Source: Thermodesulfobacteriota bacterium (GTDB lineage Bacteria; Desulfobacterota; Thermodesulfobacteria; Thermodesulfobacteriales; Thermodesulfobacteriaceae). Taken from it: DNA of 64,000 nt. The notes beneath the pieces were generated by a model. It ran no database searches. It saw only the letters and a list, made by a program, of their open reading frames with translations, and had not been told where the DNA came from. Location of the stretch: positions 1-64,000 of the forward strand of contig JAUQPD010000014.1 in the NCBI GenBank assembly GCA_030550555.1, in the 5' to 3' direction. Positions 1 through 64,000 of this stretch are shown one piece after another. The position numbers and the translations under genes are program-made. Numbering within the stretch: the stretch's first letter is position 1; each line of letters starts with the position of its first letter.

Positions 1-852
1 TCCACCTCCAATTAATCCCGCTTCAGAAATAGAATAGTGGGGGTTCCTAAAGGGTCTCTCGGTAATGAAAGGTTTCTTTTGTGTTAACAGACCTGCTACC
101 GAGTAGATTTTTGTTGTTTCAAGAGCTTCTTCATAGGTCATAGGAGGAAGGATTCCTGGCATACGTTGAGCAAGCATGGTTTTACCAGCACCTGGTGGGC
201 CAATGATCAACAGATTGTGACCTCCTCCTGCTGAGATCTCAAAAGCTCGTTTAGCTAGTTGTTGCCCTATGACTTCATTAAAATCTCCATAAGAAACTTC
301 ATTACAAAACTCCATAGTTAGAGGTTCATAAGTAGGCTTTACTCCATTTCGAAGATAGTCAACTACCTCTCTTAAATGACGAAATCCAAGCACTTCAAGA
401 CCCTGAACAAAAGAGGCCTCCCGTAAATTCTCGACAGGACAGAGAAGTTCACTCAGAGCCAACTCCTTTGCCTTGAGAGCAAAAGGTAATAGCCCCCTTA
501 TACCTTTTATTGCCCCATCAAGGGAGAGCTCTCCAACAAAGGCCCTATTTATCAAGGTTTCAGGGGATATTAGCCCCTCACAGGCAAGTATACCTAAGCT
601 AATTGCCAAATCAAAAGAGGTGCCCTCCTTTCGAAGATCCCCTGGTGATAGATTGACAGTTATCTTCTTCATGGGAAAGGAAAAGCCAGAGTTGAGAAGA
701 GCAGAACGAATCCTCTCCCTACTCTCCTTTATAGCACTATCAGGTAATCCAACAATTGTTATACCTGGAAGACCTCTTGTAATGTCAATCTCCACTTCGA
801 CTAAATGGGCATCTATCCCTGAGAGTGTAAATGATAGAGTCTTACTGAGCAT
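1..852 (-). CDS. comM: YifB/ComM family Mg-chelatase-like AAA+ ATPase (3' end outside window)
   Basis: The leftward reading frame is open from the ATG at 852 to the window edge, so 284 N-terminal residues are visible. It begins MLSKTLSFTLSGIDAHLVEV, the N-terminal lon-protease-like fold typical of ComM, with GLPGITIVGLPDSAIKE shortly after. A Walker A loop, GPPGAGKTML, lies near residue 217 and is followed by QRMPGILPP. In naturally transformable bacteria ComM is a hexameric helicase promoting branch migration during DNA uptake; elsewhere its role is less clear. The family is about 500 residues, so roughly 40% is missing. It lies downstream of atpE in the same orientation, separated by a possible terminator. 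The family call is secure; the role in this organism is inferred. Confidence 0.93.
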   Translation of the reverse strand, partial: MLSKTLSFTLSGIDAHLVEVEIDITRGLPGITIVGLPDSAIKESRERIRSALLNSGFSFPMKKITVNLSPGDLRKEGTSFDLAISLGILACEGLISPETLINRAFVGELSLDGAIKGIRGLLPFALKAKELALSELLCPVENLREASFVQGLEVLGFRHLREVVDYLRNGVKPTYEPLTMEFCNEVSYGDFNEVIGQQLAKRAFEISAGGGHNLLIIGPPGAGKTMLAQRMPGILPPMTYEEALETTKIYSVAGLLTQKKPFITERPFRNPHYSISEAGLIGGG

Positions 853-882
853 CCCAAAGAATAATTATTCTCTAAAATAATT

Positions 883-917
883 GGAGGGCCTAAAGCCTCT
901 TTGGCCTCAGACCCTCT
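883..917. terminator. Inverted repeat between atpE and comM, possible terminator
   Basis: A GC-rich imperfect hairpin can be formed here (outer GGAGGG/CCCTC, inner AAAGCC/GGC elements). It lies about 30 bp past the atpE stop on the minus strand. No clean U tract follows, so intrinsic termination is uncertain. Confidence 0.3.
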
Positions 918-946
918 GATAATAATTTGATAATTTTTAATGTCTC

Positions 947-1372
<426 letters not shown>

Positions 1373-1391
1373 TCACCCCTTGATAAATTCC

Positions 1392-2138
1392 TTAATGGTG
1401 CTCCTCAACAGCTCCAGCGAAGTAAACAAGGCTCAAAAGAACAAAAATAAAGGTCTGAATAAATCCAACCGCAACGCCAAGAATCATCACCGGTAAAGGT
1501 GCAAAAAACTTACCGCCAAGCATCGTAAGGATTCCTAAAAGTATCTCCTTTGACAAAAGATTTCCGAAGAGTCGGAATGAGAGAGATAGGATTCTTCCAA
1601 CATGGCTAAAAATCTCTGCAGGAAGCATAAGAGGAATCAACCAAGGTATAGGTCCAAGAAAATCCTTGAAATAGGCAAGGCCTTTATACTTAAGACCTAA
1701 ATAGTGATAATATATAATCGTAATTAATGTTAGCCCCATGGTTACATTTATATTAGCAGTTGGAGACATAAACCCTGGTATCAATCCCATAAGATTTGAA
1801 AAGAGTATGTATAAAGCATATGTCATAATTAATGGAAATACTGTTGGCATAAGTTTATCTAATTTGTCATGTGGAAGATTACTCTTTGTAAAATTATGGA
1901 CAGTTTCTACGACAAATTCCCAGACATTCTGGAAGGCACCTGGGAGAAAGTCTCTCTTAGAACGAGCTATAAGAGCAAGCACTATAATAATAGTTACGAC
2001 AAGATAGCTATGCACCATGTGTGGAGCAAGTAATTGAGCAAGTATTCCATACTTCTCTGCCTCTTCATAATAGTGCCATCCAGAAGGTAAACCCAGTTTT
2101 TCAAGTATTAGACAGAGAAACAAAATTGGGTGTTCCAT
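1392..2138 (-). CDS. atpB: ATP synthase Fo subunit a
   Basis: Subunit a is the membrane stator that provides the two proton half-channels next to the c-ring. The 248-residue protein has several membrane helices. The essential arginine is Arg189 in SLSFRLFGN, and the last helix carries the conserved Gln in GFIQTFIFVLLS. The N-terminal region holds the HSYLVVTIIIVL helix and the FQNVWEFVVE segment typical of bacterial a subunits. It lies between atpI and atpE, 12 bp after atpI. No atpF or F1 gene is adjacent, so the Fo and F1 genes are split in this genome, as in several Desulfobacterota relatives. The start ATG has a plausible GGAGG site upstream. Confidence 0.97.
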   Translation of the reverse strand: MEHPILFLCLILEKLGLPSGWHYYEEAEKYGILAQLLAPHMVHSYLVVTIIIVLALIARSKRDFLPGAFQNVWEFVVETVHNFTKSNLPHDKLDKLMPTVFPLIMTYALYILFSNLMGLIPGFMSPTANINVTMGLTLITIIYYHYLGLKYKGLAYFKDFLGPIPWLIPLMLPAEIFSHVGRILSLSFRLFGNLLSKEILLGILTMLGGKFFAPLPVMILGVAVGFIQTFIFVLLSLVYFAGAVEEHH

Positions 2139-2150
2139 ATCCTGCCTCCT

Positions 2151-2582
2151 CTAATAACTTTCTCTACTTCTAAGCCAATATCTAAACATAACAACAAAAA
2201 TCTGAAGATATACTAAAGTAAATCCAGCAAGAAGAGACACAGGGTGTAATTTCAATTTGGTCATTAGAAAATAGAAGATTATTGCAAGTGCAAGAAGCCG
2301 TAAGTAAACCTTAATTAGAAATAAAGTCCTCTCCTTTTGGTAGGGCCTCTCAACACAGGCCATAACATTTTGATAGACCTTGTATAGAAGTTCTCTACCT
2401 TCTTTACGAAGAGTATAAAAATTGATATATCCAAGAACAGAACCTATAAAAAAGCCCAGTATATGCACCAACTCTCTCACAATTATAGATACACAGATAA
2501 GGCCAAGAACTATACTCGTTAACATAAAAATGTTTAATTCTTTAAGTATACCTTCAACTTCACTCCTTCCCATTTTTATCAA
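2151..2582 (-). CDS. atpI: ATP synthase I-chain family membrane protein
   Basis: A 143-residue protein with about four predicted membrane helices, matching the small poorly conserved ATP synthase I chain family that precedes atpB in many operons. AtpI is thought to help c-ring assembly or ion supply, but it is not a catalytic subunit. The helices lie around residues 15-35, 38-58, 88-108 and 112-132, with a positively charged central loop. It overlaps the end of the AtpZ-like gene by 23 bp and precedes atpB by 12 bp, supporting co-transcription. The first Met or the one at residue 4 (MGRSEVEG) could be the start. The call rests mainly on position, size and topology. Confidence 0.75.
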   Translation of the reverse strand: MIKMGRSEVEGILKELNIFMLTSIVLGLICVSIIVRELVHILGFFIGSVLGYINFYTLRKEGRELLYKVYQNVMACVERPYQKERTLFLIKVYLRLLALAIIFYFLMTKLKLHPVSLLAGFTLVYLQIFVVMFRYWLRSRESY

Positions 2583-2820
2583 GCTCTTTCATCCTTTTTT
2601 TGCTATAGTAAAGTAAATTTTTGATACCACCTATTGCTCCGAGTATTATGAACAATGTTGTTAACCATGGGGAAGTCTTTCCTTTAAGTAACTTTTCCTC
2701 AATTAGCCAGCCCGTTATCGCACCAGCAAGTATTGAACCTATAACCGCAACACCAATCGTTAACCCTTCGCCAAGAACTGTCAGTAAAAACTTAAGGTTA
2801 CTCTCTCTTTTTTCTTTCAA
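2560..2820 (-). CDS. atpZ: AtpZ/AtpQ-type small membrane protein of the ATP synthase operon
   Basis: This 86-residue, two-helix protein matches the AtpZ-like family, which sits at the head of many atp operons and has been linked to assembly or ion transport with AtpI. The glycine-patterned first helix (GEGLTIGVAVIGSILAGAITGW) and the second helix (TTLFIILGAIGGIKNLLYYSKK) with a basic tail are visible. The only in-frame start before the first helix is a TTG at 2820, and it has no obvious ribosome-binding site. A promoter-like element just upstream would place the transcript start almost at this codon, suggesting leaderless translation or an unseen alternative. The gene overlaps atpI by 23 bp. 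Confidence 0.75.
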   Translation of the reverse strand: MKEKRESNLKFLLTVLGEGLTIGVAVIGSILAGAITGWLIEEKLLKGKTSPWLTTLFIILGAIGGIKNLLYYSKKRMKELDKNGKE

Positions 2821-2828
2821 TTTAGGCT

Positions 2829-2857
2829 ATTTTATGACTATGTTTTTCCTCAATCAA
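2829..2857 (-). promoter_or_regulatory. Sigma-70-like promoter before the Fo gene cluster
   Basis: Reading leftward, TTGATT at 2857-2852 is followed by a 17-bp spacer and TAAAAT at 2834-2829. The predicted transcript start is near 2822, only a couple of bases before the TTG start of the AtpZ-like gene. The match is good but not tested. Confidence 0.45.
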
Positions 2858-2906
2858 AGATGGCATTCTGACAAAAATCATCAATAATGATACTCTATAG
2901 ATTTTT

Positions 2907-5900
2907 TTAAAAATTAACCGCTTTTTTTTGCAAATTTTCAGCCCTTTTACTCCTAAAATACTCCTTTACCTGCTCCACAAAGGCCTCAAGACGCATCCTT
3001 ACTCCCATTGATTTCTGCCCATCACAGGGCACTGTAAGGAGCGGTAACCTCTCTCCAGTCTCCTCTCTTATCCTCTTGAGAATAGCAGACTGTACATTTC
3101 CTGGCATACAGGCAAAGGGGATCACATTTACAATACCCGATACTCCCTTATGAAGATACTCAACTGCCTTACCAACAGACAACATTACCTCTCCACCCTC
3201 ATAATCAGGGTGAACATACCTCTTAGCAAGCTCTTCCAATTCTTCAATTGTTGGATCCTTTGCCCTGTCCCCAAGAAAATCCTTAACTAATCGCACAAAT
3301 CCCTCTTCTTCCTTAAATTGAACCTGATTCTCAATAATAAACTTGAGAGTTGTTCCCAAAGATCCCGATCTCTTTGCCCATTTTTTGGAAATATAATTTA
3401 TAAAATAGATCCACTCCCCAATTGGTGGTAATAGAACTTCAATTCCCATATTCTCCAAGGTCCTATAAAGATTCTCATTGGCAAAGTTATTCGTGCGTAC
3501 ATAGATCTCCCCTACAACACCCACGACTGGGAGCTCCTCATCCCTCCTTGGAATCTCCATAAATTTCTCCTTGATATCAAGGAGGAGTTCTCCGAGATCT
3601 TCTCTATTCTCTATAGCCCTTTCAATCCTCTCAAGAGACTCCTTATAAAGACTATCTACTGCCTCTTTATCGTAGGCATATGGTCTGACTCGCCTTAGAA
3701 GCTTGTCAAGGATATCAACTGCTACAACCCCTCTCCAGGCAATACGAGTAAATTCCTGTCCTACAATCCCCAAATCGTCATAAAATTCTACATCCTGTTG
3801 CGGAGAATAGATGGGTAAGTTGGTTATTCCCAGATCGCGTAGAATCTTTCTATGAAGGCGATTATACTGACCAAACCTGCAAGGACCTGATCCATCGGGC
3901 ATAAAGAAAACACTCTTTTCTGGATCAAAGTCAGGTCTATTTATCAACTTCAGAAGATCTCCTGTTGTTAATATAGTTGGATAACACTCTTTGCCAGAGG
4001 TCCACTTTCTTCCAAGCTCAAGAGACTCTTCATCAGGCTCGGGAAGAACTTCAGCTTTCACACCACAGGCTCTAAAGGCAGAAGCAAGGGCCCTTGCATG
4101 GTCAGCCATGCAAGGGATGTAGATGGTTCTGCCCTCTGCGGGATGAATTCTCTGAATGTTGAAAATTCTCTTTAAGGTGTAGGGCTTTGCTTTTCCCTTG
4201 AGGCTATCCACAAAGGCTTCAAGACGAGTAACTACTCCCGCCTCAGCACTATGTTCGTCAACTTCTATCTCAATGTAGGGCTTGCCTGCAAGCAATTCTA
4301 CAAAAAAGTGTGCTATAAACGAATCAGGACCACAGGAAAAATTAGTAAAGTATATCGGAAATAGATTAGGGTGTTCTCTTATGTAATGACTGGCAAGAAG
4401 AAATCGCTGGCCATATTCCCAATACATGCCTTCAAGAGTTTCAAGGTCCCCGACCTCTTCTAAGGGAAGCATGTCAACGGGTAGTCCAAGTAGTCCAAGC
4501 TTTCTAATTTTGTGATGTATGGCGAGATTTGCACCAGGATCAAAGGCATTATAAGGTCTGCCAACAATAACTAAAATAGTCTCCCCTTCAAATTCCTTTA
4601 AAAGTTCTCTACCCCTTCTCTTTAGCCAGTGATGAAACTCCTCCTGAGCAGACTCAGCTATCTTCCAGGCCTTCTTAACTCTCTCCTCTGACTCCCCAAG
4701 GAGCATTGCAAGTCTCTTAATCTCCTCATTTAATACAAAACCGGGCCTCCCTAAATGAAAGACAGGACTAATCACCTCAATACCGAGCTCTTTGAAATTA
4801 ATACTTGCAGGAGTGATCCAGGGCATGCTCTGGACCCAGGGGCAGATCTTTCCAAGTTTAAATTCCTTTCTCTCAGGTGGTAGATCCGTAATCTGAGGTA
4901 AAAAGATTCTTTTTATTCCTAAGTCAACTAGGGTCTTCACCTGTCCAATTGCAATTTTTACTGGAAAGCAAGGCTCAGCTGGTGCAAGCTCACATCCTTT
5001 CTTGATGATCTCCTTTGAGGTAGGGGGAGAGAGAAAGACCCGATAACCTAACTCTTGAAATAGAGTGGCAAAGAGTGGGAGCCACTCGAAAAATTGAAGT
5101 GCTCTGGGGATCCCGATAACATTGGAAGAGAGATCCCTAATTGGCTCCTGGGAGAGATAAGATAGAAGTTTCTCCATTCTCTCTTGAGTAGGATTAGGAA
5201 TTCGTTCATCAGGTTTTCTGTGGTCAAGTTCGTAACGATCACATCTTCCACCATAGTAAAAACTTGAACCACCATCTACGACTACCTTCTGAATCTCACA
5301 TTGATTAGCGCAGTGTTTACATTCAAAGGTCGTTATAAAGTAGTTTTGTCTTACAAGATCAAAGCCTTTAAACTTGCTTTCCCCCTTAGTTTCTGCCCTG
5401 GCAAGCAGGGCAACACCAATTGCTCCTGTTACCTCATTGTTTGATGGAACGATAATTGGCTTTCCAAGAACCTTCTCAAAGGCAGAAACAACACCCTTAT
5501 TAAAGGCAACTGCCCCCTGGAAAAAGATCTTCTTTCCTATCTTTCTTCCCTCAACAACCTTATTTAAATAGTTGTAGACTATTGAATAGCAAAGCCCAGC
5601 AACAAGATCCTCTTTAGGAAGACCCTGCTGTTGATAATGAAGGAGATCTGATTGCATAAAAACCGTACATCTTTCTCCCATCTTCAGAGGTGCTTTACTC
5701 TGTAGGGCAATCTCTCCAAACTTTTCAATGGGAACCCCAAGTTTAACCCCCTGTTCCTGTAGAAAAGATCCAGTTCCAGCAGCACAGGCTTTATTCATGG
5801 CAAAATCTGCAATTGTCCCATTGTCAATGTAGATATATTTGGAGTCTTGGCCTCCAATCTCAAAGATAGTATCTACCTCAGGGTCAAGATAAAGAGCTCC

Positions 5901-7127
5901 ATAGGCCTGAGCGGTAATCTCATTTCTTACAACATCTGCTCCAATAAAGTCTCCAACGAGGTATCTTCCTGAACCAGTCGTCCCTACCCCCTTGACCTTT
6001 ACCTTTTTAGGTAGCTTCTCTCTGAGTTCAAGAAGACCTCTTTTTATGCTCTCGAGAGGTTTTCCATGGTGAAACATATATACCTTTGCAAGTAAAGCCC
6101 CATCCTTGTCTATAGCGACAAGTTTAGTACTCACCGATCCTACATCCACACCAAGATAGACCTCAACCTCTTCATCATCTCCGTAGGCTCTTGTAATCTG
6201 TTGTTCAATTTTTTCATTAACCCTCTTTGAAAGCTCAAAGGACTCACAGGGAACAAGCACAGGATATCTAGGTGGATCATACTTTCTATTTCTTAAGTAT
6301 TCTGCAAGGATCTCTGAGCCCCTATAGGGAGAAGTTGCCTTTCCTTCAAGACCATAGAGGCCTGCACCTATTGCACCCATTATTTTGAAATGTTCAGGAA
6401 TAATCAATTCATCGTCTTTCAGATTGAAGATCTCCTTTATTGCCCGTCTCACTCCAAAGTTGGCAGCAACTCCGCCCTGAAAAACAAGAGGTGGCAAAAT
6501 TGGACGCCCCTTGGCAAGATTACTTTTTAGATTCCTAATAATAGCAAAACAAAGTCCCGCAATGATTTCCTCATCAGGAACTGCGGTCTGCTGTAAATGA
6601 ATCATGTCAGACTTTGCAAAAACCGTGCATCTTCCCGCGATTCTAGGGACATTTTTAGCTTCAAGGGCTTTCTTGGAAAACTCTTCAATCGTATATCCAA
6701 GTCTTGCTGCCTGCTGTTCAAGAAAGGACCCTGTCCCAGCAGCGCAGAGCGTATTCAAAGCAAATTCCTCTATTTCAGGTTGCCCCCTTTCGTGGGTGAT
6801 AAAAATCAATTTTGAATCTTCACCGCCTATGTCAATTATGGTCTTCACCTCAGGATGGAAGAAGGTTGCTGACTTAGCATGGGCCATTACTTCATTTACA
6901 AAGGCACATCCGAGAATATTGGCTATGGTCTTTCCTGCAGTCCCAGTGCAGGTGATCCCAGATAGACTATTTCCAAATCTCTCCTCAACTTCTCTCAAGA
7001 TCTTCTCTGCAGTCTCAATGGGCTGTCCATGAGTCCTCTGATAAGTAGAATAGAGGATTTCTCTTTTTTCATTTAATACTGCAACCTTTGCTGTTCCTGA
7101 TCCTACATCAAGCCCAACATAGAGCAT
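2907..7127 (-). CDS. Giant acyl-CoA dehydratase activase fusion (two BcrA/BadF/HgdC domains + DUF2229 + HgdB-like region)
   Basis: The 1406-residue protein belongs to the large fused 2-hydroxyacyl-CoA dehydratase activase family. These use ATP hydrolysis to drive low-potential electron transfer to a partner iron-sulfur protein. Two ASKHA ATPase modules are visible: residues 1-270 with VGLDVGSGTAKVA and CAAGTGSF, and about 325-580 with LGVDVGSVSTKLV and a second CAAGTGSF. Each has the follow-on motif RCTVF..SD..H. The two CAAGTGSF cysteines would bridge a shared [4Fe-4S] cluster, here within one chain. A cysteine-rich DUF2229 segment (CKHCANQCEIQ, then CELAPAEPCFP) follows. The C-terminal 500 residues resemble HgdB/double-cubane proteins, with cysteines in SCGPDSF, SGKECYP, GPCRFGQY and ACMPGNVQ. 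A GGAGG site precedes the ATG. No dehydratase partner gene is adjacent, so the substrate is unknown. Confidence 0.9.
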   Translation of the reverse strand: MLYVGLDVGSGTAKVAVLNEKREILYSTYQRTHGQPIETAEKILREVEERFGNSLSGITCTGTAGKTIANILGCAFVNEVMAHAKSATFFHPEVKTIIDIGGEDSKLIFITHERGQPEIEEFALNTLCAAGTGSFLEQQAARLGYTIEEFSKKALEAKNVPRIAGRCTVFAKSDMIHLQQTAVPDEEIIAGLCFAIIRNLKSNLAKGRPILPPLVFQGGVAANFGVRRAIKEIFNLKDDELIIPEHFKIMGAIGAGLYGLEGKATSPYRGSEILAEYLRNRKYDPPRYPVLVPCESFELSKRVNEKIEQQITRAYGDDEEVEVYLGVDVGSVSTKLVAIDKDGALLAKVYMFHHGKPLESIKRGLLELREKLPKKVKVKGVGTTGSGRYLVGDFIGADVVRNEITAQAYGALYLDPEVDTIFEIGGQDSKYIYIDNGTIADFAMNKACAAGTGSFLQEQGVKLGVPIEKFGEIALQSKAPLKMGERCTVFMQSDLLHYQQQGLPKEDLVAGLCYSIVYNYLNKVVEGRKIGKKIFFQGAVAFNKGVVSAFEKVLGKPIIVPSNNEVTGAIGVALLARAETKGESKFKGFDLVRQNYFITTFECKHCANQCEIQKVVVDGGSSFYYGGRCDRYELDHRKPDERIPNPTQERMEKLLSYLSQEPIRDLSSNVIGIPRALQFFEWLPLFATLFQELGYRVFLSPPTSKEIIKKGCELAPAEPCFPVKIAIGQVKTLVDLGIKRIFLPQITDLPPERKEFKLGKICPWVQSMPWITPASINFKELGIEVISPVFHLGRPGFVLNEEIKRLAMLLGESEERVKKAWKIAESAQEEFHHWLKRRGRELLKEFEGETILVIVGRPYNAFDPGANLAIHHKIRKLGLLGLPVDMLPLEEVGDLETLEGMYWEYGQRFLLASHYIREHPNLFPIYFTNFSCGPDSFIAHFFVELLAGKPYIEIEVDEHSAEAGVVTRLEAFVDSLKGKAKPYTLKRIFNIQRIHPAEGRTIYIPCMADHARALASAFRACGVKAEVLPEPDEESLELGRKWTSGKECYPTILTTGDLLKLINRPDFDPEKSVFFMPDGSGPCRFGQYNRLHRKILRDLGITNLPIYSPQQDVEFYDDLGIVGQEFTRIAWRGVVAVDILDKLLRRVRPYAYDKEAVDSLYKESLERIERAIENREDLGELLLDIKEKFMEIPRRDEELPVVGVVGEIYVRTNNFANENLYRTLENMGIEVLLPPIGEWIYFINYISKKWAKRSGSLGTTLKFIIENQVQFKEEEGFVRLVKDFLGDRAKDPTIEELEELAKRYVHPDYEGGEVMLSVGKAVEYLHKGVSGIVNVIPFACMPGNVQSAILKRIREETGERLPLLTVPCDGQKSMGVRMRLEAFVEQVKEYFRSKRAENLQKKAVNF

Positions 7128-7179
7128 AATAATACCTCCAGAGTTTAGATCTATTCTAATGTTAAGACATTTTTTTATC

Positions 7180-7209
7180 TTGACAAGAAATTGTTTATTT
7201 GGGTATAAT
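7180..7209 (+). promoter_or_regulatory. Consensus sigma-70 promoter of the bacteriohemerythrin gene
   Basis: TTGACA at 7180-7185 and TATAAT at 7204-7209 are both perfect hexamers, separated by 18 bp. The bacteriohemerythrin start lies 33 bp beyond the -10 hexamer, with AGGAGGG at 7229-7235 as ribosome-binding site. This is the strongest-looking promoter in the window. Confidence 0.85.
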
Positions 7210-7242
7210 ATCCTTTCAAAAATACTTCAGGAGGGTTCTGCG

Positions 7243-7650
7243 ATGCCTTTTATTGAGTGGTCTGATAAGCTCATTACTGGAGTTAGGGAGGCTGATGAAC
7301 AACACAAGAAGTTAGTTAGCCTTATCAATGAACTCTACGATGCGATGAAACAGGGAAAGGGCATAGAGGTGATTGATAAAACCTTAGATGAGCTTGTGCG
7401 TTATGCAGGATATCATTTTACTACTGAAGAGACACTGATGAGCAAATATGGTTATCCAGAGCTTGCAAGTCACAAGCGGGAACATGAGGCCTTTAAGGCT
7501 AAGATCAAGGAGTTTCTTGAAAAAAAGGCAAAAGGTGAAGCCACTCTTACAATGGAAGTGATGACCTTTTTAAAAGACTGGCTTGTAAAACACATTATGG
7601 GAACAGACAAGAAATATGGTCCTTTCCTTCAGCAAAAGATGGGTAAATAG
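7243..7650 (+). CDS. Bacteriohemerythrin (oxygen-binding diiron protein)
   Basis: A 135-residue cytoplasmic hemerythrin, which binds O2 at a non-heme diiron centre. In anaerobes it is thought to store, deliver or scavenge oxygen. The full ligand set of a four-helix hemerythrin is visible in order: His in ADEQHKKL, His and Glu in GYHFTTEE, the HxxxH pair in SHKREH, and HxxxxD in KHIMGTD. Length is normal for bacterial single-domain forms. The ATG at 7243 is chosen because AGGAGGG lies seven bases upstream; the longer open frame from 7159 would run through the promoter. It is a single-gene unit transcribed away from the activase, and its consensus promoter suggests strong expression. Confidence 0.96.
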   Translation: MPFIEWSDKLITGVREADEQHKKLVSLINELYDAMKQGKGIEVIDKTLDELVRYAGYHFTTEETLMSKYGYPELASHKREHEAFKAKIKEFLEKKAKGEATLTMEVMTFLKDWLVKHIMGTDKKYGPFLQQKMGK

Positions 7651-7674
7651 GATAGGGACTTTCACCAAACTCCC

Positions 7675-7704
7675 TTGACAATTTTTTAAAATAGGTAATA
7701 TTTA
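7675..7704 (+). promoter_or_regulatory. Promoter of tRNA-Phe (and probably trmJ)
   Basis: A perfect TTGACA at 7675-7680 is followed, after 18 bp, by TATTTA at 7699-7704 (TAATAT at 7696-7701 is an alternative). The expected transcript start is about three bases before the mature tRNA end at 7714. Confidence 0.6.
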
Positions 7705-7713
7705 AAAGTTGAT

Positions 7714-7786
<73 letters not shown>

Positions 7787-7809
7787 CCTATTAGCTAAAT
7801 TCTCCTTTC

Positions 7810-8622
7810 ATGCAGGTCTATCCCGTAGCTACCCCCCAAAAAGCAAATCTCAAGAATATTTCTGTTGTCCTTGTAAACCCCATGTATCCAGAAAATATTG
7901 GCTCTGTTGCAAGGGCCTGTGCAAATTTCGGTGTTGAGGATTTGATACTTGTAAAACCAGAGGATCTCACCCCTCTTCCCATGGAGGCTATGGCAACTAA
8001 GGCAGGCTTACCTATTTTAGAGAAGATGAGAATTTTTGATGACCTACCCTCAGCTCTAAAGGATTTCCAACTTGTCATTGGCACAACAGGAAGGCTTGGA
8101 AGACGAAGATTTGTAGAGTGGACTCTAAAGGAGATTACTCCTGAAATATGTGCCCAGTCCTTTACAAATCGTATTGCAATTCTCTTTGGAAATGAGCGTC
8201 TTGGACTAAGCAATGAAGACCTATTTTATTGTGACATGGTATTGACTATTCCTACAACAGAAAGGGCCTCCTTAAATCTTTCTCAGGCAGTAGTAATTGT
8301 GCTTTATGAAATCTTTCAATATGCAGGAACCTTTGAGTTACCCAAGCCTGAGCGGGCAACTCAAGCAGAAATCCAAGCTATGTTTCAACTTATTGAAGAG
8401 ACCCTCAGAGCCATTGACTATGTTCCTCACCAAAATCCCCTTCTCTGGTTTACGCAAATTAAGAGGGTCCTTACTTCGAGGGACATCACCTCAAGAGAAG
8501 CTAAGATTATAATGGGGTTCTGTAGGCAACTCCTCTGGGCACTTGGCAAAGCCCCTAAGGACTCTTCTCAAGCAGAGCAAACACCTCAAAGTGATATGTC
8601 CGGGGGAACATATCAAAAATAA
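7810..8622 (+). CDS. trmJ: tRNA (cytidine/uridine-2'-O-)-methyltransferase, TrmJ family
   Basis: This 270-residue SPOUT-fold enzyme transfers a methyl group from S-adenosylmethionine to the ribose 2'-O of a tRNA nucleotide, position 32 in TrmJ. The N-terminal motif VVLVNPMYPENIGSVARACANF carries the Asn-Glu and Arg of the active site. The C-terminal knot motifs are ILFGNERLGLSNEDL and IPTTERASLNLSQAVVIVLYE. Residues about 190-250 form the helical C-terminal extension found in TrmJ rather than in plain SpoU proteins. It directly follows tRNA-Phe, and its last 68 bp overlap the 3' end of the convergent rlmD gene. No strong ribosome-binding site is seen at the ATG, so the start is moderately sure. 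Confidence 0.9.
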   Translation: MQVYPVATPQKANLKNISVVLVNPMYPENIGSVARACANFGVEDLILVKPEDLTPLPMEAMATKAGLPILEKMRIFDDLPSALKDFQLVIGTTGRLGRRRFVEWTLKEITPEICAQSFTNRIAILFGNERLGLSNEDLFYCDMVLTIPTTERASLNLSQAVVIVLYEIFQYAGTFELPKPERATQAEIQAMFQLIEETLRAIDYVPHQNPLLWFTQIKRVLTSRDITSREAKIIMGFCRQLLWALGKAPKDSSQAEQTPQSDMSGGTYQK

Positions 8623-9859
8623 TTAGATCCTTTAGATAGAAGCCTACCTTCTCTAAAAGGAGGACATCTCTAACAAGTGTGGGAGGATCACAAGAAATGT
8701 AAACTATCTTTGATACCGCAACATCTGGAAGAAGCCTTATTAACTCTCTACACCCCCCTCTTGGTGGATCAAGCAAAATAAGGTCATATTTTTTTACCTC
8801 CTGAACCGCCTCATAAAGGGCTTCCATAGAGCTCTTTCTCTGAAGATCCAATCTTCCATTTAGGCCATTTCTCTCGGCAGTATATAGTCCATCTTCAATT
8901 GCCTGAGGGTCTGTATCAACTCCTATAAATTCGCGAGCTAAATTATTGCCTTTTACAAGGGGCAAAAGAAAGTTTCCCATTCCAGAATGGAGATCAAGGA
9001 CAGCTTCCACATCTACCCCCAAGGCAAAGACATGTTGCATAATCTTCAAGTTGATTTCCCAGTTGCTCTGCGTAAAAACACCTGGTTGAACATAATAAAT
9101 AAGTTCAAACATTGCGGGCATTAGTTTTCTTCCCCCATAAGGAGCATCTGGAGGATAGGGACCATGAGGTCTTGCACCTTTTGTATAGTAGAAAATGCTC
9201 TTTACACCAGCTTCTCTGTAAATTCTCTCTAAATCCTCTTTGTTTATAGGAAAAAGGCTCCAAAATAAAAGGGTAACTCTATTGTCTATTAGCGATTTCT
9301 CAAGCCTTACCCTTTTTATGCGTTCTGAAAGAAGTCTCCAGGTATCACATTGATAGAGAAGATCTAATGTCCTATTGAGCTCTTCATCTCCAAGGAGACA
9401 CCTTTTTATCTCTAAGACCTCATGAGTTCGTCTCTTTACAAAGCCCATTCTAAAGGGATGTGAAAGGACATGTAATCTAAGTTTATTTCTGTAAAAAAAG
9501 GGGCTTGATGAGGGAACTATCTCCTTTAGAGGAAGTTCTCCTTTAAACCCCTGTCTTCTAAAGAGCTCTTTTAAAACTTCCTCTTTCAAAGAGAGTTCTT
9601 TATCGTAGGAGAGGTGCTGAAATTGACAACCACCGCAACTAAAATAGTATTGACAGGGAGGGGAGATCCTATCCTCGGATTCTTCTAAGATCTCAACTAA
9701 TTCTCCAAAAGCATAATCTTGATGTTCCTCATTTATATTGACTTTTACCTTTTCCCCAGGAAGCACATAGGGAACAAAGACTACCTTTCCATTTTTAAGT
9801 CTTCCCAGTCCATCTCCTCCAAAGACGATCTTCTCAATTGTTACGATTTCAGTCTTCAT
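8555..9859 (-). CDS. rlmD: 23S rRNA (uracil-5-)-methyltransferase, RlmD/TrmA family
   Basis: The 434-residue protein methylates C5 of a uridine in 23S rRNA with S-adenosylmethionine. An N-terminal TRAM RNA-binding domain (about residues 1-58) is followed by [4Fe-4S] ligands Cys69, Cys75 and Cys78 in CQYYFSCGGC, with a fourth Cys in KRCLLGD. The C-terminal Rossmann methyltransferase has LDLHSGMGNF (SAM loop), LLDPPRGG, and the catalytic nucleophile Cys in YISCDPPTL. The length matches RlmD. Family members act on different uridines (RlmD, RlmC, TrmA), so exact target is inferred. It overlaps the preceding metF gene by 11 bp on the same strand and trmJ by 68 bp antisense. Confidence 0.88.
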   Translation of the reverse strand: MKTEIVTIEKIVFGGDGLGRLKNGKVVFVPYVLPGEKVKVNINEEHQDYAFGELVEILEESEDRISPPCQYYFSCGGCQFQHLSYDKELSLKEEVLKELFRRQGFKGELPLKEIVPSSSPFFYRNKLRLHVLSHPFRMGFVKRRTHEVLEIKRCLLGDEELNRTLDLLYQCDTWRLLSERIKRVRLEKSLIDNRVTLLFWSLFPINKEDLERIYREAGVKSIFYYTKGARPHGPYPPDAPYGGRKLMPAMFELIYYVQPGVFTQSNWEINLKIMQHVFALGVDVEAVLDLHSGMGNFLLPLVKGNNLAREFIGVDTDPQAIEDGLYTAERNGLNGRLDLQRKSSMEALYEAVQEVKKYDLILLDPPRGGCRELIRLLPDVAVSKIVYISCDPPTLVRDVLLLEKVGFYLKDLIIFDMFPRTYHFEVFALLEKSP

Positions 9860-11447
9860 GGCCCCGGTGATCTTTGAGCAAGTAGAAATTAATCCAAGAT
9901 GAGGTTCTGTAAAGAGACCAATTTCTTGGAGGGAGAATGTCTCCCCTTACAGGTCTAAAGAATTTCTTTAATTCCTTTTTCTCTTTTACCCTTTCAAAGG
10001 CAGTAACAAAGTGACACCTCTTTTCAAAAGGATAGACCTCACAATAGCCAAAGATACTACCTCCACAAGGTCCGTTAAGCAGATATTTGGCACACTGACT
10101 CTGAGGACAGGAATAGTTGAATTCCCAAAGAGAGCAATCGCCACATTTTTGACAGTCAAAGAGGAGCTTCTTTATGCCGTATTCAACATTAGTGAAGAAA
10201 CGCAAAATCCTCTTACCTTTACTAATTGCCTTAGCAATCTTCTGAAAAAGAAAAAACCTCCTTGTCTTCTTTTCAAAGAATAGCCTATGAATAACTTCAT
10301 TTAGATAGTAAAAGAGATTTCTTTTTCCCTTGTATTCAAGGGAAAAGGTATCCATGAGGATACATGGCATTCTTCCTCTTATGATTCCATTTGTATTTTC
10401 AAGATAGATCCTGTCATCATTGAATTCTCCTAAGTAGTGCTCCCAGTTCTTTTCATAATGATAAAATTTCTCCAAAAAGATTAGTAATTTTTCGTAGTCA
10501 AGGGGGAAGCTACAGAGGTGCACTCCTCTATAGCCAAGTCCTTTCAGGATTACTGCAAGCTTGGCACAGATCTCAAGGCTTAAGTCTTCCCAATTACTTC
10601 TTTTCCTATAGAGTTCAACTAAGCTTTCAGTTATGTAAATTCCAGGGATTTTCCCTTTTGAGAGAGCCCGAATAAGAGGTGGAGTAAGAAAAAGGATGCT
10701 TCCTATTAGAGGAATTTGCTGAGCCCTCTGGTCAAAGTCTCGTTGATAAAAACTTGGTTCTTCCAAAAATAGAGATAATATTCGTGTAATTCCGACCTGG
10801 AAAAGCTCTCTAAGTTCATACCATTTTTTAGGATAGAAGCCCACCTGAGTAATGATAAAGTAGGCACCTGCAAGGAGCTTTTTATAGAGTTTAATATATT
10901 GCCACCAAAGTTCTGATAAGCTCCATTTAAAGGGATTGACAACAGCTCCTTTATAGAAGGGAATTGCTGGTAAGGTGACGCCTCCACCTGGAGCTTCCTT
11001 TGGGAGTTCAAATCCCTTCTCCATCTGAGTTATCATTTGAAGTAACTGGACAGAATCCAAATCAAAGACTGGCTTTGCCCTTCCCCCATATCCATAGAAG
11101 GGATAATCTCCAGTTAGAACAAGTAAATTGTGAAGACCTTCTCGATCAAGGGCAAGAAGTTCACTTTCCAATTGGTTGCGATTCTTATCCTTACAAGAAA
11201 AATGAATAATAACCTCTAAGCCTAAATCCTTAATCGTTCTTCCAAGAGGAATAGGAGAAAGTGCAGGATGTCCTCCTGCATTGTCGGTAATAGAAAAGGC
11301 CTGAAAAAGATTATACTTTGGGCTTTCCTCTAAGAATCTCAGGATTTCTTGATAGTGCCGAGTTCGGACACTTCTTCCTGGAACTAACTCAAAGGTAAAG
11401 ATGAAGCTGTTTTCATTTTCAAGGAGGTCCCGTAGACTACGAGACAT
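9849..11447 (-). CDS. metF: Methylenetetrahydrofolate reductase fused to a MetV-like C-terminal cysteine domain
   Basis: Residues 1-300 form the MTHFR TIM barrel, which reduces methylene- to methyl-tetrahydrofolate. Seen are FTFELVPGRS, FSITDNAGGH, and the folate/flavin strand LLVLTGDYPFYG. The last ~130 residues are a separate domain with a cysteine pattern FDCQKCGDCSLWE...CPQSQCAKYLLNGPCGGS. This matches the zinc/iron-sulfur MetV-type (MTHFR C-terminal) domain, which in acetogens is a separate subunit. The combination suggests a reductase connected to ferredoxin or other electron carriers in the methyl branch of the reductive acetyl-CoA route. No other pathway genes are adjacent. It sits between ribBA (7 bp upstream) and rlmD (11-bp overlap), so all three are probably co-transcribed. 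Confidence 0.85.
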   Translation of the reverse strand: MSRSLRDLLENENSFIFTFELVPGRSVRTRHYQEILRFLEESPKYNLFQAFSITDNAGGHPALSPIPLGRTIKDLGLEVIIHFSCKDKNRNQLESELLALDREGLHNLLVLTGDYPFYGYGGRAKPVFDLDSVQLLQMITQMEKGFELPKEAPGGGVTLPAIPFYKGAVVNPFKWSLSELWWQYIKLYKKLLAGAYFIITQVGFYPKKWYELRELFQVGITRILSLFLEEPSFYQRDFDQRAQQIPLIGSILFLTPPLIRALSKGKIPGIYITESLVELYRKRSNWEDLSLEICAKLAVILKGLGYRGVHLCSFPLDYEKLLIFLEKFYHYEKNWEHYLGEFNDDRIYLENTNGIIRGRMPCILMDTFSLEYKGKRNLFYYLNEVIHRLFFEKKTRRFFLFQKIAKAISKGKRILRFFTNVEYGIKKLLFDCQKCGDCSLWEFNYSCPQSQCAKYLLNGPCGGSIFGYCEVYPFEKRCHFVTAFERVKEKKELKKFFRPVRGDILPPRNWSLYRTSSWINFYLLKDHRGHED

Positions 11448-11454
11448 TGAGAGA

Positions 11455-12657
11455 TCACTGGATAGAGTTAATAAGATGGCCTAATTTTTCTTTCTTAGCC
11501 TTGAGATATTTAAGATTTTCTTTTCTTGGAACAATCTCAAGGGGAACCCTTTCCACAACCTGCATGCCATATCCCTCAAGCCCAACTATTTTTCTTGGAT
11601 TATTGGTCATAAGTTTTATCTTTCTTACTCCCAGGTCTCGCAAGATTTGAGCCCCTATTCCATAATCCCTCAAGTCTGGTTTGAATCCCAGGGCAATGTT
11701 TGCCTCAACAGTGTCAAGTCCTTCATCCTGAAGATTGTAAGCTTTTAGCTTGTTAACAAGCCCAATACCTCTACCTTCCTGTCGTAGATAAAGAAGGATA
11801 CCCCTTCCCTCATTTGCAATCAATTCCATAGCTTTTCTCAACTGAGGACCACAGTCACATCTGAGAGAGCCAAAAACATCACCAGTTAGACATTCAGAGT
11901 GAACCCTAACAAGAACAGGTTCTTCAGTGATCTCTCCCATGACCAAGGCCACATGGATAGCATCATCTATCATGTTTGAATAGGCAATGACCTTAAATAC
12001 TCCAAACTCCGTAGGAATGGTAGTTTCAACCTCTCTGCGAACGAAACTTTCATTTCTGATTCTGTAGGCAATCAGATCCCTTATTGTTATAATCTTTAGT
12101 CCCCACTTTTCTGCAAATTTCTCCAGATCAGGAAGCCTTGCCATGGTGCCGTCATCTTTCATAATTTCACAAATCACCCCTGCTGGTTTCATTCCACAAA
12201 GACGAGCAAGATCAACTGCTGCCTCAGTATGTCCTGCCCTTACAAGAACTCCTCCCTTCCTTGCTATGATAGGAAAAACATGGCCAGGAGTTATAAAATC
12301 CTCTGGTTTTGAATTATCGTCAATGACAAGTTTTATCGTATGGGCCCTATCATAGGCTGAAATCCCAGTTGTTATGCCATATCTAGCATCAATTGAAACT
12401 GTAAAAGCGGTCCCATAGGGATCAACTCCTCTGCGAGGTTGGAGCTCAAGCTTAAGCCTCTCAGCAATCTCAGGAGTTATGGCAAGACAAATAAGACCCC
12501 TACCATGCATTGCCATGAAGTTTATCGCTTCGGGAGTCACCTTTTCAGCTGGCAATACTAAATCGCCTTCATTTTCCCGATCCTCATCATCAACTACTAT
12601 TATCATCTTCCCCTCTTTTAGGTCTTGCAGAGCCTCCTCTATGGATGAAATAGGCAT
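11455..12657 (-). CDS. ribBA: Bifunctional DHBP synthase / GTP cyclohydrolase II
   Basis: A 400-residue fusion catalysing the two entry reactions of riboflavin synthesis. The N-terminal RibB half (residues 1-200) makes 3,4-dihydroxy-2-butanone 4-phosphate and has the acidic [11 protein letters not shown] site and the HTEA motif. The C-terminal RibA half opens GTP and has the zinc cysteines in [20 protein letters not shown] and the catalytic [10 protein letters not shown]. Length is typical. The ATG has AGGAGGAG upstream. It heads a likely ribBA-metF-rlmD unit. Flavin supply fits the flavoprotein MTHFR encoded next. No riboswitch (FMN) is recognisable in the upstream 200 bp. Confidence 0.97.
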
Positions 12658-12856
12658 TTCTCTCCTCCTCTTTACATATATTTTTCACACATTCCCCAAG
12701 GGGTTGATTATAAAATTAATAATCCCAATTCTTCTTTTTCCAAGGCCATGAGATTTACTAACCTTTTCATTAAGTGAGCTTGACAAGAAAAAACTTGGTG
12801 GTAAGGATCTCCTAAGTGGACAACCACAAAAAAAGGCTTCAACTGGAGTTATAACT

Positions 12857-13495
12857 ATGCTAAGAGGGCTCTATGTTATAACTGACGAAAAATTAACACC
12901 TTACGAGAAAGGAAAAATCTATGAACTAACAGAAAAGGCCCTAAGTGGGGGGGCAAGGATTGTGCAATTAAGAGACAAAGGAACTCCCGACGAAGCCCTT
13001 TTGCCTATTGCCTTAGGCCTAAAGACTATATGTAAAGACTTTGGAGCTCTCCTTATCGTAAATGATCGCTTAGAACTTGCAAAGAGTGCAAATGCAGACG
13101 GGCTCCATATAGGTCGTGATGACATCTCTCCAGAGATAGCAAGAAAGGAGCTCCCTAACAAGATTATAGGCCTTTCCTGTTATGGAGACATAGAGAGAGC
13201 AAAATGGGCAGAAAGCTTGGGTATTGATTATGTGGCTTTTGGAAGTTTCTTCCCCTCACCCACTAAACCTGAATCAAAGATTGTATCAAAAGATATCATC
13301 AGAAAGGCAAAAGAAACCCTCAAGATTCCCATATGTGCCATTGGGGGAATTACTCTTGAAAGGGCAGAAGAGTTGATTGCTCTTGGTGTAGATATGATAG
13401 CAGTCATTAGTGATATTTGGCTTGCTGAAGATATTGAAGAGAGAGCAAGAGGTTATTTACGTCTTTTTGAGAAATATAGGTCTTTAAGGACTTGA
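12857..13495 (+). CDS. thiE: Thiamine-phosphate synthase
   Basis: The 212-residue TIM-barrel enzyme joins the hydroxymethylpyrimidine diphosphate and thiazole phosphate moieties into thiamine phosphate. Diagnostic stretches are LRGLYVITDE, IVQLRDKG (phosphate and Mg2+ binding), LIVNDRLELA, ADGLHIGRDD, FGSFFPSPTKP and the C-terminal phosphate loop CAIGGITLERA. Length is normal. The ATG at 12857 follows GGAG at 12845. It is a stand-alone gene; no other thi genes or a TPP riboswitch are evident. Its end overlaps the convergent flavoprotein gene by 12 bp. Confidence 0.95.
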   Translation: MLRGLYVITDEKLTPYEKGKIYELTEKALSGGARIVQLRDKGTPDEALLPIALGLKTICKDFGALLIVNDRLELAKSANADGLHIGRDDISPEIARKELPNKIIGLSCYGDIERAKWAESLGIDYVAFGSFFPSPTKPESKIVSKDIIRKAKETLKIPICAIGGITLERAEELIALGVDMIAVISDIWLAEDIEERARGYLRLFEKYRSLRT

Positions 13496-14092
13496 GGATC
13501 TATCTAGATCCCATTCTTCTTCAGGCTTGAGAACCAGGTCTCTTCCTAAGGACCTTGCCTTTTCAAGGGCTTCTTGTCGAGAAAGGATGTCTCCTTTCTT
13601 ATCTATTTCTCGGAAAAAGAGCCCTCCCACATAAACACCCCAACCAGCATCCATGACGAATTTGAAACTCCTGACAAGTCCTTCAAAGAGCTTTTTTCCT
13701 TTTGTTGCTCCAAGGGCTAAAAGTATACCTTTTGGAGTCTTATTGAGAGGATGTTGCTGTCCTAATCTATACTTACGAGCCCAGAAGGCCTGAAATCTCT
13801 CAAAGAAAGCCTGAACATAGCTTGTATGACTGTAAAAGAATATAGGTGTAGCAACAACTAAGACATCAGTATTTAGATAACTTTCATATAATCTATCCAT
13901 ATCGTCCCTTAAAACACATTCTCCGAGGTGATCACATTCTCCGCATTCAATGCAAGGAGAAAATTTAAGTTGGTAGAGAGGCACTTTTTCAACCTTAGCT
14001 CCTGCGGAAAGGGCCCCCTCAATAAGGGAATCAAGGAGGATCTCTGTATTACCGCCTTCCCTTGGGCTTCCATGAATCGCAAGAATATGCAT
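13484..14092 (-). CDS. Iron-sulfur flavoprotein, NADPH-dependent FMN reductase family
   Basis: The 202-residue flavodoxin-fold protein has the FMN phosphate loop HGSPREGGNTEIL at residues 7-19. A compact cysteine motif follows: Cys47, Cys50, Cys53 and Cys59 (CxxCxxCx5C), typical of archaeal and anaerobe iron-sulfur flavoproteins that bind [4Fe-4S] and FMN. TPIFFYSHTSYVQAFFER is the usual family signature for the second flavin contact and dimer surface. Such proteins transfer electrons between ferredoxin and acceptors including O2 or peroxide; the specific partner here is unknown. The ATG has little ribosome-binding sequence. It is followed upstream by a 67-residue protein on the same strand. 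Confidence 0.85.
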   Translation of the reverse strand: MHILAIHGSPREGGNTEILLDSLIEGALSAGAKVEKVPLYQLKFSPCIECGECDHLGECVLRDDMDRLYESYLNTDVLVVATPIFFYSHTSYVQAFFERFQAFWARKYRLGQQHPLNKTPKGILLALGATKGKKLFEGLVRSFKFVMDAGWGVYVGGLFFREIDKKGDILSRQEALEKARSLGRDLVLKPEEEWDLDRSSSP

Positions 14093-14116
14093 CCTTTAAT
14101 GCCCTATTTCTGGAGT

Positions 14117-14320
14117 TTATTTTTGAAGGGACCTCTTAATTACTGAGTGAACAAGAGTGAAGACCTCTTCAAAGGTTGCTGGTGAACAGCGTCCCATTTC
14201 AATGAACTTGATAACAATCTCTTTTGTAGTTCGAAGAATTGTCTCCTCAAGTGGTGAAAGAGCCTCTTGATTTTGAGAGCCTACCTTTTTATCAAGGGAA
14301 ATTATTTTATCCTGCCCCAT
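14117..14320 (-). CDS. Small hypothetical protein (67 aa), possibly leaderless
   Basis: I do not recognise the family. The product is acidic-to-neutral and soluble, with a helical C-terminal half (EETILRTTKEIVIKFIEMGR, then PATFEEVFTLVHSVIKRSL). No cysteine pair, signal peptide or membrane helix is present. It precedes the iron-sulfur flavoprotein gene by 24 bp on the same strand, so the two may be co-transcribed. A TTGACA-type promoter just upstream would place transcript start next to the ATG, and no ribosome-binding site is seen, so leaderless translation is possible. Confidence 0.6.
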   Translation of the reverse strand: MGQDKIISLDKKVGSQNQEALSPLEETILRTTKEIVIKFIEMGRCSPATFEEVFTLVHSVIKRSLQK

Positions 14321-14327
14321 ATAATTT

Positions 14328-14355
14328 AGGATAAATTAAAATTCCCGATTGTCAA
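14328..14355 (-). promoter_or_regulatory. Sigma-70-like promoter for the 67-aa gene and flavoprotein
   Basis: Leftward TTGACA (14355-14350), 16-bp spacer, then TATCCT (14333-14328). The predicted transcript start around 14321 abuts the ATG at 14320. Confidence 0.5.
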
Positions 14356-14455
14356 GCGAGAGATCTATCCAAAAAAAAGTCCCTATTTCATGATAAATCC
14401 TCTCTCGAACTGCCCTATAAACCTAAACTAGTTCTGAAAATTTGAATTTAACAAT

Positions 14456-14478
14456 CCCCCGTCCTATGAGGACGGGGG
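14456..14478. terminator. Strong hairpin downstream of the outer-membrane protein gene
   Basis: A perfect 10-bp stem (CCCCCGTCCT / AGGACGGGGG) with a 3-nt loop, 25 bp beyond the stop of the leftward outer-membrane protein gene. T-rich sequence on the minus strand is scattered rather than a clean run. Confidence 0.65.
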
Positions 14479-14503
14479 TTATGGAGAATTAACTATTTAT
14501 TTA

Positions 14504-15292
14504 CTAAAATTTCACACCCATAATTGCAAAGGGGCCAGAGTTTCTTGCATCAGCAAATACGTCTTTTATATTATCTATCTTTAGCTTTTCTGTGCGATAT
14601 CCTATACTAATATAAGCATTTTTGAGTGGTGGAGTATTTTTAATTGGGATAATTCTAAACTCACCTGTAAAATCATGATATTTGAATTTGGAAATAGGAA
14701 TAGTCTTCAACTCAGCTCTGAGAGAAAGGGGAGCTTGCGGAATATTGATTTCACCTCCAAAATATAGCATGGGCAAGGGAGCTTTTCCTTTCTTTGTTCT
14801 TGTTTCAGTTATACCCTGGTCAGTAGTTCCCGTAACAGTTCCGCTGAAATCAAAAACTCGGATATTCATACCAATCTCTGGCTTAAAAACATTATCAGTT
14901 GCTTTTTTGATAGAATTTAAATTATAGTATAATCCAAAATCATATCTATCTAATTTAAATGATGTTGAAATTTCAGTGTTTGCTTGAAATTTCCTCCCAC
15001 CATATTCAATTTCCCGAGTTAAAACACCTTTACCTGAAGTTTTAGAGGGTAAATAATGAAGGTATAGATTAGGTAGAAAAGGCACACTATGTTCAAATCT
15101 GAGTTTAAAGTTCGCTTCTGTTGACCTCTTGAGGAATAAATCTTTGTCTAGATCAAGTCTGTCACCCTTCCACTCAATGTTTCCAGAGGGATCGTGTTTT
15201 AGAGCTCCAATTGAGATATCAAGCTCAAGGGCTTGGGCTGAAGTATAGAATAAAATACTAGCAAGGCCTGCAAGAGCTATCTTTTTAAACAT
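14504..15292 (-). CDS. Outer-membrane beta-barrel protein, TIGR04219-like
   Basis: A 262-residue exported protein. The start at 15292 is chosen because AGGAGGTG lies just upstream and residues 1-20 (MFKKIALAGLASILFYTSAQA) form a clean signal peptide; an in-frame extension to 15418 has neither. The mature part has alternating hydrophobic/polar strands (LELDISIGALKHDP, FKLRFEHSVPFLPNLYLHYL, YDFGLYYNLN, YISIGYRTEKLKI) and ends in aromatic GVKF, as outer-membrane barrels do. The pattern matches the TIGR04219 family of small outer-membrane proteins of unknown function. This implies a diderm cell. It is monocistronic with a strong hairpin downstream. Confidence 0.75.
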   Translation of the reverse strand: MFKKIALAGLASILFYTSAQALELDISIGALKHDPSGNIEWKGDRLDLDKDLFLKRSTEANFKLRFEHSVPFLPNLYLHYLPSKTSGKGVLTREIEYGGRKFQANTEISTSFKLDRYDFGLYYNLNSIKKATDNVFKPEIGMNIRVFDFSGTVTGTTDQGITETRTKKGKAPLPMLYFGGEINIPQAPLSLRAELKTIPISKFKYHDFTGEFRIIPIKNTPPLKNAYISIGYRTEKLKIDNIKDVFADARNSGPFAIMGVKF

Positions 15293-15434
15293 TTCACACC
15301 TCCTATTATTTTTTTTCAATATATTATATTTGAATACTTCCAAACTGACAAGAGTTAAAACTGAATTTTCTAAAAATTGATAAATTCCAAACAATTTTGG
15401 CTTTTTTTTTGGAATCAAGCAGATTTGAAACTAA

Positions 15435-15958
15435 GATGCTTTTCTCGAGGCCTTCCTCAAAGACCCCGAAAACTCCAACTCTTCCTCAAAGATTTCCTCC
15501 CTCAAAGGCTTCTTAAATTCTCAGACCTTGATAACCTTCAGATCCTTCAAGAAGAAAAAAATACCCCTCTCAAAAGGAAAAACGCCTCATTCCAGACCTT
15601 GTTGTAGAAGTCCCCTTCCTTGACCGCACCCTCAACATCTATCTCCTAATCGAACACAGAAGCACCCTTTAAATTAGATGCTTCCTTCAAATCGGTTTCT
15701 ACATCCTCTCTCTCCTCATGAAGAAGACCTCAAAGCAGGACGAAAGTTTACCCCTGTCTTCCCTCTTATGTATTATCACAGGAAAGTCTCTTGGGCTCGC
15801 CCAAGGGAGTATTTTGAGTTTTTTGAGCTCCCTGAGGAAATAAGGCCTCTTTTTATTAACTCTATGCTTGAGGTTGAGGTTTTGACGGAAGTTGATGATG
15901 AGGTTTTGCTTGAGGGGTTTGAGTTTTATATGGTTTTATGTGGATTTCTTTGGGTGCA
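15435..15958 (+). pseudogene. Decayed Rpn-family (PD-(D/E)XK) recombination-promoting nuclease
   Basis: Fragments of one protein appear in different frames in the right order. DAFLEAFLKDPEN starts at 15435. LFLKDFLPQRLLKFSDLDN and LQILQEEK follow in a second frame. EKRLIPDLVVEVPFLDRTL with NIYLLIEHRST is in a third and ends at a stop near 15670. FLQIGFYILSLLM and then KFTPVFPLMYYHRKVSWARP and REYFEFFELPEEIRPLFIN complete it. This order matches Rpn/YhgA-like nucleases (PF04754 type), including the acidic strand DLVVEV and the IEH motif. There are at least three frameshifts and no intact start. The 3' end runs into the tRNA-Ala gene. Rpn genes spread horizontally; this copy is dead. Confidence 0.8.
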
Positions 15959-15966
15959 GAAGAATG

Positions 15967-16038
15967 TGGAGCCGGAGGGACTTGAACCCTCGACCTCGTG
16001 AATGCCATTCACGCGCTCTCCCTCTGAGCTACGGCCCC
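15967..16038 (-). tRNA. tRNA-Ala (anticodon GGC)
   Basis: A 72-nt cloverleaf on the minus strand. The acceptor stem GGGGCCG pairs with CGGCTCC (one G-U), the D arm is GCTCAGAGGGAGAGC, and the anticodon stem CGTGA/TCACG encloses ATGGCAT with anticodon GGC. T loop TTCAAGT, discriminator A, no encoded CCA. Its 3' end abuts the Rpn pseudogene. Confidence 0.96.
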
Positions 16039-16132
16039 ACCCTCCCTATTCCAAAAAAATAACCTCAGTTTTAAATTTTGTCAATAGAGATATAATTAAA
16101 AACACTAAGCTATTCCTCGAATAGGAGGCCTG

Positions 16133-16951
16133 ATGATTAGCTCAGTTGGAATAATTGGTGGTGGTCAGATGGCTGAAGCCCTTGTGAGAGGCTTTTTAAA
16201 AAAGGATCTTTTCAGTCCACAAAGGATTCTCATTTCAGACCCTCTAAATGAACGTAGACAATATCTTGAAGAATTCTATTCAGTTAGAACTACAAACAAA
16301 AACACAGAGGTAATTGAGAATGAAGCGGTCATAATCTTAGCAGTAAAACCCCAAGTGATGGAAAAGGTGCTCCAGGAAATCCGTGAAAAGATAGACCCTA
16401 GCACTCATCTCTTGATTACCATCGCAGCAGGTCTTCCCCTTTCCTTATATGAAAAGAGGCTACCACAGGGGACAAGAATTCTCAGGGTAATGCCTAACAC
16501 TTGTGCCCTTGTCCTAAAGAGTATAAGTGCCATCTCAAAGGGCACCTACGCTAGTGAAAGAGACGTTGAGATAGGATCTTATCTCTTCGGGGCAATTGGT
16601 AAGGTTATTGTGATGGAAGAGAAATATCTTGATGCAGTAACTGCTCTTTCAGGAAGTGGCCCAGCATATGTTGCCCTTTTCGTAGAAGCCTTAATTGATG
16701 GTGGTGTCCGATGTGGACTTCCTCGAAATCTTGCAGAAACCCTTGCTATAGCAACCATCGAAGGAACTGTTGCCCTGATGGAAGAGACAGGGAAAAATCC
16801 CTATGAAATAAAGACAATGGTCACCTCCCCTGGAGGAACAACAATTAACGCTCTAAATGTCCTTTACCAAAAGGGTCTTCCAGGAATCATAATGGAAGCT
16901 ATATATTGTGCCTTTAAGAGGGCACAGGAACTTAGCTCTGAGCAGGAATAG
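16133..16951 (+). CDS. proC: Pyrroline-5-carboxylate reductase
   Basis: The 272-residue enzyme reduces pyrroline-5-carboxylate to proline with NAD(P)H, the last step of proline synthesis. The N-terminal dinucleotide loop is VGIIGGGQMAEAL, followed by VIILAVKPQVM. The C-terminal dimerisation/active-site region contains TALSGSGPAYVALFVEALIDGGVR and the signature TMVTSPGGTTINAL. Length is typical. AGGAGG at 16123 supports the ATG at 16133. The stop shares a base with the GTG start of rlmH, so they form a pair. Confidence 0.97.
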   Translation: MISSVGIIGGGQMAEALVRGFLKKDLFSPQRILISDPLNERRQYLEEFYSVRTTNKNTEVIENEAVIILAVKPQVMEKVLQEIREKIDPSTHLLITIAAGLPLSLYEKRLPQGTRILRVMPNTCALVLKSISAISKGTYASERDVEIGSYLFGAIGKVIVMEEKYLDAVTALSGSGPAYVALFVEALIDGGVRCGLPRNLAETLAIATIEGTVALMEETGKNPYEIKTMVTSPGGTTINALNVLYQKGLPGIIMEAIYCAFKRAQELSSEQE

Positions 16952-17412
16952 TGCTCTTTCTTGTTGCTCCAGGCCCATTGAAACTCAATTTTGTTAAAGA
17001 GGGACTAAATCATTACCTCAAACTGCTCTACAGATGGCAAAAGGTGGAAACCAGAATTCCTCACATAAAGGGCTCTTTTAGATCAAAAGAGGAAAGGATC
17101 AGAGCAGAGGCAGAGGTCCTAAGAGACTCTATTCCAAAGGGAAGTTATCTAGTCGTATTAGACGAAAAAGGAGTAGCTCTTAGAACAAATGACCTTGCTA
17201 ATTTTTTGGAAAACCAACTTCTACAGGGAAAAAAACTAACTTTTCTTGTTGGAGGACCTGAAGGTCTAAGCGAGGACCTTAAAAATTCAGCCAATTTTCT
17301 CTGGAAACTTTCTGATCTTACTTTAAATCACGAACTTGTTCTCCTCATTGTTGCAGAAGCCCTCTTTAGGGCTATAAGTATTTTGAGAGGCCATCCCTAT
17401 CACCGAGATTAG
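16951..17412 (+). CDS. rlmH: 23S rRNA (pseudouridine1915-N3)-methyltransferase
   Basis: A 153-residue SPOUT methyltransferase that modifies helix 69 of 23S rRNA in assembled ribosomes. The SAM-binding knot shows LVVLDEKG, FLVGGPEGL (the Gly-rich loop) and the C-terminal signature ILRGHPYHRD with the conserved His-Pro-Tyr-His-Arg tail. The start is GTG, overlapping the proC stop by one base (TAGTG). Length is normal for RlmH. Confidence 0.95.
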   Translation: MLFLVAPGPLKLNFVKEGLNHYLKLLYRWQKVETRIPHIKGSFRSKEERIRAEAEVLRDSIPKGSYLVVLDEKGVALRTNDLANFLENQLLQGKKLTFLVGGPEGLSEDLKNSANFLWKLSDLTLNHELVLLIVAEALFRAISILRGHPYHRD

Positions 17413-17427
17413 CTCCTATGAAGGTGG

Positions 17428-18255
17428 TCATTTGCATCTTTCTCTAAGCCTTTCTGCAAAACGCTCTACACAGAAGACAAGACACTCCAAATCCAGATAG
17501 TCTAAAATATTCCTGTCAAAAAGGACCTTACACTCAGGAGAAAGTCCCTCCTCCTCAGAGCCCTCCCAATACACCACCTTAAGAGTTACCTTGGGAAGAA
17601 CATTTACACAAAATGAAAAACCTCCTTTATAAGTTTCTCTCTCAGTAACTCTAAAACCCTCAAGTGCTTTATCAAGGGATTTTTCAACTTGAGAAAATAA
17701 ATCTGCAAGAGGGTCTTCAGCATAGATTTTAAGAGTTTTTACTTTTGAAATTGAATGGGGAAAACTCTCAAGGCCAACAAAGTCTCCGGTTAGAGGTCTC
17801 TTGCCATTAAAGAGAAAATAGTTATAGATCAAGATCTCATCACGCGGATCAAGAGTCTTTCCGGAGAGCTCCCATATATTGCCTGGTCTATTTTCGTGAT
17901 CTGTTTCAATAAGCACATTCAAATCTTGGTATGCAAGGAGAAACTTGCCTCCCTCTAAGAGAGAACAACCAAGAGCCTCTGCTCGTTCAGGAAAGTTTAG
18001 TATTTCTCTGAATCTTTCTCTTATTGATTTGAGATTTTCCAACAATTGATTGAAAGTTAGGCCCTCACTCTTTAGCTCAAGCAGGTCCTTAGAGGTCAAA
18101 TATGGGCATGCCTCTAAGGGGAGTTTTTTGGCAAAAACCTTAAGGGAAAATAGCAGACAAGTAGCCTCTCCACATTTTCCACAATTTGTTTTCGGTAAAA
18201 CCTTTAGAAGATCTAAGTAGCTCTGCATATTTTCTATGCTACAGTTCTTCTCCAT
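17428..18255 (-). CDS. DUF3786 protein with N-terminal [4Fe-4S] (Fes-type) motif
   Basis: The 275-residue protein starts with a corrinoid/iron-sulfur-protein-like cluster motif at about residues 20-46: LPKTNCGKCGEATC ... LEACPYL (CxxCx4C plus a later C), as in acetyl-CoA synthase/CO dehydrogenase gamma-type subunits. The rest (about residues 85-270) matches the DUF3786 family, with DPRDEILIYNYFLF and GKRPLTGDFVGLESFP. The function of DUF3786 is not established; genomic and motif links suggest corrinoid or one-carbon electron transfer in anaerobes. It is convergent with rlmH (16 bp) and divergent from nifS (37 bp). Confidence 0.82.
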   Translation of the reverse strand: MEKNCSIENMQSYLDLLKVLPKTNCGKCGEATCLLFSLKVFAKKLPLEACPYLTSKDLLELKSEGLTFNQLLENLKSIRERFREILNFPERAEALGCSLLEGGKFLLAYQDLNVLIETDHENRPGNIWELSGKTLDPRDEILIYNYFLFNGKRPLTGDFVGLESFPHSISKVKTLKIYAEDPLADLFSQVEKSLDKALEGFRVTERETYKGGFSFCVNVLPKVTLKVVYWEGSEEEGLSPECKVLFDRNILDYLDLECLVFCVERFAERLRERCK

Positions 18256-18292
18256 TTAGTCAAGAAGGGTTATAATAATAGAGACTTTTGGT

Positions 18293-19417
18293 ATGGAGAA
18301 AAGACCTATATATCTTGACTACAATGCTTCAACTCCTCTTCTTCCGGAAGTGCTCGAAGTCCTTATAAACTCTTCCAGAATTTTTGCCAATCCTAGCTCT
18401 GGGCATATCCTTGGTGTAGAGGCAAGGGAAATCCTTGCACATGCAAGAAAGGCTTTTGCAGAGAATTTAAAATGTTCTCCAGAAGAGATAATTTTTACCT
18501 CTGGTGGTACTGAAGCAAATCATCTTGCCCTTTTTGGAGTATGTAGCCTTTTTACTTCTGGACACCTCCTGGTTTCCGCCTTTGAACACCCTTCAGTTCT
18601 CAAACCAGCTAAAAGGCTTGCTGAGATCGGCTTTGAGGTTGAACTCATTCCAGTTACTCAAGAAGGATACGTAGAACCTGACGAAGTCAGATCTCGCATA
18701 AAGAAAGACACAAGGCTGGTATCTATCATGCTTGCCAATAATGAAATAGGAACCCTACAGCCAATTGAAGAAATTTCCAAAATCTGTAAAGAGAGGGAGA
18801 TCCCTCTGCATACAGATGCCTGTCAAGCTTTGGGAAAAGTGGAGATTGATTTTCAAAAGCTTGGGGCTGACCTTTTAAGTATCGCAGGACATAAGGCTTA
18901 CGCACCAAAAGGAATTGGTGCTCTGATAGTCAGAAAGGATCTCAGGCTCTCTCCCCTTTTCCTTGGAGGCGGTCAAGAAAGGGGGCTTAGAGCTGGAACA
19001 GAACCACTACCTCTAATAACTGCATTCTCAAAGGCCATTGAAATCTTAAAGAAAGATCTTCCAGCAGAGACAGAGAGACTCCTTTACCTTAGAGAATACC
19101 TTTACAATAATCTAAAAGAACTTTATCCAAGACTTTATCGCTTTGGTATACCTGAGCGGACTCTTCCTAATACTTTAACTGTTTCCTTTGTTGGATTGGA
19201 TGCAAGAGAGCTTCTTAGGGATCTTCCCTGGCTCTGTGCCTCAACAGGATCTGCCTGTCATGATAGAAAAAGCTCCACAACTCTTCAAGCTCTATTAGTG
19301 TCTCCAGAGATTGCCAATGGAACTATTCGCTTCTCCCTTGGGAGATTTACAACCCTTGAAGACTTAGAGCTCGCAATTGACGGATTCAAAGAAGTCCTGA
19401 GGAACTTTCAGCCCTAG
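18293..19417 (+). CDS. nifS: Cysteine desulfurase, NifS/IscS family
   Basis: A 374-residue PLP enzyme that takes sulfur from cysteine as an enzyme persulfide. Visible are YLDYNASTPL at the N-terminus, TSGGTEANHLAL, HTDACQALGK, and the PLP lysine in SIAGHKAYAPKG. The active cysteine is in STGSACHDR, within the short class I-like loop. No iscU, nifU or iscR gene lies beside it; the downstream genes are nagZ and fumarase. It may therefore serve thiolation or general sulfur supply, and its acceptor cannot be told from context. It heads a tight four-gene run (gaps of 0 bp or overlaps). Confidence 0.92.
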   Translation: MEKRPIYLDYNASTPLLPEVLEVLINSSRIFANPSSGHILGVEAREILAHARKAFAENLKCSPEEIIFTSGGTEANHLALFGVCSLFTSGHLLVSAFEHPSVLKPAKRLAEIGFEVELIPVTQEGYVEPDEVRSRIKKDTRLVSIMLANNEIGTLQPIEEISKICKEREIPLHTDACQALGKVEIDFQKLGADLLSIAGHKAYAPKGIGALIVRKDLRLSPLFLGGGQERGLRAGTEPLPLITAFSKAIEILKKDLPAETERLLYLREYLYNNLKELYPRLYRFGIPERTLPNTLTVSFVGLDARELLRDLPWLCASTGSACHDRKSSTTLQALLVSPEIANGTIRFSLGRFTTLEDLELAIDGFKEVLRNFQP

Positions 19418-20356
19418 ATGTTTACTAAAATTGGAAAGGTCTTTTTAGTAAAACCACAAGTACTCTCTCCTGAGGAGCTCTCTTTCTTTAGGGATCTCTG
19501 CTTTGAAAATTTTATCTTTTTTAGAGAACATTTTAGTGAAAGCTTTAAAGATTATCTCTCCAAACTCTCTAGGTATCTCAAATTTCTTAAATTACTTGCA
19601 GTTGACCAGGAGGGAGGAAGGGTCTGCAGGATTGAAGGTGACTTCGACTCACCTCATGAAATTGCTATAGAGGTCAGAAAAAAAGGTCCAAAAATAGCCT
19701 ACTCCTGGGCAGAAAAGATTGCAAAAACTTTGGGAGACTACTCTCTCAATCTCAACCTTGCTCCAGTTGTTGATTTAGGAGATGAAGAGACTGAATCTTT
19801 TATCAAATATAGAACCTTTTCTAAAGATCCCAAGGTTGTAGCAGAGCTTGCAAAGGTCTTTATAGAAATCCACAAAAAATGGAATATCTATACCACTTTA
19901 AAACACTTTCCTGGCCTGCGAGATGTCAAGGTGGATCCTCATCAGGATCTTCCCTATAAAAATAGAGTATCTAATGAAGATCTATATCCCTTTGAGGTTC
20001 TCAGTGATCAGGCAGACTTTATAATGACAACCCACTTAGTTATTACTGAGTGGGACAAAAAACCAGTCACCTTATCTGAGGTAGCTATCAATTTTCTGCG
20101 CAAAAAACTTAATTTTCGTAAGGCAATTGTTACGGACGATCTAAGTATGGGAGCTCTTAAGAGCTTTGAACTCCCAGAAAGAATTGTCTATGCCCTTGCT
20201 TCTGGACACAACCTGCTAATCTATTGCGGACAAATTGAAGAATTAGTCAAAGCCCTTGAATTACTAAAACCAGAAATTGAAAAAAGCCAAATCTTGAGAG
20301 AGAAATTAGGTGAATCCTTGACAATTCTCGAAAGATATAGAACATTGAAAAATTAA
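19418..20356 (+). CDS. nagZ: Glycoside hydrolase family 3 protein, NagZ-like
   Basis: A 312-residue single-domain GH3 protein. NagZ removes N-acetylglucosamine from peptidoglycan fragments during wall recycling. Seen are LAVDQEGGRVCR (substrate-binding loop), NLAPVVDL, TLKHFPGLRDVKVDPH and IVTDDLSMGAL with the catalytic Asp nucleophile. The canonical KHFPGHGD is changed to KHFPGLRD here, while the Asp-x-His dyad (DPH) in the catalytic loop is kept. So activity is likely, with a modified substrate loop. The start ATG immediately follows the nifS stop and the stop overlaps the next start (TAATG). Assignment to NagZ rather than another GH3 is inferred. Confidence 0.82.
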   Translation: MFTKIGKVFLVKPQVLSPEELSFFRDLCFENFIFFREHFSESFKDYLSKLSRYLKFLKLLAVDQEGGRVCRIEGDFDSPHEIAIEVRKKGPKIAYSWAEKIAKTLGDYSLNLNLAPVVDLGDEETESFIKYRTFSKDPKVVAELAKVFIEIHKKWNIYTTLKHFPGLRDVKVDPHQDLPYKNRVSNEDLYPFEVLSDQADFIMTTHLVITEWDKKPVTLSEVAINFLRKKLNFRKAIVTDDLSMGALKSFELPERIVYALASGHNLLIYCGQIEELVKALELLKPEIEKSQILREKLGESLTILERYRTLKN

Positions 20357-21210
20357 TGGGAGAGATAAACCTGATGAGAGAAATAAGTTTTAAAACTGTA
20401 AAAGAGGCAGTAAAGGAAGCTTATATAAGAGCCTGCATAGAGCTTCCTCAAGACATTGTTGAAGCTCTCGACCTAGCCCTTGAAAGGGAAGAAAATACTC
20501 TTGCAAAGAAGACCCTGGAGATCCTCATAGAGAATCAAAAAATAGCCCAAAGGGAAAAGCTTCCCCTTTGTCAGGATACAGGAATTCCGGTTGTCTTTCT
20601 GCGCTATTCTGAAGGATATTATAGAGATTGGATCGAAGAGGCAGTCCACAGGGGAATTGAAGAAGCGGTTAGAGAAGGCTATCTCCGGGCTTCTGTTGCC
20701 CATCCTTTAAAAAGAACCAATACTGGAACTAACACCCCTGCCATAATTCATCATAGACCTCAAAAAGAAACAGGGCTTGAGATCTGGCTTATGCCTAAGG
20801 GGTGTGGAAGCGAAAATATGAGTAGACTTGCTATGCTCTCTCCTGCTCAAGGAATAGAGGGTATAAAGGCCTTTGTTATAGAGACCGTAAAGAAGGCAGG
20901 ACCAAATCCCTGTCCTCCCATCATTGTTGGTGTTGGTATTGGGGGAGATTTTGAAAAATGTGCCCTTTTGGCAAAAGAGGCCCTCTTTAGAGGAGCAAAT
21001 GCTCCACATCCAGAGGAAGAAGTGAAAAAACTTGAAATTGAGCTCTTAGAAGAGATAAATCGCTTAGGAATCGGTCCTCTTGGTTTCGGTGGTAAGACTA
21101 CTGCCCTCGCAGTTAACATAGAAATCTTTCCCTGCCATATTGCCAGTTTGCCTGTTGCGGTAAACCTACAATGTCATTCAGCAAGAACAGTCAAAATCAA
21201 ATTTTCATGA
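20356..21210 (+). CDS. fumA: Class I fumarate hydratase, alpha (N-terminal) subunit
   Basis: The 284-residue protein is the N-terminal half of the oxygen-sensitive [4Fe-4S] fumarase/tartrate dehydratase family. Candidate cluster cysteines lie in LPLCQDTGIP, MPKGCGSEN and VNLQCHSAR; TNTGTNTPAII is the substrate segment. The start at 20356 overlaps the nagZ stop; an internal Met at 20374 is an alternative. In most two-subunit systems the beta-subunit gene follows directly, but here the next gene is a lipoprotein starting in the ATGA overlap. The beta subunit must be encoded elsewhere or absent. The reaction would be fumarate to malate in central carbon flow. Confidence 0.9.
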   Translation: MGEINLMREISFKTVKEAVKEAYIRACIELPQDIVEALDLALEREENTLAKKTLEILIENQKIAQREKLPLCQDTGIPVVFLRYSEGYYRDWIEEAVHRGIEEAVREGYLRASVAHPLKRTNTGTNTPAIIHHRPQKETGLEIWLMPKGCGSENMSRLAMLSPAQGIEGIKAFVIETVKKAGPNPCPPIIVGVGIGGDFEKCALLAKEALFRGANAPHPEEEVKKLEIELLEEINRLGIGPLGFGGKTTALAVNIEIFPCHIASLPVAVNLQCHSARTVKIKFS

Positions 21211-21917
21211 CCTCTCTTAGATTTTTAACTCTGATAATTGTTGCACTTTCTATTTTGGCCTGTGGAAGGAAAACACCTCCTTTTCCCATAGAGAAGAGCA
21301 TTCCTCAAGAGCCAGACCTTGAGATTGAAGCAACTCCCCTTGGATTTAATCTCTGGATAATGCTTCCTGATAAAACTAAGAGTGGTCTTCCACTAAATAA
21401 AATCCGTGCTCTCATAATTGAAAAAGAAAAAGTCTCAATTGAAAACCAAAAAACAATCTCAAAGACTACAATAAAGTTGAAACCTAAGCTACATTCTGCT
21501 GGAAGAATCTTTCTTTACACTGATACCGAGCTTGAGGAGAGGTCCTGTTATATCTATCGTCTGAAACTTGAAAAAGATATCCTTGTCTCCACTTCCTTCA
21601 CCCAAGGCCAAAAAGCTTGCTGGACAACGCCACCAAAACCACCAAGCCAAATCTCCTTTGAGCGAACCTTTGATGGAAATCTAATTGTAACCTGGATCCC
21701 TCCCAGCACAGACCTCAAGGGAGCTCCCCTAACTAGTAAAATCTCCTATAGAATTATCAAGTTTACCAATAATCAAACTAAATATTACCACCTTGAAGCT
21801 CCACCTTTTATAGATACCCTAGAAGACTTCAAACTTTGCTACCGAATACAAACCATCATTGATTTTCATAAAACTCTAATTATAGGTCCACTATCAGATA
21901 TTTTTTGTATAAATTAA
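21207..21917 (+). CDS. Lipoprotein with LptM-like CGRKTPP start and FN3-like domain
   Basis: The start at 21207 gives an ATGA overlap with fumarase and a textbook lipoprotein signal (TSLRFLTLIIVALSILAC). A longer start at 21171 would bury the signal. Mature Cys is followed by GRKTPPFP, resembling the CGKKGPL start of LptM/YifL-type lipoproteins that assist the LPS transport machinery. The rest (236 residues in total) has beta-rich fibronectin III-like segments: residues about 30-125 and 130-230, the second with ISFERTFDGNLIVTWIPPS. Likely anchored in the outer or inner membrane facing the periplasm. Function unknown; the LptM comparison concerns only the first residues. Confidence 0.7.
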   Translation: MTSLRFLTLIIVALSILACGRKTPPFPIEKSIPQEPDLEIEATPLGFNLWIMLPDKTKSGLPLNKIRALIIEKEKVSIENQKTISKTTIKLKPKLHSAGRIFLYTDTELEERSCYIYRLKLEKDILVSTSFTQGQKACWTTPPKPPSQISFERTFDGNLIVTWIPPSTDLKGAPLTSKISYRIIKFTNNQTKYYHLEAPPFIDTLEDFKLCYRIQTIIDFHKTLIIGPLSDIFCIN

Positions 21918-21933
21918 ATCTATAAAAGACAAC

Positions 21934-22506
21934 TTACGCAACATATCTAAAAAAATATAATGATGTTTCTCCATATATCTTTGTTTTAAAAAGGACAAAA
22001 TTTGGGTTTTCATCTGTTAAATTGAACTTAGAAGTTCTCTCTTCCACTATGATAACTGCCTGAGGAGTGAGAAGGCTTGTGGGAAGACTTATAAAGGTTC
22101 TCATTGAGAGTCCTTTTTCATAAGGTGGTGTAATAAAAACGAGTTCAAATGCTAAGTTAAAAGCCTCAACGAGAGATACAAGTTTTGGAAGCTCTTCTGG
22201 TATCTTAAGGGAGATGACTTTTGCTTTTTCTGTCAATTGAAACTTTTCAAGATTTTTCTGGATAATGCCTAAGCTTTTAGGACTATTGTCCACAAAGACT
22301 GCGAATTCAGCACCCCTTGATAGTGCCTCTATTCCAAGGGCACCAGTGCCTGCAAAGAGGTCAAGAACTTTGACCCCCTTAAGATCGTGCCCTATGATAT
22401 CAAAAAGAGCCTTTCTGATCCGGGTTCTTAATGGTCTTATTTCCCTCTCACTAGAGGGGGGTGTTAGAAGCTCCCTTCCTTTGAGAAATCCGCCAGTTAT
22501 TCTCAA
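21934..22506 (-). CDS. rsmD: 16S rRNA (guanine966-N2)-methyltransferase RsmD, atypical motif IV
   Basis: A 190-residue Rossmann methyltransferase matching RsmD in order and length: N-terminal RITGGFLKGREL, RPLRTRIRKALFDII, SAM loop LDLFAGTGALGIEALSRGA, and FVDNS. The catalytic motif IV is normally (D/N/S)PPY/F; here it is Thr126-Pro-Pro-Tyr (FITPPYEKG). The first residue normally contacts the target amino group, so activity may be changed. The Thr is encoded by ACA and is not ambiguous in the sequence. It follows speE on the same strand with a 15-bp gap. Confidence 0.87.
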   Translation of the reverse strand: MRITGGFLKGRELLTPPSSEREIRPLRTRIRKALFDIIGHDLKGVKVLDLFAGTGALGIEALSRGAEFAVFVDNSPKSLGIIQKNLEKFQLTEKAKVISLKIPEELPKLVSLVEAFNLAFELVFITPPYEKGLSMRTFISLPTSLLTPQAVIIVEERTSKFNLTDENPNFVLFKTKIYGETSLYFFRYVA

Positions 22507-22521
22507 GTATTTATAAGGTAG

Positions 22522-23355
22522 CTATTTAATGTAGTTATACCAATTTGCTGGTAGAGAGAAATAGTAGGAATTCAGCTCAGGATGGTAATACTTTCCGAAA
22601 TATTTGGTGATTGCCCTTGTCCAATCCTTTGGCTCTTTTGATGCAAGCACAAAGGCGATTTCCTCTCCATAACAGGGCACAAAGGCTCTTGCCACTTTAA
22701 CATAGGGAAAAACTTCTATTATATTGCGATAGGCATTAGTTAAGACATGAGGAAAATAGGCGGGAAGACTTGCCTGCTGAATAAATACTCCCTTAGGCTT
22801 AAGCACCCTTTGGGCCTCCTCATAGAATGTCTTTGTATAGAGAGATTGGGCTGGGCCAACTGGATCAGTACAATCAATTATAAGTAAATCATAAAACTCT
22901 GAAGGACTTTCTTTGAGACCAAGAAGACCATCTTTTATTATAAAATTTACTCTATTATCTTCATAATTTCCTGCTATCTTAAAGAAATATTTTTGACAGA
23001 GCTCAAACACTAAGAGGTCAATCTCATACTGGTCAACCCGCTTTAGACCCTGTATTTTCTGAAGTTCTCTGAGTACTCCACCATCTCCTCCACCAATTAT
23101 GAGTACCGTTTCAGGTGGATGAGGAAGAAGACTGCAAGGCAAATATGTTATTGTTTCATGATATATAAATTCATCACGTTCAGTAAACTGGACAATGCCG
23201 TCTAATACAAGAAAATACCCCCATGTTGGATTGCGAAAAATCTGAATTTTTTGAAGGGCTCTTTCTTCGTAAACTAATTCAACGAGATAGCTATGTCCAA
23301 AGTCTCTAAAGATCTTCTCTCGCCACCAGAAGCGTCCAGTCAAGTCTCCCCCCAT
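22522..23355 (-). CDS. speE: Spermidine synthase-type aminopropyltransferase
   Basis: The 277-residue enzyme transfers an aminopropyl group from decarboxylated S-adenosylmethionine to putrescine or another amine. Conserved blocks: FGHSYLVELVYEE, VLDGIVQFTERDEFIYHE, the nucleotide loop LIIGGGDGGVLREL, and the catalytic Asp in LIIDCTDPVGPAQSLYT. All key residues appear intact. It overlaps the 3' end of the SpeD-like gene by 16 bp, so the two are co-translated. Its substrate donor normally comes from SpeD, but the linked SpeD copy lacks catalytic residues. The acceptor specificity (putrescine, agmatine, cadaverine) cannot be told from sequence alone. The N-terminus could start a few residues later. 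Confidence 0.92.
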   Translation of the reverse strand: MGGDLTGRFWWREKIFRDFGHSYLVELVYEERALQKIQIFRNPTWGYFLVLDGIVQFTERDEFIYHETITYLPCSLLPHPPETVLIIGGGDGGVLRELQKIQGLKRVDQYEIDLLVFELCQKYFFKIAGNYEDNRVNFIIKDGLLGLKESPSEFYDLLIIDCTDPVGPAQSLYTKTFYEEAQRVLKPKGVFIQQASLPAYFPHVLTNAYRNIIEVFPYVKVARAFVPCYGEEIAFVLASKEPKDWTRAITKYFGKYYHPELNSYYFSLPANWYNYIK

Positions 23356-23780
23356 TCCAGTTTGGAAATTCCTCTGGCTACCTCTGCAACACAGACTTTT
23401 TCTGGCAAGAGGGCTTCCTGAAGTCTTTCAAAGATCTCATAGGCTCTCTCTTTCGTGAACGCGATTATATCGATTGCAGAGTATCCATTTTCAGGCCAAG
23501 TATGGATGTAAATATGGGCTTGGCCTGTGTTTACCTGAGCAGAAACTCCAAAGGGCTGAAACTGATAGCTGAACGATCTGATTTCCTTTGCTTCTTTCTC
23601 TCCATTGATAGCATAGATGAGAGAGGCCTCCACTTTTTTGGCCTCTGCAAGCAATTCGAAGGGAGAGTTCCAAAATTCTACTACTAAGTGATAACTCCAA
23701 ACACATCGTTTGACTGCACCTTGCTGGGCAGGAACAAGTTCAAAGTTCTCTACAAGGCATTTGTTTTGAAGTGCCCTCAT
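23340..23780 (-). CDS. SpeD-like S-adenosylmethionine decarboxylase homologue lacking the pyruvoyl serine
   Basis: The 146-residue protein aligns without gaps to bacterial class 1b AdoMet decarboxylases through FQPFGVS...HIYIHTWPENGYSAIDI. The self-processing pair Glu-Ser (SESH in active enzymes) is Gln87-Ala88 here (GQAH), so the pyruvoyl cofactor cannot form by the known route. The catalytic Cys (FTCG) is Phe108 (IAFT), while His93 in IHT is kept. An extra ~25 N-terminal residues precede SYHLVVEF. GGGGAGGTGAG gives a very strong ribosome-binding site. It is translationally coupled to speE. It may be a regulatory or structural partner rather than an enzyme. Confidence 0.85.
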   Translation of the reverse strand: MRALQNKCLVENFELVPAQQGAVKRCVWSYHLVVEFWNSPFELLAEAKKVEASLIYAINGEKEAKEIRSFSYQFQPFGVSAQVNTGQAHIYIHTWPENGYSAIDIIAFTKERAYEIFERLQEALLPEKVCVAEVARGISKLEWGET

Positions 23781-23793
23781 AGCTCACCTCCCC

Positions 23794-23810
23794 CCAGGCA
23801 AGGTGCCTGG
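23794..23810 (-). promoter_or_regulatory. Hairpin abutting the SpeD-like ribosome-binding site
   Basis: In the leader on the minus strand, CCAGGCA and TGCCTGG form a perfect 7-bp stem with a 3-nt loop. The stem is directly followed by GGGGAGGTGAG and the ATG at 23780. Position next to the ribosome-binding site suggests an effect on translation or mRNA stability; it may also be a tRNA-Pro 3' processing or termination structure. Confidence 0.4.
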
Positions 23811-23837
23811 TTAAATTTGATTTTAGACATAAAAAAA

Positions 23838-23911
23838 TCGGGACGGGCGGATTTGAACCGCCGACCCCCCACACCCCAAGCGGGTGCGCTTCCAGGCTGC
23901 GCTACGTCCCG
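23838..23911 (-). tRNA. tRNA-Pro (anticodon GGG)
   Basis: A 74-nt cloverleaf on the minus strand: acceptor stem CGGGACG/CGTCCCG, D arm GCGCAGCCTGGAAGCGC typical of tRNA-Pro, anticodon stem CCCGC/GTGGG (one G-U) with loop TTGGGGT and anticodon GGG, T arm GGCGG/CCGCC. Discriminator A; no CCA encoded. A run of T follows immediately. The SpeD-like gene is downstream in the same orientation. Confidence 0.95.
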
Positions 23912-23988
23912 ATTTACTTTAACAATTCAATAATAATTTAAATTTTTCCCCTGTCAAGTGATCTTCTATTCCCCCCAAAACCCTACCC

Positions 23989-24539
23989 CTACGTTCTTAA
24001 ATGTTTGAACCATTTAAGAAAATGATGAATTCCAGAAGCACTATTGAAAATAAACATCATTAACCCAAAAATATTTATAAAAATTTCGTCTAAATATGTC
24101 ATTCCATATAGAATTACAAAAATAATAAACAAATATTGAGTAAATGTGGCAATCTTTCCGAGATATGAACTTACGAGAACTCGTTTCTTTAAAAATAAAT
24201 AAACTGCTATAGGAATTAGCAAAAACTCTTGAAGTATAGTAATAATTATTAATAGCTTTATCAACAATTTATCAACAATACGTTACTCAAAATAGTCTGA
24301 ATAAGTGTATAAAATACTATAATAACAAAGATCCTCTCTGCGACAGGATCAAGGGCTCGTCCAAGGGGACTTACTCCTACTCCAAATCTCCTTGCAAGAG
24401 TCCCATCAAGTTTATCACTAAGGCCAGCAATTAAGGCAACCCAAAGGGCCTTTTCTAAATCGCCAAACATTAGAACAGAGTCGAGATAAATGGCAAGGGG
24501 AATCCTAATCAAACTAAGAATAAGAACTAAATTAGCCTC
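23989..24539 (-). pseudogene. CDP-alcohol phosphatidyltransferase (PgsA-like) broken by an 11-bp tandem duplication
   Basis: Two consecutive leftward frames together encode one phospholipid synthase-like membrane protein. The upstream frame (to 24261) contains the CDP-alcohol motif DGTLARR...GRALDPVAER; the final Asp of the canonical DG-AR-G-D-D pattern is Glu. It stops after NVLLINC. The downstream frame continues IKLLIIITILQEFLLIPIAVYLFLKK with two further membrane helices. Removing one copy of a perfect 11-bp duplication at 24257-24278 rejoins the frames exactly (NVLLI-KLLIII). The 5' end also lacks a standard start: coding similarity begins about 24539 (ANLVLILSLIRIPLAIY), with only a TTG at 24512. 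The combined length (about 175 residues) matches the family. Confidence 0.85.
24257..24278. repeat. Perfect 11-bp tandem duplication (TTTATCAACAA x2) causing frameshift
   Basis: Positions 24257-24267 and 24268-24278 are identical. The duplication is not a multiple of three and lies precisely where the phosphatidyltransferase reading frame breaks. Confidence 0.95.
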
Positions 24540-24667
24540 ATAACTTTAGAGTCTAATTATACTCGACAAATCTCAAAAATATTGGACACTACCCTATTGA
24601 ACTTGTCAGCTCTCAAAATTGGAATAAATTTAAAATTACAAAATAAAAGCCAAGGGGCCAAACATAA

Positions 24668-24750
24668 GCCGGGGTGGCGGAACTGGCAGACGCGCTGGAT
24701 TCAGGATCCAGTGGGGATCCCCCGTGCGGGTTCAAATCCCGCCCCCGGCA
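24668..24750 (+). tRNA. tRNA-Leu (anticodon CAG)
   Basis: An 83-nt class II tRNA: acceptor GCCGGGG/CCCCGGC, D arm GGCGGAACTGGCAGACGC, anticodon stem CTGGA/TCCAG with loop TTCAGGA and anticodon CAG, a variable arm TGGGGATCCCCCGT, and T loop TTCAAAT. Discriminator A; CCA not encoded. Confidence 0.96.
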
Positions 24751-24890
24751 TTTAAATTAAACATAACACCCCAAAGTCACGCCCAATCAGAAATTTGACT
24801 CCTCCCAATTCCAAAATAACCATCAAGTAAATTCTCCAAAGAACAACCTCACATTGACACCCCTCAAAGAACAGGTTAATCTAAAGTAAG

Positions 24891-26189
24891 ATGAGGAATA
24901 TAAAGCTTCCACCTAAAGAAGTCTTAGAGAATAGTTTTATTGCAGATTTTCACATCCACTCTAAATACTCAAGAGCTAGCTCGAAAAACATGGAGCCTCG
25001 GCAACTCTCCTACATGGCAAAGCTCAAAGGCATTGATCTTCTGGGAACTGGTGACTTCACACACCCTCACTATCTTAGAGAGTTAAAGGAATTTTTGGAA
25101 TTTGATAGTCAGACAGGATTCTATGTAGTTAAAGATGCTAAAGATGGGGCTTGTTATTTTGTCCCCAGCGCGGAAATTTCCCTTATCTTCAATTCTAAAA
25201 AGGCTCCAAATAGAAGAATCCATCTTATCCTTGTTGCTCCTAACTTTGAAGTCGTTGATGAAATAAATTTATATTTATCTAAATTAGGGAATCTTCTAGC
25301 TGACGGCAGACCTACCTTTGGAGTATTTGCTGAAAGATTAGTCCTTGATTTAATGAAAATTTCCCGGGACATTTTGGTAATTCCTGCTCATGCCTGGACT
25401 CCTTGGTATTCTGTATTTGGAGCCTTTTCTGGTTTTGACTCCCTCGAGGAAGCTTTTGGTGAGGCAACTCCTTACATTTATGCAATTGAGACTGGGCTAT
25501 CCTCTGATCCTGAGATGAACTGGCGAATCTCTAAATTAGATCACATTACCTTGGTTTCAAACTCTGATGCCCATTCACCCTGGAAAATCGGAAGAGAGGC
25601 AACTGCCTTTTTTAAACCAATTACCTACGAAAATTTTTATAGAGCAATAAAGGAAAATAAAATTGCCTACACCATTGAATTTTATCCTGAAGAGGGAAAG
25701 TATCATCTGGACGGGCACAGAGCCTGCAAAGTGGTATTAACTCCAAAAGAAGCAATAAGCTTGGGGAATAGGTGCCCCAAATGTGGTCAACCTCTAACCA
25801 TCGGAGTTCTTCATCGAATTGAAATGCTAGCAGACAGACCAGAGGAGTATGTCCCAGAAAATAGAGCCTTCTCCGTGCACCTTGTGCCCCTTATGGAAAT
25901 TCTTGCAGAGGTCTATGAACTAAATCCCCAAAGTAAAACTCTAGAAAAACTCTATCTTCAATTTGTCAACAAATTCGGCTCAGAATTAAATCTCCTAATC
26001 AAGTTGGATCTAAATACTTTAAGGGAGGAACTCCCAGAGAAACTCTGGATTGCCATTGAAAGGGTCAGATCTGGGAAAGTCTTCACAAAAGGTGGCTATG
26101 ATGGGGTCTATGGAACTGTAAAAATCTTTGAAGAACCTCAAGCTGAAGAGATAACAGGACCTCGACAAAAAAGTCTCTTTGCCCCTTAA
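24891..26189 (+). CDS. endoQ: Endonuclease Q family protein (PHP-domain DNA repair nuclease)
   Basis: A 432-residue PHP-family hydrolase. The N-terminus has the metal motif ADFHIHSKYSRASS and later GTGDFTH, VIPAHAWTPW and SNSDAHSPWKIG, which supply His/Asp/Glu metal ligands. A four-cysteine zinc element starts CPKCGQPLTIGV with ACKV nearby (about residues 275-305), followed by a conserved C-terminal helical domain. This combination matches endonuclease Q, which nicks 5' to deaminated bases (uracil, hypoxanthine, xanthine) and abasic sites and is best known from Thermococcales. In a thermophile it would counter heat-driven deamination. It is a single gene after tRNA-Leu. The exact base specificity is inferred from the family. 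Confidence 0.85.
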   Translation: MRNIKLPPKEVLENSFIADFHIHSKYSRASSKNMEPRQLSYMAKLKGIDLLGTGDFTHPHYLRELKEFLEFDSQTGFYVVKDAKDGACYFVPSAEISLIFNSKKAPNRRIHLILVAPNFEVVDEINLYLSKLGNLLADGRPTFGVFAERLVLDLMKISRDILVIPAHAWTPWYSVFGAFSGFDSLEEAFGEATPYIYAIETGLSSDPEMNWRISKLDHITLVSNSDAHSPWKIGREATAFFKPITYENFYRAIKENKIAYTIEFYPEEGKYHLDGHRACKVVLTPKEAISLGNRCPKCGQPLTIGVLHRIEMLADRPEEYVPENRAFSVHLVPLMEILAEVYELNPQSKTLEKLYLQFVNKFGSELNLLIKLDLNTLREELPEKLWIAIERVRSGKVFTKGGYDGVYGTVKIFEEPQAEEITGPRQKSLFAP

Positions 26190-26386
26190 TAAAGTGACAA
26201 ATTTGTTAATATTTCTCTCCTCTGTAGTCCGATAACCAATATTTTTAGCCTAGCTAACTCGGGAATGATCTTTGAAATTAATATAAAATTAAAAAGGAGC
26301 CCAAAAAAAAATGGAGTCCTTTTCCCTCTCTTTTTGAGAACCAACATAGCTATATTATAAACTAAAAAATTGCAGGAGGTGAAAAA

Positions 26387-27025
26387 ATGATGCTTTATCT
26401 TTTAGTTGGTATTCTTTTCATCTTAAGCTCCATTTCTTGCTCATTTTCTAAGGACTTAGACGTTGGTATTTCTATTTCAAATGGAAAAATAAGAAGTTTC
26501 TATTTCTCACTAAGTGATTATTATAAAATTCCAGAAGAAAAGATTATAATCATCAAAAAGAAATATCCAGTAATTATAGACGATGAATTACCAGTTATAT
26601 TATTGATTGTTAGAGAAGCGAAAGTAGATCCAAGTGTCATAATAGAACTTAGAAAAAGGGGTTACACATGGTATGATATAATGATTAGATTTAGATTGTA
26701 TCCTGAAGTCGTTTTCAAAGCTTATTTGGATTATGGACCACCATATGGTAAAGCATGGGGATACCACAAAAGACCTAAAAAAATCAAATTCGAAGATCGG
26801 GATATCATAATTTTATCTAACATAAAGTTTCTATCAGAATATTATAATGAGAGTCCAGAAATTATAATCAGGTATAAAGAGAAATATCCAAAATTTATTG
26901 ATGTCCATGAGGAAATTTATTTAAACAATAAGGGTAAAAAGGGAAAATCAGATGATACTATTGTAGAAAGAAAAAATGGTCATAACAGGAGGCATCCTAA
27001 AAGAGATAGGGATATTAGTATATAG
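26387..27025 (+). CDS. Exported hypothetical protein with internal repeat
   Basis: I do not recognise a named family. The 212-residue protein has a strong AGGAGGTG site and an N-terminal signal (MMLYLLVGILFILSSIS) that may be a lipoprotein signal with Cys18. Two copies of a similar unit are visible: LSDYYKIPEEKIIIIKKKYP (residues 45-65) and LSEYYNESPEIIIRYKEKYP (about 145-165), suggesting a duplicated helical module. A short segment, KRGYTWYDIMIRFRLYPEVVF, lies between. The C-terminal 30 residues are basic (KRDRD, RRHPK) and probably disordered. AT-rich codons are common here compared with neighbours, which could mean foreign origin. Confidence 0.65.
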   Translation: MMLYLLVGILFILSSISCSFSKDLDVGISISNGKIRSFYFSLSDYYKIPEEKIIIIKKKYPVIIDDELPVILLIVREAKVDPSVIIELRKRGYTWYDIMIRFRLYPEVVFKAYLDYGPPYGKAWGYHKRPKKIKFEDRDIIILSNIKFLSEYYNESPEIIIRYKEKYPKFIDVHEEIYLNNKGKKGKSDDTIVERKNGHNRRHPKRDRDISI

Positions 27026-27041
27026 CGCTATTCGGTTAATA

Positions 27042-27067
27042 TTTTGGGGGCGAAAGAGCCCCCAAAA
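27042..27067. terminator. Convergent hairpin terminator candidate
   Basis: Stem TTTTGGGGGC / GCCCCCAAAA with a 6-nt loop lies between the convergent exported-protein and lipoprotein genes. The A and T flanks make it usable in either direction. Confidence 0.65.
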
Positions 27068-27075
27068 AAATTAGA

Positions 27076-27303
27076 CTACTTTTTTTCTGCGGGAGCTCCG
27101 CCAGTCTGGTTTGCTGTTTGATTATCAGTCTGGTTTGCTGTTTGATTATCGGTCTGATTTGCTGTTTGATTATCGGTCTGATTTGCAGGGGCAACAGGCT
27201 TGGGTGGTTCTTTTGGAGCTTCTTCTTTCTTTTTACATCCTGCAGTGACTCCAAGCATGCCAGCAAGCGCAAGTGCGAGCATCAGAGATACTACTTTTCT
27301 CAT
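27076..27303 (-). CDS. Small lipoprotein with NQT-rich repeats
   Basis: A 75-residue protein with a canonical lipoprotein signal: MRKVVSLMLALALAGMLGVTAGC, lipobox VTAGC with Cys23, then KKKEE. The mature part is low-complexity: proline/lysine-rich, then tandem NQTDNQTA octapeptides encoded by a 24-bp DNA repeat (3.5 copies), ending GGAPAEKK. It is likely a short surface tether or disordered periplasmic peptide; no enzymatic domain fits. AGGAGGGAG upstream supports the ATG. Because the repeat unit is a multiple of three, copy-number change would alter length without breaking the frame. Confidence 0.75.
   Translation of the reverse strand: MRKVVSLMLALALAGMLGVTAGCKKKEEAPKEPPKPVAPANQTDNQTANQTDNQTANQTDNQTANQTGGAPAEKK
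27104..27186. repeat. 24-bp tandem repeat, about 3.5 copies, in-frame
   Basis: Unit GTCTGGTTTGCTGTTTGATT plus ATCR repeats at 27104, 27128, 27152 and partly from 27176. Copies differ by one or two bases. It encodes the NQTDNQTA repeat of the lipoprotein on the minus strand. Confidence 0.9.
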
Positions 27304-27384
27304 AGCTACTCCCTCCTCCTATTAGTGTTTTGCCTTATTATTCTACCAGTTACCCTTTTGTCAAGAGGTATTTTTTCAAATTTT

Positions 27385-28242
27385 TCATAGCAACATTCCC
27401 TCAAGAAAGAGTGTTCTTCTCAAGACCTTTGTCATAATATGATCTACATCTCGAGGCTCTAGCCCAATGATCTCTAAAAGCTGAAGAGGAATTCTGTAAT
27501 TGAAGGCATCTACTCCCCCAGTTACTCCCAACATGGTAACAATTAAATTTGAAAGTCCTACAATTGCAGAATTTTTCTTCTGGACCATAAGATCTGGATC
27601 GTGATGGGCTCTTACTGCAAAGTAAATCTCCTCAGGAAACTCCCATCTCTTAAGCAAATATCCGCCCACCATGCCATGATCAACGCCAAGAACTATCCAC
27701 TCTATTTGCATAAAATCCCAGTCTGGATTCTCTGCCATTGCCTGATGAAATCTACTCTCCTCTAGAGTAGTATACAAATCTAGGACAATCTTTCCGAGAT
27801 CATGAAGTAGAGAGGCAATGTAAAGGCTCTCTCTCGTCTCAGGAGACATCCCCAATGTATTTGCTATCTCCTCAGCTGTCAAGCCACAGGCTATTGAGTG
27901 CATCCAGATATCCCTTGAAGAGATACCATATCCAGTCAAATCCTGGGAAAAATACTTTCCTGCCACAGAGGCAAGCAAAATAAACCTAATTTGATCAGTC
28001 CCTAAGAACATAAAAGCCTTAAGCAATGAGTCTACCTTTTGAGGTAGGGAATAAAGCGCAGAGTTGACTAACTTCAAAAAATTTGCAGCAATACCTGGGT
28101 CACTCTTTACTACCTCTTCGAGTTCCCTAAAATCCACTTCATCACTTCTTAGAATTTCAAGTGCTCGTTGAGCAGTCTTTGGAAAGGGTGGTATGGTATC
28201 TACCTTTTCAAAAATTCTTTCCAGAAGATACTCTCTATCCAT
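27385..28242 (-). CDS. HDOD-domain signalling protein
   Basis: A 285-residue HDOD protein. The family is linked to signalling, motility and stress control; most members have lost phosphohydrolase residues. Here the start VDTIPPFPKTAQRALEILRS and FRELEEVVKSDPGIAANFLKLVNSA are typical. An HD pair is retained in LLHDLGKIVLDLY, with a later His in VDHGMVGGYLL, so residual hydrolase activity is possible. It overlaps the preceding CheD-like gene by 8 bp, suggesting linked function. The start ATG has a GGTATGGATAG context without a strong Shine-Dalgarno, consistent with translational coupling. Confidence 0.9.
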   Translation of the reverse strand: MDREYLLERIFEKVDTIPPFPKTAQRALEILRSDEVDFRELEEVVKSDPGIAANFLKLVNSALYSLPQKVDSLLKAFMFLGTDQIRFILLASVAGKYFSQDLTGYGISSRDIWMHSIACGLTAEEIANTLGMSPETRESLYIASLLHDLGKIVLDLYTTLEESRFHQAMAENPDWDFMQIEWIVLGVDHGMVGGYLLKRWEFPEEIYFAVRAHHDPDLMVQKKNSAIVGLSNLIVTMLGVTGGVDAFNYRIPLQLLEIIGLEPRDVDHIMTKVLRRTLFLEGMLL

Positions 28243-28714
28243 ACCTTTCCACCCTGTTTTGAAATTTTACCTCAAAAAATCCTTCTCCTCCCAGCACTGA
28301 AAGACTTAAAGGAGCATTAAAGCCTACTTTCTTTATTGCTCTTTCCCATACATTTATTCTTTTTAACCAAGTTTCTGCAATTTTTAAATTTCTCTCTCCC
28401 AAATTAAGGAATTCAGGACTATTCCTAAATTTACTTGCCCCTGCAACGATCCAATGACACTCTTCACAGGGTAGTCCTAATTTGCCAATCTCATCCTGAA
28501 ACCTTACAAAAAGGGTTTCACCTGAGTAGATTGTGAGTTCTTCCAAATTTAAGTCAAAATCCCTTGTCGGAAATAAAAATGCAAGAAGGCCAAAGGTTTG
28601 TCTGGTCTTGTTTATAAATCCTATAGCTAATCCTGCACCTAAGGGATCCGTATAGAGAATGACACTCCTCTTCTGCACTATCTCAAAGCTTCCTTTTGGC
28701 ACTTTTATTCTCAT
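28235..28714 (-). CDS. CheD-like protein lacking catalytic Cys and His
   Basis: The 159-residue protein aligns along its length with chemoreceptor deamidase CheD. Matching blocks are VILYTDPLGAGLAI (CheD: VTLGLGSCVAV), GLLAFLFP (GAMAHVMLP), IVAGASKF with GERN (GGASMF, IGARN). The catalytic Cys is replaced by Gly28 and the His by Phe46. So it is probably a CheD-fold pseudoenzyme. CheD also works as a binding partner of CheC, so a non-catalytic regulatory role is plausible. It overlaps the HDOD gene by 8 bp and follows hom by 15 bp. No che genes lie nearby. Alternative: a different, very diverged deamidase with another nucleophile. Confidence 0.65.
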   Translation of the reverse strand: MRIKVPKGSFEIVQKRSVILYTDPLGAGLAIGFINKTRQTFGLLAFLFPTRDFDLNLEELTIYSGETLFVRFQDEIGKLGLPCEECHWIVAGASKFRNSPEFLNLGERNLKIAETWLKRINVWERAIKKVGFNAPLSLSVLGGEGFFEVKFQNRVERYG

Positions 28715-28729
28715 AGTTCTCTTCCTCTT

Positions 28730-30019
28730 TTAGGTCAATATACGTAGTCTTTTTGTCTTTGCTCTAACTACATCTAATTTATCAATTTCATTGAGGGCGT
28801 CAACAACTTTTTTCTCTTGAGTTTCGTGAGTAAGCATAACAATTGGAACAGCTCCTTTTCTTATCTGTCTTCCAATCTGAACTACGGAAGCTATGCTTAT
28901 GTCATATTTTCCAAGGATACCAGAAATTTTAGAGAGGACTCCAGGTCTATCAACTGCTGTAAAACGAAAATAATATCTAAATAAACTCTCTGAAATCGGC
29001 AAAATTTTCAATTGATGAGAGGTAGATTGAGGATAACTTAGGAGAGGGGCTCGTTTATGGATCAAATACTCTCCTGCAGACACAAGGTCACTCACAACTG
29101 CACTTGCGGTTGGCTCTTTTCCCGCTCCAAGACCGTATAGAAGAATATCCCCTACAAAGTCTCCCTTAATATATACAGCATTGTAGTTCAACCTCACAGA
29201 AGTCAAAATGTGGTTCTCCGGAATCAGAGCTGGGAAAACCATAAGTTCAATTCCCCTCTTTGTCCTCCTCGCAGAGGCTACAAGCTTTACAATATAGCCA
29301 AAATCTCGTGAAAACTTTAAATCCATAAGATCTATTTCATCAATACCTTCTACATAGATTTTTTCGGAAGAAACGTAGGATCCAAAAGCTAAGCTCGCTA
29401 AAATTGCAAGCTTGTGAGCTGAATCAAACCCTTTAAGATCAAGAGAGGGGTCTGCCTCTGCATATCCCCTCTCCTTTGCCTCCTCTAAGGCTCTCTCAAA
29501 GGAGAGATTACTTTCCAGCATCCGAGTGAGAATATAATTAGTTGTTCCATTTATAATCCCAAGAATACTTTCTATTCTGTTTCCAACAAGGGCTTCTTTA
29601 AGAGTTTTTATGACCGGAATACCACCCCCGACAGAGGCCTCAAAACCAAGATAGACCCCTTTTTCTTTTGCAAGCCTAAAGATCTCCTCTCCCGCCTCAG
29701 CAAGAACCGCCTTATTTGCAGTTACCACCTGTTTTCCGCTCTCTATTGCTCTCAGTAGATATGTCCTTGCAGGTTCCAGTCCTCCAATGAGCTCACAAAT
29801 TACAGAGATCTCAGGATCATTGAGGATTTCCTCAAAATTAGTTGTGAATAGTTCTTTCGGAAGAGGCCTCTTTTTGTTTAGATCCCTTACAAGAATACGC
29901 TTAACTCGCAGATCAAGCCCTGTCCTCTTTATCAGTATCTCTCGCTGTCTTTCAAGTAATTCAAAAACACCCTGCCCGACTGTTCCGAACCCAAGAAGCC
30001 CAATCTCAACCCTTTTCAA
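28730..30019 (-). CDS. hom: Homoserine dehydrogenase
   Basis: The 429-residue enzyme reduces aspartate semialdehyde to homoserine (threonine/methionine branch). N-terminal NAD(P) fold: IGLLGFGTVGQGVFELL and VTANKAVLA. Catalytic domain: FEASVGGGIPVIKTL, GIINGTTNYIL, LDLKGFDSAHKLAILA. A C-terminal ACT domain (from about 350, FRYYFRFTAVDRPGVLSKIS) should give threonine feedback control. Length is typical of this monofunctional form. It lies 3 bp downstream of nrdJ and 15 bp upstream of the CheD-like gene, inside the long leftward series. AGGAGGTGA precedes the ATG. Confidence 0.97.
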   Translation of the reverse strand: MKRVEIGLLGFGTVGQGVFELLERQREILIKRTGLDLRVKRILVRDLNKKRPLPKELFTTNFEEILNDPEISVICELIGGLEPARTYLLRAIESGKQVVTANKAVLAEAGEEIFRLAKEKGVYLGFEASVGGGIPVIKTLKEALVGNRIESILGIINGTTNYILTRMLESNLSFERALEEAKERGYAEADPSLDLKGFDSAHKLAILASLAFGSYVSSEKIYVEGIDEIDLMDLKFSRDFGYIVKLVASARRTKRGIELMVFPALIPENHILTSVRLNYNAVYIKGDFVGDILLYGLGAGKEPTASAVVSDLVSAGEYLIHKRAPLLSYPQSTSHQLKILPISESLFRYYFRFTAVDRPGVLSKISGILGKYDISIASVVQIGRQIRKGAVPIVMLTHETQEKKVVDALNEIDKLDVVRAKTKRLRILT

Positions 30020-30022
30020 AGG

Positions 30023-31870
30023 TCACCTCCTGAGATAACATGTCTGTTCGTTATAACCACAACTCTTGCAAATACAACTAGCTCCATAAACATCGAGATC
30101 GTTCCCACATTCAGGACATAGATACTTCATCCCCTTACTTTCTCCCTCACGAACATAAATGACCTGCTCAGGTTTTGAAGCGTATCTGTAGACAGTAACC
30201 CCCTTTAGACCAAGTCTATAGGCTTCAAGAAAGATCTCTCGAATGTCGTCTAAAGATGCGGAATTTGGAAGGTTTATGGTCTTTGACACCGCATTGTGGG
30301 TAAATTGCTGAAAAGCTTTTTGAATTTTAAGGTGTTGTTTGGGATGGATCTCAAAGGCTGAGACAAATAAATGCTTGACCCTATCAGTTGCAGAAGTCTT
30401 GCTTATAAGCCCCTTTTCCATAAATTCTCTCTTAAGGTCCTCAATTTTAGAATTAGTATAACCCTCGGATTTAAGAACCTCCTCAAGAAGGGGATGGAAT
30501 TCCTTAATTAAAACTCCATCGAGGGTTTTTCTTTCGGAATAGAGACCGAAAATAGGTTCTATACCAGAAGATACTCCTGCAATAAGTGAAATACTTCCTG
30601 TTGGTGCAATAGTAGTTGTTGTTGCGTTTCTGAGAGGGGGATATCCTCTCTTATGCCAATAGCTACCATAAAAGGCTGGAAAGGGCCCTCTCTCCTCTGC
30701 AAGAGCTTGTGTTGCTACAAGAGATTCTCTTGTTATAAAACTCATCACTTCCTCTGCCATGGTAACCGCCAGGGGCTCTCCATAGCTTATCCCCAACTTT
30801 ATCAACATATCCGCAAAACCCATTACTCCAAGACCTATCTTCCTTGTAAGCCTCGTCATCTTTCCAATCTGTGGCACAGGAAATCTATTCACCTCAATCA
30901 CATCGTCAAGGAATCTTACCGCAAGGTGGACTGTCTCTCTTAGTCTCTCCAAGTTTATTTTGCCATTCTCAACAAAGTTCACAAGATTAATAGATCCCAA
31001 ATTGCAGGATTCATAAGGAAGTAGGGGTTGTTCTCCACAAGGATTAGTAGCTAAAAGCTCCCCAAGATGGGGTGTAGGGTTAGCTCTATTGATATTGTCA
31101 AGGAAGAGGAGACCCGGATCTCCAGTCTCCCAAGCACTCTGACAAATTAACTCAAACAGGTTCGTACTATGAACTCTTCTAACAACTCTCTGATTTCTAG
31201 GATTGATTAATGGAAAGTCTTCTCCCTGTCTTAGAGCCTTAAAGAAATCTTCAGTCATTCCAACAGAAATATTGAAATTGGTAAGAACCCCTGGTTCTCT
31301 CTTTATCTGTATGAATTCCTCTATGTCAGGATGATTTATGTTTAGAATTCCCATGTTGGCTCCGCGCCTCTTCCCTCCCTGCTTAATCGCCTCGGTCGCT
31401 GAATCAAAAACCTTCATAAATGATACAGGCCCACTTGCTACACCAGAGGTAGTTGATACTATATCTCCCTTAGGTCTAAGCTTAGAAAAATTGAACCCTG
31501 TGCCTCCACCTGACTTATGAATAAGAGCTGTCTGTTTTAAGGTTTCAAAAATGGAGTCCAAAGAGTCTTCAATTGGAAGAACGAAACAGGCAGAAAGTTG
31601 ACCAAGAGGTCTTCCCGCATTCATAAGAGTAGGAGAATTTGGTAAGAAATCTAAGCGAGCCATCATCTCATAGAATTTCTCTGCAAATAACTCCCATTTT
31701 TCTTTCGTAGCTTTAAACTCCTTCTCTGCCTCTGCAATAGCAAAAGCAACTCTTTCAAAGAGCTCCTCTGGATTCTCAATAATTCGATTAGTTTCATCTC
31801 TTGCGAGATATCGGGCCTTAAGAATTTTAATTGCGGATTCTCTGAGCTTGGGAACAATTTTTTTTCTCAT
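30023..31870 (-). CDS. nrdJ: Adenosylcobalamin-dependent (class II) ribonucleotide reductase
   Basis: The 615-residue enzyme reduces ribonucleotides to deoxyribonucleotides using B12 radical chemistry, without oxygen. Seen are [25 protein letters not shown] (redox Cys), the active-site loop [32 protein letters not shown] and the C-terminal CxxC pairs ([19 protein letters not shown]) for electron input. It is at the short end for the family; no N-terminal ATP-cone is present, so allosteric activity control is reduced. It overlaps the DUF6178 gene by 4 bp (ATGA). The presence of this enzyme implies the cell acquires or makes cobalamin. Confidence 0.95.
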
Positions 31871-33651
31871 GAACCAATTAATATAAGAGTTTGATACTTT
31901 GCCTCAGGTGGGTTGTCAAGGTCCGTATAGCGAAACTCGTTTTCCAATTTCCCAATAACAAATTCCAGAAAACTTTTGAGAAGCTCCTCATCCACATAGT
32001 AAGTAGCTTGTGCCAGTCTTTTGAAACTATCGAAAAGTTGACTTCTTAGCTCCTCTCTTAGGTAGTTCTTTCCCTCGCAAGTTACAAGAAGCTTACTTAA
32101 GACTTCCTTCCAAGCAGATCGAGGAATAGCCTTAAATCTAAATTCACACGAATGGACATATTGGGCAAGGGAGGTAAGAATGAGTGAACTCCAAGTAAAG
32201 AAATTTAGATCAATATTTCCTGAAGCTCTGAGAATTTCCCTAACCCAATCTGAAATAGGTCCAAGACCCCGTTCTAGAAGAACTGCCCAATAACCAATCT
32301 CCTCAAGATACCTTCTCACCATTCTAAGCTCACTAACTCTAGTAAACTCACCATACTCCTCAGAAGTTCCCATCATGGAAGGATTATAGAGTTTCACTTG
32401 GTTTAGGTTTTTAGCAATGACCCCTTTAAGATAGCCCTCATATGGCTGATCTAAATACTTCAGAATGGCAGAGTTAAATTCCTTGTTACTTAATAAACTG
32501 AGAGCAAACTTTCTTAGCTCCCTCAAAGCAGTTCTTGAAACTCTAAATATTTCTTCAAGAGAATAATTCTCTATAAGATATTTTGCCCTATCAAGATTTC
32601 CCTCAGAGAGATACTCAAGCCCCAGATTGAGCCCTCGCCACATCTTATCAAGTCCTCTTTTCACCTCATCAATCCCGTCAATTACTGGATAATCAACTAG
32701 GGTAACCTTTGTTGCAAGCCAGGCTAATTCTCGCTTGACTCTCGTGTATTCTTTACTTAGTCCTATCTCGCTTAAAACTTTGAATATAAGAAAATCCTCC
32801 TTTGATTCCTCAAAAGGAAGAAGGTAGAGGATTTCCTTTTCCTCTTCCTCTGGTAGAGCCTTCAAATGTGGATCTATTGGTTTTAATGCCTTTGGATGTA
32901 GATAAGTATAGACCTCAAGAGCGGTGTAGTAATCAGGAATACCCTCATCTGCAAGACGACCAGTTCGAAATCTGAGAGCCCTTTCTTCTACTTCAGCTGG
33001 AATTTCCCAAATAAGAGCTTCCATTAGAGAGAAGTATAGCTCAGGCCACTCTTCTCTGATGATCTCAATAATTCTGCGAAAATAATACTCCACTCGCTCA
33101 TCCTTAAAGTCTATAAAGTAGACATCATCCAGAGTGTATGGTGGAAGCCAATCATAAGCTTCAAGAAGGTCTACATCATCTGGTCTTTTGTAAACCTTTA
33201 CAAATTTTTGAAAGATACAGAGTAGAAGGTCGAGATCAACTGCTTCGAGAAACCTATATACCGTATCTTCTCCTGCATGGAAGAAAAGTATTAACCAACT
33301 CAATGCCCGTTCTGGCTTAAGTCGATCTTTATACCAGGCATCAAAGTCAAGAAGAAATTGTAACTGTCTGCCTTTTGCAAAGGAGAGAAGCTCTGCCACT
33401 TCATCAAGAGAGGTGGCTTTTAGAGTGAAGAAAAGTTCGATTGGAGGAAGATTTCTAACAAGTCCCTCCGGATAAGGAGAAAGAAGAATCAATTTTGATC
33501 TCTTTTCCCAAGGTACTTGTAAAATCAAATCAAAGAGCTCTTGAAACTTAAGGTTAGCAAGAGCCTTCTCAATTTCCTGGTCTTTTTGAGAAAGAAGGTT
33601 CTCTAGCTCAGAAACTGATAAGCTCGTCATCTGCGAAGAAGGCTCCTTCAT
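31867..33651 (-). CDS. DUF6178 family protein
   Basis: A 594-residue soluble, helix-rich protein. It matches the DUF6178 family, seen mainly in Desulfobacterota and relatives and of unknown function. Recognisable segments are LILQVPWEKRSKLILLSPYPEGLVRNLPP at the N-terminus, PPYTLDDVYFIDF, and RFRTGRLADEGIPDYYTALEVYTYL (about residue 225-255). It is rich in acidic residues and Leu with no membrane helix or metal-binding cluster. It sits between yraN (44-bp overlap) and nrdJ (4-bp overlap), consistent with coupled translation. I cannot assign a role. Confidence 0.75.
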   Translation of the reverse strand: MKEPSSQMTSLSVSELENLLSQKDQEIEKALANLKFQELFDLILQVPWEKRSKLILLSPYPEGLVRNLPPIELFFTLKATSLDEVAELLSFAKGRQLQFLLDFDAWYKDRLKPERALSWLILFFHAGEDTVYRFLEAVDLDLLLCIFQKFVKVYKRPDDVDLLEAYDWLPPYTLDDVYFIDFKDERVEYYFRRIIEIIREEWPELYFSLMEALIWEIPAEVEERALRFRTGRLADEGIPDYYTALEVYTYLHPKALKPIDPHLKALPEEEEKEILYLLPFEESKEDFLIFKVLSEIGLSKEYTRVKRELAWLATKVTLVDYPVIDGIDEVKRGLDKMWRGLNLGLEYLSEGNLDRAKYLIENYSLEEIFRVSRTALRELRKFALSLLSNKEFNSAILKYLDQPYEGYLKGVIAKNLNQVKLYNPSMMGTSEEYGEFTRVSELRMVRRYLEEIGYWAVLLERGLGPISDWVREILRASGNIDLNFFTWSSLILTSLAQYVHSCEFRFKAIPRSAWKEVLSKLLVTCEGKNYLREELRSQLFDSFKRLAQATYYVDEELLKSFLEFVIGKLENEFRYTDLDNPPEAKYQTLILIGS

Positions 33652-33994
33652 AATGATTTATCTCCCCTCTTTTGAGATCTACAAAAATGACATCAAAACG
33701 GATACCTTTAATTTTACTTAAACTTTTAAAATTTTTAAGACAAAAGAGTTTAGCACAGGTTATCAGTTTAGCCCTTTTTCTTTTATCTAGTTTTACTCTC
33801 CAAAAGTCCCAATCATCTTGCCCGCAGGCCTTCACCTCAATAAAAACTAACTCATCTCCCTCTTTTGCAACGAGATCCACTTCACAAAAGTTTGAACGAA
33901 AATTCCTTGCCAAAATTTCAAAACCCCGCTCAATAAGATAGTCAACAGCAAAGTCCTCAGCATCAGAACCTATCTCTCTGGTTTTTCTTTTCAT
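33608..33994 (-). CDS. yraN: YraN/UPF0102 family nuclease-like protein
   Basis: A small PD-(D/E)XK-fold protein, 128 residues from the ATG at 33994. Key residues: Glu in GSDAEDFAVDYLIERGFEIL, the catalytic-like CEVDLVAKEGDELVFIEVK with Asp and ExK, and VRF-like GIRFDVIFVD. An upstream start at 34051 would overlap rnhB by 50 bp and adds residues not shared with the family, so 33994 is preferred. The gene commonly lies beside rnhB and rplS, as it does here. Its exact role is unknown; Holliday-junction-like nuclease function has been proposed by fold. Confidence 0.88.
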   Translation of the reverse strand: MKRKTREIGSDAEDFAVDYLIERGFEILARNFRSNFCEVDLVAKEGDELVFIEVKACGQDDWDFWRVKLDKRKRAKLITCAKLFCLKNFKSLSKIKGIRFDVIFVDLKRGEINHYEGAFFADDELISF

Positions 33995-34001
33995 ACTGCT
34001 A

Positions 34002-34625
34002 CTAAGGTTTACAAGGTTTGAAATTGAGCCGATGCACAGGACTTGGACCAAGCTTCTTTAAGACCTGAAGATGCTTCTCTGTAGCATATCCTTTATGTTC
34101 AGAAAAACCGTACCCAGGATAAAGCCTATCTAGCTCTTCCATGACTCTATCCCTTGTGACCTTTGCAAGAATACTTCCTCCGGCAATAGATAAGCTCAAT
34201 CTGTCCCCATTGACAATGGCCTTTTGTATTCCTCGATAACTTTTCAAAAGCACAGGACCATCTATAAGCAGTAGATCAATAGATGTTTTCAAGGAATTTA
34301 AGGCTCTTTCCATAGCTAACTGTAGTGCCTTTGAAATTCCAAGCTTATTGATTTCCTCTACAGTTGCACAGGAAATTGCGTAGTCAACCGCCTCCTTTAT
34401 GATTGTCTCGAAGAGCTTTTCTCTCTTCGACGAAGTTAGTTGTTTTGAGTCCCTTATATCTTGATTAAGATAACCTTTTGGAAATATGACTAATCCAACA
34501 TAAAGGGGCCCTGCAAGGGCCCCTCTTCCTGCTTCATCAAGACCTGCAATTGATTTAAAACCTAAAGCCCAGAAGTATAATTCTAAGAATTGTCTTTTGA
34601 CCTCAGATGGGGAACCTTCAAACAA
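34002..34625 (-). CDS. rnhB: Ribonuclease HII
   Basis: The 207-residue enzyme cuts RNA in RNA-DNA hybrids and single ribonucleotides in DNA. The active site Asp-Glu motif is in IAGLDEAGRGALAGPLYVG, with further carboxylates in LLIDGP and VTRDRVMEELDRLYPGYGFSEHKGYAT. The C-terminal HRLNFKPC matches the family ending. The protein has an N-terminal extension of about 15 residues. It lies 5 bp downstream of rplS and 7 bp upstream of yraN. Confidence 0.96.
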   Translation of the reverse strand: MFEGSPSEVKRQFLELYFWALGFKSIAGLDEAGRGALAGPLYVGLVIFPKGYLNQDIRDSKQLTSSKREKLFETIIKEAVDYAISCATVEEINKLGISKALQLAMERALNSLKTSIDLLLIDGPVLLKSYRGIQKAIVNGDRLSLSIAGGSILAKVTRDRVMEELDRLYPGYGFSEHKGYATEKHLQVLKKLGPSPVHRLNFKPCKP

Positions 34626-34630
34626 GTGTT

Positions 34631-34996
34631 TTATTCCATAACCTTTTGATCAAATCTCTCCTTAAGTCTTGCAGATTTTCCTGCTCTCTCTCTGAGATAA
34701 TACAGTCTTGCTCTCCTAACCTTTGCTCTTCTAACGATCTCAATCTTTTCTATGCGAGGAGAATGAAGAGGAAAGGTCCTCTCCACACCTACTCCAAAGG
34801 AAACCTTTCTTACCGTAAAAGTAGCCGAAGTTCCGGAACCCCTTCTCCTGATCACTACTCCCTCAAAAACTTGAATTCTTTCCTTTTCCTCTCCCTCCTT
34901 TAATTTGTAATGGACCCTTACAGTGTCTCCTGGTGAAAGTTTAGGAATGTCAGTTCTCATATAGGCTTTTTCAACTTCTCTTATCTGAGGTAACAT
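34631..34996 (-). CDS. rplS: Large ribosomal subunit protein bL19
   Basis: A 121-residue ribosomal protein at the 30S-50S interface. The stretch [28 protein letters not shown] and the signature [33 protein letters not shown] are unmistakable. The start at 34996 is chosen for AGGAGGCGG upstream; an extension to 35029 is less likely. The tail (RFDQKVME) is short. Unlike many bacteria it is not next to rpsP-rimM-trmD but starts an rplS-rnhB-yraN run. Confidence 0.97.
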
Positions 34997-35073
34997 CTCC
35001 CCGCCTCCTGTAGACTTTTTGGGCACCAAACAAATATATCACAGACAAATAGGTCTGTCAAATTCAAAAACTC

Positions 35074-35862
35074 TTACCAAGAAAATTTTTTTAGTGAAAT
35101 CTTTCTGTTCAAAAACATCCCAGCAATCCGCTCAAAATTAGGGGTAATATCTGAAACCCAAACTTCAGGCTCACCGTTTGGTTCTACAACTCCTGCCACA
35201 TTTTCTTGCCTCGAGAGATATTCTGCAACTTCGATCGCTACCTCTTCTGAGGGATCAACTAACCTCACCCTCTTTCCTGCCTTCTCTGCAATTATCTTCT
35301 TGAGAAGTGGATAGTGAGTGCAGGCAAGAATAAGAGTGTCTATACCTCTCATCTTGAGGGGTATAAGATATTTTTTTACAATGCTTCTTGTTTCTGGCTT
35401 TTTCAACCAACCTTCCTCTATCAGTGGAACAAGAAGTGGTGCGGGATTAGTGTAGAGCTTAATCTCGGGATCTGCCTCGGAAAAGAGCCTCTGGTAGATG
35501 CCACTTTCCACCGTTGTTCTTGTGCCAATTAAACCTATTTTCTTGTTTTTAGTTAGACGAAGGGCTTTCTTGAAAGAGGGAGTAACAACTTCAAAAAATG
35601 GAACATCTGGAAAAGACTCTCTCAAAATAGGAATAGAGGTGCTTGATACTGTATGACAGGCAACAACAATAATCTTTGCTCCCCTTGCCAAGAGGAAGCG
35701 AGTGTTTTCAATGGCATACTTGCATACCGTCTCAGGACTCTTCGTTCCATAAGGTGTTCTTGCGGTATCTCCAAAGTAGAGAATCTTGTAATTAGGAAGC
35801 CTCTTTAATAGCTCTTTAACTACCGTTAATCCACCAAGCCCTGAGTCAAAAACTCCAATCAT
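35074..35862 (-). CDS. murI: Glutamate racemase
   Basis: A 262-residue cofactor-independent racemase that supplies D-glutamate for peptidoglycan. The N-terminal VFDSGLGGLTVVKELLKRLP, YFGDTARTPYGTKS, and the first catalytic Cys in VVACHTVSSTS are present. The second Cys is in LILACTHYPLLKKII. It overlaps the upstream 93-residue membrane protein gene by 4 bp. Length and order match the family. Confidence 0.97.
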   Translation of the reverse strand: MIGVFDSGLGGLTVVKELLKRLPNYKILYFGDTARTPYGTKSPETVCKYAIENTRFLLARGAKIIVVACHTVSSTSIPILRESFPDVPFFEVVTPSFKKALRLTKNKKIGLIGTRTTVESGIYQRLFSEADPEIKLYTNPAPLLVPLIEEGWLKKPETRSIVKKYLIPLKMRGIDTLILACTHYPLLKKIIAEKAGKRVRLVDPSEEVAIEVAEYLSRQENVAGVVEPNGEPEVWVSDITPNFERIAGMFLNRKISLKKFSW

Positions 35863-36140
35863 CCTTTGATCTTTAAGTAGTGCTCAAAACTTGCGGAAAT
35901 TGAAGTGATGAGAGCAATAACAAGGACCCACTTTATAAATTGCTCACGAGAAAAATAGGACTTGGTAAAGCGATATTTAAGTCCATTTACTATTAAGGTC
36001 ATCCCAACAGCATAAAGTCCTGAGCCTATAATAATTTTCGCGCTCTCAAGAAGGGTCTTTTCGAGACTTGTAGGGTAGATTCTTAGACTGAAGAGAATCC
36101 ACAAAATCAGAAGAAGAATAAACTTAAATCTTACGGACAT
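35859..36140 (-). CDS. Hypothetical small membrane protein (93 aa)
   Basis: I recognise no family. The 93 residues include three hydrophobic helices: FKFILLLILWILFSLRIY (6-23), ESAKIIIGSGLYAVGMTLIVNG (32-53) and KWVLVIALITSISASF (70-85), separated by basic loops. It is probably an inner-membrane protein. The stop overlaps the murI start in an ATGA, and it follows the DUF364 gene by 8 bp, so it belongs to the same leftward run. Confidence 0.65.
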   Translation of the reverse strand: MSVRFKFILLLILWILFSLRIYPTSLEKTLLESAKIIIGSGLYAVGMTLIVNGLKYRFTKSYFSREQFIKWVLVIALITSISASFEHYLKIKG

Positions 36141-36148
36141 AGATTTCG

Positions 36149-36895
36149 TTAAGACCTCTTTATTTTGAGGTTCACCTTTTCAAGCACATTGGCTTTGAAG
36201 AAGGTAGGAGTCCCTTTGCCCTCACAGACAAGCCTGAAAAGTTGTTCTCCATCCTTTACAGCCACTCCACAAAGCCAACTTATAGGATAATCTTTGAAAA
36301 TCTCAGGAGCAAGTGGAGTTGATGGGCCAAGAAGCATTACTTCAGGTATTTTCTCCAAAACTGGAAAATAATAGTGTAATGTTTTATTAGCCAAAGTAGC
36401 AGAAGTCACTATAGCAAGACGGATACTCTCAATATCGCGGAGCATTCTCGGAACTGAATTGATAGCCTCTTTCTCAATAACCAGAATTCTCTTAACTCTT
36501 CCCTGAAGCTTCTTGTAAAGGGGCTCAAAATAACCAATCATTAGAATCTCATCTTCAGAGTCGAGTGAAATACTTTCAAAGGGGTCTTGAATGTTCTCTT
36601 TTAGAATCTCTTTTCTGTGATTGAAGAGAGAGTTCATTACCGCTAAAGCTAAAGGAACTTCAATGGGATGATAGCCAAGATAGCCCTTTAGAATGAGATC
36701 AGCCGGTTGTCTCCAATAGGTAGTCTCGCTTGACTCACAACAGGTCTCTAGAAAACCTCTATCCATATAGGCAAGCCCGCATCCACTCCTCTCAACCTCT
36801 GCGAAAACATAATGGATCCCAGCAACCATTCGCTTTACCCTCTTAGCCCTTGCAAGGCTAATTGCCCTTTCTATTAACTCCTTGTAGATCTCCAT
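36149..36895 (-). CDS. DUF364 / Rossmann-like heavy-metal chelation family protein
   Basis: The 248-residue protein fits the DUF364 family (with a DUF4213-type N-terminal part), whose structures suggest metal or cofactor binding. Seen are YVFAEVERSGCGLAYM, ADLILKGYLGYHPIEVPLALAVMNSL, the Rossmann-like EILMIGYFEPLYKKL, and VMLLGPSTPLAPEIF near the C-terminus, with Cys residues at GCG and ETCCES. Members often sit near molybdenum, nickel or radical-enzyme genes in anaerobes. Here the neighbours are mrp and a small membrane protein. The metal-related role is inference. Confidence 0.75.
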   Translation of the reverse strand: MEIYKELIERAISLARAKRVKRMVAGIHYVFAEVERSGCGLAYMDRGFLETCCESSETTYWRQPADLILKGYLGYHPIEVPLALAVMNSLFNHRKEILKENIQDPFESISLDSEDEILMIGYFEPLYKKLQGRVKRILVIEKEAINSVPRMLRDIESIRLAIVTSATLANKTLHYYFPVLEKIPEVMLLGPSTPLAPEIFKDYPISWLCGVAVKDGEQLFRLVCEGKGTPTFFKANVLEKVNLKIKRS

Positions 36896-36910
36896 CTCGT
36901 AATAAACCTC

Positions 36911-37663
36911 TCAATGAATTCTAAACACTCTTTTTAGAAAACTGCTAACAAAATCTTTTAGGAGAGCCCCATACGCTTCATCCTCAAGGAAAACTTCTAC
37001 ACTTTCTGCCTGAGCTATATCCTGAGAAAAGGGGAAACTAAAAATTAGATGGAGATTATTGTCTTTCAAAAATTGTGTGAAAACCTCTCTATCCTGAAAT
37101 AGGCCAAACATGTTCTCTACAACACCAAGTATTGGAATTTCCTCTGCCTTAAGAATAGTAAGGACTCTCCTGCTATCTGCTAAGGAAAGTTTGTGACATG
37201 TGGTCACCATCAGGAACCCGTCTGGGTCAAAAACTTGAAGCATCTCAAGGAAAATATCCCCTGTTCCAGGTGGAAGATCCAATATTAGAAAATCAAGAGG
37301 CCCCCAGATTACTCTCAAAGTCAGCTCTTTTAGTAACTTTCCAGCAAGGGGACCTCTCATAAACATAGGTTCCCGCTCTGATACGAGAAAAGAAAGACTC
37401 ATTAGTTTCAAACCTCTATATTCTGCAGGTTTAAATCCTTCAGTGTCCTTAAATGGAGAAAGAGTTGCATCTTTAAAAAGTAGATGAGCATTTGGTCCAT
37501 AAAAATCGAGATCAAAAACTCCAACTTTATATCCTTCCTGAGAGAGCGCCAAGGCAAGTAAAATCGAGATGGTAGTCTTACCTACTCCTCCCTTACCACT
37601 CCCAACTGCTATTATAAAACGTACATCCTTAAGAGGCGAATGTTTTCTTAAATGCCCTTCCAT
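36911..37663 (-). CDS. mrp: Mrp/NBP35-type ATPase without the usual CxxC
   Basis: A 250-residue P-loop ATPase of the Mrp group, which carry iron-sulfur clusters for transfer to apoproteins. Deviant Walker A: GSGKGGVGKTT (about residue 20-31), LPPGTGD for the Walker B/switch region, and DLDFYGPNAHLLF. Canonical Mrp proteins have a CxxC following ENMS; here ENMFGLFQDREVF has none, so a bridging [4Fe-4S] cluster cannot bind in the usual way. It may be a cluster-free partitioning-like or partner-dependent form. It lies between dapB and the DUF364 gene. Confidence 0.83.
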   Translation of the reverse strand: MEGHLRKHSPLKDVRFIIAVGSGKGGVGKTTISILLALALSQEGYKVGVFDLDFYGPNAHLLFKDATLSPFKDTEGFKPAEYRGLKLMSLSFLVSEREPMFMRGPLAGKLLKELTLRVIWGPLDFLILDLPPGTGDIFLEMLQVFDPDGFLMVTTCHKLSLADSRRVLTILKAEEIPILGVVENMFGLFQDREVFTQFLKDNNLHLIFSFPFSQDIAQAESVEVFLEDEAYGALLKDFVSSFLKRVFRIH

Positions 37664-37682
37664 TTTTCTGCCTAACTCTCCA

Positions 37683-38495
37683 TTAGAGATCCTTTAGACC
37701 AAGCACATCTAACATGCTATAGACACCCTTCTCTTTACCTACTACCCAAAGAGCAGCCCTTATTGCTCCTCTTGCAAAAGTCTCCCTGGAACTTGCTCGA
37801 TGAGTAAGTTCAAGGCGCTCTCCAAAACCTGCAAAAAGTACGGTGTGTTCCCCTACGATGTCTCCACCTCTTATTGTCTGAATTCCAATCTCAAGTGGTG
37901 GCCTCTCTCCAATTATACCCTCTCTGCAAAACCTAAAGTGTTCCTCACTACGATTGAGAACCCCGGCAATTGCATTGGCAAGCTTGAGAGCAGTGCCACT
38001 GGGAGCATCCTTTTTCATTCGATGATGAGCCTCGATTATCTCTATATCATAACCCTCAGATAAAACCCTTGCGGTAAGCTCGACAAGCTTTGTAAGCAGA
38101 TTTACCCCCATGCTCATATTGTAATCCTGAACCAGAGCAAAGTGATTCCTTGCAAGCTCATGAATCTCTGTAAGCTCCTCTTTAGTGAAACCTGTAGTAC
38201 CAATAACCATCGCCTTTCCAAAAGATGCATTGATTCTTGCATGCTGTAAACTTGCCTTATGAAAAGTAAAATCTATAATAACGTCCGCCTTTTCAATGAC
38301 CTTCTCTAAGGAATCCTGCACGAGAATACCAGTTAAGGGTAATCCCAACACCTCACCTACATCCTTCCCTACTGCAGGATTATCTGGAGCCTCAAAGGCT
38401 CCAACAAGGTCTATCTCCGGATGTTGAAATATCAACTGTCCTATAATCTTTCCCATTCTTCCTGCAATGCCCGCAACTACTGCTTTTACAGTCAT
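37683..38495 (-). CDS. dapB: 4-hydroxy-tetrahydrodipicolinate reductase
   Basis: The 270-residue enzyme acts in lysine/diaminopimelate synthesis with NAD(P)H. N-terminal dinucleotide motif VAGIAGRMGKIIGQLI, VIIDFTFHKASL, and GTTGFTKEE. The catalytic loop is EIIEAHHRMKKDAPSGTALKL (His pair and Lys). AGGAGG upstream supports the ATG. It starts a leftward run with mrp and DUF364, and the sbcD stop lies 36 bp upstream. Confidence 0.97.
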   Translation of the reverse strand: MTVKAVVAGIAGRMGKIIGQLIFQHPEIDLVGAFEAPDNPAVGKDVGEVLGLPLTGILVQDSLEKVIEKADVIIDFTFHKASLQHARINASFGKAMVIGTTGFTKEELTEIHELARNHFALVQDYNMSMGVNLLTKLVELTARVLSEGYDIEIIEAHHRMKKDAPSGTALKLANAIAGVLNRSEEHFRFCREGIIGERPPLEIGIQTIRGGDIVGEHTVLFAGFGERLELTHRASSRETFARGAIRAALWVVGKEKGVYSMLDVLGLKDL

Positions 38496-38531
38496 AATCT
38501 ACCTCCTATATACAATTAGTGCAAATAATAA

Positions 38532-39698
38532 TTAATGCCTACTATTATAGAAACTTTCTAAATATTCTTTAAAAACCCTTATTATTCTTTCTTCTGGATC
38601 AGTATTCGTTACATACTTATAAAACTCCTTAAACAACTCTAATTCATCTATTTTAAGCTCAATTAAGTCTAAATTGAAATCATCATAATCTAAAAATAAA
38701 TTACTCTTTTGCTCTTCATTAAGTACTTTTTTGTAATCAAGATACAATAAATTAGGAAATTTCTCCTTTAACCTTTGAAAGGCTTCATATATTGGTTTGT
38801 TATCAGTTAAAATAATTTTTAAAAAAGCTTCAGTTTTTGGTAGTTTTAAAATATTTGAAAAGGTATCTTCAATTACCATAATTTCATATGGAGAAGTTAA
38901 TTCAATTAACTTATAATGAATAATTTGAGCTCCGTATATCTCAAGTAAAAGTGCTCCGCGTCTATCTTTTACATTATCAAAGGAATAAATCAAAGGAGCA
39001 CCAGGATAAAAAATTCTGTTATTTCTTACTTGATATCTGTGAAGATGCCCAAGAAAGAGAAAGTCAAAACCTTCAAAAAGGTCTTCATCCAAAAGGTAAT
39101 CCTGATTGAAGCCTCTTATAAAAAGTTCTTCTCCACAAAAGATAAAGCCAGAAATAGCAAAGTGTCCAATTAAAAAGGCTGGTCTTTTTATCTCAATCTC
39201 ATTTATCAAGTGCTTAAGTAGATCTCTGGTGAAAACCTTGGGAACTCCATCTAATTCAACACCTCTTTCGCGCAAAATCTCCTCCAATTCATAGGGTGAA
39301 AGATAGGGCAGAAAATATAGGTTGAGCTTTGAGCCTTCTTCATCAGAAATGGTAAGAGGGTTAAAAAAGAATCGAAGATCGTCAATTACAAATAGTCCTC
39401 CAAGTTCTAAAAAATATTTGTGAAGTGAGGTTCTCCGAGAGTCATGATTACCAAGAATAAAAAAGGTTTTGATCTTTGAAGATGCCAATTCTTTTAAAAT
39501 TTCTTCAAAGAGAAGAAGGGTGTCTTTGTCTGGGATGGGTCTATCTAAGATATCTCCTGCCACAATGAGAAGATCAGGTTTTATATCCCTCATAGCAGGA
39601 ATAAATTCTTGAAGAAAAAATTTCTCCTGATAATTATGAAGTTTTTGATGGTAGAGTGCTTTTCCAAGATGCCAGTCTGAGGTTAAGAGAATTTTCAT
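38532..39698 (-). CDS. sbcD: SbcD-like exonuclease subunit D
   Basis: A 388-residue calcineurin-type metallophosphoesterase matching SbcD/Mre11-like nucleases. Metal-binding motifs: LTSDWHLGKAL, VAGDILDRP, FILGNHDSRRTS, FAISGFIF with LIGHFAIS, and FLGHLHRYQ. The C-terminal capping half (from 280) is diverged and lysine-rich, without clear similarity. The partner SbcC is not beside it. It overlaps the rlmE stop by 4 bp (ATGA), so translation is coupled. Role in processing DNA ends or hairpins is inferred from the family. Confidence 0.88.
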   Translation of the reverse strand: MKILLTSDWHLGKALYHQKLHNYQEKFFLQEFIPAMRDIKPDLLIVAGDILDRPIPDKDTLLLFEEILKELASSKIKTFFILGNHDSRRTSLHKYFLELGGLFVIDDLRFFFNPLTISDEEGSKLNLYFLPYLSPYELEEILRERGVELDGVPKVFTRDLLKHLINEIEIKRPAFLIGHFAISGFIFCGEELFIRGFNQDYLLDEDLFEGFDFLFLGHLHRYQVRNNRIFYPGAPLIYSFDNVKDRRGALLLEIYGAQIIHYKLIELTSPYEIMVIEDTFSNILKLPKTEAFLKIILTDNKPIYEAFQRLKEKFPNLLYLDYKKVLNEEQKSNLFLDYDDFNLDLIELKIDELELFKEFYKYVTNTDPEERIIRVFKEYLESFYNSRH

Positions 39699-40282
39699 TT
39701 TCTGTTTTGAGCAATGAGAAAGAGTTCTTTGCTTCCTTTTCTTGTTGCTTGAGTTCTAAAAATTTTAACATCCTTGAAAATTTTTTCAAATTCTTTCTTT
39801 AGTTTTGGAAGCTCTGGGCCATCAAATACTTTGGCAACCATAGATCCACCCTGTTTGAGAAAGTGTTCAGCAAGTAAAAGAGCCCTTCTGACAAGCTCCA
39901 CAGATCTCAAATGATCAGTTATCTCAATTCCTGTTGTCTTTGGTGCCATATCACTTACAATAACATCAAACTTATCTATTCCCAAACTCTGAAAGTCCTC
40001 AGGAGCAAGTTCAAATACGTCCTTTTGAATAAATGTGAAAAGTTTTGAGTGAAATTTTACTGGTTCAAGGTCAACTCCTACAACCCTTCCATCTTTACCT
40101 ATGATTTCACAGATATATTGGGACCATGAGCCAGGACTTGCGCCTAAATCAAGCACTTTAAAACCAGGCTTAATGATTCTAAATTTCTCCTGTATTTCTT
40201 TGAGTTTAAAGACGGAGCGCGCTGGATAACCCTTCTCCTTCGCAAGTCTTGCCCACTTATCAAACCATGGATTTTTACTCAC
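39695..40282 (-). CDS. rlmE: 23S rRNA (uridine2552-2'-O)-methyltransferase
   Basis: The 195-residue RrmJ/FtsJ enzyme methylates the ribosomal A-loop. The start region WFDKWARLAKEKGYPARSVFKLKEIQEKF is typical, as are the SAM loop VLDLGASPGSWSQYI, VVGVDLEPV and the catalytic KDKE-type residues (Lys in SVFKL, Asp in VSDMAPKTTG, Lys in AKVFDGPE, Glu near FLIAQ-ELF). Length is normal. It is first in an rlmE-sbcD pair. Confidence 0.96.
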   Translation of the reverse strand: MSKNPWFDKWARLAKEKGYPARSVFKLKEIQEKFRIIKPGFKVLDLGASPGSWSQYICEIIGKDGRVVGVDLEPVKFHSKLFTFIQKDVFELAPEDFQSLGIDKFDVIVSDMAPKTTGIEITDHLRSVELVRRALLLAEHFLKQGGSMVAKVFDGPELPKLKKEFEKIFKDVKIFRTQATRKGSKELFLIAQNRK

Positions 40283-40306
40283 GTTAGAAACACTCCCTTT
40301 ATAACA

Positions 40307-40372
40307 TGGTAGTGAGGATCGAACCCAGGACTTGTGGACTGCAAACAGCCCTTAATTTCCAATTTACTACTA
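40307..40372 (-). pseudogene. Degraded tRNA-like relic
   Basis: On the minus strand the sequence ends CTGGGTTCGATCCTCACTACCA, looking like a T arm plus acceptor 3' side with CCA. A 5' GTAGT that can pair with ACTAC occurs about 60 nt upstream, with GGGCT/AGTCC in between as a possible anticodon stem around a 6-nt loop. The D arm is not recognisable and the T stem has a mismatch. So it looks like a dead tRNA copy; identity is not determinable. Confidence 0.4.
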
Positions 40373-40454
40373 TTAAAAGAGATTTAATATGCGCAGGCAC
40401 TTTTAATAATTTTACAGGTTACATTCAAGTTAATAAAGGGTAAAATTCAAAAAC

Positions 40455-40496
40455 TTGATCTGAATCAAAGACTTCTTTAAAAACTTATCTTAATAT
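40455..40496 (+). promoter_or_regulatory. Class II FNR/HcpR-type promoter before the sulfite reductase operon
   Basis: TTGATCTGAATCAA at 40455-40468 is a perfect TTGAT-N4-ATCAA palindrome. A TAATAT -10 element lies at 40491-40496. With transcript start near 40503, the palindrome centre sits at -41.5, the canonical class II activator position. AAGGAG at 40505-40510 and the ATG at 40519 follow. There is no good -35 hexamer, as expected for activator-dependent transcription. Confidence 0.75.
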
Positions 40497-40518
40497 TTAC
40501 TATCAAGGAGATAAAACC

Positions 40519-41055
40519 ATGAAATGTCCAGGACAAGACTGGAGATATTGGAAAGAGGATGCTATTTTTGAAGTAAATTGTCCCTTTTGTGGACACCCTA
40601 TAGAATTTTTCAAAGATGACACCGTTAGAAGATGTCCCCAATGTAAAAAGCAGGCGCCTAATCCCAAAATGGATTTTGGCTGTGCTTCTTATTGTAAATA
40701 TGCAGAAATCTGTTTAGGGGAGTTACCTCTTGAGCTAATTAGAGAAAAGGCAAACCTTCTTAAGGAAAGACTCCTTTCCTATCTTGAGAAGCTATTGTCC
40801 AGGGATTTTTATCACCACTTAGAAAGGGCTCTCCAAAGTCTGGAAGAGCCCCTTAAAAATAGAGGAATCTCTCCTGGAAATAAGCTTTTTCTCTTGATCT
40901 TTTACTACCTCACTCCTGAGCAAAGAGAAGAGCTATGTAAAAGGGTAAACTTGCCTGACGAGCTTTGGGATGAAATAAAGATAAAACTAAAAAGACTACC
41001 TGAGGGTTTAGAACCTATAGATCTTAAAAAGAAACTTTTAGAGGAGGTAGAGTGA
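40519..41055 (+). CDS. Zinc-ribbon protein of an anaerobic redox operon (degenerate HD-type C-terminus)
   Basis: The 178-residue protein begins MKCPGQDWRYWKEDAIFEV, a start shared with a conserved family annotated as phosphohydrolase in Geobacter and sulfate reducers. Two zinc pairs, CPFCGHPIEFF and CPQCKKQ, then FGCASYCKYAEICLGELP give eight or more cysteines, suggesting a zinc ribbon plus possible iron-sulfur site. In relatives an HD domain follows; here residues 95-178 are helical but the HD motif is not visible, so the catalytic part looks lost. Its stop overlaps the GTG start of the ferredoxin gene (GTGA). It is the first gene after the FNR-type promoter. Confidence 0.7.
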   Translation: MKCPGQDWRYWKEDAIFEVNCPFCGHPIEFFKDDTVRRCPQCKKQAPNPKMDFGCASYCKYAEICLGELPLELIREKANLLKERLLSYLEKLLSRDFYHHLERALQSLEEPLKNRGISPGNKLFLLIFYYLTPEQREELCKRVNLPDELWDEIKIKLKRLPEGLEPIDLKKKLLEEVE

Positions 41056-41666
41056 AAATGCCTAAGGTATGGAGAAAAATTGTTGAAATTGACGAGGAGC
41101 ACTGCAATGGTTGTGGTCAATGTGTCCTTGCCTGTGAGGAAGGGGCTATAACCATAGTTAATGGAAAGGCAAAATTGGTGGGTGAATTTTTGTGCGATGG
41201 TTTAGGTGCCTGTTTGGGAGTGTGCCCTACAGGGGCTCTTAAGATCATAGAAAGAGAGGCTGAAGCCTTTGATAGAAAAGTTACCCCTTCAGCCTTGACC
41301 CATTGGCCAGTAAAAATAAGACTCATTCCTGCCTCAGCTCCCTTCCTAAGAGAGGCCAACCTTCTTGTATGTGCTGACTGTGTAGCAGTTGCCTATCAAA
41401 AACTACATACCGATCTCCTTCCCCAGAAAAAAATCATGCTTGGCTGTCCCAAATTTGATCCTATAGAGCAATACATAGAAAAATTTGCTGAAATATTCTC
41501 TCGAATCCCTCTGCAGAGTGTTGAGATAGCCATTATGGAAGTGCCATGTTGTAAAGGCTTAGTTTATGTCCTGAACGAAGCCAGAAAGCTATCCAGATTG
41601 GAGAAGCCTTTTAAAGTGTATACCATAGGAGTAAAGGGAGACCTCTTAAAGGAAGAGGAGATTTAA
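41052..41666 (+). CDS. Ferredoxin-type 4Fe-4S protein of the sulfite reductase operon
   Basis: A 204-residue protein with an N-terminal 2x[4Fe-4S] ferredoxin domain: CNGCGQCVLACEEG (about 19-30) and CDGLGACLGVCPTG (about 56-67); the second has a CxxxxxC spacing change at its start. The remaining 130 residues include isolated cysteines in VCADCVAVAY, MLGCPKFDP and VPCCKGL, which may hold another cluster. This domain arrangement is common in anaerobes next to hybrid-cluster protein or sulfite reductase genes and may be an electron-entry module. Start GTG at 41052 (coupled) or ATG at 41058. It precedes the siroheme protein by 1 bp. Confidence 0.8.
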   Translation: MKMPKVWRKIVEIDEEHCNGCGQCVLACEEGAITIVNGKAKLVGEFLCDGLGACLGVCPTGALKIIEREAEAFDRKVTPSALTHWPVKIRLIPASAPFLREANLLVCADCVAVAYQKLHTDLLPQKKIMLGCPKFDPIEQYIEKFAEIFSRIPLQSVEIAIMEVPCCKGLVYVLNEARKLSRLEKPFKVYTIGVKGDLLKEEEI

Positions 41667-41667
41667 G

Positions 41668-42342
41668 ATGAAGTGGGAAAGGGAGGCAGAGCCCCTCTTA
41701 GATAAGCTATCAAAGGCAGAAAAGGGTTATGAAGTAAGCGGCTGTTTTGGGCTCAATTCATGCCCCAATGCCCTCTCAAGCTCTGAAGAGCTTTTAAAGA
41801 GCTTTGAGAAAATACTCGAAGAGGAGAGAATAACAGAATTTCTCAAGGAGAAAGTTAAAGGCCCCCTTAAGGCTCACCACAAATTTAGAGTTTGCCTTGC
41901 AGAATGCCCTAATGCCTGTTCCCAGATACATATAACGGATTTTGCCCTTCACGGAGTAGTGAGGGTAGAAATAAATCCTAAGGCTTGTTCTCTCTGTGGG
42001 TCTTGCCTTGAGGTTTGTGAAGAGGGTGTCATTGAACTTACTGAGTATGGACCAAAAATTGATGAAGAAAGGTGTGTAGGCTGTGCTCATTGTGTGAAAA
42101 TCTGTCCAGAAGGTGCCTTAATTGAAGGTTTCAAGGGATATAAAATTTATATTGGTGGTAAGTTAGGTAGACATCCTCGCTTAGCATCTTTTTTGACTTT
42201 TGCCCAGCCTCAGGAGGTTTTAAGGGTCTTCAAGAAGGTTTTGACTTTTTATAAAAATAACAACAAAAAAGGCGAGAGATTAGGGGCTATAATTGAAAGA
42301 ATTGGTTGGGAAAATACTAAGAAATTACTTCTCTCAGATTGA
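41668..42342 (+). CDS. Small (assimilatory-type) siroheme sulfite reductase with ferredoxin domain
   Basis: The 224-residue protein carries the siroheme-[4Fe-4S] signature C-x5-C ... C-x3-C: Cys26 and Cys32 (GCFGLNSCPN), Cys75 and Cys79 (VCLAECPNACSQ). This set coordinates the coupled cluster/siroheme in low-molecular-weight sulfite reductases. Two ferredoxin clusters follow: Cys106/109/112/116 and Cys135/138/141/145, the latter in CVGCAHCVKICPEG. It resembles the ~27 kDa assimilatory sulfite reductase of Desulfovibrio, which reduces sulfite to sulfide; nitrite reduction is possible. Electrons probably come from the ferredoxin gene just upstream. The operon is under the FNR-type promoter, implying anaerobic or redox induction. 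Confidence 0.85.
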   Translation: MKWEREAEPLLDKLSKAEKGYEVSGCFGLNSCPNALSSSEELLKSFEKILEEERITEFLKEKVKGPLKAHHKFRVCLAECPNACSQIHITDFALHGVVRVEINPKACSLCGSCLEVCEEGVIELTEYGPKIDEERCVGCAHCVKICPEGALIEGFKGYKIYIGGKLGRHPRLASFLTFAQPQEVLRVFKKVLTFYKNNNKKGERLGAIIERIGWENTKKLLLSD

Positions 42343-42398
42343 AACCCTAGGATACCTCAGGAAGATAATCAGGAAAGGCAGGTACAGAAGGTGACTTA

Positions 42399-42535
42399 AT
42401 GAAAAATGATCAAAAAAAAAGAGGGTAAAGGTTATGTGGCAGAGTACCCTGTGTTTACTGAATGTATACGAAAGGTAAAACACTTAGTGAGGTTTTAAAA
42501 ATATTTGGAAAGTGATTTAGCTCTATCTCAAAGTT
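42399..42535 (+). pseudogene. Decayed HicB-like antitoxin fragment
   Basis: Between the sulfite reductase operon and tRNA-Thr the 374-bp gap has no intact gene. At 42406 a short frame reads IKKKEGKGYVAEYPVFTECIRK, matching the HicB start (GGYVAxxPDLPGCxxxG). One base shift continues as GKTLSEVLK, the HicB follow-on motif. A further shift gives LESDLALSQ, then similarity is lost. No HicA is present. The rest of the gap (42536-42716) holds only a short open stretch near 42590-42675 with no recognisable product. Confidence 0.5.
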
Positions 42536-42716
42536 TGTGGCACAAATTGGAAAAAAACAAATAACTCCAAATTATTTCTAATCACAAAGTAATAAGCAAA
42601 GGTCTTAAAGGGAAATTAATTGAGGATGCAAACATATATTTGGGGGATTTTCTTGAGGTTTTATGTGAATTTTAGTTACTAATGTTTATTCTGAAACTCA
42701 TTAAGTGCTATAGGAG

Positions 42717-42788
42717 AGCCGGCGGTGGGGGTCGAACCCACGACCTGTGGATTACGAATCCACTGCTCTGCCTCTGAGCTACGCCGGC
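42717..42788 (-). tRNA. tRNA-Thr (anticodon CGT)
   Basis: A 72-nt cloverleaf on the minus strand: acceptor GCCGGCG/CGCCGGC (seven perfect pairs), D arm GCTCAGAGGCAGAGC, anticodon stem GTGGA/TCCAC with loop TTCGTAA and anticodon CGT, T loop TTCGACC. Discriminator T; no encoded CCA. Confidence 0.96.
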
Positions 42789-42817
42789 AAGATTGACCTT
42801 TCCGTTTTAATTTAATC

Positions 42818-44320
42818 CTAAATTCTAGGCCCTTCAAGGACCTTCTTTCGACTAACCACTGCAAGGGCCATGAGAAACACAAGAAAGATAAGGATAAATA
42901 AGCGCGCCATCCATTTATATGGATCAGTCTCTTGCAAAACATCTAATATCTTCTCACTAAACCAAAAATATCCAATAAAAATAATAAAAAGAGGTGAAAC
43001 TATGCCAATTATGTAGACAAATAATTTAGGAAATCTAATTGAAGTATCACTTGTTAATTCTCTATAGAAATTGTCAACTCCAAATACCCAAACAAAAACA
43101 ATAATCTCTATAAGAGCAAAAAGTAAAAGAAAAACTGCACCAGCCCAAAAATCGAGTTCGTCCAAAAAATTAGGAACAAAGGCACAAAGATGAGCTCCGA
43201 GTATAACAATTAACATACTAACTGTAACTGCCTTGGTATGACTCCACTTCATTTCATCTTCAAAAAAGGCCACAAGAGGCTGGATTAAAGCAAGAGATGA
43301 AGTAAGAGCAGCAATAAAAAGAAGCATAAACCAGAAGAATGAAATTATCTGACCAAAAGGAAGACTCATCAAAATGGCTGGCATGGTCATAAACCCTAGT
43401 CTAAAGGTCCCTTCTTTTGCAAGTTCGGGCACTGCAAGGGCTCCGAAAATGGCAAAGGCAGCAGGTATGGCAATACTTGCTCCAATAATAACCTCTACAA
43501 ACTCATTTATTCCAGCTGTAAAGAGCCCTGCCTTTACTACATCCTCCTTGGGTTTAACATAGCTCGCATAGGTAGCAATTGCTCCCATCCCCAAAGACAA
43601 GGTGAAGAAGATCTGGCCTGAAGCCTCAATCCAGACATTAGGATCCCTTATCCCAGAAAAATTTAGGTTATATATAAACTTCAAGCCTTCAAGCCCTCTT
43701 CCATCATTAATTGAAAGAGAGACTATCCCCAGAAAAATTCCCATCACTATTAGAGCAGGCATTGCTATCTTGGCAGTAATCTCAATCCCTCGTGCAACTC
43801 CTCTCTGGAGGATAATCCAATTTATTGCAAGAGTAATCCAAAAGAAAATTCCAGCCCAAATAGATGGTGCTGTGTAGTTCCTGAAAAAGGATACATAAGG
43901 CTCCATAGCTGTCTTAGGGTCTGATGAATTTACAGGTTCTGGAATGGCACCCAAGAGAGAGAAAACCGCAAATCCAAGGGTCCAAGATTCTATCCATAGA
44001 TAGTACATAACAATGAGGACAGGAATGGCCACCCCGATTGACCCAAGAGCCCTTGCCCAACTTGCCTGATTGAAGAAAAGGCCAATAATTCCTGTCATGG
44101 AACCATGACCTCTTTTTCCTGCATATCTTCCAATAACCCACTCAAGAAGCATCACAGGAAGTCCAAGCAGTATGAGAGAAATAAAGTAGGGCACCATAAA
44201 GGCCCCGCCACCATAAAGGGCAGCCTTTGAGGGAAAACGAAGAAGATTCCCTAACCCAACTGCATTACCCGCAGCTGCGAGAATTAGACCAATTTTGGTT
44301 GCCCAGTGCTCCCTGTTCAT
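42818..44320 (-). CDS. Neurotransmitter:sodium symporter (SNF) family transporter
   Basis: A 500-residue, 11-12-helix LeuT-fold protein that imports amino acids or similar solutes with Na+. The sodium/substrate site helix reads KIGLILAAAGNAVGLGNLLRFPSKAALYGGGAF (non-helical breaks at GNAVGLGN), as in LeuT. Other segments match: helix 6 (FFTLSLGMGAIATYASY) and helix 8 (LFIAALTSSLALIQPLVAFFED). The substrate is not predictable. It overlaps the upstream flavin oxidoreductase gene by 4 bp. The C-terminal tail after helix 12 is short. Confidence 0.93.
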   Translation of the reverse strand: MNREHWATKIGLILAAAGNAVGLGNLLRFPSKAALYGGGAFMVPYFISLILLGLPVMLLEWVIGRYAGKRGHGSMTGIIGLFFNQASWARALGSIGVAIPVLIVMYYLWIESWTLGFAVFSLLGAIPEPVNSSDPKTAMEPYVSFFRNYTAPSIWAGIFFWITLAINWIILQRGVARGIEITAKIAMPALIVMGIFLGIVSLSINDGRGLEGLKFIYNLNFSGIRDPNVWIEASGQIFFTLSLGMGAIATYASYVKPKEDVVKAGLFTAGINEFVEVIIGASIAIPAAFAIFGALAVPELAKEGTFRLGFMTMPAILMSLPFGQIISFFWFMLLFIAALTSSLALIQPLVAFFEDEMKWSHTKAVTVSMLIVILGAHLCAFVPNFLDELDFWAGAVFLLLFALIEIIVFVWVFGVDNFYRELTSDTSIRFPKLFVYIIGIVSPLFIIFIGYFWFSEKILDVLQETDPYKWMARLFILIFLVFLMALAVVSRKKVLEGPRI

Positions 44321-45288
44321 CTTTGCGAAAGATACTTTTCCTGAATTCTCTTAATTATAATATGAGCGGTGTTGAATGCAAGCTGAATTGTTCCTTTAGG
44401 AACTGCAATATCTCCAGCTAAAAACACTCCTGGAAGATTAGTCTCATAGTATTCATCAACAATTGGCCTATCCTCTGCATCAAATTCAACTCCAATATAT
44501 TTTAAAAAACCCTTAGGTGTACTTCCTCCAAGACAATAATATACATAATCAAAAGTATCTACTCTACCTTCTTTAAAGCAAACCTTCACGCGTCCATCTT
44601 CGTTAGCCTCTAATTTCTCTATATCAGTAGCTAAGAGTAATTTTATTTTTCCTTCAGTTACCTTTTCTTCCAAAATTTTCAGATTAATAGGATTTATACG
44701 AAAGAACTGAGGCCTTCTATAGGAAATATACACTTCGCAGTTTTTACATAAAAAACAGGCTACTTCACAGGCGGTATCGCCTCCTCCTACAACAAGAACT
44801 TTGCCACCTACTGGACAAATATGAGGAGGCTCAAAAAAGACTCTGTCTTTAACTTCTTTAGGTATGGGATAATCCGGCTTTTTTGGTTTTCCAAAAATTC
44901 CTATAGCAATAATAACAAAGTCAGCACATACCTGAGGAGTACCATTTACAGTTAACTCATACCCTGTCTCGACTTTTTTGATATAATTGACCTCACAGTT
45001 TAACCTAACATCAAGACTATACTCTTCTACCCATCTTTGCATTCTTTCAAGAAAGGCTTCCTTAGATTCAGTCTCGAATCGACAGACACCAATAGGTGCA
45101 ACCTCAATACCCTGATAGACAGCATCTACTCGTTTTCCAGGACGAAAGAGGCGAACAACAGTATCACAAATGTGGGAAGCCTTCTCAAAGATGACAACAG
45201 GCTCTATTTGGGCAATCTTTGCCTCTATCCCGCAGGCTATACCTGCAGGACCAGCACCGACTATGGCAAGCTTTACTCTCTCCATCAC
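44317..45288 (-). CDS. FAD/NAD(P)-dependent thioredoxin-reductase-like oxidoreductase (YpdA-like)
   Basis: A 323-residue two-dinucleotide-binding flavoprotein. FAD site LAIVGAGPAGIACGIEA at the N-terminus, NAD(P) site VLVVGGGDTACEVACFL, and the C-terminal FAD motif VFLAGDIAVPKGTIQLAF. The redox CxxC of thioredoxin reductase is absent from the NADPH domain. The layout with NADPH-domain residues and no CxxC matches the YpdA/ferredoxin-NADP reductase-like group, which reduce low-molecular-weight disulfides or act with other partners. No bacillithiol genes are nearby, so the substrate is unknown. It overlaps the SNF transporter gene by 4 bp and follows galE by 8 bp. Confidence 0.8.
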   Translation of the reverse strand: MMERVKLAIVGAGPAGIACGIEAKIAQIEPVVIFEKASHICDTVVRLFRPGKRVDAVYQGIEVAPIGVCRFETESKEAFLERMQRWVEEYSLDVRLNCEVNYIKKVETGYELTVNGTPQVCADFVIIAIGIFGKPKKPDYPIPKEVKDRVFFEPPHICPVGGKVLVVGGGDTACEVACFLCKNCEVYISYRRPQFFRINPINLKILEEKVTEGKIKLLLATDIEKLEANEDGRVKVCFKEGRVDTFDYVYYCLGGSTPKGFLKYIGVEFDAEDRPIVDEYYETNLPGVFLAGDIAVPKGTIQLAFNTAHIIIKRIQEKYLSQR

Positions 45289-45296
45289 AACTACCT

Positions 45297-46343
<1,047 letters not shown>

Positions 46344-46407
46344 CTAGTTTCTCTACAGTTGATAACATATTTTAATTTTTTTTCAACGTGTTAGAATAGA
46401 ATTGCAC

Positions 46408-48081
46408 ATGCTTGGTGAGAACAAAATTTGGCTTCTCAAGCCCCCTCCTCGTGATCTCCTCTACTACTTCTTAAGAGAAGGTGGTTTTACTCCTCTTGTA
46501 TCTCAGATCCTAATTAATAAGGGATTTCAAAGTGTAGAATCTGCCTATGCCTTTCTTTTCCCAAGACTCTCTGATCTTGCTGATCCCTTTGAAATTCCCA
46601 ATATGAATAAAGCAGTAGAGCGTATAGCTGAGGCTGTCTCTAAAGGGGAGAGAATCGGAATCTATGGCGATTCAGATGTAGACGGGGTTTTCGGAAGCTA
46701 TGTTCTCTACGATTTTCTCTCCAAGATAACTGACAGAACCCCCTTCGTCTGCATACCTGACAAGAACTCGGAGGGATATGGGTTTCATGCTAAGTATTTG
46801 CCTCTCTTCAAAGAGGAGGGAGTCAAACTCCTCCTTACTGTGGATGTGGGCATATCAGCTAAGGACACTGTCAGGCAAGCAAAAGAGCTTGGTCTTGAGG
46901 TCATCATTACTGACCATCATGAAGTAGGCTCTCTTCCTGAGACCCTTGTAGTCACAGGAAAGCTCTGTCCTCAAGATTCGCCTTTTTATTTCCTTTCTGG
47001 CACTGGTGTTGCTTTCACCTTGGTAAGAGCTCTAAGAAGCTACCTATTTCACAGGAACTTCTTTGGAAATCTAGCTCCTCCAAATTTGAAGAAGTATTTG
47101 GAGCTTGTTGCCATTGCTACTCTTGCAGACATGGTTCCCCTTATTGGAGAAAATCGGATCTTAACCTATTTTGGATTTCGAGAACTTGCTGACCCCAATC
47201 ATCCACTTCTGAAGATCTTAATAAAAGGGCTTGGCCTCAGATCTCCCCTCTCTGAGGAGGATTTAAATTTTAAAATTATCCCCAGACTGAATACATTGGG
47301 TAGAATGGGAAGAGGACAGGAGCTTTTTAATCTTCTTGCAGAGATCCATAGATATGGAGAACAAGCCTTTTACCTCATTGAGGAGCTATATAATCAAAGG
47401 CAGGAACTTGAGAGTGAAATTTGGGATAGAATTGACCGTGCTCTTCAAATCGATCCTCAAGAGCCTGTAATTTGTCTTATTTTGGAGAACATACCGAGAG
47501 CAATGCTTGGATTGTTTGCTAACAGGTTGCGAGGAAAATACGGAAAACCTACTTTAGTTATAAGCATAGAAAATGGAATAGCCTATGGTTCAGGGAGAAG
47601 TCCTGAGCAAATCGATTTTTTGGACTTTCTCCTTGAGCATAGGGATCTCTTCTGTGAGATCGGGGGACACAAAAAGGCCTTTGGATTCCAAATCCCAGTT
47701 GTTAACTTAGAACTCTTGAGGGAGAGGCTCAAAAATCTCAATATATTATCCCAACTAAAGGAGCAAGTTCTCTATCTTGATGCTGAGACACGAATTTCTG
47801 AACTTCTCCTTGAGGAAAATGTACAGGTCCTTCAAGCTTTACCCCCTTATGGAACCTGCCATGATCCACCTCTGATAGCTCTAAAGGGTTTTGAAGTAAA
47901 GAGCTGTGAATATCTAAAAGAGCGACACACAAAATTTCTCCTTAAAGAGGGGTCTTATGAAATCTTTGCCCTCTATTTTAATAAGATTTGCCACAGGACT
48001 ATTAGACTTCTTGTTGGGGCTCCTATTATCAATTCCTTTTCAGGAAAACTTGAGATTCGAATAGAGGATGTCAGACTTTAA
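46408..48081 (+). CDS. recJ: Single-stranded-DNA exonuclease RecJ
   Basis: A 5'-3' single-strand exonuclease of recombination and repair, 557 residues from the ATG at 46408. DHH-family motifs: IYGDSDVDGVFGSYVL (motif I, here D-S-D-V-D-G), TVDVGISA, IITDHHEVG (motif III), GTGVAFTLVRAL, TLADMVPLIGENR, and the DHHA1 GSGRSP/GGHKKAFGF region. The C-terminal OB fold follows to residue 555. It overlaps the dGTPase start by 14 bp. A TTG at 46402 is a second start option. Confidence 0.93.
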   Translation: MLGENKIWLLKPPPRDLLYYFLREGGFTPLVSQILINKGFQSVESAYAFLFPRLSDLADPFEIPNMNKAVERIAEAVSKGERIGIYGDSDVDGVFGSYVLYDFLSKITDRTPFVCIPDKNSEGYGFHAKYLPLFKEEGVKLLLTVDVGISAKDTVRQAKELGLEVIITDHHEVGSLPETLVVTGKLCPQDSPFYFLSGTGVAFTLVRALRSYLFHRNFFGNLAPPNLKKYLELVAIATLADMVPLIGENRILTYFGFRELADPNHPLLKILIKGLGLRSPLSEEDLNFKIIPRLNTLGRMGRGQELFNLLAEIHRYGEQAFYLIEELYNQRQELESEIWDRIDRALQIDPQEPVICLILENIPRAMLGLFANRLRGKYGKPTLVISIENGIAYGSGRSPEQIDFLDFLLEHRDLFCEIGGHKKAFGFQIPVVNLELLRERLKNLNILSQLKEQVLYLDAETRISELLLEENVQVLQALPPYGTCHDPPLIALKGFEVKSCEYLKERHTKFLLKEGSYEIFALYFNKICHRTIRLLVGAPIINSFSGKLEIRIEDVRL

Positions 48082-49141
48082 ACTACTTAGAGAAATTAAG
48101 GAAGAAGAGGAATTTAAGTTTCTTGCACCTCAAGCAATTAAATCAAGACACTCTCGCGGGAGGCTGAGATTTGAACCAGAGTGTGATATTCGCACCGCCT
48201 TTGAGAGGGATAGAGATAGAATTATTCACTCTAAGGCCTTTAGAAGACTGAAACATAAAACTCAGGTATTTCTTGCTCCAAGAGGGGATCACTATAGGAC
48301 ACGACTTACTCACACCCTTGAGGTTGCTCAAATAGCAAGAACCCTTGCAAGAGCCCTGCGGTTAAATGAGACTCTCACTGAGGCTATAGCTCTTGGACAT
48401 GATTTAGGCCACACCCCCTTTGGTCATGCTGGAGAAGAAGTGCTCAATGAAATACTTGAAGGAGGTTTCAGACACTATGAACAGAGCTTAAGGGTAGTAG
48501 ATTACCTTGAAAGGGATGGACAGGGTCTAAACCTAACCTGGGAAGTTAGATACGGAATTCTCAGACATTCAAAGGGAAAAGGCCCCATTGAGGTGGAAGC
48601 TACTGAGGAGCTCTTTCTCGAAGCCCAGATCGTGCGATACTCCGATATTATTGCCTATGTCAACCATGATATAGACGATGCCATTCGTGCAGGTATCATT
48701 AAAGTAGAGGACCTTCCCTATGAAGTAAAAAAGACCTTAGGAGTAACCCACGGTGAGAGAATTGACACACTTATAAAAAGCATTCTAAAAGCTACAACAG
48801 AATCTAACCTTCAAAAAATTACGATGGAGTCTGAGAAGCTCAAGGCCCTTGAAACATTAAGGGAGTTTCTCTTTGAGAGGATCTACTTTTCAAAGATTGT
48901 GAGAAAGGAATTTGATAGGGCCAAAAAGCTTCTCTATTCTCTTTTTGAGTTTTACGACAAAAATTTTGACGATGTTGAGTATTTGAGGAGGGCAAGACAG
49001 CTTTTTCCGAACGAGAGCAAGGCAAGACTTATTGCGGACTACATTTCAGGCATGACGGATCGTTTTGCCATTTATGAGTATTTAGAGCATTTTATTCCAA
49101 AGCCCTGGGGTAGAACCCATTTTGAGGAGGTGATCATCTGA
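48068..49141 (+). CDS. dgt: Deoxyguanosinetriphosphate triphosphohydrolase-like HD protein
   Basis: The 357-residue HD enzyme removes triphosphate from dNTPs to control pools. Present are RDRIIHSKAFRRLKHKTQVF, RTRLTHTLEVAQIARTLAR (His of HD motif), and GHDLGHTPFGHAGEEVL (HD plus extra ligands), then SDIIAYVNHDIDDAIRAG. Length suits the shorter dGTPase-like (type 2) group. It overlaps recJ (14 bp) and shares a base with the next start, forming a recJ-dgt-formyltransferase-cpoB run. Confidence 0.93.
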   Translation: MSDFKLLREIKEEEEFKFLAPQAIKSRHSRGRLRFEPECDIRTAFERDRDRIIHSKAFRRLKHKTQVFLAPRGDHYRTRLTHTLEVAQIARTLARALRLNETLTEAIALGHDLGHTPFGHAGEEVLNEILEGGFRHYEQSLRVVDYLERDGQGLNLTWEVRYGILRHSKGKGPIEVEATEELFLEAQIVRYSDIIAYVNHDIDDAIRAGIIKVEDLPYEVKKTLGVTHGERIDTLIKSILKATTESNLQKITMESEKLKALETLREFLFERIYFSKIVRKEFDRAKKLLYSLFEFYDKNFDDVEYLRRARQLFPNESKARLIADYISGMTDRFAIYEYLEHFIPKPWGRTHFEEVII

Positions 49142-49932
49142 TGAAAAAGATTGGTTGGTTTACCACTGCAAGAGATGAGCCTGCTCTGTCCCTTCTTAGG
49201 ATAGTTCACGAAAAAATAAGGGATCGTTTTATCCCTTTAGAGATTGCCTATGTGTTTGTCAGCAAAGATAAGGGGGAATCCCCTATCTCAGATAAACTCA
49301 TCGATTATGTAGAAGAAGAGATGAAGATTCCTGTTATAACCTTTTCAGCTCTAAGGTTTGAAAGCCACCTAAGAAAACACGACCTTGAGACATGGAGAGA
49401 GCTCTATCACAAGGAGATACTTAAAAGGCTTCCAGTTGAAGTGGATTTTGGGATGCTTGCAGGTTACATGTGGATTGTGTCATCAGAGTTTTGCGAAAAG
49501 ATCCCTCTACTTAATCTTCATCCTGCTCTCCCTGGTGGTCCCAAAGGGACATGGCAAGAGGTTATTTGGCAACTCATAAGTGCAAGAAGTAGAGAAACAG
49601 GTGTAATGATTCATAGGGCAACTTCTGAGCTTGATGAAGGCCCACCTCTCACATATGTACGCTTCTCTATTTATACGGAAGAAACAATACCTCTATGGGA
49701 AGAGACCGAAAAAATCCTATTACGCTATCATTTAAAAGGGCTTAAGGAACGAGAAGGAGAGAAAAATTTGCTTTTCAGGAAAATTCGAGAGGAAGGAATA
49801 AAAAGAGAGCTCCCCCTCATTGTTCTTACTCTGAAATATTTTGCGGAAGACAGAATCAACTGGTATAATGAAAATCTACCCCTTGACTTAACACCAGAGG
49901 TTGAAGCCTATCTACACAAAGGAGGGTTTTAA
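49141..49932 (+). CDS. PurN-like formyltransferase family protein
   Basis: A 263-residue protein of the formyltransferase fold. The hallmark NLHPALPGGPKG loop with catalytic Asn and His is present, and an Asp-Glu in ATSELDEGPPL completes the N-H-D triad. The N-terminal Rossmann strands (KKIGWFTTARDEPAL; LEIAYVFVSKDKG) differ from canonical PurN, and the protein is longer (263 vs about 200). So it is a divergent relative that may formylate another amine. The acceptor is unknown. It sits between dgt and cpoB with 1-bp and 2-bp spacings. Confidence 0.75.
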   Translation: MKKIGWFTTARDEPALSLLRIVHEKIRDRFIPLEIAYVFVSKDKGESPISDKLIDYVEEEMKIPVITFSALRFESHLRKHDLETWRELYHKEILKRLPVEVDFGMLAGYMWIVSSEFCEKIPLLNLHPALPGGPKGTWQEVIWQLISARSRETGVMIHRATSELDEGPPLTYVRFSIYTEETIPLWEETEKILLRYHLKGLKEREGEKNLLFRKIREEGIKRELPLIVLTLKYFAEDRINWYNENLPLDLTPEVEAYLHKGGF

Positions 49933-49934
49933 AG

Positions 49935-50876
49935 ATGATAAAGAAATATGTCAAGAAAATTAGTATTTGTATCTTTGCGATATTAGTTTCTGGTTGTGCA
50001 GTCCTTCAGGATGATGAAATTTCTTCTCTAAAAATTAAGGTTCTTAATCTCGAGACCCTTCAGAGGAGGCAAGAAAGTAGACTTGATGAACTTGAAAGGA
50101 AAGTTGACAGGTTGGAGGCTCAATTAAGGAAGGAGCTTGGCGAAAAGTTTATTCAGGCTCAGAGCAAAATGATTGCTGAAATAGAAGAAACTAAAAGGGA
50201 GATTGCTCTTCTCTCAGGCAAAATCGAGGAATTACACCTGCAGAGGGAAGCAGAAGGAAGGGCTCTCAGAAAGGGCTTTGAAGAGATTAATCTCAGACTT
50301 GACACCTTGGATGTGAAAATTCGATCCCTTGAAAACGAGATGGGAAATCTAACTGCTAGGCTGAAAGAGCTCTCAAGAATGGAAATAAATGGAACTCAAC
50401 AAACACCTGGACCTTCACAATTACTCCAGAATGGCCCTATTCAGAATGGAACTACACCTTCTCCTATAGCCTCAAAACCAGCTCAGATACAAGAACCACC
50501 TCTTAAGGAAGAAGACTATTACAAGAGGGCCTTTCAACTTTATGAGAGGGGAGATCTTAAAGGCGCAAAAGCTCTGTTTGAGGAATATTTGAAAAAATTT
50601 CCTAAAGGTAAATGGGTAGGTCAGACCTACTTCTACCTTGGAGAAATTGCCTTCAAGGAAAAGGACTATGAGACAGCTATCCTTGAATATCAAAAACTCA
50701 TCGATATGCCTGGAGCCAATCCTTTAAAGCCAAGAGCCATGCTGAGACAAGCTGATGCCTTCCTTGCACTCAAGGATAGAAAAGCTGCAGAAATCCTTTA
50801 CAGAAGAATAATAAAAACCTATCCAGGAACCAAGGAGGCTAAAGAAGCTGAAGCAAAGTTAAGGGCTCTCCGGTAA
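49935..50876 (+). CDS. cpoB: Tol-Pal associated TPR lipoprotein, CpoB/YbgF-like
   Basis: The 313-residue protein has a signal with a lipobox-like ILVSGC at Cys21, a coiled coil (residues about 30-150, SSLKIKVLNLETLQRRQESR and heptads through EINLRLDTLDVKIRSL), a flexible Pro/Gln/Asn linker, and three C-terminal TPR repeats (YYKRAFQLYERGDLKGAKAL onwards). CpoB links cell division and outer-membrane constriction via TolA. Lipidation is unusual for CpoB, but similar proteins occur in Desulfobacterota. tol-pal genes are not adjacent. It ends the recJ run. Confidence 0.82.
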   Translation: MIKKYVKKISICIFAILVSGCAVLQDDEISSLKIKVLNLETLQRRQESRLDELERKVDRLEAQLRKELGEKFIQAQSKMIAEIEETKREIALLSGKIEELHLQREAEGRALRKGFEEINLRLDTLDVKIRSLENEMGNLTARLKELSRMEINGTQQTPGPSQLLQNGPIQNGTTPSPIASKPAQIQEPPLKEEDYYKRAFQLYERGDLKGAKALFEEYLKKFPKGKWVGQTYFYLGEIAFKEKDYETAILEYQKLIDMPGANPLKPRAMLRQADAFLALKDRKAAEILYRRIIKTYPGTKEAKEAEAKLRALR

Positions 50877-50888
50877 ATTAACAGGGCC

Positions 50889-51380
50889 TTACATTCCCTC
50901 TACAACTTCCTCCTCCTCTGGCTTCAATAACCCTGCTCTATAAGGGTTAATGGTAACCACAGGTATTGGTGAGTTTTTGACGACTCCTTCTGCAACACTT
51001 CCAAAAAGGATCTTATCAAGCCCTTTCCTTCCGTGAGTTCCCATTATAATAAGATCAACTCCTTTTTCCTGGGCAATCTTAATGAGAGTTTCCACTACAT
51101 CTCCTTTCTCAAGGACAAACTCTACATTTGGATAATCTGAAAAATGTTCCTTTAGAAAATCCTCCATTGACTTTTTAGCACCTTCAAAGAGAGTCATCTC
51201 TAACTCAGCAAGGGTCTTTACATCAACGTAAATGCCTTCGTAGGTGCTCAAATCTTCAAGGACATATGCCACAAGGATTTGAGCATTAATTTTTCTTGCA
51301 AAATCCTTTGCCCACTTGGCAACAACTGGAGCTACATCGGAAAAATCAATAGGAACCATAATTTTTCTTATTTCACCCAT
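50889..51380 (-). CDS. Universal stress protein (ATP-binding type)
   Basis: A 163-residue UspA-fold protein. The ATP-binding motif is visible as IIMGTHGRKGLDKILFGSVAEGVVKN (G-2x-G-9x-G-S), preceded by Asp in MVPIDFSDVAPVVAKWAKDF. The start ATG at 51380 has AGGAGGTG directly upstream; a GTG at 51386 would lie on that site. It is monocistronic. The role is survival under stress or energy signalling, not resolvable from sequence. Confidence 0.9.
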   Translation of the reverse strand: MGEIRKIMVPIDFSDVAPVVAKWAKDFARKINAQILVAYVLEDLSTYEGIYVDVKTLAELEMTLFEGAKKSMEDFLKEHFSDYPNVEFVLEKGDVVETLIKIAQEKGVDLIIMGTHGRKGLDKILFGSVAEGVVKNSPIPVVTINPYRAGLLKPEEEEVVEGM

Positions 51381-51479
51381 AGACACCTCCTGCCATTTTT
51401 ATATTCTTAATTTTTATATATCTATAAACAAATTGAAAGTCAAGACTTGATTTTTGACCTTATATGAATTTGTATTTGA

Positions 51480-51938
51480 CTAAGTTATCAAATTGTAATA
51501 ATTTTTAAGAAGCCGTTGAAAAAGAGCACCAAGTTCTGGGTCTGAGAGTTGTTTACAATAGTCCATTAAGGCCTTCAAATCTTCTTTCCTAAAAGAGGTC
51601 CTATCAATCTTTGAACTCATTTTTAACTTCAACTTTTCCTCTTTCGTTGGTCTATAGATGAATTTAATTGTCCTTAGGGGAAATTTTGAGTTTTCAGGAA
51701 AAAGTCCCTTAAATTTCTCAAGAATTTTCAGGTAATTTGCTTGCATGTTTTGCAGTTCGTAGTGATCAGAAACCCCTATAATTAGGACCCCATTGTCTAC
51801 ATTAATAGGTCTAATCTTGTTTTCTTTTGCGGAAAACACCTGGTGCCAAACACTTTTGACCCAAAGAAAGATCTCAAGATTTTCTTTTATTTTGGGGGGA
51901 AGCTTAAGGGAGAGAGTTACTTTATTAAGAGATTCCAT
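51480..51938 (-). CDS. dciA: DUF721/DciA family protein
   Basis: A 152-residue protein with a DUF721-like core: WVKSVWHQVFSAKENKIRP and DNGVLIIGVSDHYELQNMQANYLKILEKFKGLFP. DciA-type proteins load the replicative helicase DnaB in bacteria without DnaC/DnaI, and the N-terminal part fits. The C-terminal 50 residues are less conserved. It overlaps the phosphomannomutase start region by 14 bp. Assignment to DciA function, as opposed to a relative, is tentative. Confidence 0.68.
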   Translation of the reverse strand: MESLNKVTLSLKLPPKIKENLEIFLWVKSVWHQVFSAKENKIRPINVDNGVLIIGVSDHYELQNMQANYLKILEKFKGLFPENSKFPLRTIKFIYRPTKEEKLKLKMSSKIDRTSFRKEDLKALMDYCKQLSDPELGALFQRLLKNYYNLIT

Positions 51939-53301
51939 ACTTTTTCTTCATATCCTCAAGGGTTGAGTAGACCCTTTCTTGAAGTTGTTTAAGAAAAGCT
52001 TCATTTTCTGCTTCAAATCGCAGAACAAGAACTGGCTGAGTATTTGACGCTCTGACAAGGGCCCAACCCTCTTTGAATTCTATACGCGCCCCATCAACAT
52101 CAATAACTTCAAGTCCTTCCTCTTTAAACTTCTTCACTAAATCTTCAACAATTTGGAACTTAACTTCATCTGGACAAGGAATACGTATTTCGGGAGTTGA
52201 AATTAATTTGGGAATGTCCTGGAGGAGGGATGAAAGGGGCTCTTTGGTTTTAGAGAGAATTTCTGCAAGTCTGAGACTTGCATAGACACCATCATCGAAC
52301 CCAAACCAGCGGTCAGCAAAGAAAATGTGCCCACTCATTTCGCCTGCAAGAAGGGCTCCCTCTTCTTTCATCTTGCTCTTTATTAAAGAGTGACCAGTTT
52401 TCCACATAATGGCTTGACCGCCAAGTCTTTCTATGGTCCTATATAAAACCCTCGAACACTTTACCTCACCAATAATCTTTGCTCCAGGATACTCCTTAAG
52501 TAGATCTCGGGCAAAGATGATTAACAATTGGTCCCCCCATATAATATTTCCTTTCTCATCAATTACACCAATCCTATCTCCATCACCGTCATACCCAAAG
52601 CCTACTTCGAGATTTTTTTCAAGTACTTTCCTCTTTAGATACTCCAAATTTTCGGGCACAACGGGATCTGGATGGTGATTGGGAAAGGTGCCGTCAACCT
52701 CGCAGAAGAGGCATTCTACCTCACAACCAAGTCTTGTAAAAATTTCAGGTGCGGTGAGTGCACAGACTCCATTACCCGGATCTAGGGCAATTCTAAGAGG
52801 TCTGTCAAGTTTAATGTGCTTTGTGAGATAATCTATATAGTCTTCAAGGACATTCCGTTCAGAGTAATGCCCTTGACCAGTTTCAAAGTCCTCCTCCTCA
52901 ATCATATGGCGAAGTCTTTGAATCTCACTACCATAAATGGTATCTTTTCCAACACAGATCTTTAAACCATTAAATTCAGGTGGATTGTGGGAGCCTGTAA
53001 CCTGAATTCCACCGTCATATTCTCTATAGAAATAAAGAGTGAAGTACATCACTGGCGTTGGGGTTATACCAATATTTACAACATCAATCCCAGTTGATAG
53101 AATTCCCTCTATGAGGGCATTCTGCAATGCTGGTCCAGAGAGTCTACCATCTCTACCGCATATAACTCTTTTTCCACCTCTTCGCTTAACAAGAGTTCCG
53201 TAGGCTCTTCCAATGAGTTTTACTACTTCTTCGGTAAAATCCTTGTCAACTTTACCCCTTATGTCATACTCTCTAAAGATATAGGGGCTAACTTTCATCA
53301 C
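51925..53301 (-). CDS. algC: Phosphomannomutase/phosphoglucomutase
   Basis: A 458-residue alpha-D-phosphohexomutase. The catalytic Ser loop is in VTGSHNPPEFNGLK, Mg2+ site GYDGDGDRIGVID, sugar-binding GEMSGHIFF and phosphate-binding RASNTQPVLVLRFEAE. It begins YIFREYDIRGKVDKDFTE, as in bifunctional PMM/PGM. It makes mannose-1-P or glucose-1-P for surface polysaccharides. It lies between aroF (11 bp upstream) and dciA. Confidence 0.95.
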   Translation of the reverse strand: MMKVSPYIFREYDIRGKVDKDFTEEVVKLIGRAYGTLVKRRGGKRVICGRDGRLSGPALQNALIEGILSTGIDVVNIGITPTPVMYFTLYFYREYDGGIQVTGSHNPPEFNGLKICVGKDTIYGSEIQRLRHMIEEEDFETGQGHYSERNVLEDYIDYLTKHIKLDRPLRIALDPGNGVCALTAPEIFTRLGCEVECLFCEVDGTFPNHHPDPVVPENLEYLKRKVLEKNLEVGFGYDGDGDRIGVIDEKGNIIWGDQLLIIFARDLLKEYPGAKIIGEVKCSRVLYRTIERLGGQAIMWKTGHSLIKSKMKEEGALLAGEMSGHIFFADRWFGFDDGVYASLRLAEILSKTKEPLSSLLQDIPKLISTPEIRIPCPDEVKFQIVEDLVKKFKEEGLEVIDVDGARIEFKEGWALVRASNTQPVLVLRFEAENEAFLKQLQERVYSTLEDMKKKYGIS

Positions 53302-53312
53302 AACGGTCCTCC

Positions 53313-54425
53313 TTATGTCTTGTGTTTTTGTATCAATCTTCTCAACTCCAGGTAGGTCTCTCTGACCTTTTGCACATATTCCACAAAGACTGGAAGTTCA
53401 CTTAAGGGTAAGCTCTGAGGGCCATCACAGAGAGCCTTCTCAGGCTGAGGATGAAATTCAACAAGGACCGCATTGGCTCCTGCAATTACTCCCTGAGCAG
53501 TAACATGATAAATATCTCTAATTCCATCAGGTGCTTTGACTTTTGATCCAACAGGATGGGAGGGATCTACACAAACAGGAAGTCTTGTAAGCCTCTTCAC
53601 TACAGGAACATGAGCAAAATCAACAAGATTCCTATGGGGATCCCCGAGATGGGTTCTTACACCTCTTAGACAAAAAATGATGCTAGTATTTCCTTCAGAG
53701 GCTATATATTCGACCGCATTTAAACTTTCTTCTAAACTTAGCCCATATCCCCTCTTGTAGAGAACAGGAAAATCTCTTTGCCTCCCCACTGCCTTCAACA
53801 ATTCAAAATTTTGGGCATTTCTGGTTCCAATTTGTAAAACTACTCCACAAGGATTTCCAGCCTCTTCAAGAGCCTCTTTTATCTCATCTATGTGATGAGG
53901 AGCAAGAACTTCCATAGCTATAACCTTTACTCCGTATTTCCCTGCAAGTTCAAAGACCCAGGGTAAGCAGGCCTTACCATGTCCCTGAAAATCATAGGGC
54001 GAGGTCCTTGGCTTATAGGCCCCCATCCTTGCACAACAAAGCCCAAGGTCTTTAAGGACTTTAAATATGGCTTCAGTATTCTCGTAAGTATCCACCGCAC
54101 AGGGACCAGCAAATATGTGAAAACTATCCTGATTGAATTGAATTCCCTGATATTCAAAACCAAAATCAGAAAGAGATCCATGTCTTCCAATAAGTCTATA
54201 TTTTGCTGTGACTTTGATAGCTTTTTCTACTCCAGGTAAATGTTCAACCTCCTCTAAGGGCACCATGTAGTCCTCCCCAATCAAGTGAACTTCAATAAGA
54301 TTGCGTGTAACACCCTTGTGCTCCATCACCTTTATCTGTAAGTGAGGAAATCGCTTCAGATATTCCAGAAGATCCTTGAACTCTTTGCTATCTTGAGTTA
54401 TGTGAGGCTCCATAATGATAATCAT
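53313..54425 (-). CDS. aroF: 3-deoxy-7-phosphoheptulonate synthase (DAHP synthase, type I-beta)
   Basis: The 370-residue enzyme starts aromatic amino acid synthesis from PEP and erythrose-4-phosphate. An N-terminal ~90-residue ferredoxin-like (ACT-type) regulatory region precedes the TIM barrel. Barrel motifs: FAGPCAVDTYEN, MGAYKPRTSPYDFQG (PEP site), LQIGTRNAQNFELL, LYKRGYGLS, LCLRGVRT and CVDPSHPVGSK. The regulatory part suggests feedback control. Promoter-like sequences upstream on the minus strand are weak. It is followed by algC. Confidence 0.95.
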   Translation of the reverse strand: MIIIMEPHITQDSKEFKDLLEYLKRFPHLQIKVMEHKGVTRNLIEVHLIGEDYMVPLEEVEHLPGVEKAIKVTAKYRLIGRHGSLSDFGFEYQGIQFNQDSFHIFAGPCAVDTYENTEAIFKVLKDLGLCCARMGAYKPRTSPYDFQGHGKACLPWVFELAGKYGVKVIAMEVLAPHHIDEIKEALEEAGNPCGVVLQIGTRNAQNFELLKAVGRQRDFPVLYKRGYGLSLEESLNAVEYIASEGNTSIIFCLRGVRTHLGDPHRNLVDFAHVPVVKRLTRLPVCVDPSHPVGSKVKAPDGIRDIYHVTAQGVIAGANAVLVEFHPQPEKALCDGPQSLPLSELPVFVEYVQKVRETYLELRRLIQKHKT

Positions 54426-54447
54426 AAGAACACCCTCCCTGCGGATT

Positions 54448-54475
54448 TTGTAGTTTTGTTTTGTAGTTCTATAAT
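54448..54475 (+). promoter_or_regulatory. Possible promoter of the sensor kinase, with direct repeat
   Basis: A perfect TATAAT at 54470-54475 lies 16 bp after TTGTAG at 54448-54453. It overlaps a 10-bp direct repeat, TTTTGTAGTT at 54446 and 54459 (13-bp period), which could be a regulator site. The predicted leader to the kinase is about 110 nt. Confidence 0.4.
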
Positions 54476-54589
54476 GTTATATTAAATCTAAATCCCTGAA
54501 AAGCAATAAGATCAATAGAAAAGACCCCTCTGATCAAACTTAGAGACCTATCACTCAGTTCTAAACTACTACTTATCCTTTTCCCCTTA

Positions 54590-56446
54590 ATGATACTTTT
54601 CTCCGGTCTTCTCTCTCTTGGATTTTATCTTCATTTAAGAGACAGGGTGATTTCTAATACCTACGAAAAAATGAATATTGTCTTCACTCAGATGGACGCT
54701 CTTGGTAAGTACGTGATGTATCACCTGAGGCCAACAATATTTGAAATATTTTATGAAGCTGGTATCAAGGACCAATTTATCTTAGAGGCCATGTCGACAA
54801 CCCATGTGAGAAAAATAGTTATGGAGTATTTCAAGGAACATTTCCCTCAGGTCACATTTGAACGGGTTTCTCCCAACCCCATAAATCCTGAAAATCGTTA
54901 CAGAGATTTTCACTACACCCTCGAGCGTTATTTCATAGATGAACCGAAGAATTTTGTCTGGCGTGGTCCTATGGTAATTGACAATGAAGAATATCTAATC
55001 ATCGCAAGAGGAATTTATATGGAAAGACCTTGCTTCCTCTGCCATGGGGCCCTTAAAGATAGACCAAAGAGCCTTGCCAAATATCACTTAGTTAAAGCGG
55101 ACTTTCCATGGCAAGAGGGAGATCTCATGGGGATTGAGCTGGTAAGATATCCAATAGCTGAAGCCCTAAGTGAGATACGGGCTCAAGTAGGTGGGATCTT
55201 CATGATAAGCATCCTTTCCACAAGTTTCCTTCTCCTTGTGCTTGAAGGGCTTTTTTATAGTATTTTCATCAAACCTCTCAAAAATCTTAATGCCCACTTT
55301 CGTGCTCTAAGAGAGGGGAAGATCTCTCTGCAGACAAAGGTCCAAGAGTTTAGAAAAGATGAAATTGGAGAACTAATTGACTCTTTCAATGAGCTAAGCT
55401 CCCACCTTTACCATTCCCAGAGGACAATTTATGAAAATCTGAAAACCCTGGAAACTCTTTTTGAGAGCATTACTCATCCTATTGCCCTGATAAATAGGTG
55501 TTGCCAAATCGAAGTTGCTAACTCCGCATTTAAAGAAAGTCCCCATAAACACTGTCGTATGGATCTGGTTGAATTGGTTATATACACTAAAAAACCATTG
55601 AGAGTTGAGTTCTTTGATGAAAAGGAGAGGAAACATTATGATCTCGCCCTTTATCCGGTTTTTGACCGAGATGGTGAGGTCATAAGAGTTGTCCAAGTCC
55701 TTCAGGACATAACCGAAAAGAAACTTCTTGAGGAGCGTCTCATTCTTACAGAAAAACTGGCTGCAATCGGACAGATGTCTGCTGGGCTAGCTCATGAGAT
55801 AAACAATCCTCTCTCTGGAATCCTTCTTCTGATTAGGCAACTCCAAAAAAATAAGGTCACCGAAGAGGAAAGACGTTACTATTATCAACTTATTGAGGAG
55901 GCTCTCTTAAAGATACAGAAACTTATTAGGGAGCTCCTTAATTTCAGCAGAAGCTCCTCCCTCAAAATTGAGAGGGTCTCACTAAATAGAATTATCGAAA
56001 ATCTCCTTGAGCTCAGTACTTACCTTCTTGACAGAGAGGGCATTAGGGTTGAACTAAACCTTGATCCAGATCTTCCAGAAATCTACCTTGATAAGGAGAA
56101 GATTGAACAGGTGATACTCAATTTGATACTCAATGCGGTGCAGGCAATGGAAGCCTCAGTCGAGAAAAAACTCTTGATTGAGACAAAAAAGTGCAAAGAC
56201 AAGGTCCTTGTCATTGTTGCGGATACTGGCCCTGGAATACCTGAGGAAATAAAGTCAAAGATCTTTGATCCCTTTTTTACCACAAAACCCCCTGGCAAAG
56301 GCACAGGACTTGGTCTCTCAGTGAGTGTTGCAATTGTCGAGAAACATGGAGGAAGAATCTACCTTGATAGGTCAGAGAGGGGTGCTAAATTTGTTATAGA
56401 ACTACCTATAAAAGAGGACCATAAACTTGAAATGAATCGTGACTAA
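54590..56446 (+). CDS. Heme-c-type (DUF3365/Tll0287-like) sensor histidine kinase
   Basis: The 618-residue membrane kinase has a first membrane helix, a periplasmic DUF3365-like sensor (residues about 20-195) with a CFLCH heme-binding motif at 148-152, a second helix, HAMP, PAS-like domain, and HisKA with the phospho-His in [14 protein letters not shown]. The HATPase motifs are [19 protein letters not shown], and GTGLGLSV. The periplasmic domain with covalent heme should sense redox state, NO or oxygen. The ATG at 54590 lacks a ribosome-binding site and trims the first helix; coding-like sequence (LRDLSLSSKLLLILFPL) continues upstream to a TGA near 54503 with no standard start. The stop overlaps the regulator start by 8 bp. 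Confidence 0.9.
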
Positions 56447-57683
56447 GGTTCTTGTTGTTGATGACGAGCTTATATTAAGAACTGCTCTCAAAGGCGCCCT
56501 TTCTTCTCAAGGATATGAGGTAAAGGTCTGTGAAACTGGAAAAAAAAAAGTACTTCAACTCCTCAAAAACGAATTCTTCGATATCGCCCTTGTCGATGTT
56601 CGCATTCCTGATATTGGTGGACTTGAGCTTCTCCAACAAATTCGTAAAATCTCTCCGGAAACCGGGGTTATTATCATCACCGCCTATGCAGACGTCAGAT
56701 CTGCAGTTAAGGCAATTAAAGACGGAGCTTTTGACTATCTCTCCAAACCATTCCAGGAAGAAGAACTCTTTATTACTATAGAAAAATTTTTACGCTATCG
56801 AAACCTTGAGAGAGAACTCAAATCCCTTAAAGAAAGTCTCTCGTTTAACCTAACTCAAGACAGTTTTATTGCTGAAAGTAAGACTATGCGAGAGATATTA
56901 CAAAAAGTAAATCTTATTGCAGAAACCGATGTGCCAGTGCTTATCTTAGGAGAGTCAGGAACAGGTAAAGAAGTTATAGCAGATCTGATTCAAAGGAGAT
57001 CCAAAAGAAAAGATAGACCCTATATTAAACTAAACTGCACTGCTATCCCAGAAACTCTCTTTGAGGCCGAACTTTTCGGCTATGAAAAAGGAGCCTTTAC
57101 AGGGGCAAACGAGACCAGGAAGGGAAAGTTAGAGCTTGCAAATACCGGCACACTCCTTCTTGACGAGATTGGAGACTTACCTCTCAGTGTTCAACCTAAG
57201 TTACTTCGAGTCCTTGAAACAAATACCTTCTATCCCCTTGGCTCAAAGAGGGAACTCAAAGTGGATGTTCGCTATATATTTGCTACTAGCAAAGATCTTA
57301 AAAAGCTTGTTGAAGTAGGAAAATTTAGAGACGATCTCTTCTATAGAATAAAAGTAATACCTATCAAAATTCCACCTCTTAGAGAACGTAAGGAAGATCT
57401 CCCACCTCTTATTCGGTTCTTTCTACACCGATTTGCAGAAAAATACCAAAAGGAAATACAAAGAATCACCAAAGAGGCTTATGTTGCGCTTTTGAACTAC
57501 AACTACCCTGGAAATGTAAGAGAACTAAAGCATATTATAGAAAGGGCAATCCTCCTTTCTCAAGATAACAAAATTAGTCTTGAAGACCTTCCTGGAGAGG
57601 TAGTTTCTGCGCGCACCATACCACAGGGAGAATTGAATTACAAACAATGTATAGATCTTATTGAAAAAGAACTTATCTCCTGA
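56439..57683 (+). CDS. NtrC-family sigma-54 response regulator, truncated before its HTH
   Basis: The 414-residue protein is the cognate regulator of the upstream kinase. Receiver domain residues 1-120 with VVDDE and phospho-Asp in ALVDVRIP. AAA+ domain: LGESGTGKEVIADLI (Walker A), ELFGYEKGAFTGANE (sigma-54 contact GAFTGA intact), TLLLDEIGDL, and the C-terminal arginine finger region RELKHIIERA. The frame stops at 57681, before the Fis-like HTH, whose remnant follows out of frame. GTG start at 56439. An A10 run at 56540-56549 lies in the receiver (GKKKV). Without the HTH it could activate only from solution or be non-functional. Confidence 0.88.
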   Translation: MTKVLVVDDELILRTALKGALSSQGYEVKVCETGKKKVLQLLKNEFFDIALVDVRIPDIGGLELLQQIRKISPETGVIIITAYADVRSAVKAIKDGAFDYLSKPFQEEELFITIEKFLRYRNLERELKSLKESLSFNLTQDSFIAESKTMREILQKVNLIAETDVPVLILGESGTGKEVIADLIQRRSKRKDRPYIKLNCTAIPETLFEAELFGYEKGAFTGANETRKGKLELANTGTLLLDEIGDLPLSVQPKLLRVLETNTFYPLGSKRELKVDVRYIFATSKDLKKLVEVGKFRDDLFYRIKVIPIKIPPLRERKEDLPPLIRFFLHRFAEKYQKEIQRITKEAYVALLNYNYPGNVRELKHIIERAILLSQDNKISLEDLPGEVVSARTIPQGELNYKQCIDLIEKELIS

Positions 57684-57790
57684 ACACTCAAGGAGTGTCA
57701 AGGAAAAAAACTGAAACTGCCAAAAAACTTGGAATCTCAAGAAAGACCCTCTGGAAAAAGATAAAAAAATTAAATATAGTTAAACAATAG
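57684..57790 (+). pseudogene. Detached Fis-type HTH remnant of the NtrC-type regulator
   Basis: Immediately past the TGA, the same frame reads TLKECQGK. After a one-base slip at the A7 run 57704-57710, the sequence continues KTETAKKLGISRKTLWKKIK and KLNIVKQ to a TAG at 57788. This is a standard Fis-like HTH (…KTxAAxxLGISRxTLxxK). So two lesions, the TGA and a single-base loss, separate it from the regulator. Confidence 0.75.
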
Positions 57791-57795
57791 AAATT

Positions 57796-58371
57796 TCAGT
57801 TTGCAAATATAAAATATAGAACAATAAGTATAAAAAAGAGCAGGGCAAAAATTTCAGAAATAACTATTAAAAAGACTAATCTTCTTCCTGTTTGGCTTAA
57901 TTTAAGATATACTTCATCTAAAAAACTTTTCCATATTTTTGCAAAAATACTATCACTTTGAAGTAACATTGCATAATTTAAGATACTTTTAACCCATAAA
58001 TTAAGTTCAAGTAAAGATTCCCTTGATTGTCCATAGTCAGCTATCTCTTTGACATCTATAGTAGTCAAGTTATTTTGTGAGGTGACTAAAAAAATAATCC
58101 TTTTTATGATATTTGTGTTTTCCAAAATAGCAAAATCAAGCATTTCTCCTTCTTGATAGTCAAGAATTTTAACAGTATAGGTGCTCTCTTTGTCATCTTT
58201 TTCCCATCTAAGGACGACTTGATATTCTCTGTTTTGCTCAGGTGCTGTAGAAAAGTTATGAGATTTGAGATGCCATTGAATATTAAGTCTGAAAAGAAGA
58301 TCTAAATTCTTTAAAACTTGAAAAACTTTTTCTTTAGGAATAGGAACAGAAAAAGAAAGTCTATTCTCCAT
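57796..58371 (-). CDS. START/SRPBCC-like protein with C-terminal membrane helix
   Basis: A 191-residue protein I cannot assign to a named family. Residues 1-115 resemble an SRPBCC/START ligand-binding fold: SFSVPIPKEKVFQVLKNLDLLFRLNIQW, then alternating strands (YQVVLRWEKDDKESTYTVKILDY, TIDVKEIADYG). A final hydrophobic helix (FLIVISEIFALLFFILIVLYFIF) anchors it. It follows a universal stress protein gene by 11 bp, last gene in a five-gene cassette. It could present a hydrophobic ligand or sense membrane lipid. No signal peptide, so the fold is cytoplasmic. Confidence 0.55.
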   Translation of the reverse strand: MENRLSFSVPIPKEKVFQVLKNLDLLFRLNIQWHLKSHNFSTAPEQNREYQVVLRWEKDDKESTYTVKILDYQEGEMLDFAILENTNIIKRIIFLVTSQNNLTTIDVKEIADYGQSRESLLELNLWVKSILNYAMLLQSDSIFAKIWKSFLDEVYLKLSQTGRRLVFLIVISEIFALLFFILIVLYFIFAN

Positions 58372-58382
58372 AAGGGAAACTG

Positions 58383-58844
58383 TTAATCACCTGTTATATA
58401 GATTATTGATTTATATGTTTTATCAAAAATTTTCTTTGGAAGATTGTAAGACCTAATCTTGTCTAAATATCTTACTAATTTCTTTCTCCCAAGTATCAGG
58501 AAATCGTAATTTTCTTGCTCAAGCTCTTTAAGAATCTCCTCTTCTCTAAAGCCATACCGTATTTTTATTTGATAATTGATACCTGCGACTCTTGCCATCT
58601 CTTCAAATTTTTGCAAAGCCTGAAGGCCTTCTTTGGCCTGAGCTCGATCTAAATATTCTCTACACTCATCGCGATTTATAGCATAGATTTCATTGGTATA
58701 AATTTTGGGATAGGCATCAACTACATAGAGGCAAACAAGTTTTGCTCCAAATTTTTTTGCAAAATCAATGGAGAATTCCTGAGCTTTGATTGAGTGTTTT
58801 TCAGCATCTATACAAAGAAGAATTTTTTTGACCTCAAAACTCAT
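58383..58844 (-). CDS. Universal stress protein, non-ATP-binding type
   Basis: A 153-residue UspA-fold protein (VKKILLCIDAEKHSIKAQEFSI start, SIDFAKKFGAKLVCLYVVDAYP second strand). The ATP-binding G-2x-G-9x-G-S/T motif is missing: the segment reads LILGRKKLVRYLDKIRSYNLP. So it probably does not bind ATP, unlike the other two in the window. It overlaps the 3' end of the YeiH-like gene by 11 bp and precedes the START-like gene. Coupled expression with the transporter suggests a regulatory or structural connection. Confidence 0.8.
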   Translation of the reverse strand: MSFEVKKILLCIDAEKHSIKAQEFSIDFAKKFGAKLVCLYVVDAYPKIYTNEIYAINRDECREYLDRAQAKEGLQALQKFEEMARVAGINYQIKIRYGFREEEILKELEQENYDFLILGRKKLVRYLDKIRSYNLPKKIFDKTYKSIIYITGD

Positions 58845-59790
58845 AGGTAGGAATGAATCCGATGCGGACTACATTAACGACGTTAGCTACAAGAAGGGCT
58901 TCATGGCCATACCAGGTTGCTGCTGCAACGAGCTGAGCGGTGTTTAGAATTGCTGTTCCTACCCAGGCTCCATAAACCGCCTGATGAAGATCTAAGGCCT
59001 TACCAATATAGGGAAAGGTGAAGAGACAGAGAGTCCCAAATAGAAGGATTGTTCCTATAGCATAAAAAAAGTCTCTCGGTTTAGCATTGACAACTGGTGC
59101 TACCGCAACCGCAGCAGAAACTCCACATATTCCAACTCCTGCACTCAAAAGTCCCATAAGCCCGTCATCTGCCTTTGCTCTCTTACCCCATACAGAGATA
59201 AGTATTGCCGCACCAAGAACGAAAAGTACTACGAGAACAAGACCAATAATACCTACCCTGAGAACATCTGACCACATGTAATAAGCACCCAAAATAATAA
59301 TTCCAGGCTTAATCCAAGGACGTGCAGCAACTGTTCCAGGCTGAAGTATTTTGGGAACACCAATGGTATTTCTTATAATCATTCCACCCAACAAAAGCAC
59401 CGCAACATAGGTTATCTGAAATTGATTCATCCTTTCACCAAAACTAAATTTACCTGGTATTGCTTTATTCTGGACGATATAATCGAAGTCTTCCTTTTTG
59501 AGGATAAAAGGCTTAGATGGTTTCTTTTTCTCTAATCCCTGTTGATATTTTTCCAAGGCCTTTTTATAAGACTCCTGTCTTGCCTGGACATATTCTTCGT
59601 AACTTGCAGGAGCTTTACCTTCCTGAACCGATTTGAGAAGACGAGTTGCCTCGCGGTGACCTCTGTTTAGGTCTCCAATTACATATTTGTCGTATTGAAG
59701 AACTAACCAGGCAAATAGTAAACAGACAAGAAAGCCAGGTAACATCTTAGGCCATTGTTTTACATCCGTCAAATCAACTCCAACACCCAT
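58834..59790 (-). CDS. YeiH-type (putative sulfate exporter family) membrane protein, shortened C-terminus
   Basis: The 318-residue protein matches the YeiH/UPF0324 family, annotated as putative sulfate exporters. Diagnostic: PGFLVCLLFAWLVL (first helix), GVPKILQPG, GICGVSAAVAVAPVVNAK, FPYIGKALDLHQAVYGAWVGTAI and NTAQLVAAATWYG. Residues 35-125 form a long charged, coiled-coil-like insertion between helices 1 and 2. Family members are 330-480 residues and continue with several helices after the last visible motif; this one stops at VVRIGFIPTYEF, overlapping the next gene by 11 bp. So the transporter is C-terminally shortened or acts with a partner. Transport of sulfur oxyanions is plausible but unproven. 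Confidence 0.8.
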   Translation of the reverse strand: MGVGVDLTDVKQWPKMLPGFLVCLLFAWLVLQYDKYVIGDLNRGHREATRLLKSVQEGKAPASYEEYVQARQESYKKALEKYQQGLEKKKPSKPFILKKEDFDYIVQNKAIPGKFSFGERMNQFQITYVAVLLLGGMIIRNTIGVPKILQPGTVAARPWIKPGIIILGAYYMWSDVLRVGIIGLVLVVLFVLGAAILISVWGKRAKADDGLMGLLSAGVGICGVSAAVAVAPVVNAKPRDFFYAIGTILLFGTLCLFTFPYIGKALDLHQAVYGAWVGTAILNTAQLVAAATWYGHEALLVANVVNVVRIGFIPTYEF

Positions 59791-59812
59791 GTCCTCACCC
59801 CCTTAAACTTGT

Positions 59813-59986
59813 TTAATATTTCCAAACATAAATGGCATCAATAACTTTCTTATCAATCACCCCAAGTAGCACAAGGAGCACTACAACTGTTGCAATTATG
59901 AGAACCGCATAGTCCTCCCGTCGTTCAGCAGAAAAGGTCGCCTTTGCCTTCTCCTCAAATTCACCTTTGACCCTTTCCTCAGCCAT
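59813..59986 (-). CDS. Small single-helix membrane protein (57 aa)
   Basis: From the ATG at 59986 the product is 57 residues: a charged N-terminus (MAEERVKGEFEEKAKATFSAERRED), one helix (YAVLIIATVVVLLVLLGVI) and KKVIDAIYVWKY. A GTG at 59995 would sit in the GGGAGGTG ribosome-binding site, so the ATG is preferred. It lies 22 bp before the YeiH-like gene and 29 bp after the USP gene. It could be an accessory subunit of the transporter. Family not recognised. Confidence 0.65.
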   Translation of the reverse strand: MAEERVKGEFEEKAKATFSAERREDYAVLIIATVVVLLVLLGVIDKKVIDAIYVWKY

Positions 59987-60015
59987 ATCTCCCACCTCCC
60001 TTATATTTTTTTTGC

Positions 60016-60435
60016 CTATTTAATTACAGTTACGGGACAGGGGGCTAACTCTACAACTCTTGAAGAGACACTACCAAGAAGGACCTTTGTTGCTCCGTGC
60101 CTTCCATGGGAACCAATAAAAATCTCCTCAACATTCGCTTCTTTTGCATGTTCCACAATTACATCCGCAGGTCTTCCCTCTCTAATCTCACCCTTTGCGG
60201 GACACCCTAGTTTTTGAGCTAACTCAACTGCTCTGTTGATCACTACATTTGCCTCCTTCATAATCAACTCTCTCACAACATTGCAGTCAATCTCCGTAAG
60301 TCCGACAGGACAATAGTCCTCTGCAACATAGAGAATTATGAGTTCTGCATCCTCCTTCTTTGCCCTCTCAACTGCCCTCTGGATAATACGTTCCGAGATT
60401 TCTGAACCGTCAACGCAAACAAGATATTTTTTCAT
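60016..60435 (-). CDS. Universal stress protein (ATP-binding type)
   Basis: A 139-residue UspA protein with the ATP motif IFIGSHGRHGATKVLLGSVSSRVVELAPCP and first-strand Asp in YLVCVDGSEISERI. Conserved Cys residues occur in DYCPVG and ELAPCPV. It is the first gene of the five-gene cassette and has an AGGGAGGTGAG ribosome-binding site at 60439. ATP occupancy could report cell energy state to the downstream membrane proteins. Confidence 0.9.
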   Translation of the reverse strand: MKKYLVCVDGSEISERIIQRAVERAKKEDAELIILYVAEDYCPVGLTEIDCNVVRELIMKEANVVINRAVELAQKLGCPAKGEIREGRPADVIVEHAKEANVEEIFIGSHGRHGATKVLLGSVSSRVVELAPCPVTVIK

Positions 60436-60861
60436 AACTCACCTCCCTATTCTTTTGACTTTTCTAACTAATATTCCTTTAATGACTAACCTTTCTAGTT
60501 TGGTTTTTTTTCAAATATCATGCCCTATAGCAACTAGTATCTCAGGCAGATTATCTCTTAAGTATGGAGCCATTCTAAACTTGATTTTTACCTTTGAGTA
60601 GCAATAAAATAACTTTTCTGTTCCCTTTCGGTAACATCCTCCTCAAAAAAAAAAAAGCCGGATCCGAGGTTGTGCAAGTTGTAGATATGGGCATATTTTT
60701 TGAAAGAACTCACGTAAGAAGACGGTCCCCTCCTCACAGTAATCATTCTACCCCCCTCCCCCCTTCTCTTAATCCCCCTCCGAGAGAAGGGGGCTTCTTG
60801 TCATTTAGTAAATAGCAAGTTAAAATGTCACAAGGATTATGAATCATTTATTGGAATTATT
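60436..60861. other. Intergenic region with hairpin and A12 run, no gene
   Basis: This 426-bp divergent region between the USP cassette and dnaX has no convincing gene. It holds an A12 run at 60646-60657, a C-rich patch, and an inverted repeat CCCCCTTCTCT / AGAGAAGGGGG at 60759-60769 and 60783-60793 with a 13-nt loop. The repeat resembles a dispersed hairpin or a terminator for rightward transcription, but no gene precedes it. Promoters for both sides should be here; none match well. Confidence 0.6.
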
Positions 60862-62367
60862 ATGAGCTACTTAGTCCTTGCCCGTAAATATAGGCCTAAG
60901 ACTTTTAGTGAGGTTGTTGGGCAAGTTCATGTTGTAAAGACTCTTATTAATGCACTAAAAACGAATAAAGTTAGCCATGCCCTTCTTTTTTCAGGAATAA
61001 AGGGAAGTGGGAAGACCACAATTGCAAGAATTTTGGCAAAGGCTCTCAATTGTCATCAGTTGAAAGATCAATTTGATCCCTGTAATCAGTGTGGCCCTTG
61101 TGAGGAGATCAATAAAGGTATCTTCGTTGATGTGATAGAGATTGATGCCGCCTCTAATCGTGGAATTGATCAAGTTAGAGAGCTTATTGAGAATCTACGT
61201 TATGCCCCTGCTAAGGGAAGGGCAAAAGTTTACATCATAGACGAAGCTCATATGCTAACAAAGGAAGCAGCAAATGCCCTTCTCAAATCCCTTGAAGAGC
61301 CTCCAGGCCATGTCTATTTTATCTTGGCTACAACAGAGCCTAATAAACTTCCCCCAACTATACTTTCGCGCTGTCAGAGATATGACTTTAGAAGAATAGA
61401 TTTCAAAACCATGGTTCAACACTTGAGGAAGATCTGTGAATCAGAAGGCTATCCCATGGATATGTCTGCCCTTGAATTGATTGCTAAGGAAGCCCAAGGT
61501 AGTCTTAGAGATGCTTTAACCTTTCTTGATCAGGCAATGGCCTATGGTGCACGTACTAAGGAAGATATAATTAATGCTCTTGGTTGGCATGAAGAGGCCC
61601 TAATTGAAGACATTGCAGACATTCTCCTTCAGAGAGACCTCAAGAGAGCTATGACCCTCTCGCAGGAGCTCTTTGAAAGAGGTATTGACTTTGTATATCT
61701 TATGGAAAAACTTACGGAATTTTTCCGAACCCTTTTTCTTGCCAAGGCTATTCCTGGTGAAACTAAGCTCATCCTCCAATCCCCAAGCCTCAGAGAGAGC
61801 TTTATTGGTGCTACACCTGAAGAACTTCTCCTGATATTTCAAATACTCCTAAAAGACCTTGAGATCCTAAAAAGAAGTCCCTATCCTCACCTTCAATTCG
61901 AATTGACTCTCGCAAAGATCTGTGAATTTGAAAAACTTATTTCCATAAGAGAAATCCTACAAAGAGTTGAGGAAATTTCAAAATCACAGGACTTCATTAT
62001 TTCAGAGCCCAAAAGTGACTTTAAGGATGAGAATAGGACCATTAAAATAGAGACGTGGGAGGACTTTATTGCAAGCCTTGAAAAAGAATCCTCTCCGTTA
62101 CTTCCAATTGTAAAAGCTCTCTCCCAGCCCACTATCCTTCCAAATGAAATCGTGCTAAGTCTGAGGGAAAATGACCATATTCTTCGTTCGATCTACTTAG
62201 ATCAGCTTAAGGAGAAAATAGAAAAATCCTTTGGAAAACCTGTTAAAGTTAACATTCAGAGGCAGAAACACAACCTTTCTGAGGACGTAAGATCAAGACC
62301 TGAAGTTCAAAACATACTTAAGGCTTTCTCTGCAAAAATTGCCTATATAGAACCTGTGAGGGAGTGA
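60862..62367 (+). CDS. dnaX: DNA polymerase III subunit gamma/tau
   Basis: The 501-residue clamp-loader ATPase. N-terminal YLVLARKYRPKTFSEVVGQ is characteristic, with Walker A SGIKGSGKTTIARILAKALN, a four-cysteine zinc site (CHQLKDQFDPCNQCGPC), DEAHMLTKEAANALLK (DExx box) and the SRC motif in LSRCQRYDFRRI. The C-terminal domain (from about 370) is shorter than E. coli tau. No obvious slippery frameshift signal for gamma is seen. The ribosome-binding site is weak (GGAA). It leads dnaX-ybaB-recR, a conserved run. Confidence 0.97.
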   Translation: MSYLVLARKYRPKTFSEVVGQVHVVKTLINALKTNKVSHALLFSGIKGSGKTTIARILAKALNCHQLKDQFDPCNQCGPCEEINKGIFVDVIEIDAASNRGIDQVRELIENLRYAPAKGRAKVYIIDEAHMLTKEAANALLKSLEEPPGHVYFILATTEPNKLPPTILSRCQRYDFRRIDFKTMVQHLRKICESEGYPMDMSALELIAKEAQGSLRDALTFLDQAMAYGARTKEDIINALGWHEEALIEDIADILLQRDLKRAMTLSQELFERGIDFVYLMEKLTEFFRTLFLAKAIPGETKLILQSPSLRESFIGATPEELLLIFQILLKDLEILKRSPYPHLQFELTLAKICEFEKLISIREILQRVEEISKSQDFIISEPKSDFKDENRTIKIETWEDFIASLEKESSPLLPIVKALSQPTILPNEIVLSLRENDHILRSIYLDQLKEKIEKSFGKPVKVNIQRQKHNLSEDVRSRPEVQNILKAFSAKIAYIEPVRE

Positions 62368-62370
62368 GCT

Positions 62371-62706
62371 ATGAATCTACCAAAGGAGCTTCAGAAGTTA
62401 CTAAAAGAAGTGCAGAAAATGCAGAAAAAGATGGAAGAGCTTGCCAAGGAGCTTGAGGAGAAGACAGTTACCGCCCAAGTTGGTGGAGGAATGGTCAAAG
62501 TCACCGCGAATGGACGTCAGGAAATCCTTGCAATTGAAATTGAGGAGGAACTCCTAAAACCTGAAGAACGTGAAATGCTTCAGGACCTCTTAGTTGCAGG
62601 AGTGAATGAAGCTCTAAAAAGGGCAAAAAGTATGATGGAGGAGGAACTAGCTAAAATAACAGGCGGGCTTCCCCTGCCTCCAGGTTTTAAATTACCTGGC
62701 CTCTAA
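62371..62706 (+). CDS. ybaB: YbaB/EbfC family nucleoid-associated protein
   Basis: A 111-residue DNA-binding protein, helix-strand-helix dimers. LPKELQKLLKEVQKMQKKMEELAKELEEKTVTAQVGGGMVKVTANGRQEI is the standard start, followed by LAIEIEEELLKPEEREMLQDLLVAGVNEALKRAK. The tail contains the GGLPLPPGFKLPGL motif typical of YbaB. It lies 3 bp after dnaX and 6 bp before recR. Confidence 0.96.
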   Translation: MNLPKELQKLLKEVQKMQKKMEELAKELEEKTVTAQVGGGMVKVTANGRQEILAIEIEEELLKPEEREMLQDLLVAGVNEALKRAKSMMEEELAKITGGLPLPPGFKLPGL

Positions 62707-62712
62707 AAAGAC

Positions 62713-63327
62713 ATGGAGAACACCTACCCACAGACCTTACAAAGACTTATATCAGCACTCAGTAAGCTTCCTGGCATAGGTGAGAAAAGTGCTGGAAGAC
62801 TTGCTCTTTTTCTCCTCTCTAAGCCTGAACTTTGTGAGATACTGGGAGATTTAATAAAGGAATTACCCTTTAGAGTAAAGCTATGTAAGATTTGCAGGAA
62901 TTTTTCAGAGGAAGAGCTCTGTCCTATCTGTAAAGATCCAACAAGGGATCAAAGTCAGCTCTGCATAGTGGAAAACCCCTTGAATCTTCTTCACATCGAG
63001 CGGGCAGGTATTTATAGAGGATATTACTATGTACTTCATTATCTTCTCTCTCCAAAGGAAGGTTTTGGTCCCCGAGAGCTTGGTCTTAATAATTTAATTG
63101 AACTCATAAAGGAGAGAAGTGTAAGTGAGGTAATTCTCGCCCTTTCACCAACATTGTCGGGAGAGGCTACATCTTCTTATATTGTAAAAACGTTGGAGAG
63201 TCTCTCTGTGAGAGTTACGAAACTTGCCTGTGGGCTACCAATGGGAATGGAGATCCAATTTGCAGATCCAATAACTTTAAAGAGGGCCTTCCAAAGACGC
63301 GAGACCTTAAGGGAGTGTGAAATATGA
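62713..63327 (+). CDS. recR: Recombination mediator RecR
   Basis: The 204-residue protein works with RecF/RecO to load RecA at gaps. Helix-hairpin-helix SKLPGIGEKSAGRLA, zinc finger CKICRNFSEEELCPIC, and the Toprim domain with CIVENPLNLLHIERAGIYRG and ALSPTLSGEATSSYI. The C-terminal LACGLPMGMEIQFADPITLKRAFQRRE matches the family. It follows ybaB by 6 bp. Start ATG with AAAAGACATGG context. Its stop overlaps the next start (ATGA). Confidence 0.97.
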   Translation: MENTYPQTLQRLISALSKLPGIGEKSAGRLALFLLSKPELCEILGDLIKELPFRVKLCKICRNFSEEELCPICKDPTRDQSQLCIVENPLNLLHIERAGIYRGYYYVLHYLLSPKEGFGPRELGLNNLIELIKERSVSEVILALSPTLSGEATSSYIVKTLESLSVRVTKLACGLPMGMEIQFADPITLKRAFQRRETLRECEI

Positions 63328-63923
63328 ACACGGATCTATGTCAGACCCTTGCCCTGGGAGCCCTCATAAAGGGCTATTTTCATAACCTCAAAGGATCTAT
63401 TCAGTCTCTTTCTCTTCAGCTCCAAATACTTTATATGAAAAAAGATACCTACTTAACACCTCATGCACAACAAACCCTTGAAAAAGCCCTTCAGGCTCTA
63501 CAGAAACTTCAAACTCAGCTCGACGTAGCTCTTGGAGAGATTAATAACGACAATTCAGGCCCCTGGGATTTGAAGGAAATTATGGAAAAAGAGCTCCTTT
63601 TTTGGGAAGCAAATCTTCACTTCAAACATAAAGTAAAAAAAGAAATAGTGGCAGAAACAGAAACCAAGCTCACCATTCCTCTTAACCTATTAAGAGGTTC
63701 ACTTTGCCTTATAGAAGAAGTCCTGTATCCTTCTCTACCTGAAAACTCACACCTCAAAATCATAGTTACCAAGGCACCTCTACCTACCATTACTTTTCAG
63801 CTATCTCCTCCCTTAAAAGAAGAAGTTGTAACAAAACTCAAGGAGCGCTCTGAATACATTAACTTATTTGAGTTAAAGGTAACTCCTCAGGAAGTAAGTC
63901 TCATCTTCCAAACTAATGGATGA
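63324..63923 (+). CDS. Histidine-kinase-like protein with DHp helix and degenerate C-terminal domain
   Basis: The 199-residue soluble protein has a DHp-like first helix pair: GALIKGYFHNLKGSIQSLSLQLQIL (candidate phospho-His26), matching the start of sensor-kinase DHp regions. A second helical hairpin (about 45-90) completes it. Residues 110-199 resemble a reduced ATPase-like fold, but no N, G1 or G2 boxes are seen, so it cannot be a kinase. It may accept phosphate or bind kinases. It overlaps recR by 4 bp. Family not named by me; it likely has homologues in Desulfobacterota. Confidence 0.6.
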   Translation: MNTDLCQTLALGALIKGYFHNLKGSIQSLSLQLQILYMKKDTYLTPHAQQTLEKALQALQKLQTQLDVALGEINNDNSGPWDLKEIMEKELLFWEANLHFKHKVKKEIVAETETKLTIPLNLLRGSLCLIEEVLYPSLPENSHLKIIVTKAPLPTITFQLSPPLKEEVVTKLKERSEYINLFELKVTPQEVSLIFQTNG

Positions 63924-64000
63924 AAAACTCTTCCTCCTTGGCCTCTACATTGAGGAAAGGGCTCCCTTCAAAGCTGTCAATTGGACCAAAAGGGAAGTCT
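63916..64000 (+). CDS. Start of an unidentified gene (cut by window end)
   Basis: An ATG at 63916, overlapping the preceding stop by 8 bp, opens a frame to the window end: MDEKLFLLGLYIEERAPFKA and VNWTKREV. Position and overlap suggest a real gene in the dnaX operon, but 28 residues are too few to name a family. Confidence 0.5.
   Translation, partial: MDEKLFLLGLYIEERAPFKAVNWTKREV

What the first reader, a model, noticed from the sequence alone, without database searches (positions are those of the whole stretch)
23340..23780. SpeD homologue without its pyruvoyl-forming serine, translationally coupled to an intact SpeE
In active AdoMet decarboxylases the Glu-Ser pair self-cleaves to create the pyruvoyl cofactor. 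The gapless alignment here gives Gln87-Ala88, and the catalytic Cys is Phe108; only the His and the surrounding fold are kept. The gene has a strong ribosome-binding site and no frame damage, so it is under selection. It overlaps an intact spermidine synthase. It might be a non-catalytic activator, as the prozyme is in trypanosomes, or it may have a new role in polyamine synthesis. Either would be new for this lineage.
Basis: partly seen in the sequence, partly recalled or inferred. Interest (0 to 1): 0.72.

Follow-up and report, generated by a model that had tools for sequence, protein, structure and literature searches.

The report
Uncleavable SpeD half beside spermidine synthase
A family of heat-loving bacteria has kept, in place of the normal enzyme that prepares S-adenosylmethionine for spermidine synthesis, a version that cannot make its own cofactor, and the evidence suggests it works by pairing with a separate sister enzyme that still can, much like the two halves of the single human enzyme.

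Summary
The 146-aa SpeD homologue at 23340-23780 (-) has Gln87-Ala88 and Phe108 where active enzymes have Glu-Ser and Cys, and it overlaps speE. This is not isolated decay. The same degenerate protein ("speDx") occupies the speD-speE slot throughout the order (Caldimicrobium, Thermodesulfobacterium, Thermosulfurimonas and kin) and occurs in seven further families. It forms one clade (100/100), with dN/dS 0.04-0.13. In 48/48 copies the Cys is gone and in 47/48 the Glu-Ser pair is gone, yet His7, Glu11, Phe49, Pro51, Ser55, His68, Trp70 and Glu72 (Thermotoga numbering) are invariant. Of these, Phe49, Ser55 and Glu72 match residues that the non-pyruvoyl "scaffolding" half contributes to the fused eukaryotic enzyme's active site. 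The genome's only self-cleaving SpeD ("speDcat") lies beside speB and looks like an arginine decarboxylase. Genomes with speDcat alone nearly always lack SpeE (21/22); those with speDcat plus speDx have it (22/23). Best reading: speDx is the AdoMet-binding half of a split AdoMet decarboxylase that borrows speDcat's pyruvoyl. The heterodimer and its activity are inferred, not shown. A prozyme-like allosteric role is the main rival.

The parts
23340..23780 (-). speDx: SpeD/AdoMet_dc homologue, 146 aa, without the Glu-Ser cleavage site (Q87-A88) and without the catalytic Cys (F108)
23490..23561 (-). conserved core of speDx (F74-x-P-x-G-V-S80 ... H93-T-W-P-E97): invariant residues equivalent to Tm F49, P51, S55, H68, W70, E72; F, S and E match residues of the scaffolding half of eukaryotic AdoMetDC
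   Evidence: residue roles from PMC5201418
22522..23355 (-). speE, polyamine aminopropyltransferase (277 aa), start codon inside the 3' end of speDx (16-base overlap)
23787..23810 (-). hairpin CCAGGCA-CCT-TGCCTGG followed at once by the ribosome-binding site of speDx; conserved in the order, single copy in the genome
23837..23912 (-). tRNA-Pro(GGG) directly upstream of speDx on the same strand, conserved neighbour
   Evidence: L002 coordinates 1968-2043

Best explanation
speDx is the non-cleaving, AdoMet-binding half of a split AdoMet decarboxylase. Shown: it cannot make a pyruvoyl cofactor of the known kind (no Ser at the site, no Cys); it is under purifying selection; it sits in the speD-speE operon slot; it was never found without speDcat (23/23 genomes). 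Inferred: it pairs with speDcat through the usual SpeD dimer interface. In that dimer the active site around the pyruvoyl of speDcat is completed by Phe74, Ser80, His93 and Glu97 of speDx, so AdoMet is bound and decarboxylated for SpeE. speDcat paired with itself would decarboxylate arginine to agmatine for the neighbouring SpeB. The dead partner would thus switch the substrate of the live one, and the complex would be the two-gene counterpart of the fused eukaryotic enzyme.
For: Two SpeD homologues in the genome: this one, and speDcat with intact E-S and C, followed by speB. No SpeA/SpeC-type enzyme besides one lysA-like protein, no PvlArgDC and no OKR decarboxylase above cut-off, so speDcat is the only candidate arginine decarboxylase. 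The same two operons occur across the order, and speDx occurs in 11 genomes of seven more families, all with speDcat, beside speB in the eight fetched. Outside the speDx clade the speD-speE slot holds a normal SpeD. SpeE goes with speDx or normal SpeD, not with speDcat: a stand-alone SpeE occurs in 1/22 speDcat-only genomes, 19/19 with speDcat plus normal SpeD, and 22/23 with speDcat plus speDx (Fisher 1e-10 by genome, 0.003 by family). 48/48 speDx keep H7 E11 F49 P51 S55 H68 W70 E72; C83 0/48; ES 1/48. speDcat keeps E62 S63 C83 in 115/115 but has changed E11, F49 and W70. In T. brucei AdoMetDC the pyruvoyl half holds Pvl86 and C100, while the other sheet holds Y243, S249 and E266, with the same spacing (6, 17) as F49-S55-E72 (PMC5201418). 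One clade 100/100; dN/dS 0.04-0.13. Predicted fold matches T. maritima AdoMetDC.
Against: No interaction, processing or activity has been measured. No multimer model could be run. G191 has speDx and speDcat but no SpeE found, and G306 has speDcat and a SpeE with no other SpeD found. speDcat itself keeps S55, H68 and mostly E72, so its homodimer could be a complete site of some kind. SpeDA identity rests on the speB neighbour and on missing alternatives; no characterised SpeDA sequence was at hand to place speDcat by tree. Genomes are related, so the association counts are not independent.
Confidence: 0.6

Rival explanations
1. Prozyme-like activator: speDcat is itself an AdoMet decarboxylase, or acts on both AdoMet and arginine, and speDx binds it and raises or tunes its activity allosterically without lending active-site residues.
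For: Trypanosomatid prozyme is a dead AdoMetDC paralogue that activates the live one about 1000-fold (PMC5201418). speDx always co-occurs with speDcat. G306 has speDcat and SpeE without any other SpeD found.
Against: 21 of 22 speDcat-only genomes lack a stand-alone SpeE. speDcat looks alike whether its partner is normal SpeD or speDx; only eight positions differ consistently and none is a catalytic residue. speDx keeps ligand-side residues, whereas prozyme has lost Y243.
Confidence: 0.2
2. speDx is a binding partner or AdoMet/dcAdoMet sensor for SpeE, with no part in decarboxylation; speDcat makes dcAdoMet and an unrecognised enzyme makes agmatine.
For: Gene overlap with speE across the order. 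An AdoMet-binding surface would also be kept in a sensor.
Against: In G138 and G260 speDx is not next to speE, and in G191 no SpeE was found. Obligate company of speDcat is unexplained. An unknown arginine decarboxylase is needed.
Confidence: 0.12
3. A decaying pseudogene-like copy of SpeD.
For: Loss of the cleavage site and catalytic Cys.
Against: Present in at least ten families with no frame damage, one clade, dN/dS 0.04-0.13, eight invariant residues.
Confidence: 0.02
4. speDx decarboxylates AdoMet by itself with another residue-derived or bound cofactor.
For: It sits in the AdoMetDC operon slot; L055 still has a Glu-Ser pair.
Against: The position of the pyruvoyl serine varies freely (A, V, T, L, M, S) and the Cys position too. 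No known route to a cofactor.
Confidence: 0.04

Closest known systems
Fused SpeD-degraded SpeDC proteins (Victivallis vadensis WP_116885763, Desulfobacter latus WP_178365596; PMC10407285)
   Same: A dead SpeD-fold half partners a live one; the V. vadensis fusion restores spermidine in E. coli delta-speD.
   Different: There both halves are one chain, the live half is a true AdoMetDC and the dead one a former ornithine decarboxylase. Here the halves are separate genes in separate operons, the dead half is of AdoMetDC type, and the live half looks like an arginine decarboxylase.
Eukaryotic class 2 AdoMetDC (human, potato, T. brucei)
   Same: One half with pyruvoyl and Cys, one scaffolding half without a cleavage site that supplies Phe/Tyr, Ser and Glu to the same active site, with matching residue spacing.
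   Different: Two genes here, single-domain bacterial proteins with clear class 1b sequence.
Trypanosomatid AdoMetDC prozyme
   Same: Catalytically dead paralogue with a live paralogue in the same genome.
   Different: Prozyme is a full two-half eukaryotic protein acting allosterically and has lost a ligand-binding residue; eLife 2016 (PMC5201418) states prozyme is found only in trypanosomatids.
SpeDA, pyruvoyl arginine decarboxylase derived from SpeD (e.g. Vampirovibrio chlorellavorus SpeD2; PMC10407285)
   Same: speDcat sits beside speB in genomes without SpeA/SpeC, next to a separate SpeD/SpeE pair.
   Different: In V. chlorellavorus the other SpeD is a complete AdoMetDC; here it is speDx.

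Membership tests
Active class 1b AdoMet decarboxylase (SpeD, PF02675 / TIGR03330) | AdoMet_dc domain and fold | tested here: met
   Pfam 76.5 bits full length; AF2 model best matches 1tlu, 1vr7, 1tmi, 2iii
Active class 1b AdoMet decarboxylase (SpeD, PF02675 / TIGR03330) | Glu-Ser self-cleavage site | tested here: not met
   Q87-A88; absent in 47 of 48 relatives
Active class 1b AdoMet decarboxylase (SpeD, PF02675 / TIGR03330) | Catalytic Cys83 | tested here: not met
   F108; absent in 48 of 48
Active class 1b AdoMet decarboxylase (SpeD, PF02675 / TIGR03330) | NCBIfam equivalog score | tested here: not met
   69.8 bits, cut-off 75.65
AdoMetDC prozyme | Dead paralogue coexisting with a self-cleaving paralogue | tested here: met
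   speDcat in the same genome; 23/23 genomes
AdoMetDC prozyme | Two-half eukaryotic architecture and loss of the ligand-binding aromatic (Y243/F223) | tested here: not met
   Single-half protein, F74 invariant in 48/48
AdoMetDC prozyme | Heterodimer with and activation of the live paralogue | not testable with these tools
   Needs co-expression and assay
Scaffolding half of class 2 AdoMetDC | No cleavage site but keeps F223, S229, H243, E247 equivalents | tested here: met
   F74, S80, H93, E97 with spacing 6, 13, 4, invariant; residue roles and, for S229/H243/E247, partly from my own knowledge
Scaffolding half of class 2 AdoMetDC | Fused to the pyruvoyl half in one chain | tested here: not met
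   Separate genes on separate contigs
SpeDA arginine decarboxylase (for speDcat) | Intact E-S and C, beside speB, no SpeA/SpeC/PvlArgDC in genome | tested here: met
SpeDA arginine decarboxylase (for speDcat) | Loss of the Pro that marks true AdoMetDC (PMC10407285) | tested here: inconclusive
   speDcat has an insertion at this place (PEDWGISG) and alignments disagree on the Pro
SpeDA arginine decarboxylase (for speDcat) | Arginine decarboxylation, no AdoMet decarboxylation | not testable with these tools
   Needs enzyme assay

The most novel reading that the evidence does not exclude
A bacterial AdoMet decarboxylase split over two genes, in which a non-cleaving SpeD half turns a pyruvoyl arginine decarboxylase into an AdoMet decarboxylase by completing its active site, so that one pyruvoyl enzyme serves both decarboxylation steps of spermidine synthesis depending on its partner. 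It would be a living, unfused analogue of the step that led to the eukaryotic enzyme.
Probability: 0.5. Interest if true: 0.85.

Novelty: new variant of a known kind. Interest (0 to 1): 0.72.

Why it matters
Dead SpeD halves are so far described only inside fusion proteins and in eukaryotes. A free-standing bacterial one, kept in at least ten families and replacing the normal enzyme, would be the first bacterial pseudoenzyme partner in polyamine synthesis that I could find. It would show substrate choice set by a non-catalytic subunit, and it would make the proposed route from bacterial SpeD to eukaryotic AdoMetDC testable with natural proteins. It also warns annotators that a speD-speE operon need not hold a self-sufficient AdoMetDC.

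Tried and rejected
Isolated decay: rejected. Missing second SpeD: rejected, speDcat found. Eukaryote-type AdoMetDC elsewhere: PF01536 found nothing in 43 genomes, but its controls also stayed silent, so this is weak. The second PF02784 protein (about 450 aa) as an arginine decarboxylase: set aside, it sits beside an ATP-grasp gene and is missing in complete genomes of this genus. The leader as a known riboswitch: no Rfam family besides tRNA in six loci, and the fold is not exceptional (z -1.1). The Pro marker of PMC10407285 for telling SpeDA from AdoMetDC: ambiguous because of an insertion. A paper on a bacterial prozyme: none found in the held library. Natural speDx-speDcat fusion: none among the long SpeD ORFs examined; the three of about 430 aa and one of 372 aa were SpeD-SpeE fusions.

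Full report
What is there. The window gene at 23340-23780 (-) encodes 146 aa. It starts with ATG behind GGGGGGAGGTGAGCT and overlaps speE (22522-23355 -) by 16 bases. It matches AdoMet_dc over the whole domain but misses the NCBIfam cut-off for active SpeD. Against T. maritima AdoMetDC it carries Q87-A88 for E62-S63 and F108 for C83. According to PMC10407285, S63, H68 and C83 of T. maritima are needed for self-processing and catalysis. Two of the three are missing here. The AF2 model (mean pLDDT 79.6, first 25 residues unordered) is closest to T. maritima and Aquifex AdoMetDC, then to the potato, human and T. brucei enzymes.

The organism. The window is therefore most likely from a Caldimicrobium species.

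The second SpeD. The genome holds one other SpeD homologue, "speDcat", on contig C32, with E-S and C intact and followed directly by speB. Searches of 43 relatives found no PvlArgDC in the order and no OKR decarboxylase above cut-off. In this genome they found only one Orn/DAP/Arg decarboxylase hit, a lysA-like one. By the logic of PMC10407285, a SpeD homologue beside speB in a genome lacking SpeA and SpeC is a candidate arginine decarboxylase. A phage, MaAM05, carries normal speD, a speDcat-like gene, speE and speB in one operon. PMC10407285 describes a cluster of the same content in Vampirovibrio chlorellavorus, where one SpeD was shown to be AdoMetDC and the other an arginine decarboxylase.

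Distribution. In the order, speDx with speE and speDcat with speB recur in nearly every genome. In 297 genomes of the phylum, speDx also turns up in 11 genomes of families f31, f50, f57, f63, f67, f80 and f85, again with speDcat; in eight of the eleven the fetched locus has speE next to speDx. Elsewhere in the phylum the speD-speE slot holds a normal SpeD (L210-L216, L218). By my count of the printed tables roughly a quarter of the genomes with normal SpeD also have speDcat, against 23 of 23 with speDx. speDx is a single clade (100/100) among normal SpeDs.

Which residues stay. In 48 speDx proteins H7, E11, F49, P51, S55, H68, W70 and E72 never vary; E-S is present once (L055, which has Ser for Cys) and Cys never. 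In 115 speDcat proteins E62, S63 and C83 never vary, but E11 is Asp, F49 is mostly Tyr and W70 is Phe or Tyr. The eukaryotic enzyme is a fusion of two bacterial halves (PMC5201418). In T. brucei the pyruvoyl sheet holds Pvl86, and the ligand contacts Y243, S249 and E266 lie in the part that the paper calls the scaffolding sheet (residues 189-356), with C100 near the pyruvoyl. The spacings Y243-S249-E266 (6, 17) equal F49-S55-E72 in T. maritima and F74-S80-E97 here. That bacterial AdoMetDC builds each active site from both chains of the dimer is from my own knowledge of Bale and co-workers (2010), a paper not found in the library. speDx thus keeps what the partner's site needs and has lost what its own site needs.

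SpeE as a tracer. SpeE needs decarboxylated AdoMet. Counting ORFs up to about 420 aa with a strong PF01564 match as stand-alone SpeE (my own rule), it is present in 1 of 22 genomes with speDcat alone, 19 of 19 with speDcat and another SpeD that keeps the cleavage serine (three of these, G112, G144 and G172, have only a divergent speDcat-like gene), and 22 of 23 with speDcat and speDx. So speDcat by itself does not appear to supply decarboxylated AdoMet, whereas speDcat with speDx does. The two aminopropyltransferases of T. thermophilum were shown active in E. coli, and norspermine is prominent in that species (PMC11107197), although its only SpeD homologues are this pair. G023 and G039 lack both SpeD homologues and speB, as expected if the set is lost together, though these assemblies are incomplete.

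Selection. Pairwise dN/dS of speDx for close pairs is 0.04-0.13, so the gene is not decaying.

Reading. Shown: a conserved, selected, non-self-processing SpeD that replaces normal SpeD and always accompanies a self-processing paralogue. Inferred: the two form a heterodimer in which speDx completes an AdoMet site around the pyruvoyl of speDcat. Not shown: binding, processing, activity, and the arginine activity of speDcat. I give the split-enzyme reading 0.6 and an allosteric prozyme-like role 0.2.

Limits. Genomes are not independent samples. Two exceptions exist (G191, G306). No complex could be modelled with the tools at hand. speDcat could not be placed by tree against assayed SpeDA proteins.

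Noticed in passing
window 23787-23810 (-) and the same place in the other speDx loci of the order: A hairpin CCRGGC-loop-GCCTGG merges with the GGGGGGAGGTG ribosome-binding site of speDx; nearly invariant, single copy in the genome, not seen outside the order. Possibly translational control; the fold energy alone is not exceptional.
   Followed up: partly
window 23837-23912 (-): tRNA-Pro(GGG) lies right upstream of speDx on the same strand in 20 of 20 loci scanned, so the operon may be read through from the tRNA gene.
   Followed up: partly
L275 (G045 C36), also G116: Another kind of dead SpeD: a predicted lipoprotein (LASC lipobox) with a SpeD-like domain lacking E-S, the catalytic His and the Cys.
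   Followed up: no
L107 (Microcystis phage MaAM05), 4486-7264: Phage operon with normal speD, a speDcat-like gene, speE and speB, apparently a full arginine-to-spermidine route.
   Followed up: partly
L055 3216-3635 (-) (G030): The only speDx with a Glu-Ser pair, but Ser in place of the Cys; probably chance regain, or a late relic.
   Followed up: partly
L237 (G201), 2399-2800 (+): A SpeD with Gln-Ser instead of Glu-Ser but Cys intact, in a genome that also has speDcat and SpeE.
   Followed up: no
L099, L100, L102, L104: A conserved operon of a PLP decarboxylase (about 450 aa), an ATP-grasp protein and a large protein of about 700 aa, present in most other genera of the order and missing in this one.
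   Followed up: no
L276 (G112), L277 (G172): Divergent speDcat-like proteins with E-S but without the HTxPE motif (ISTNITDG, IHANLATS), next to speE.
   Followed up: no
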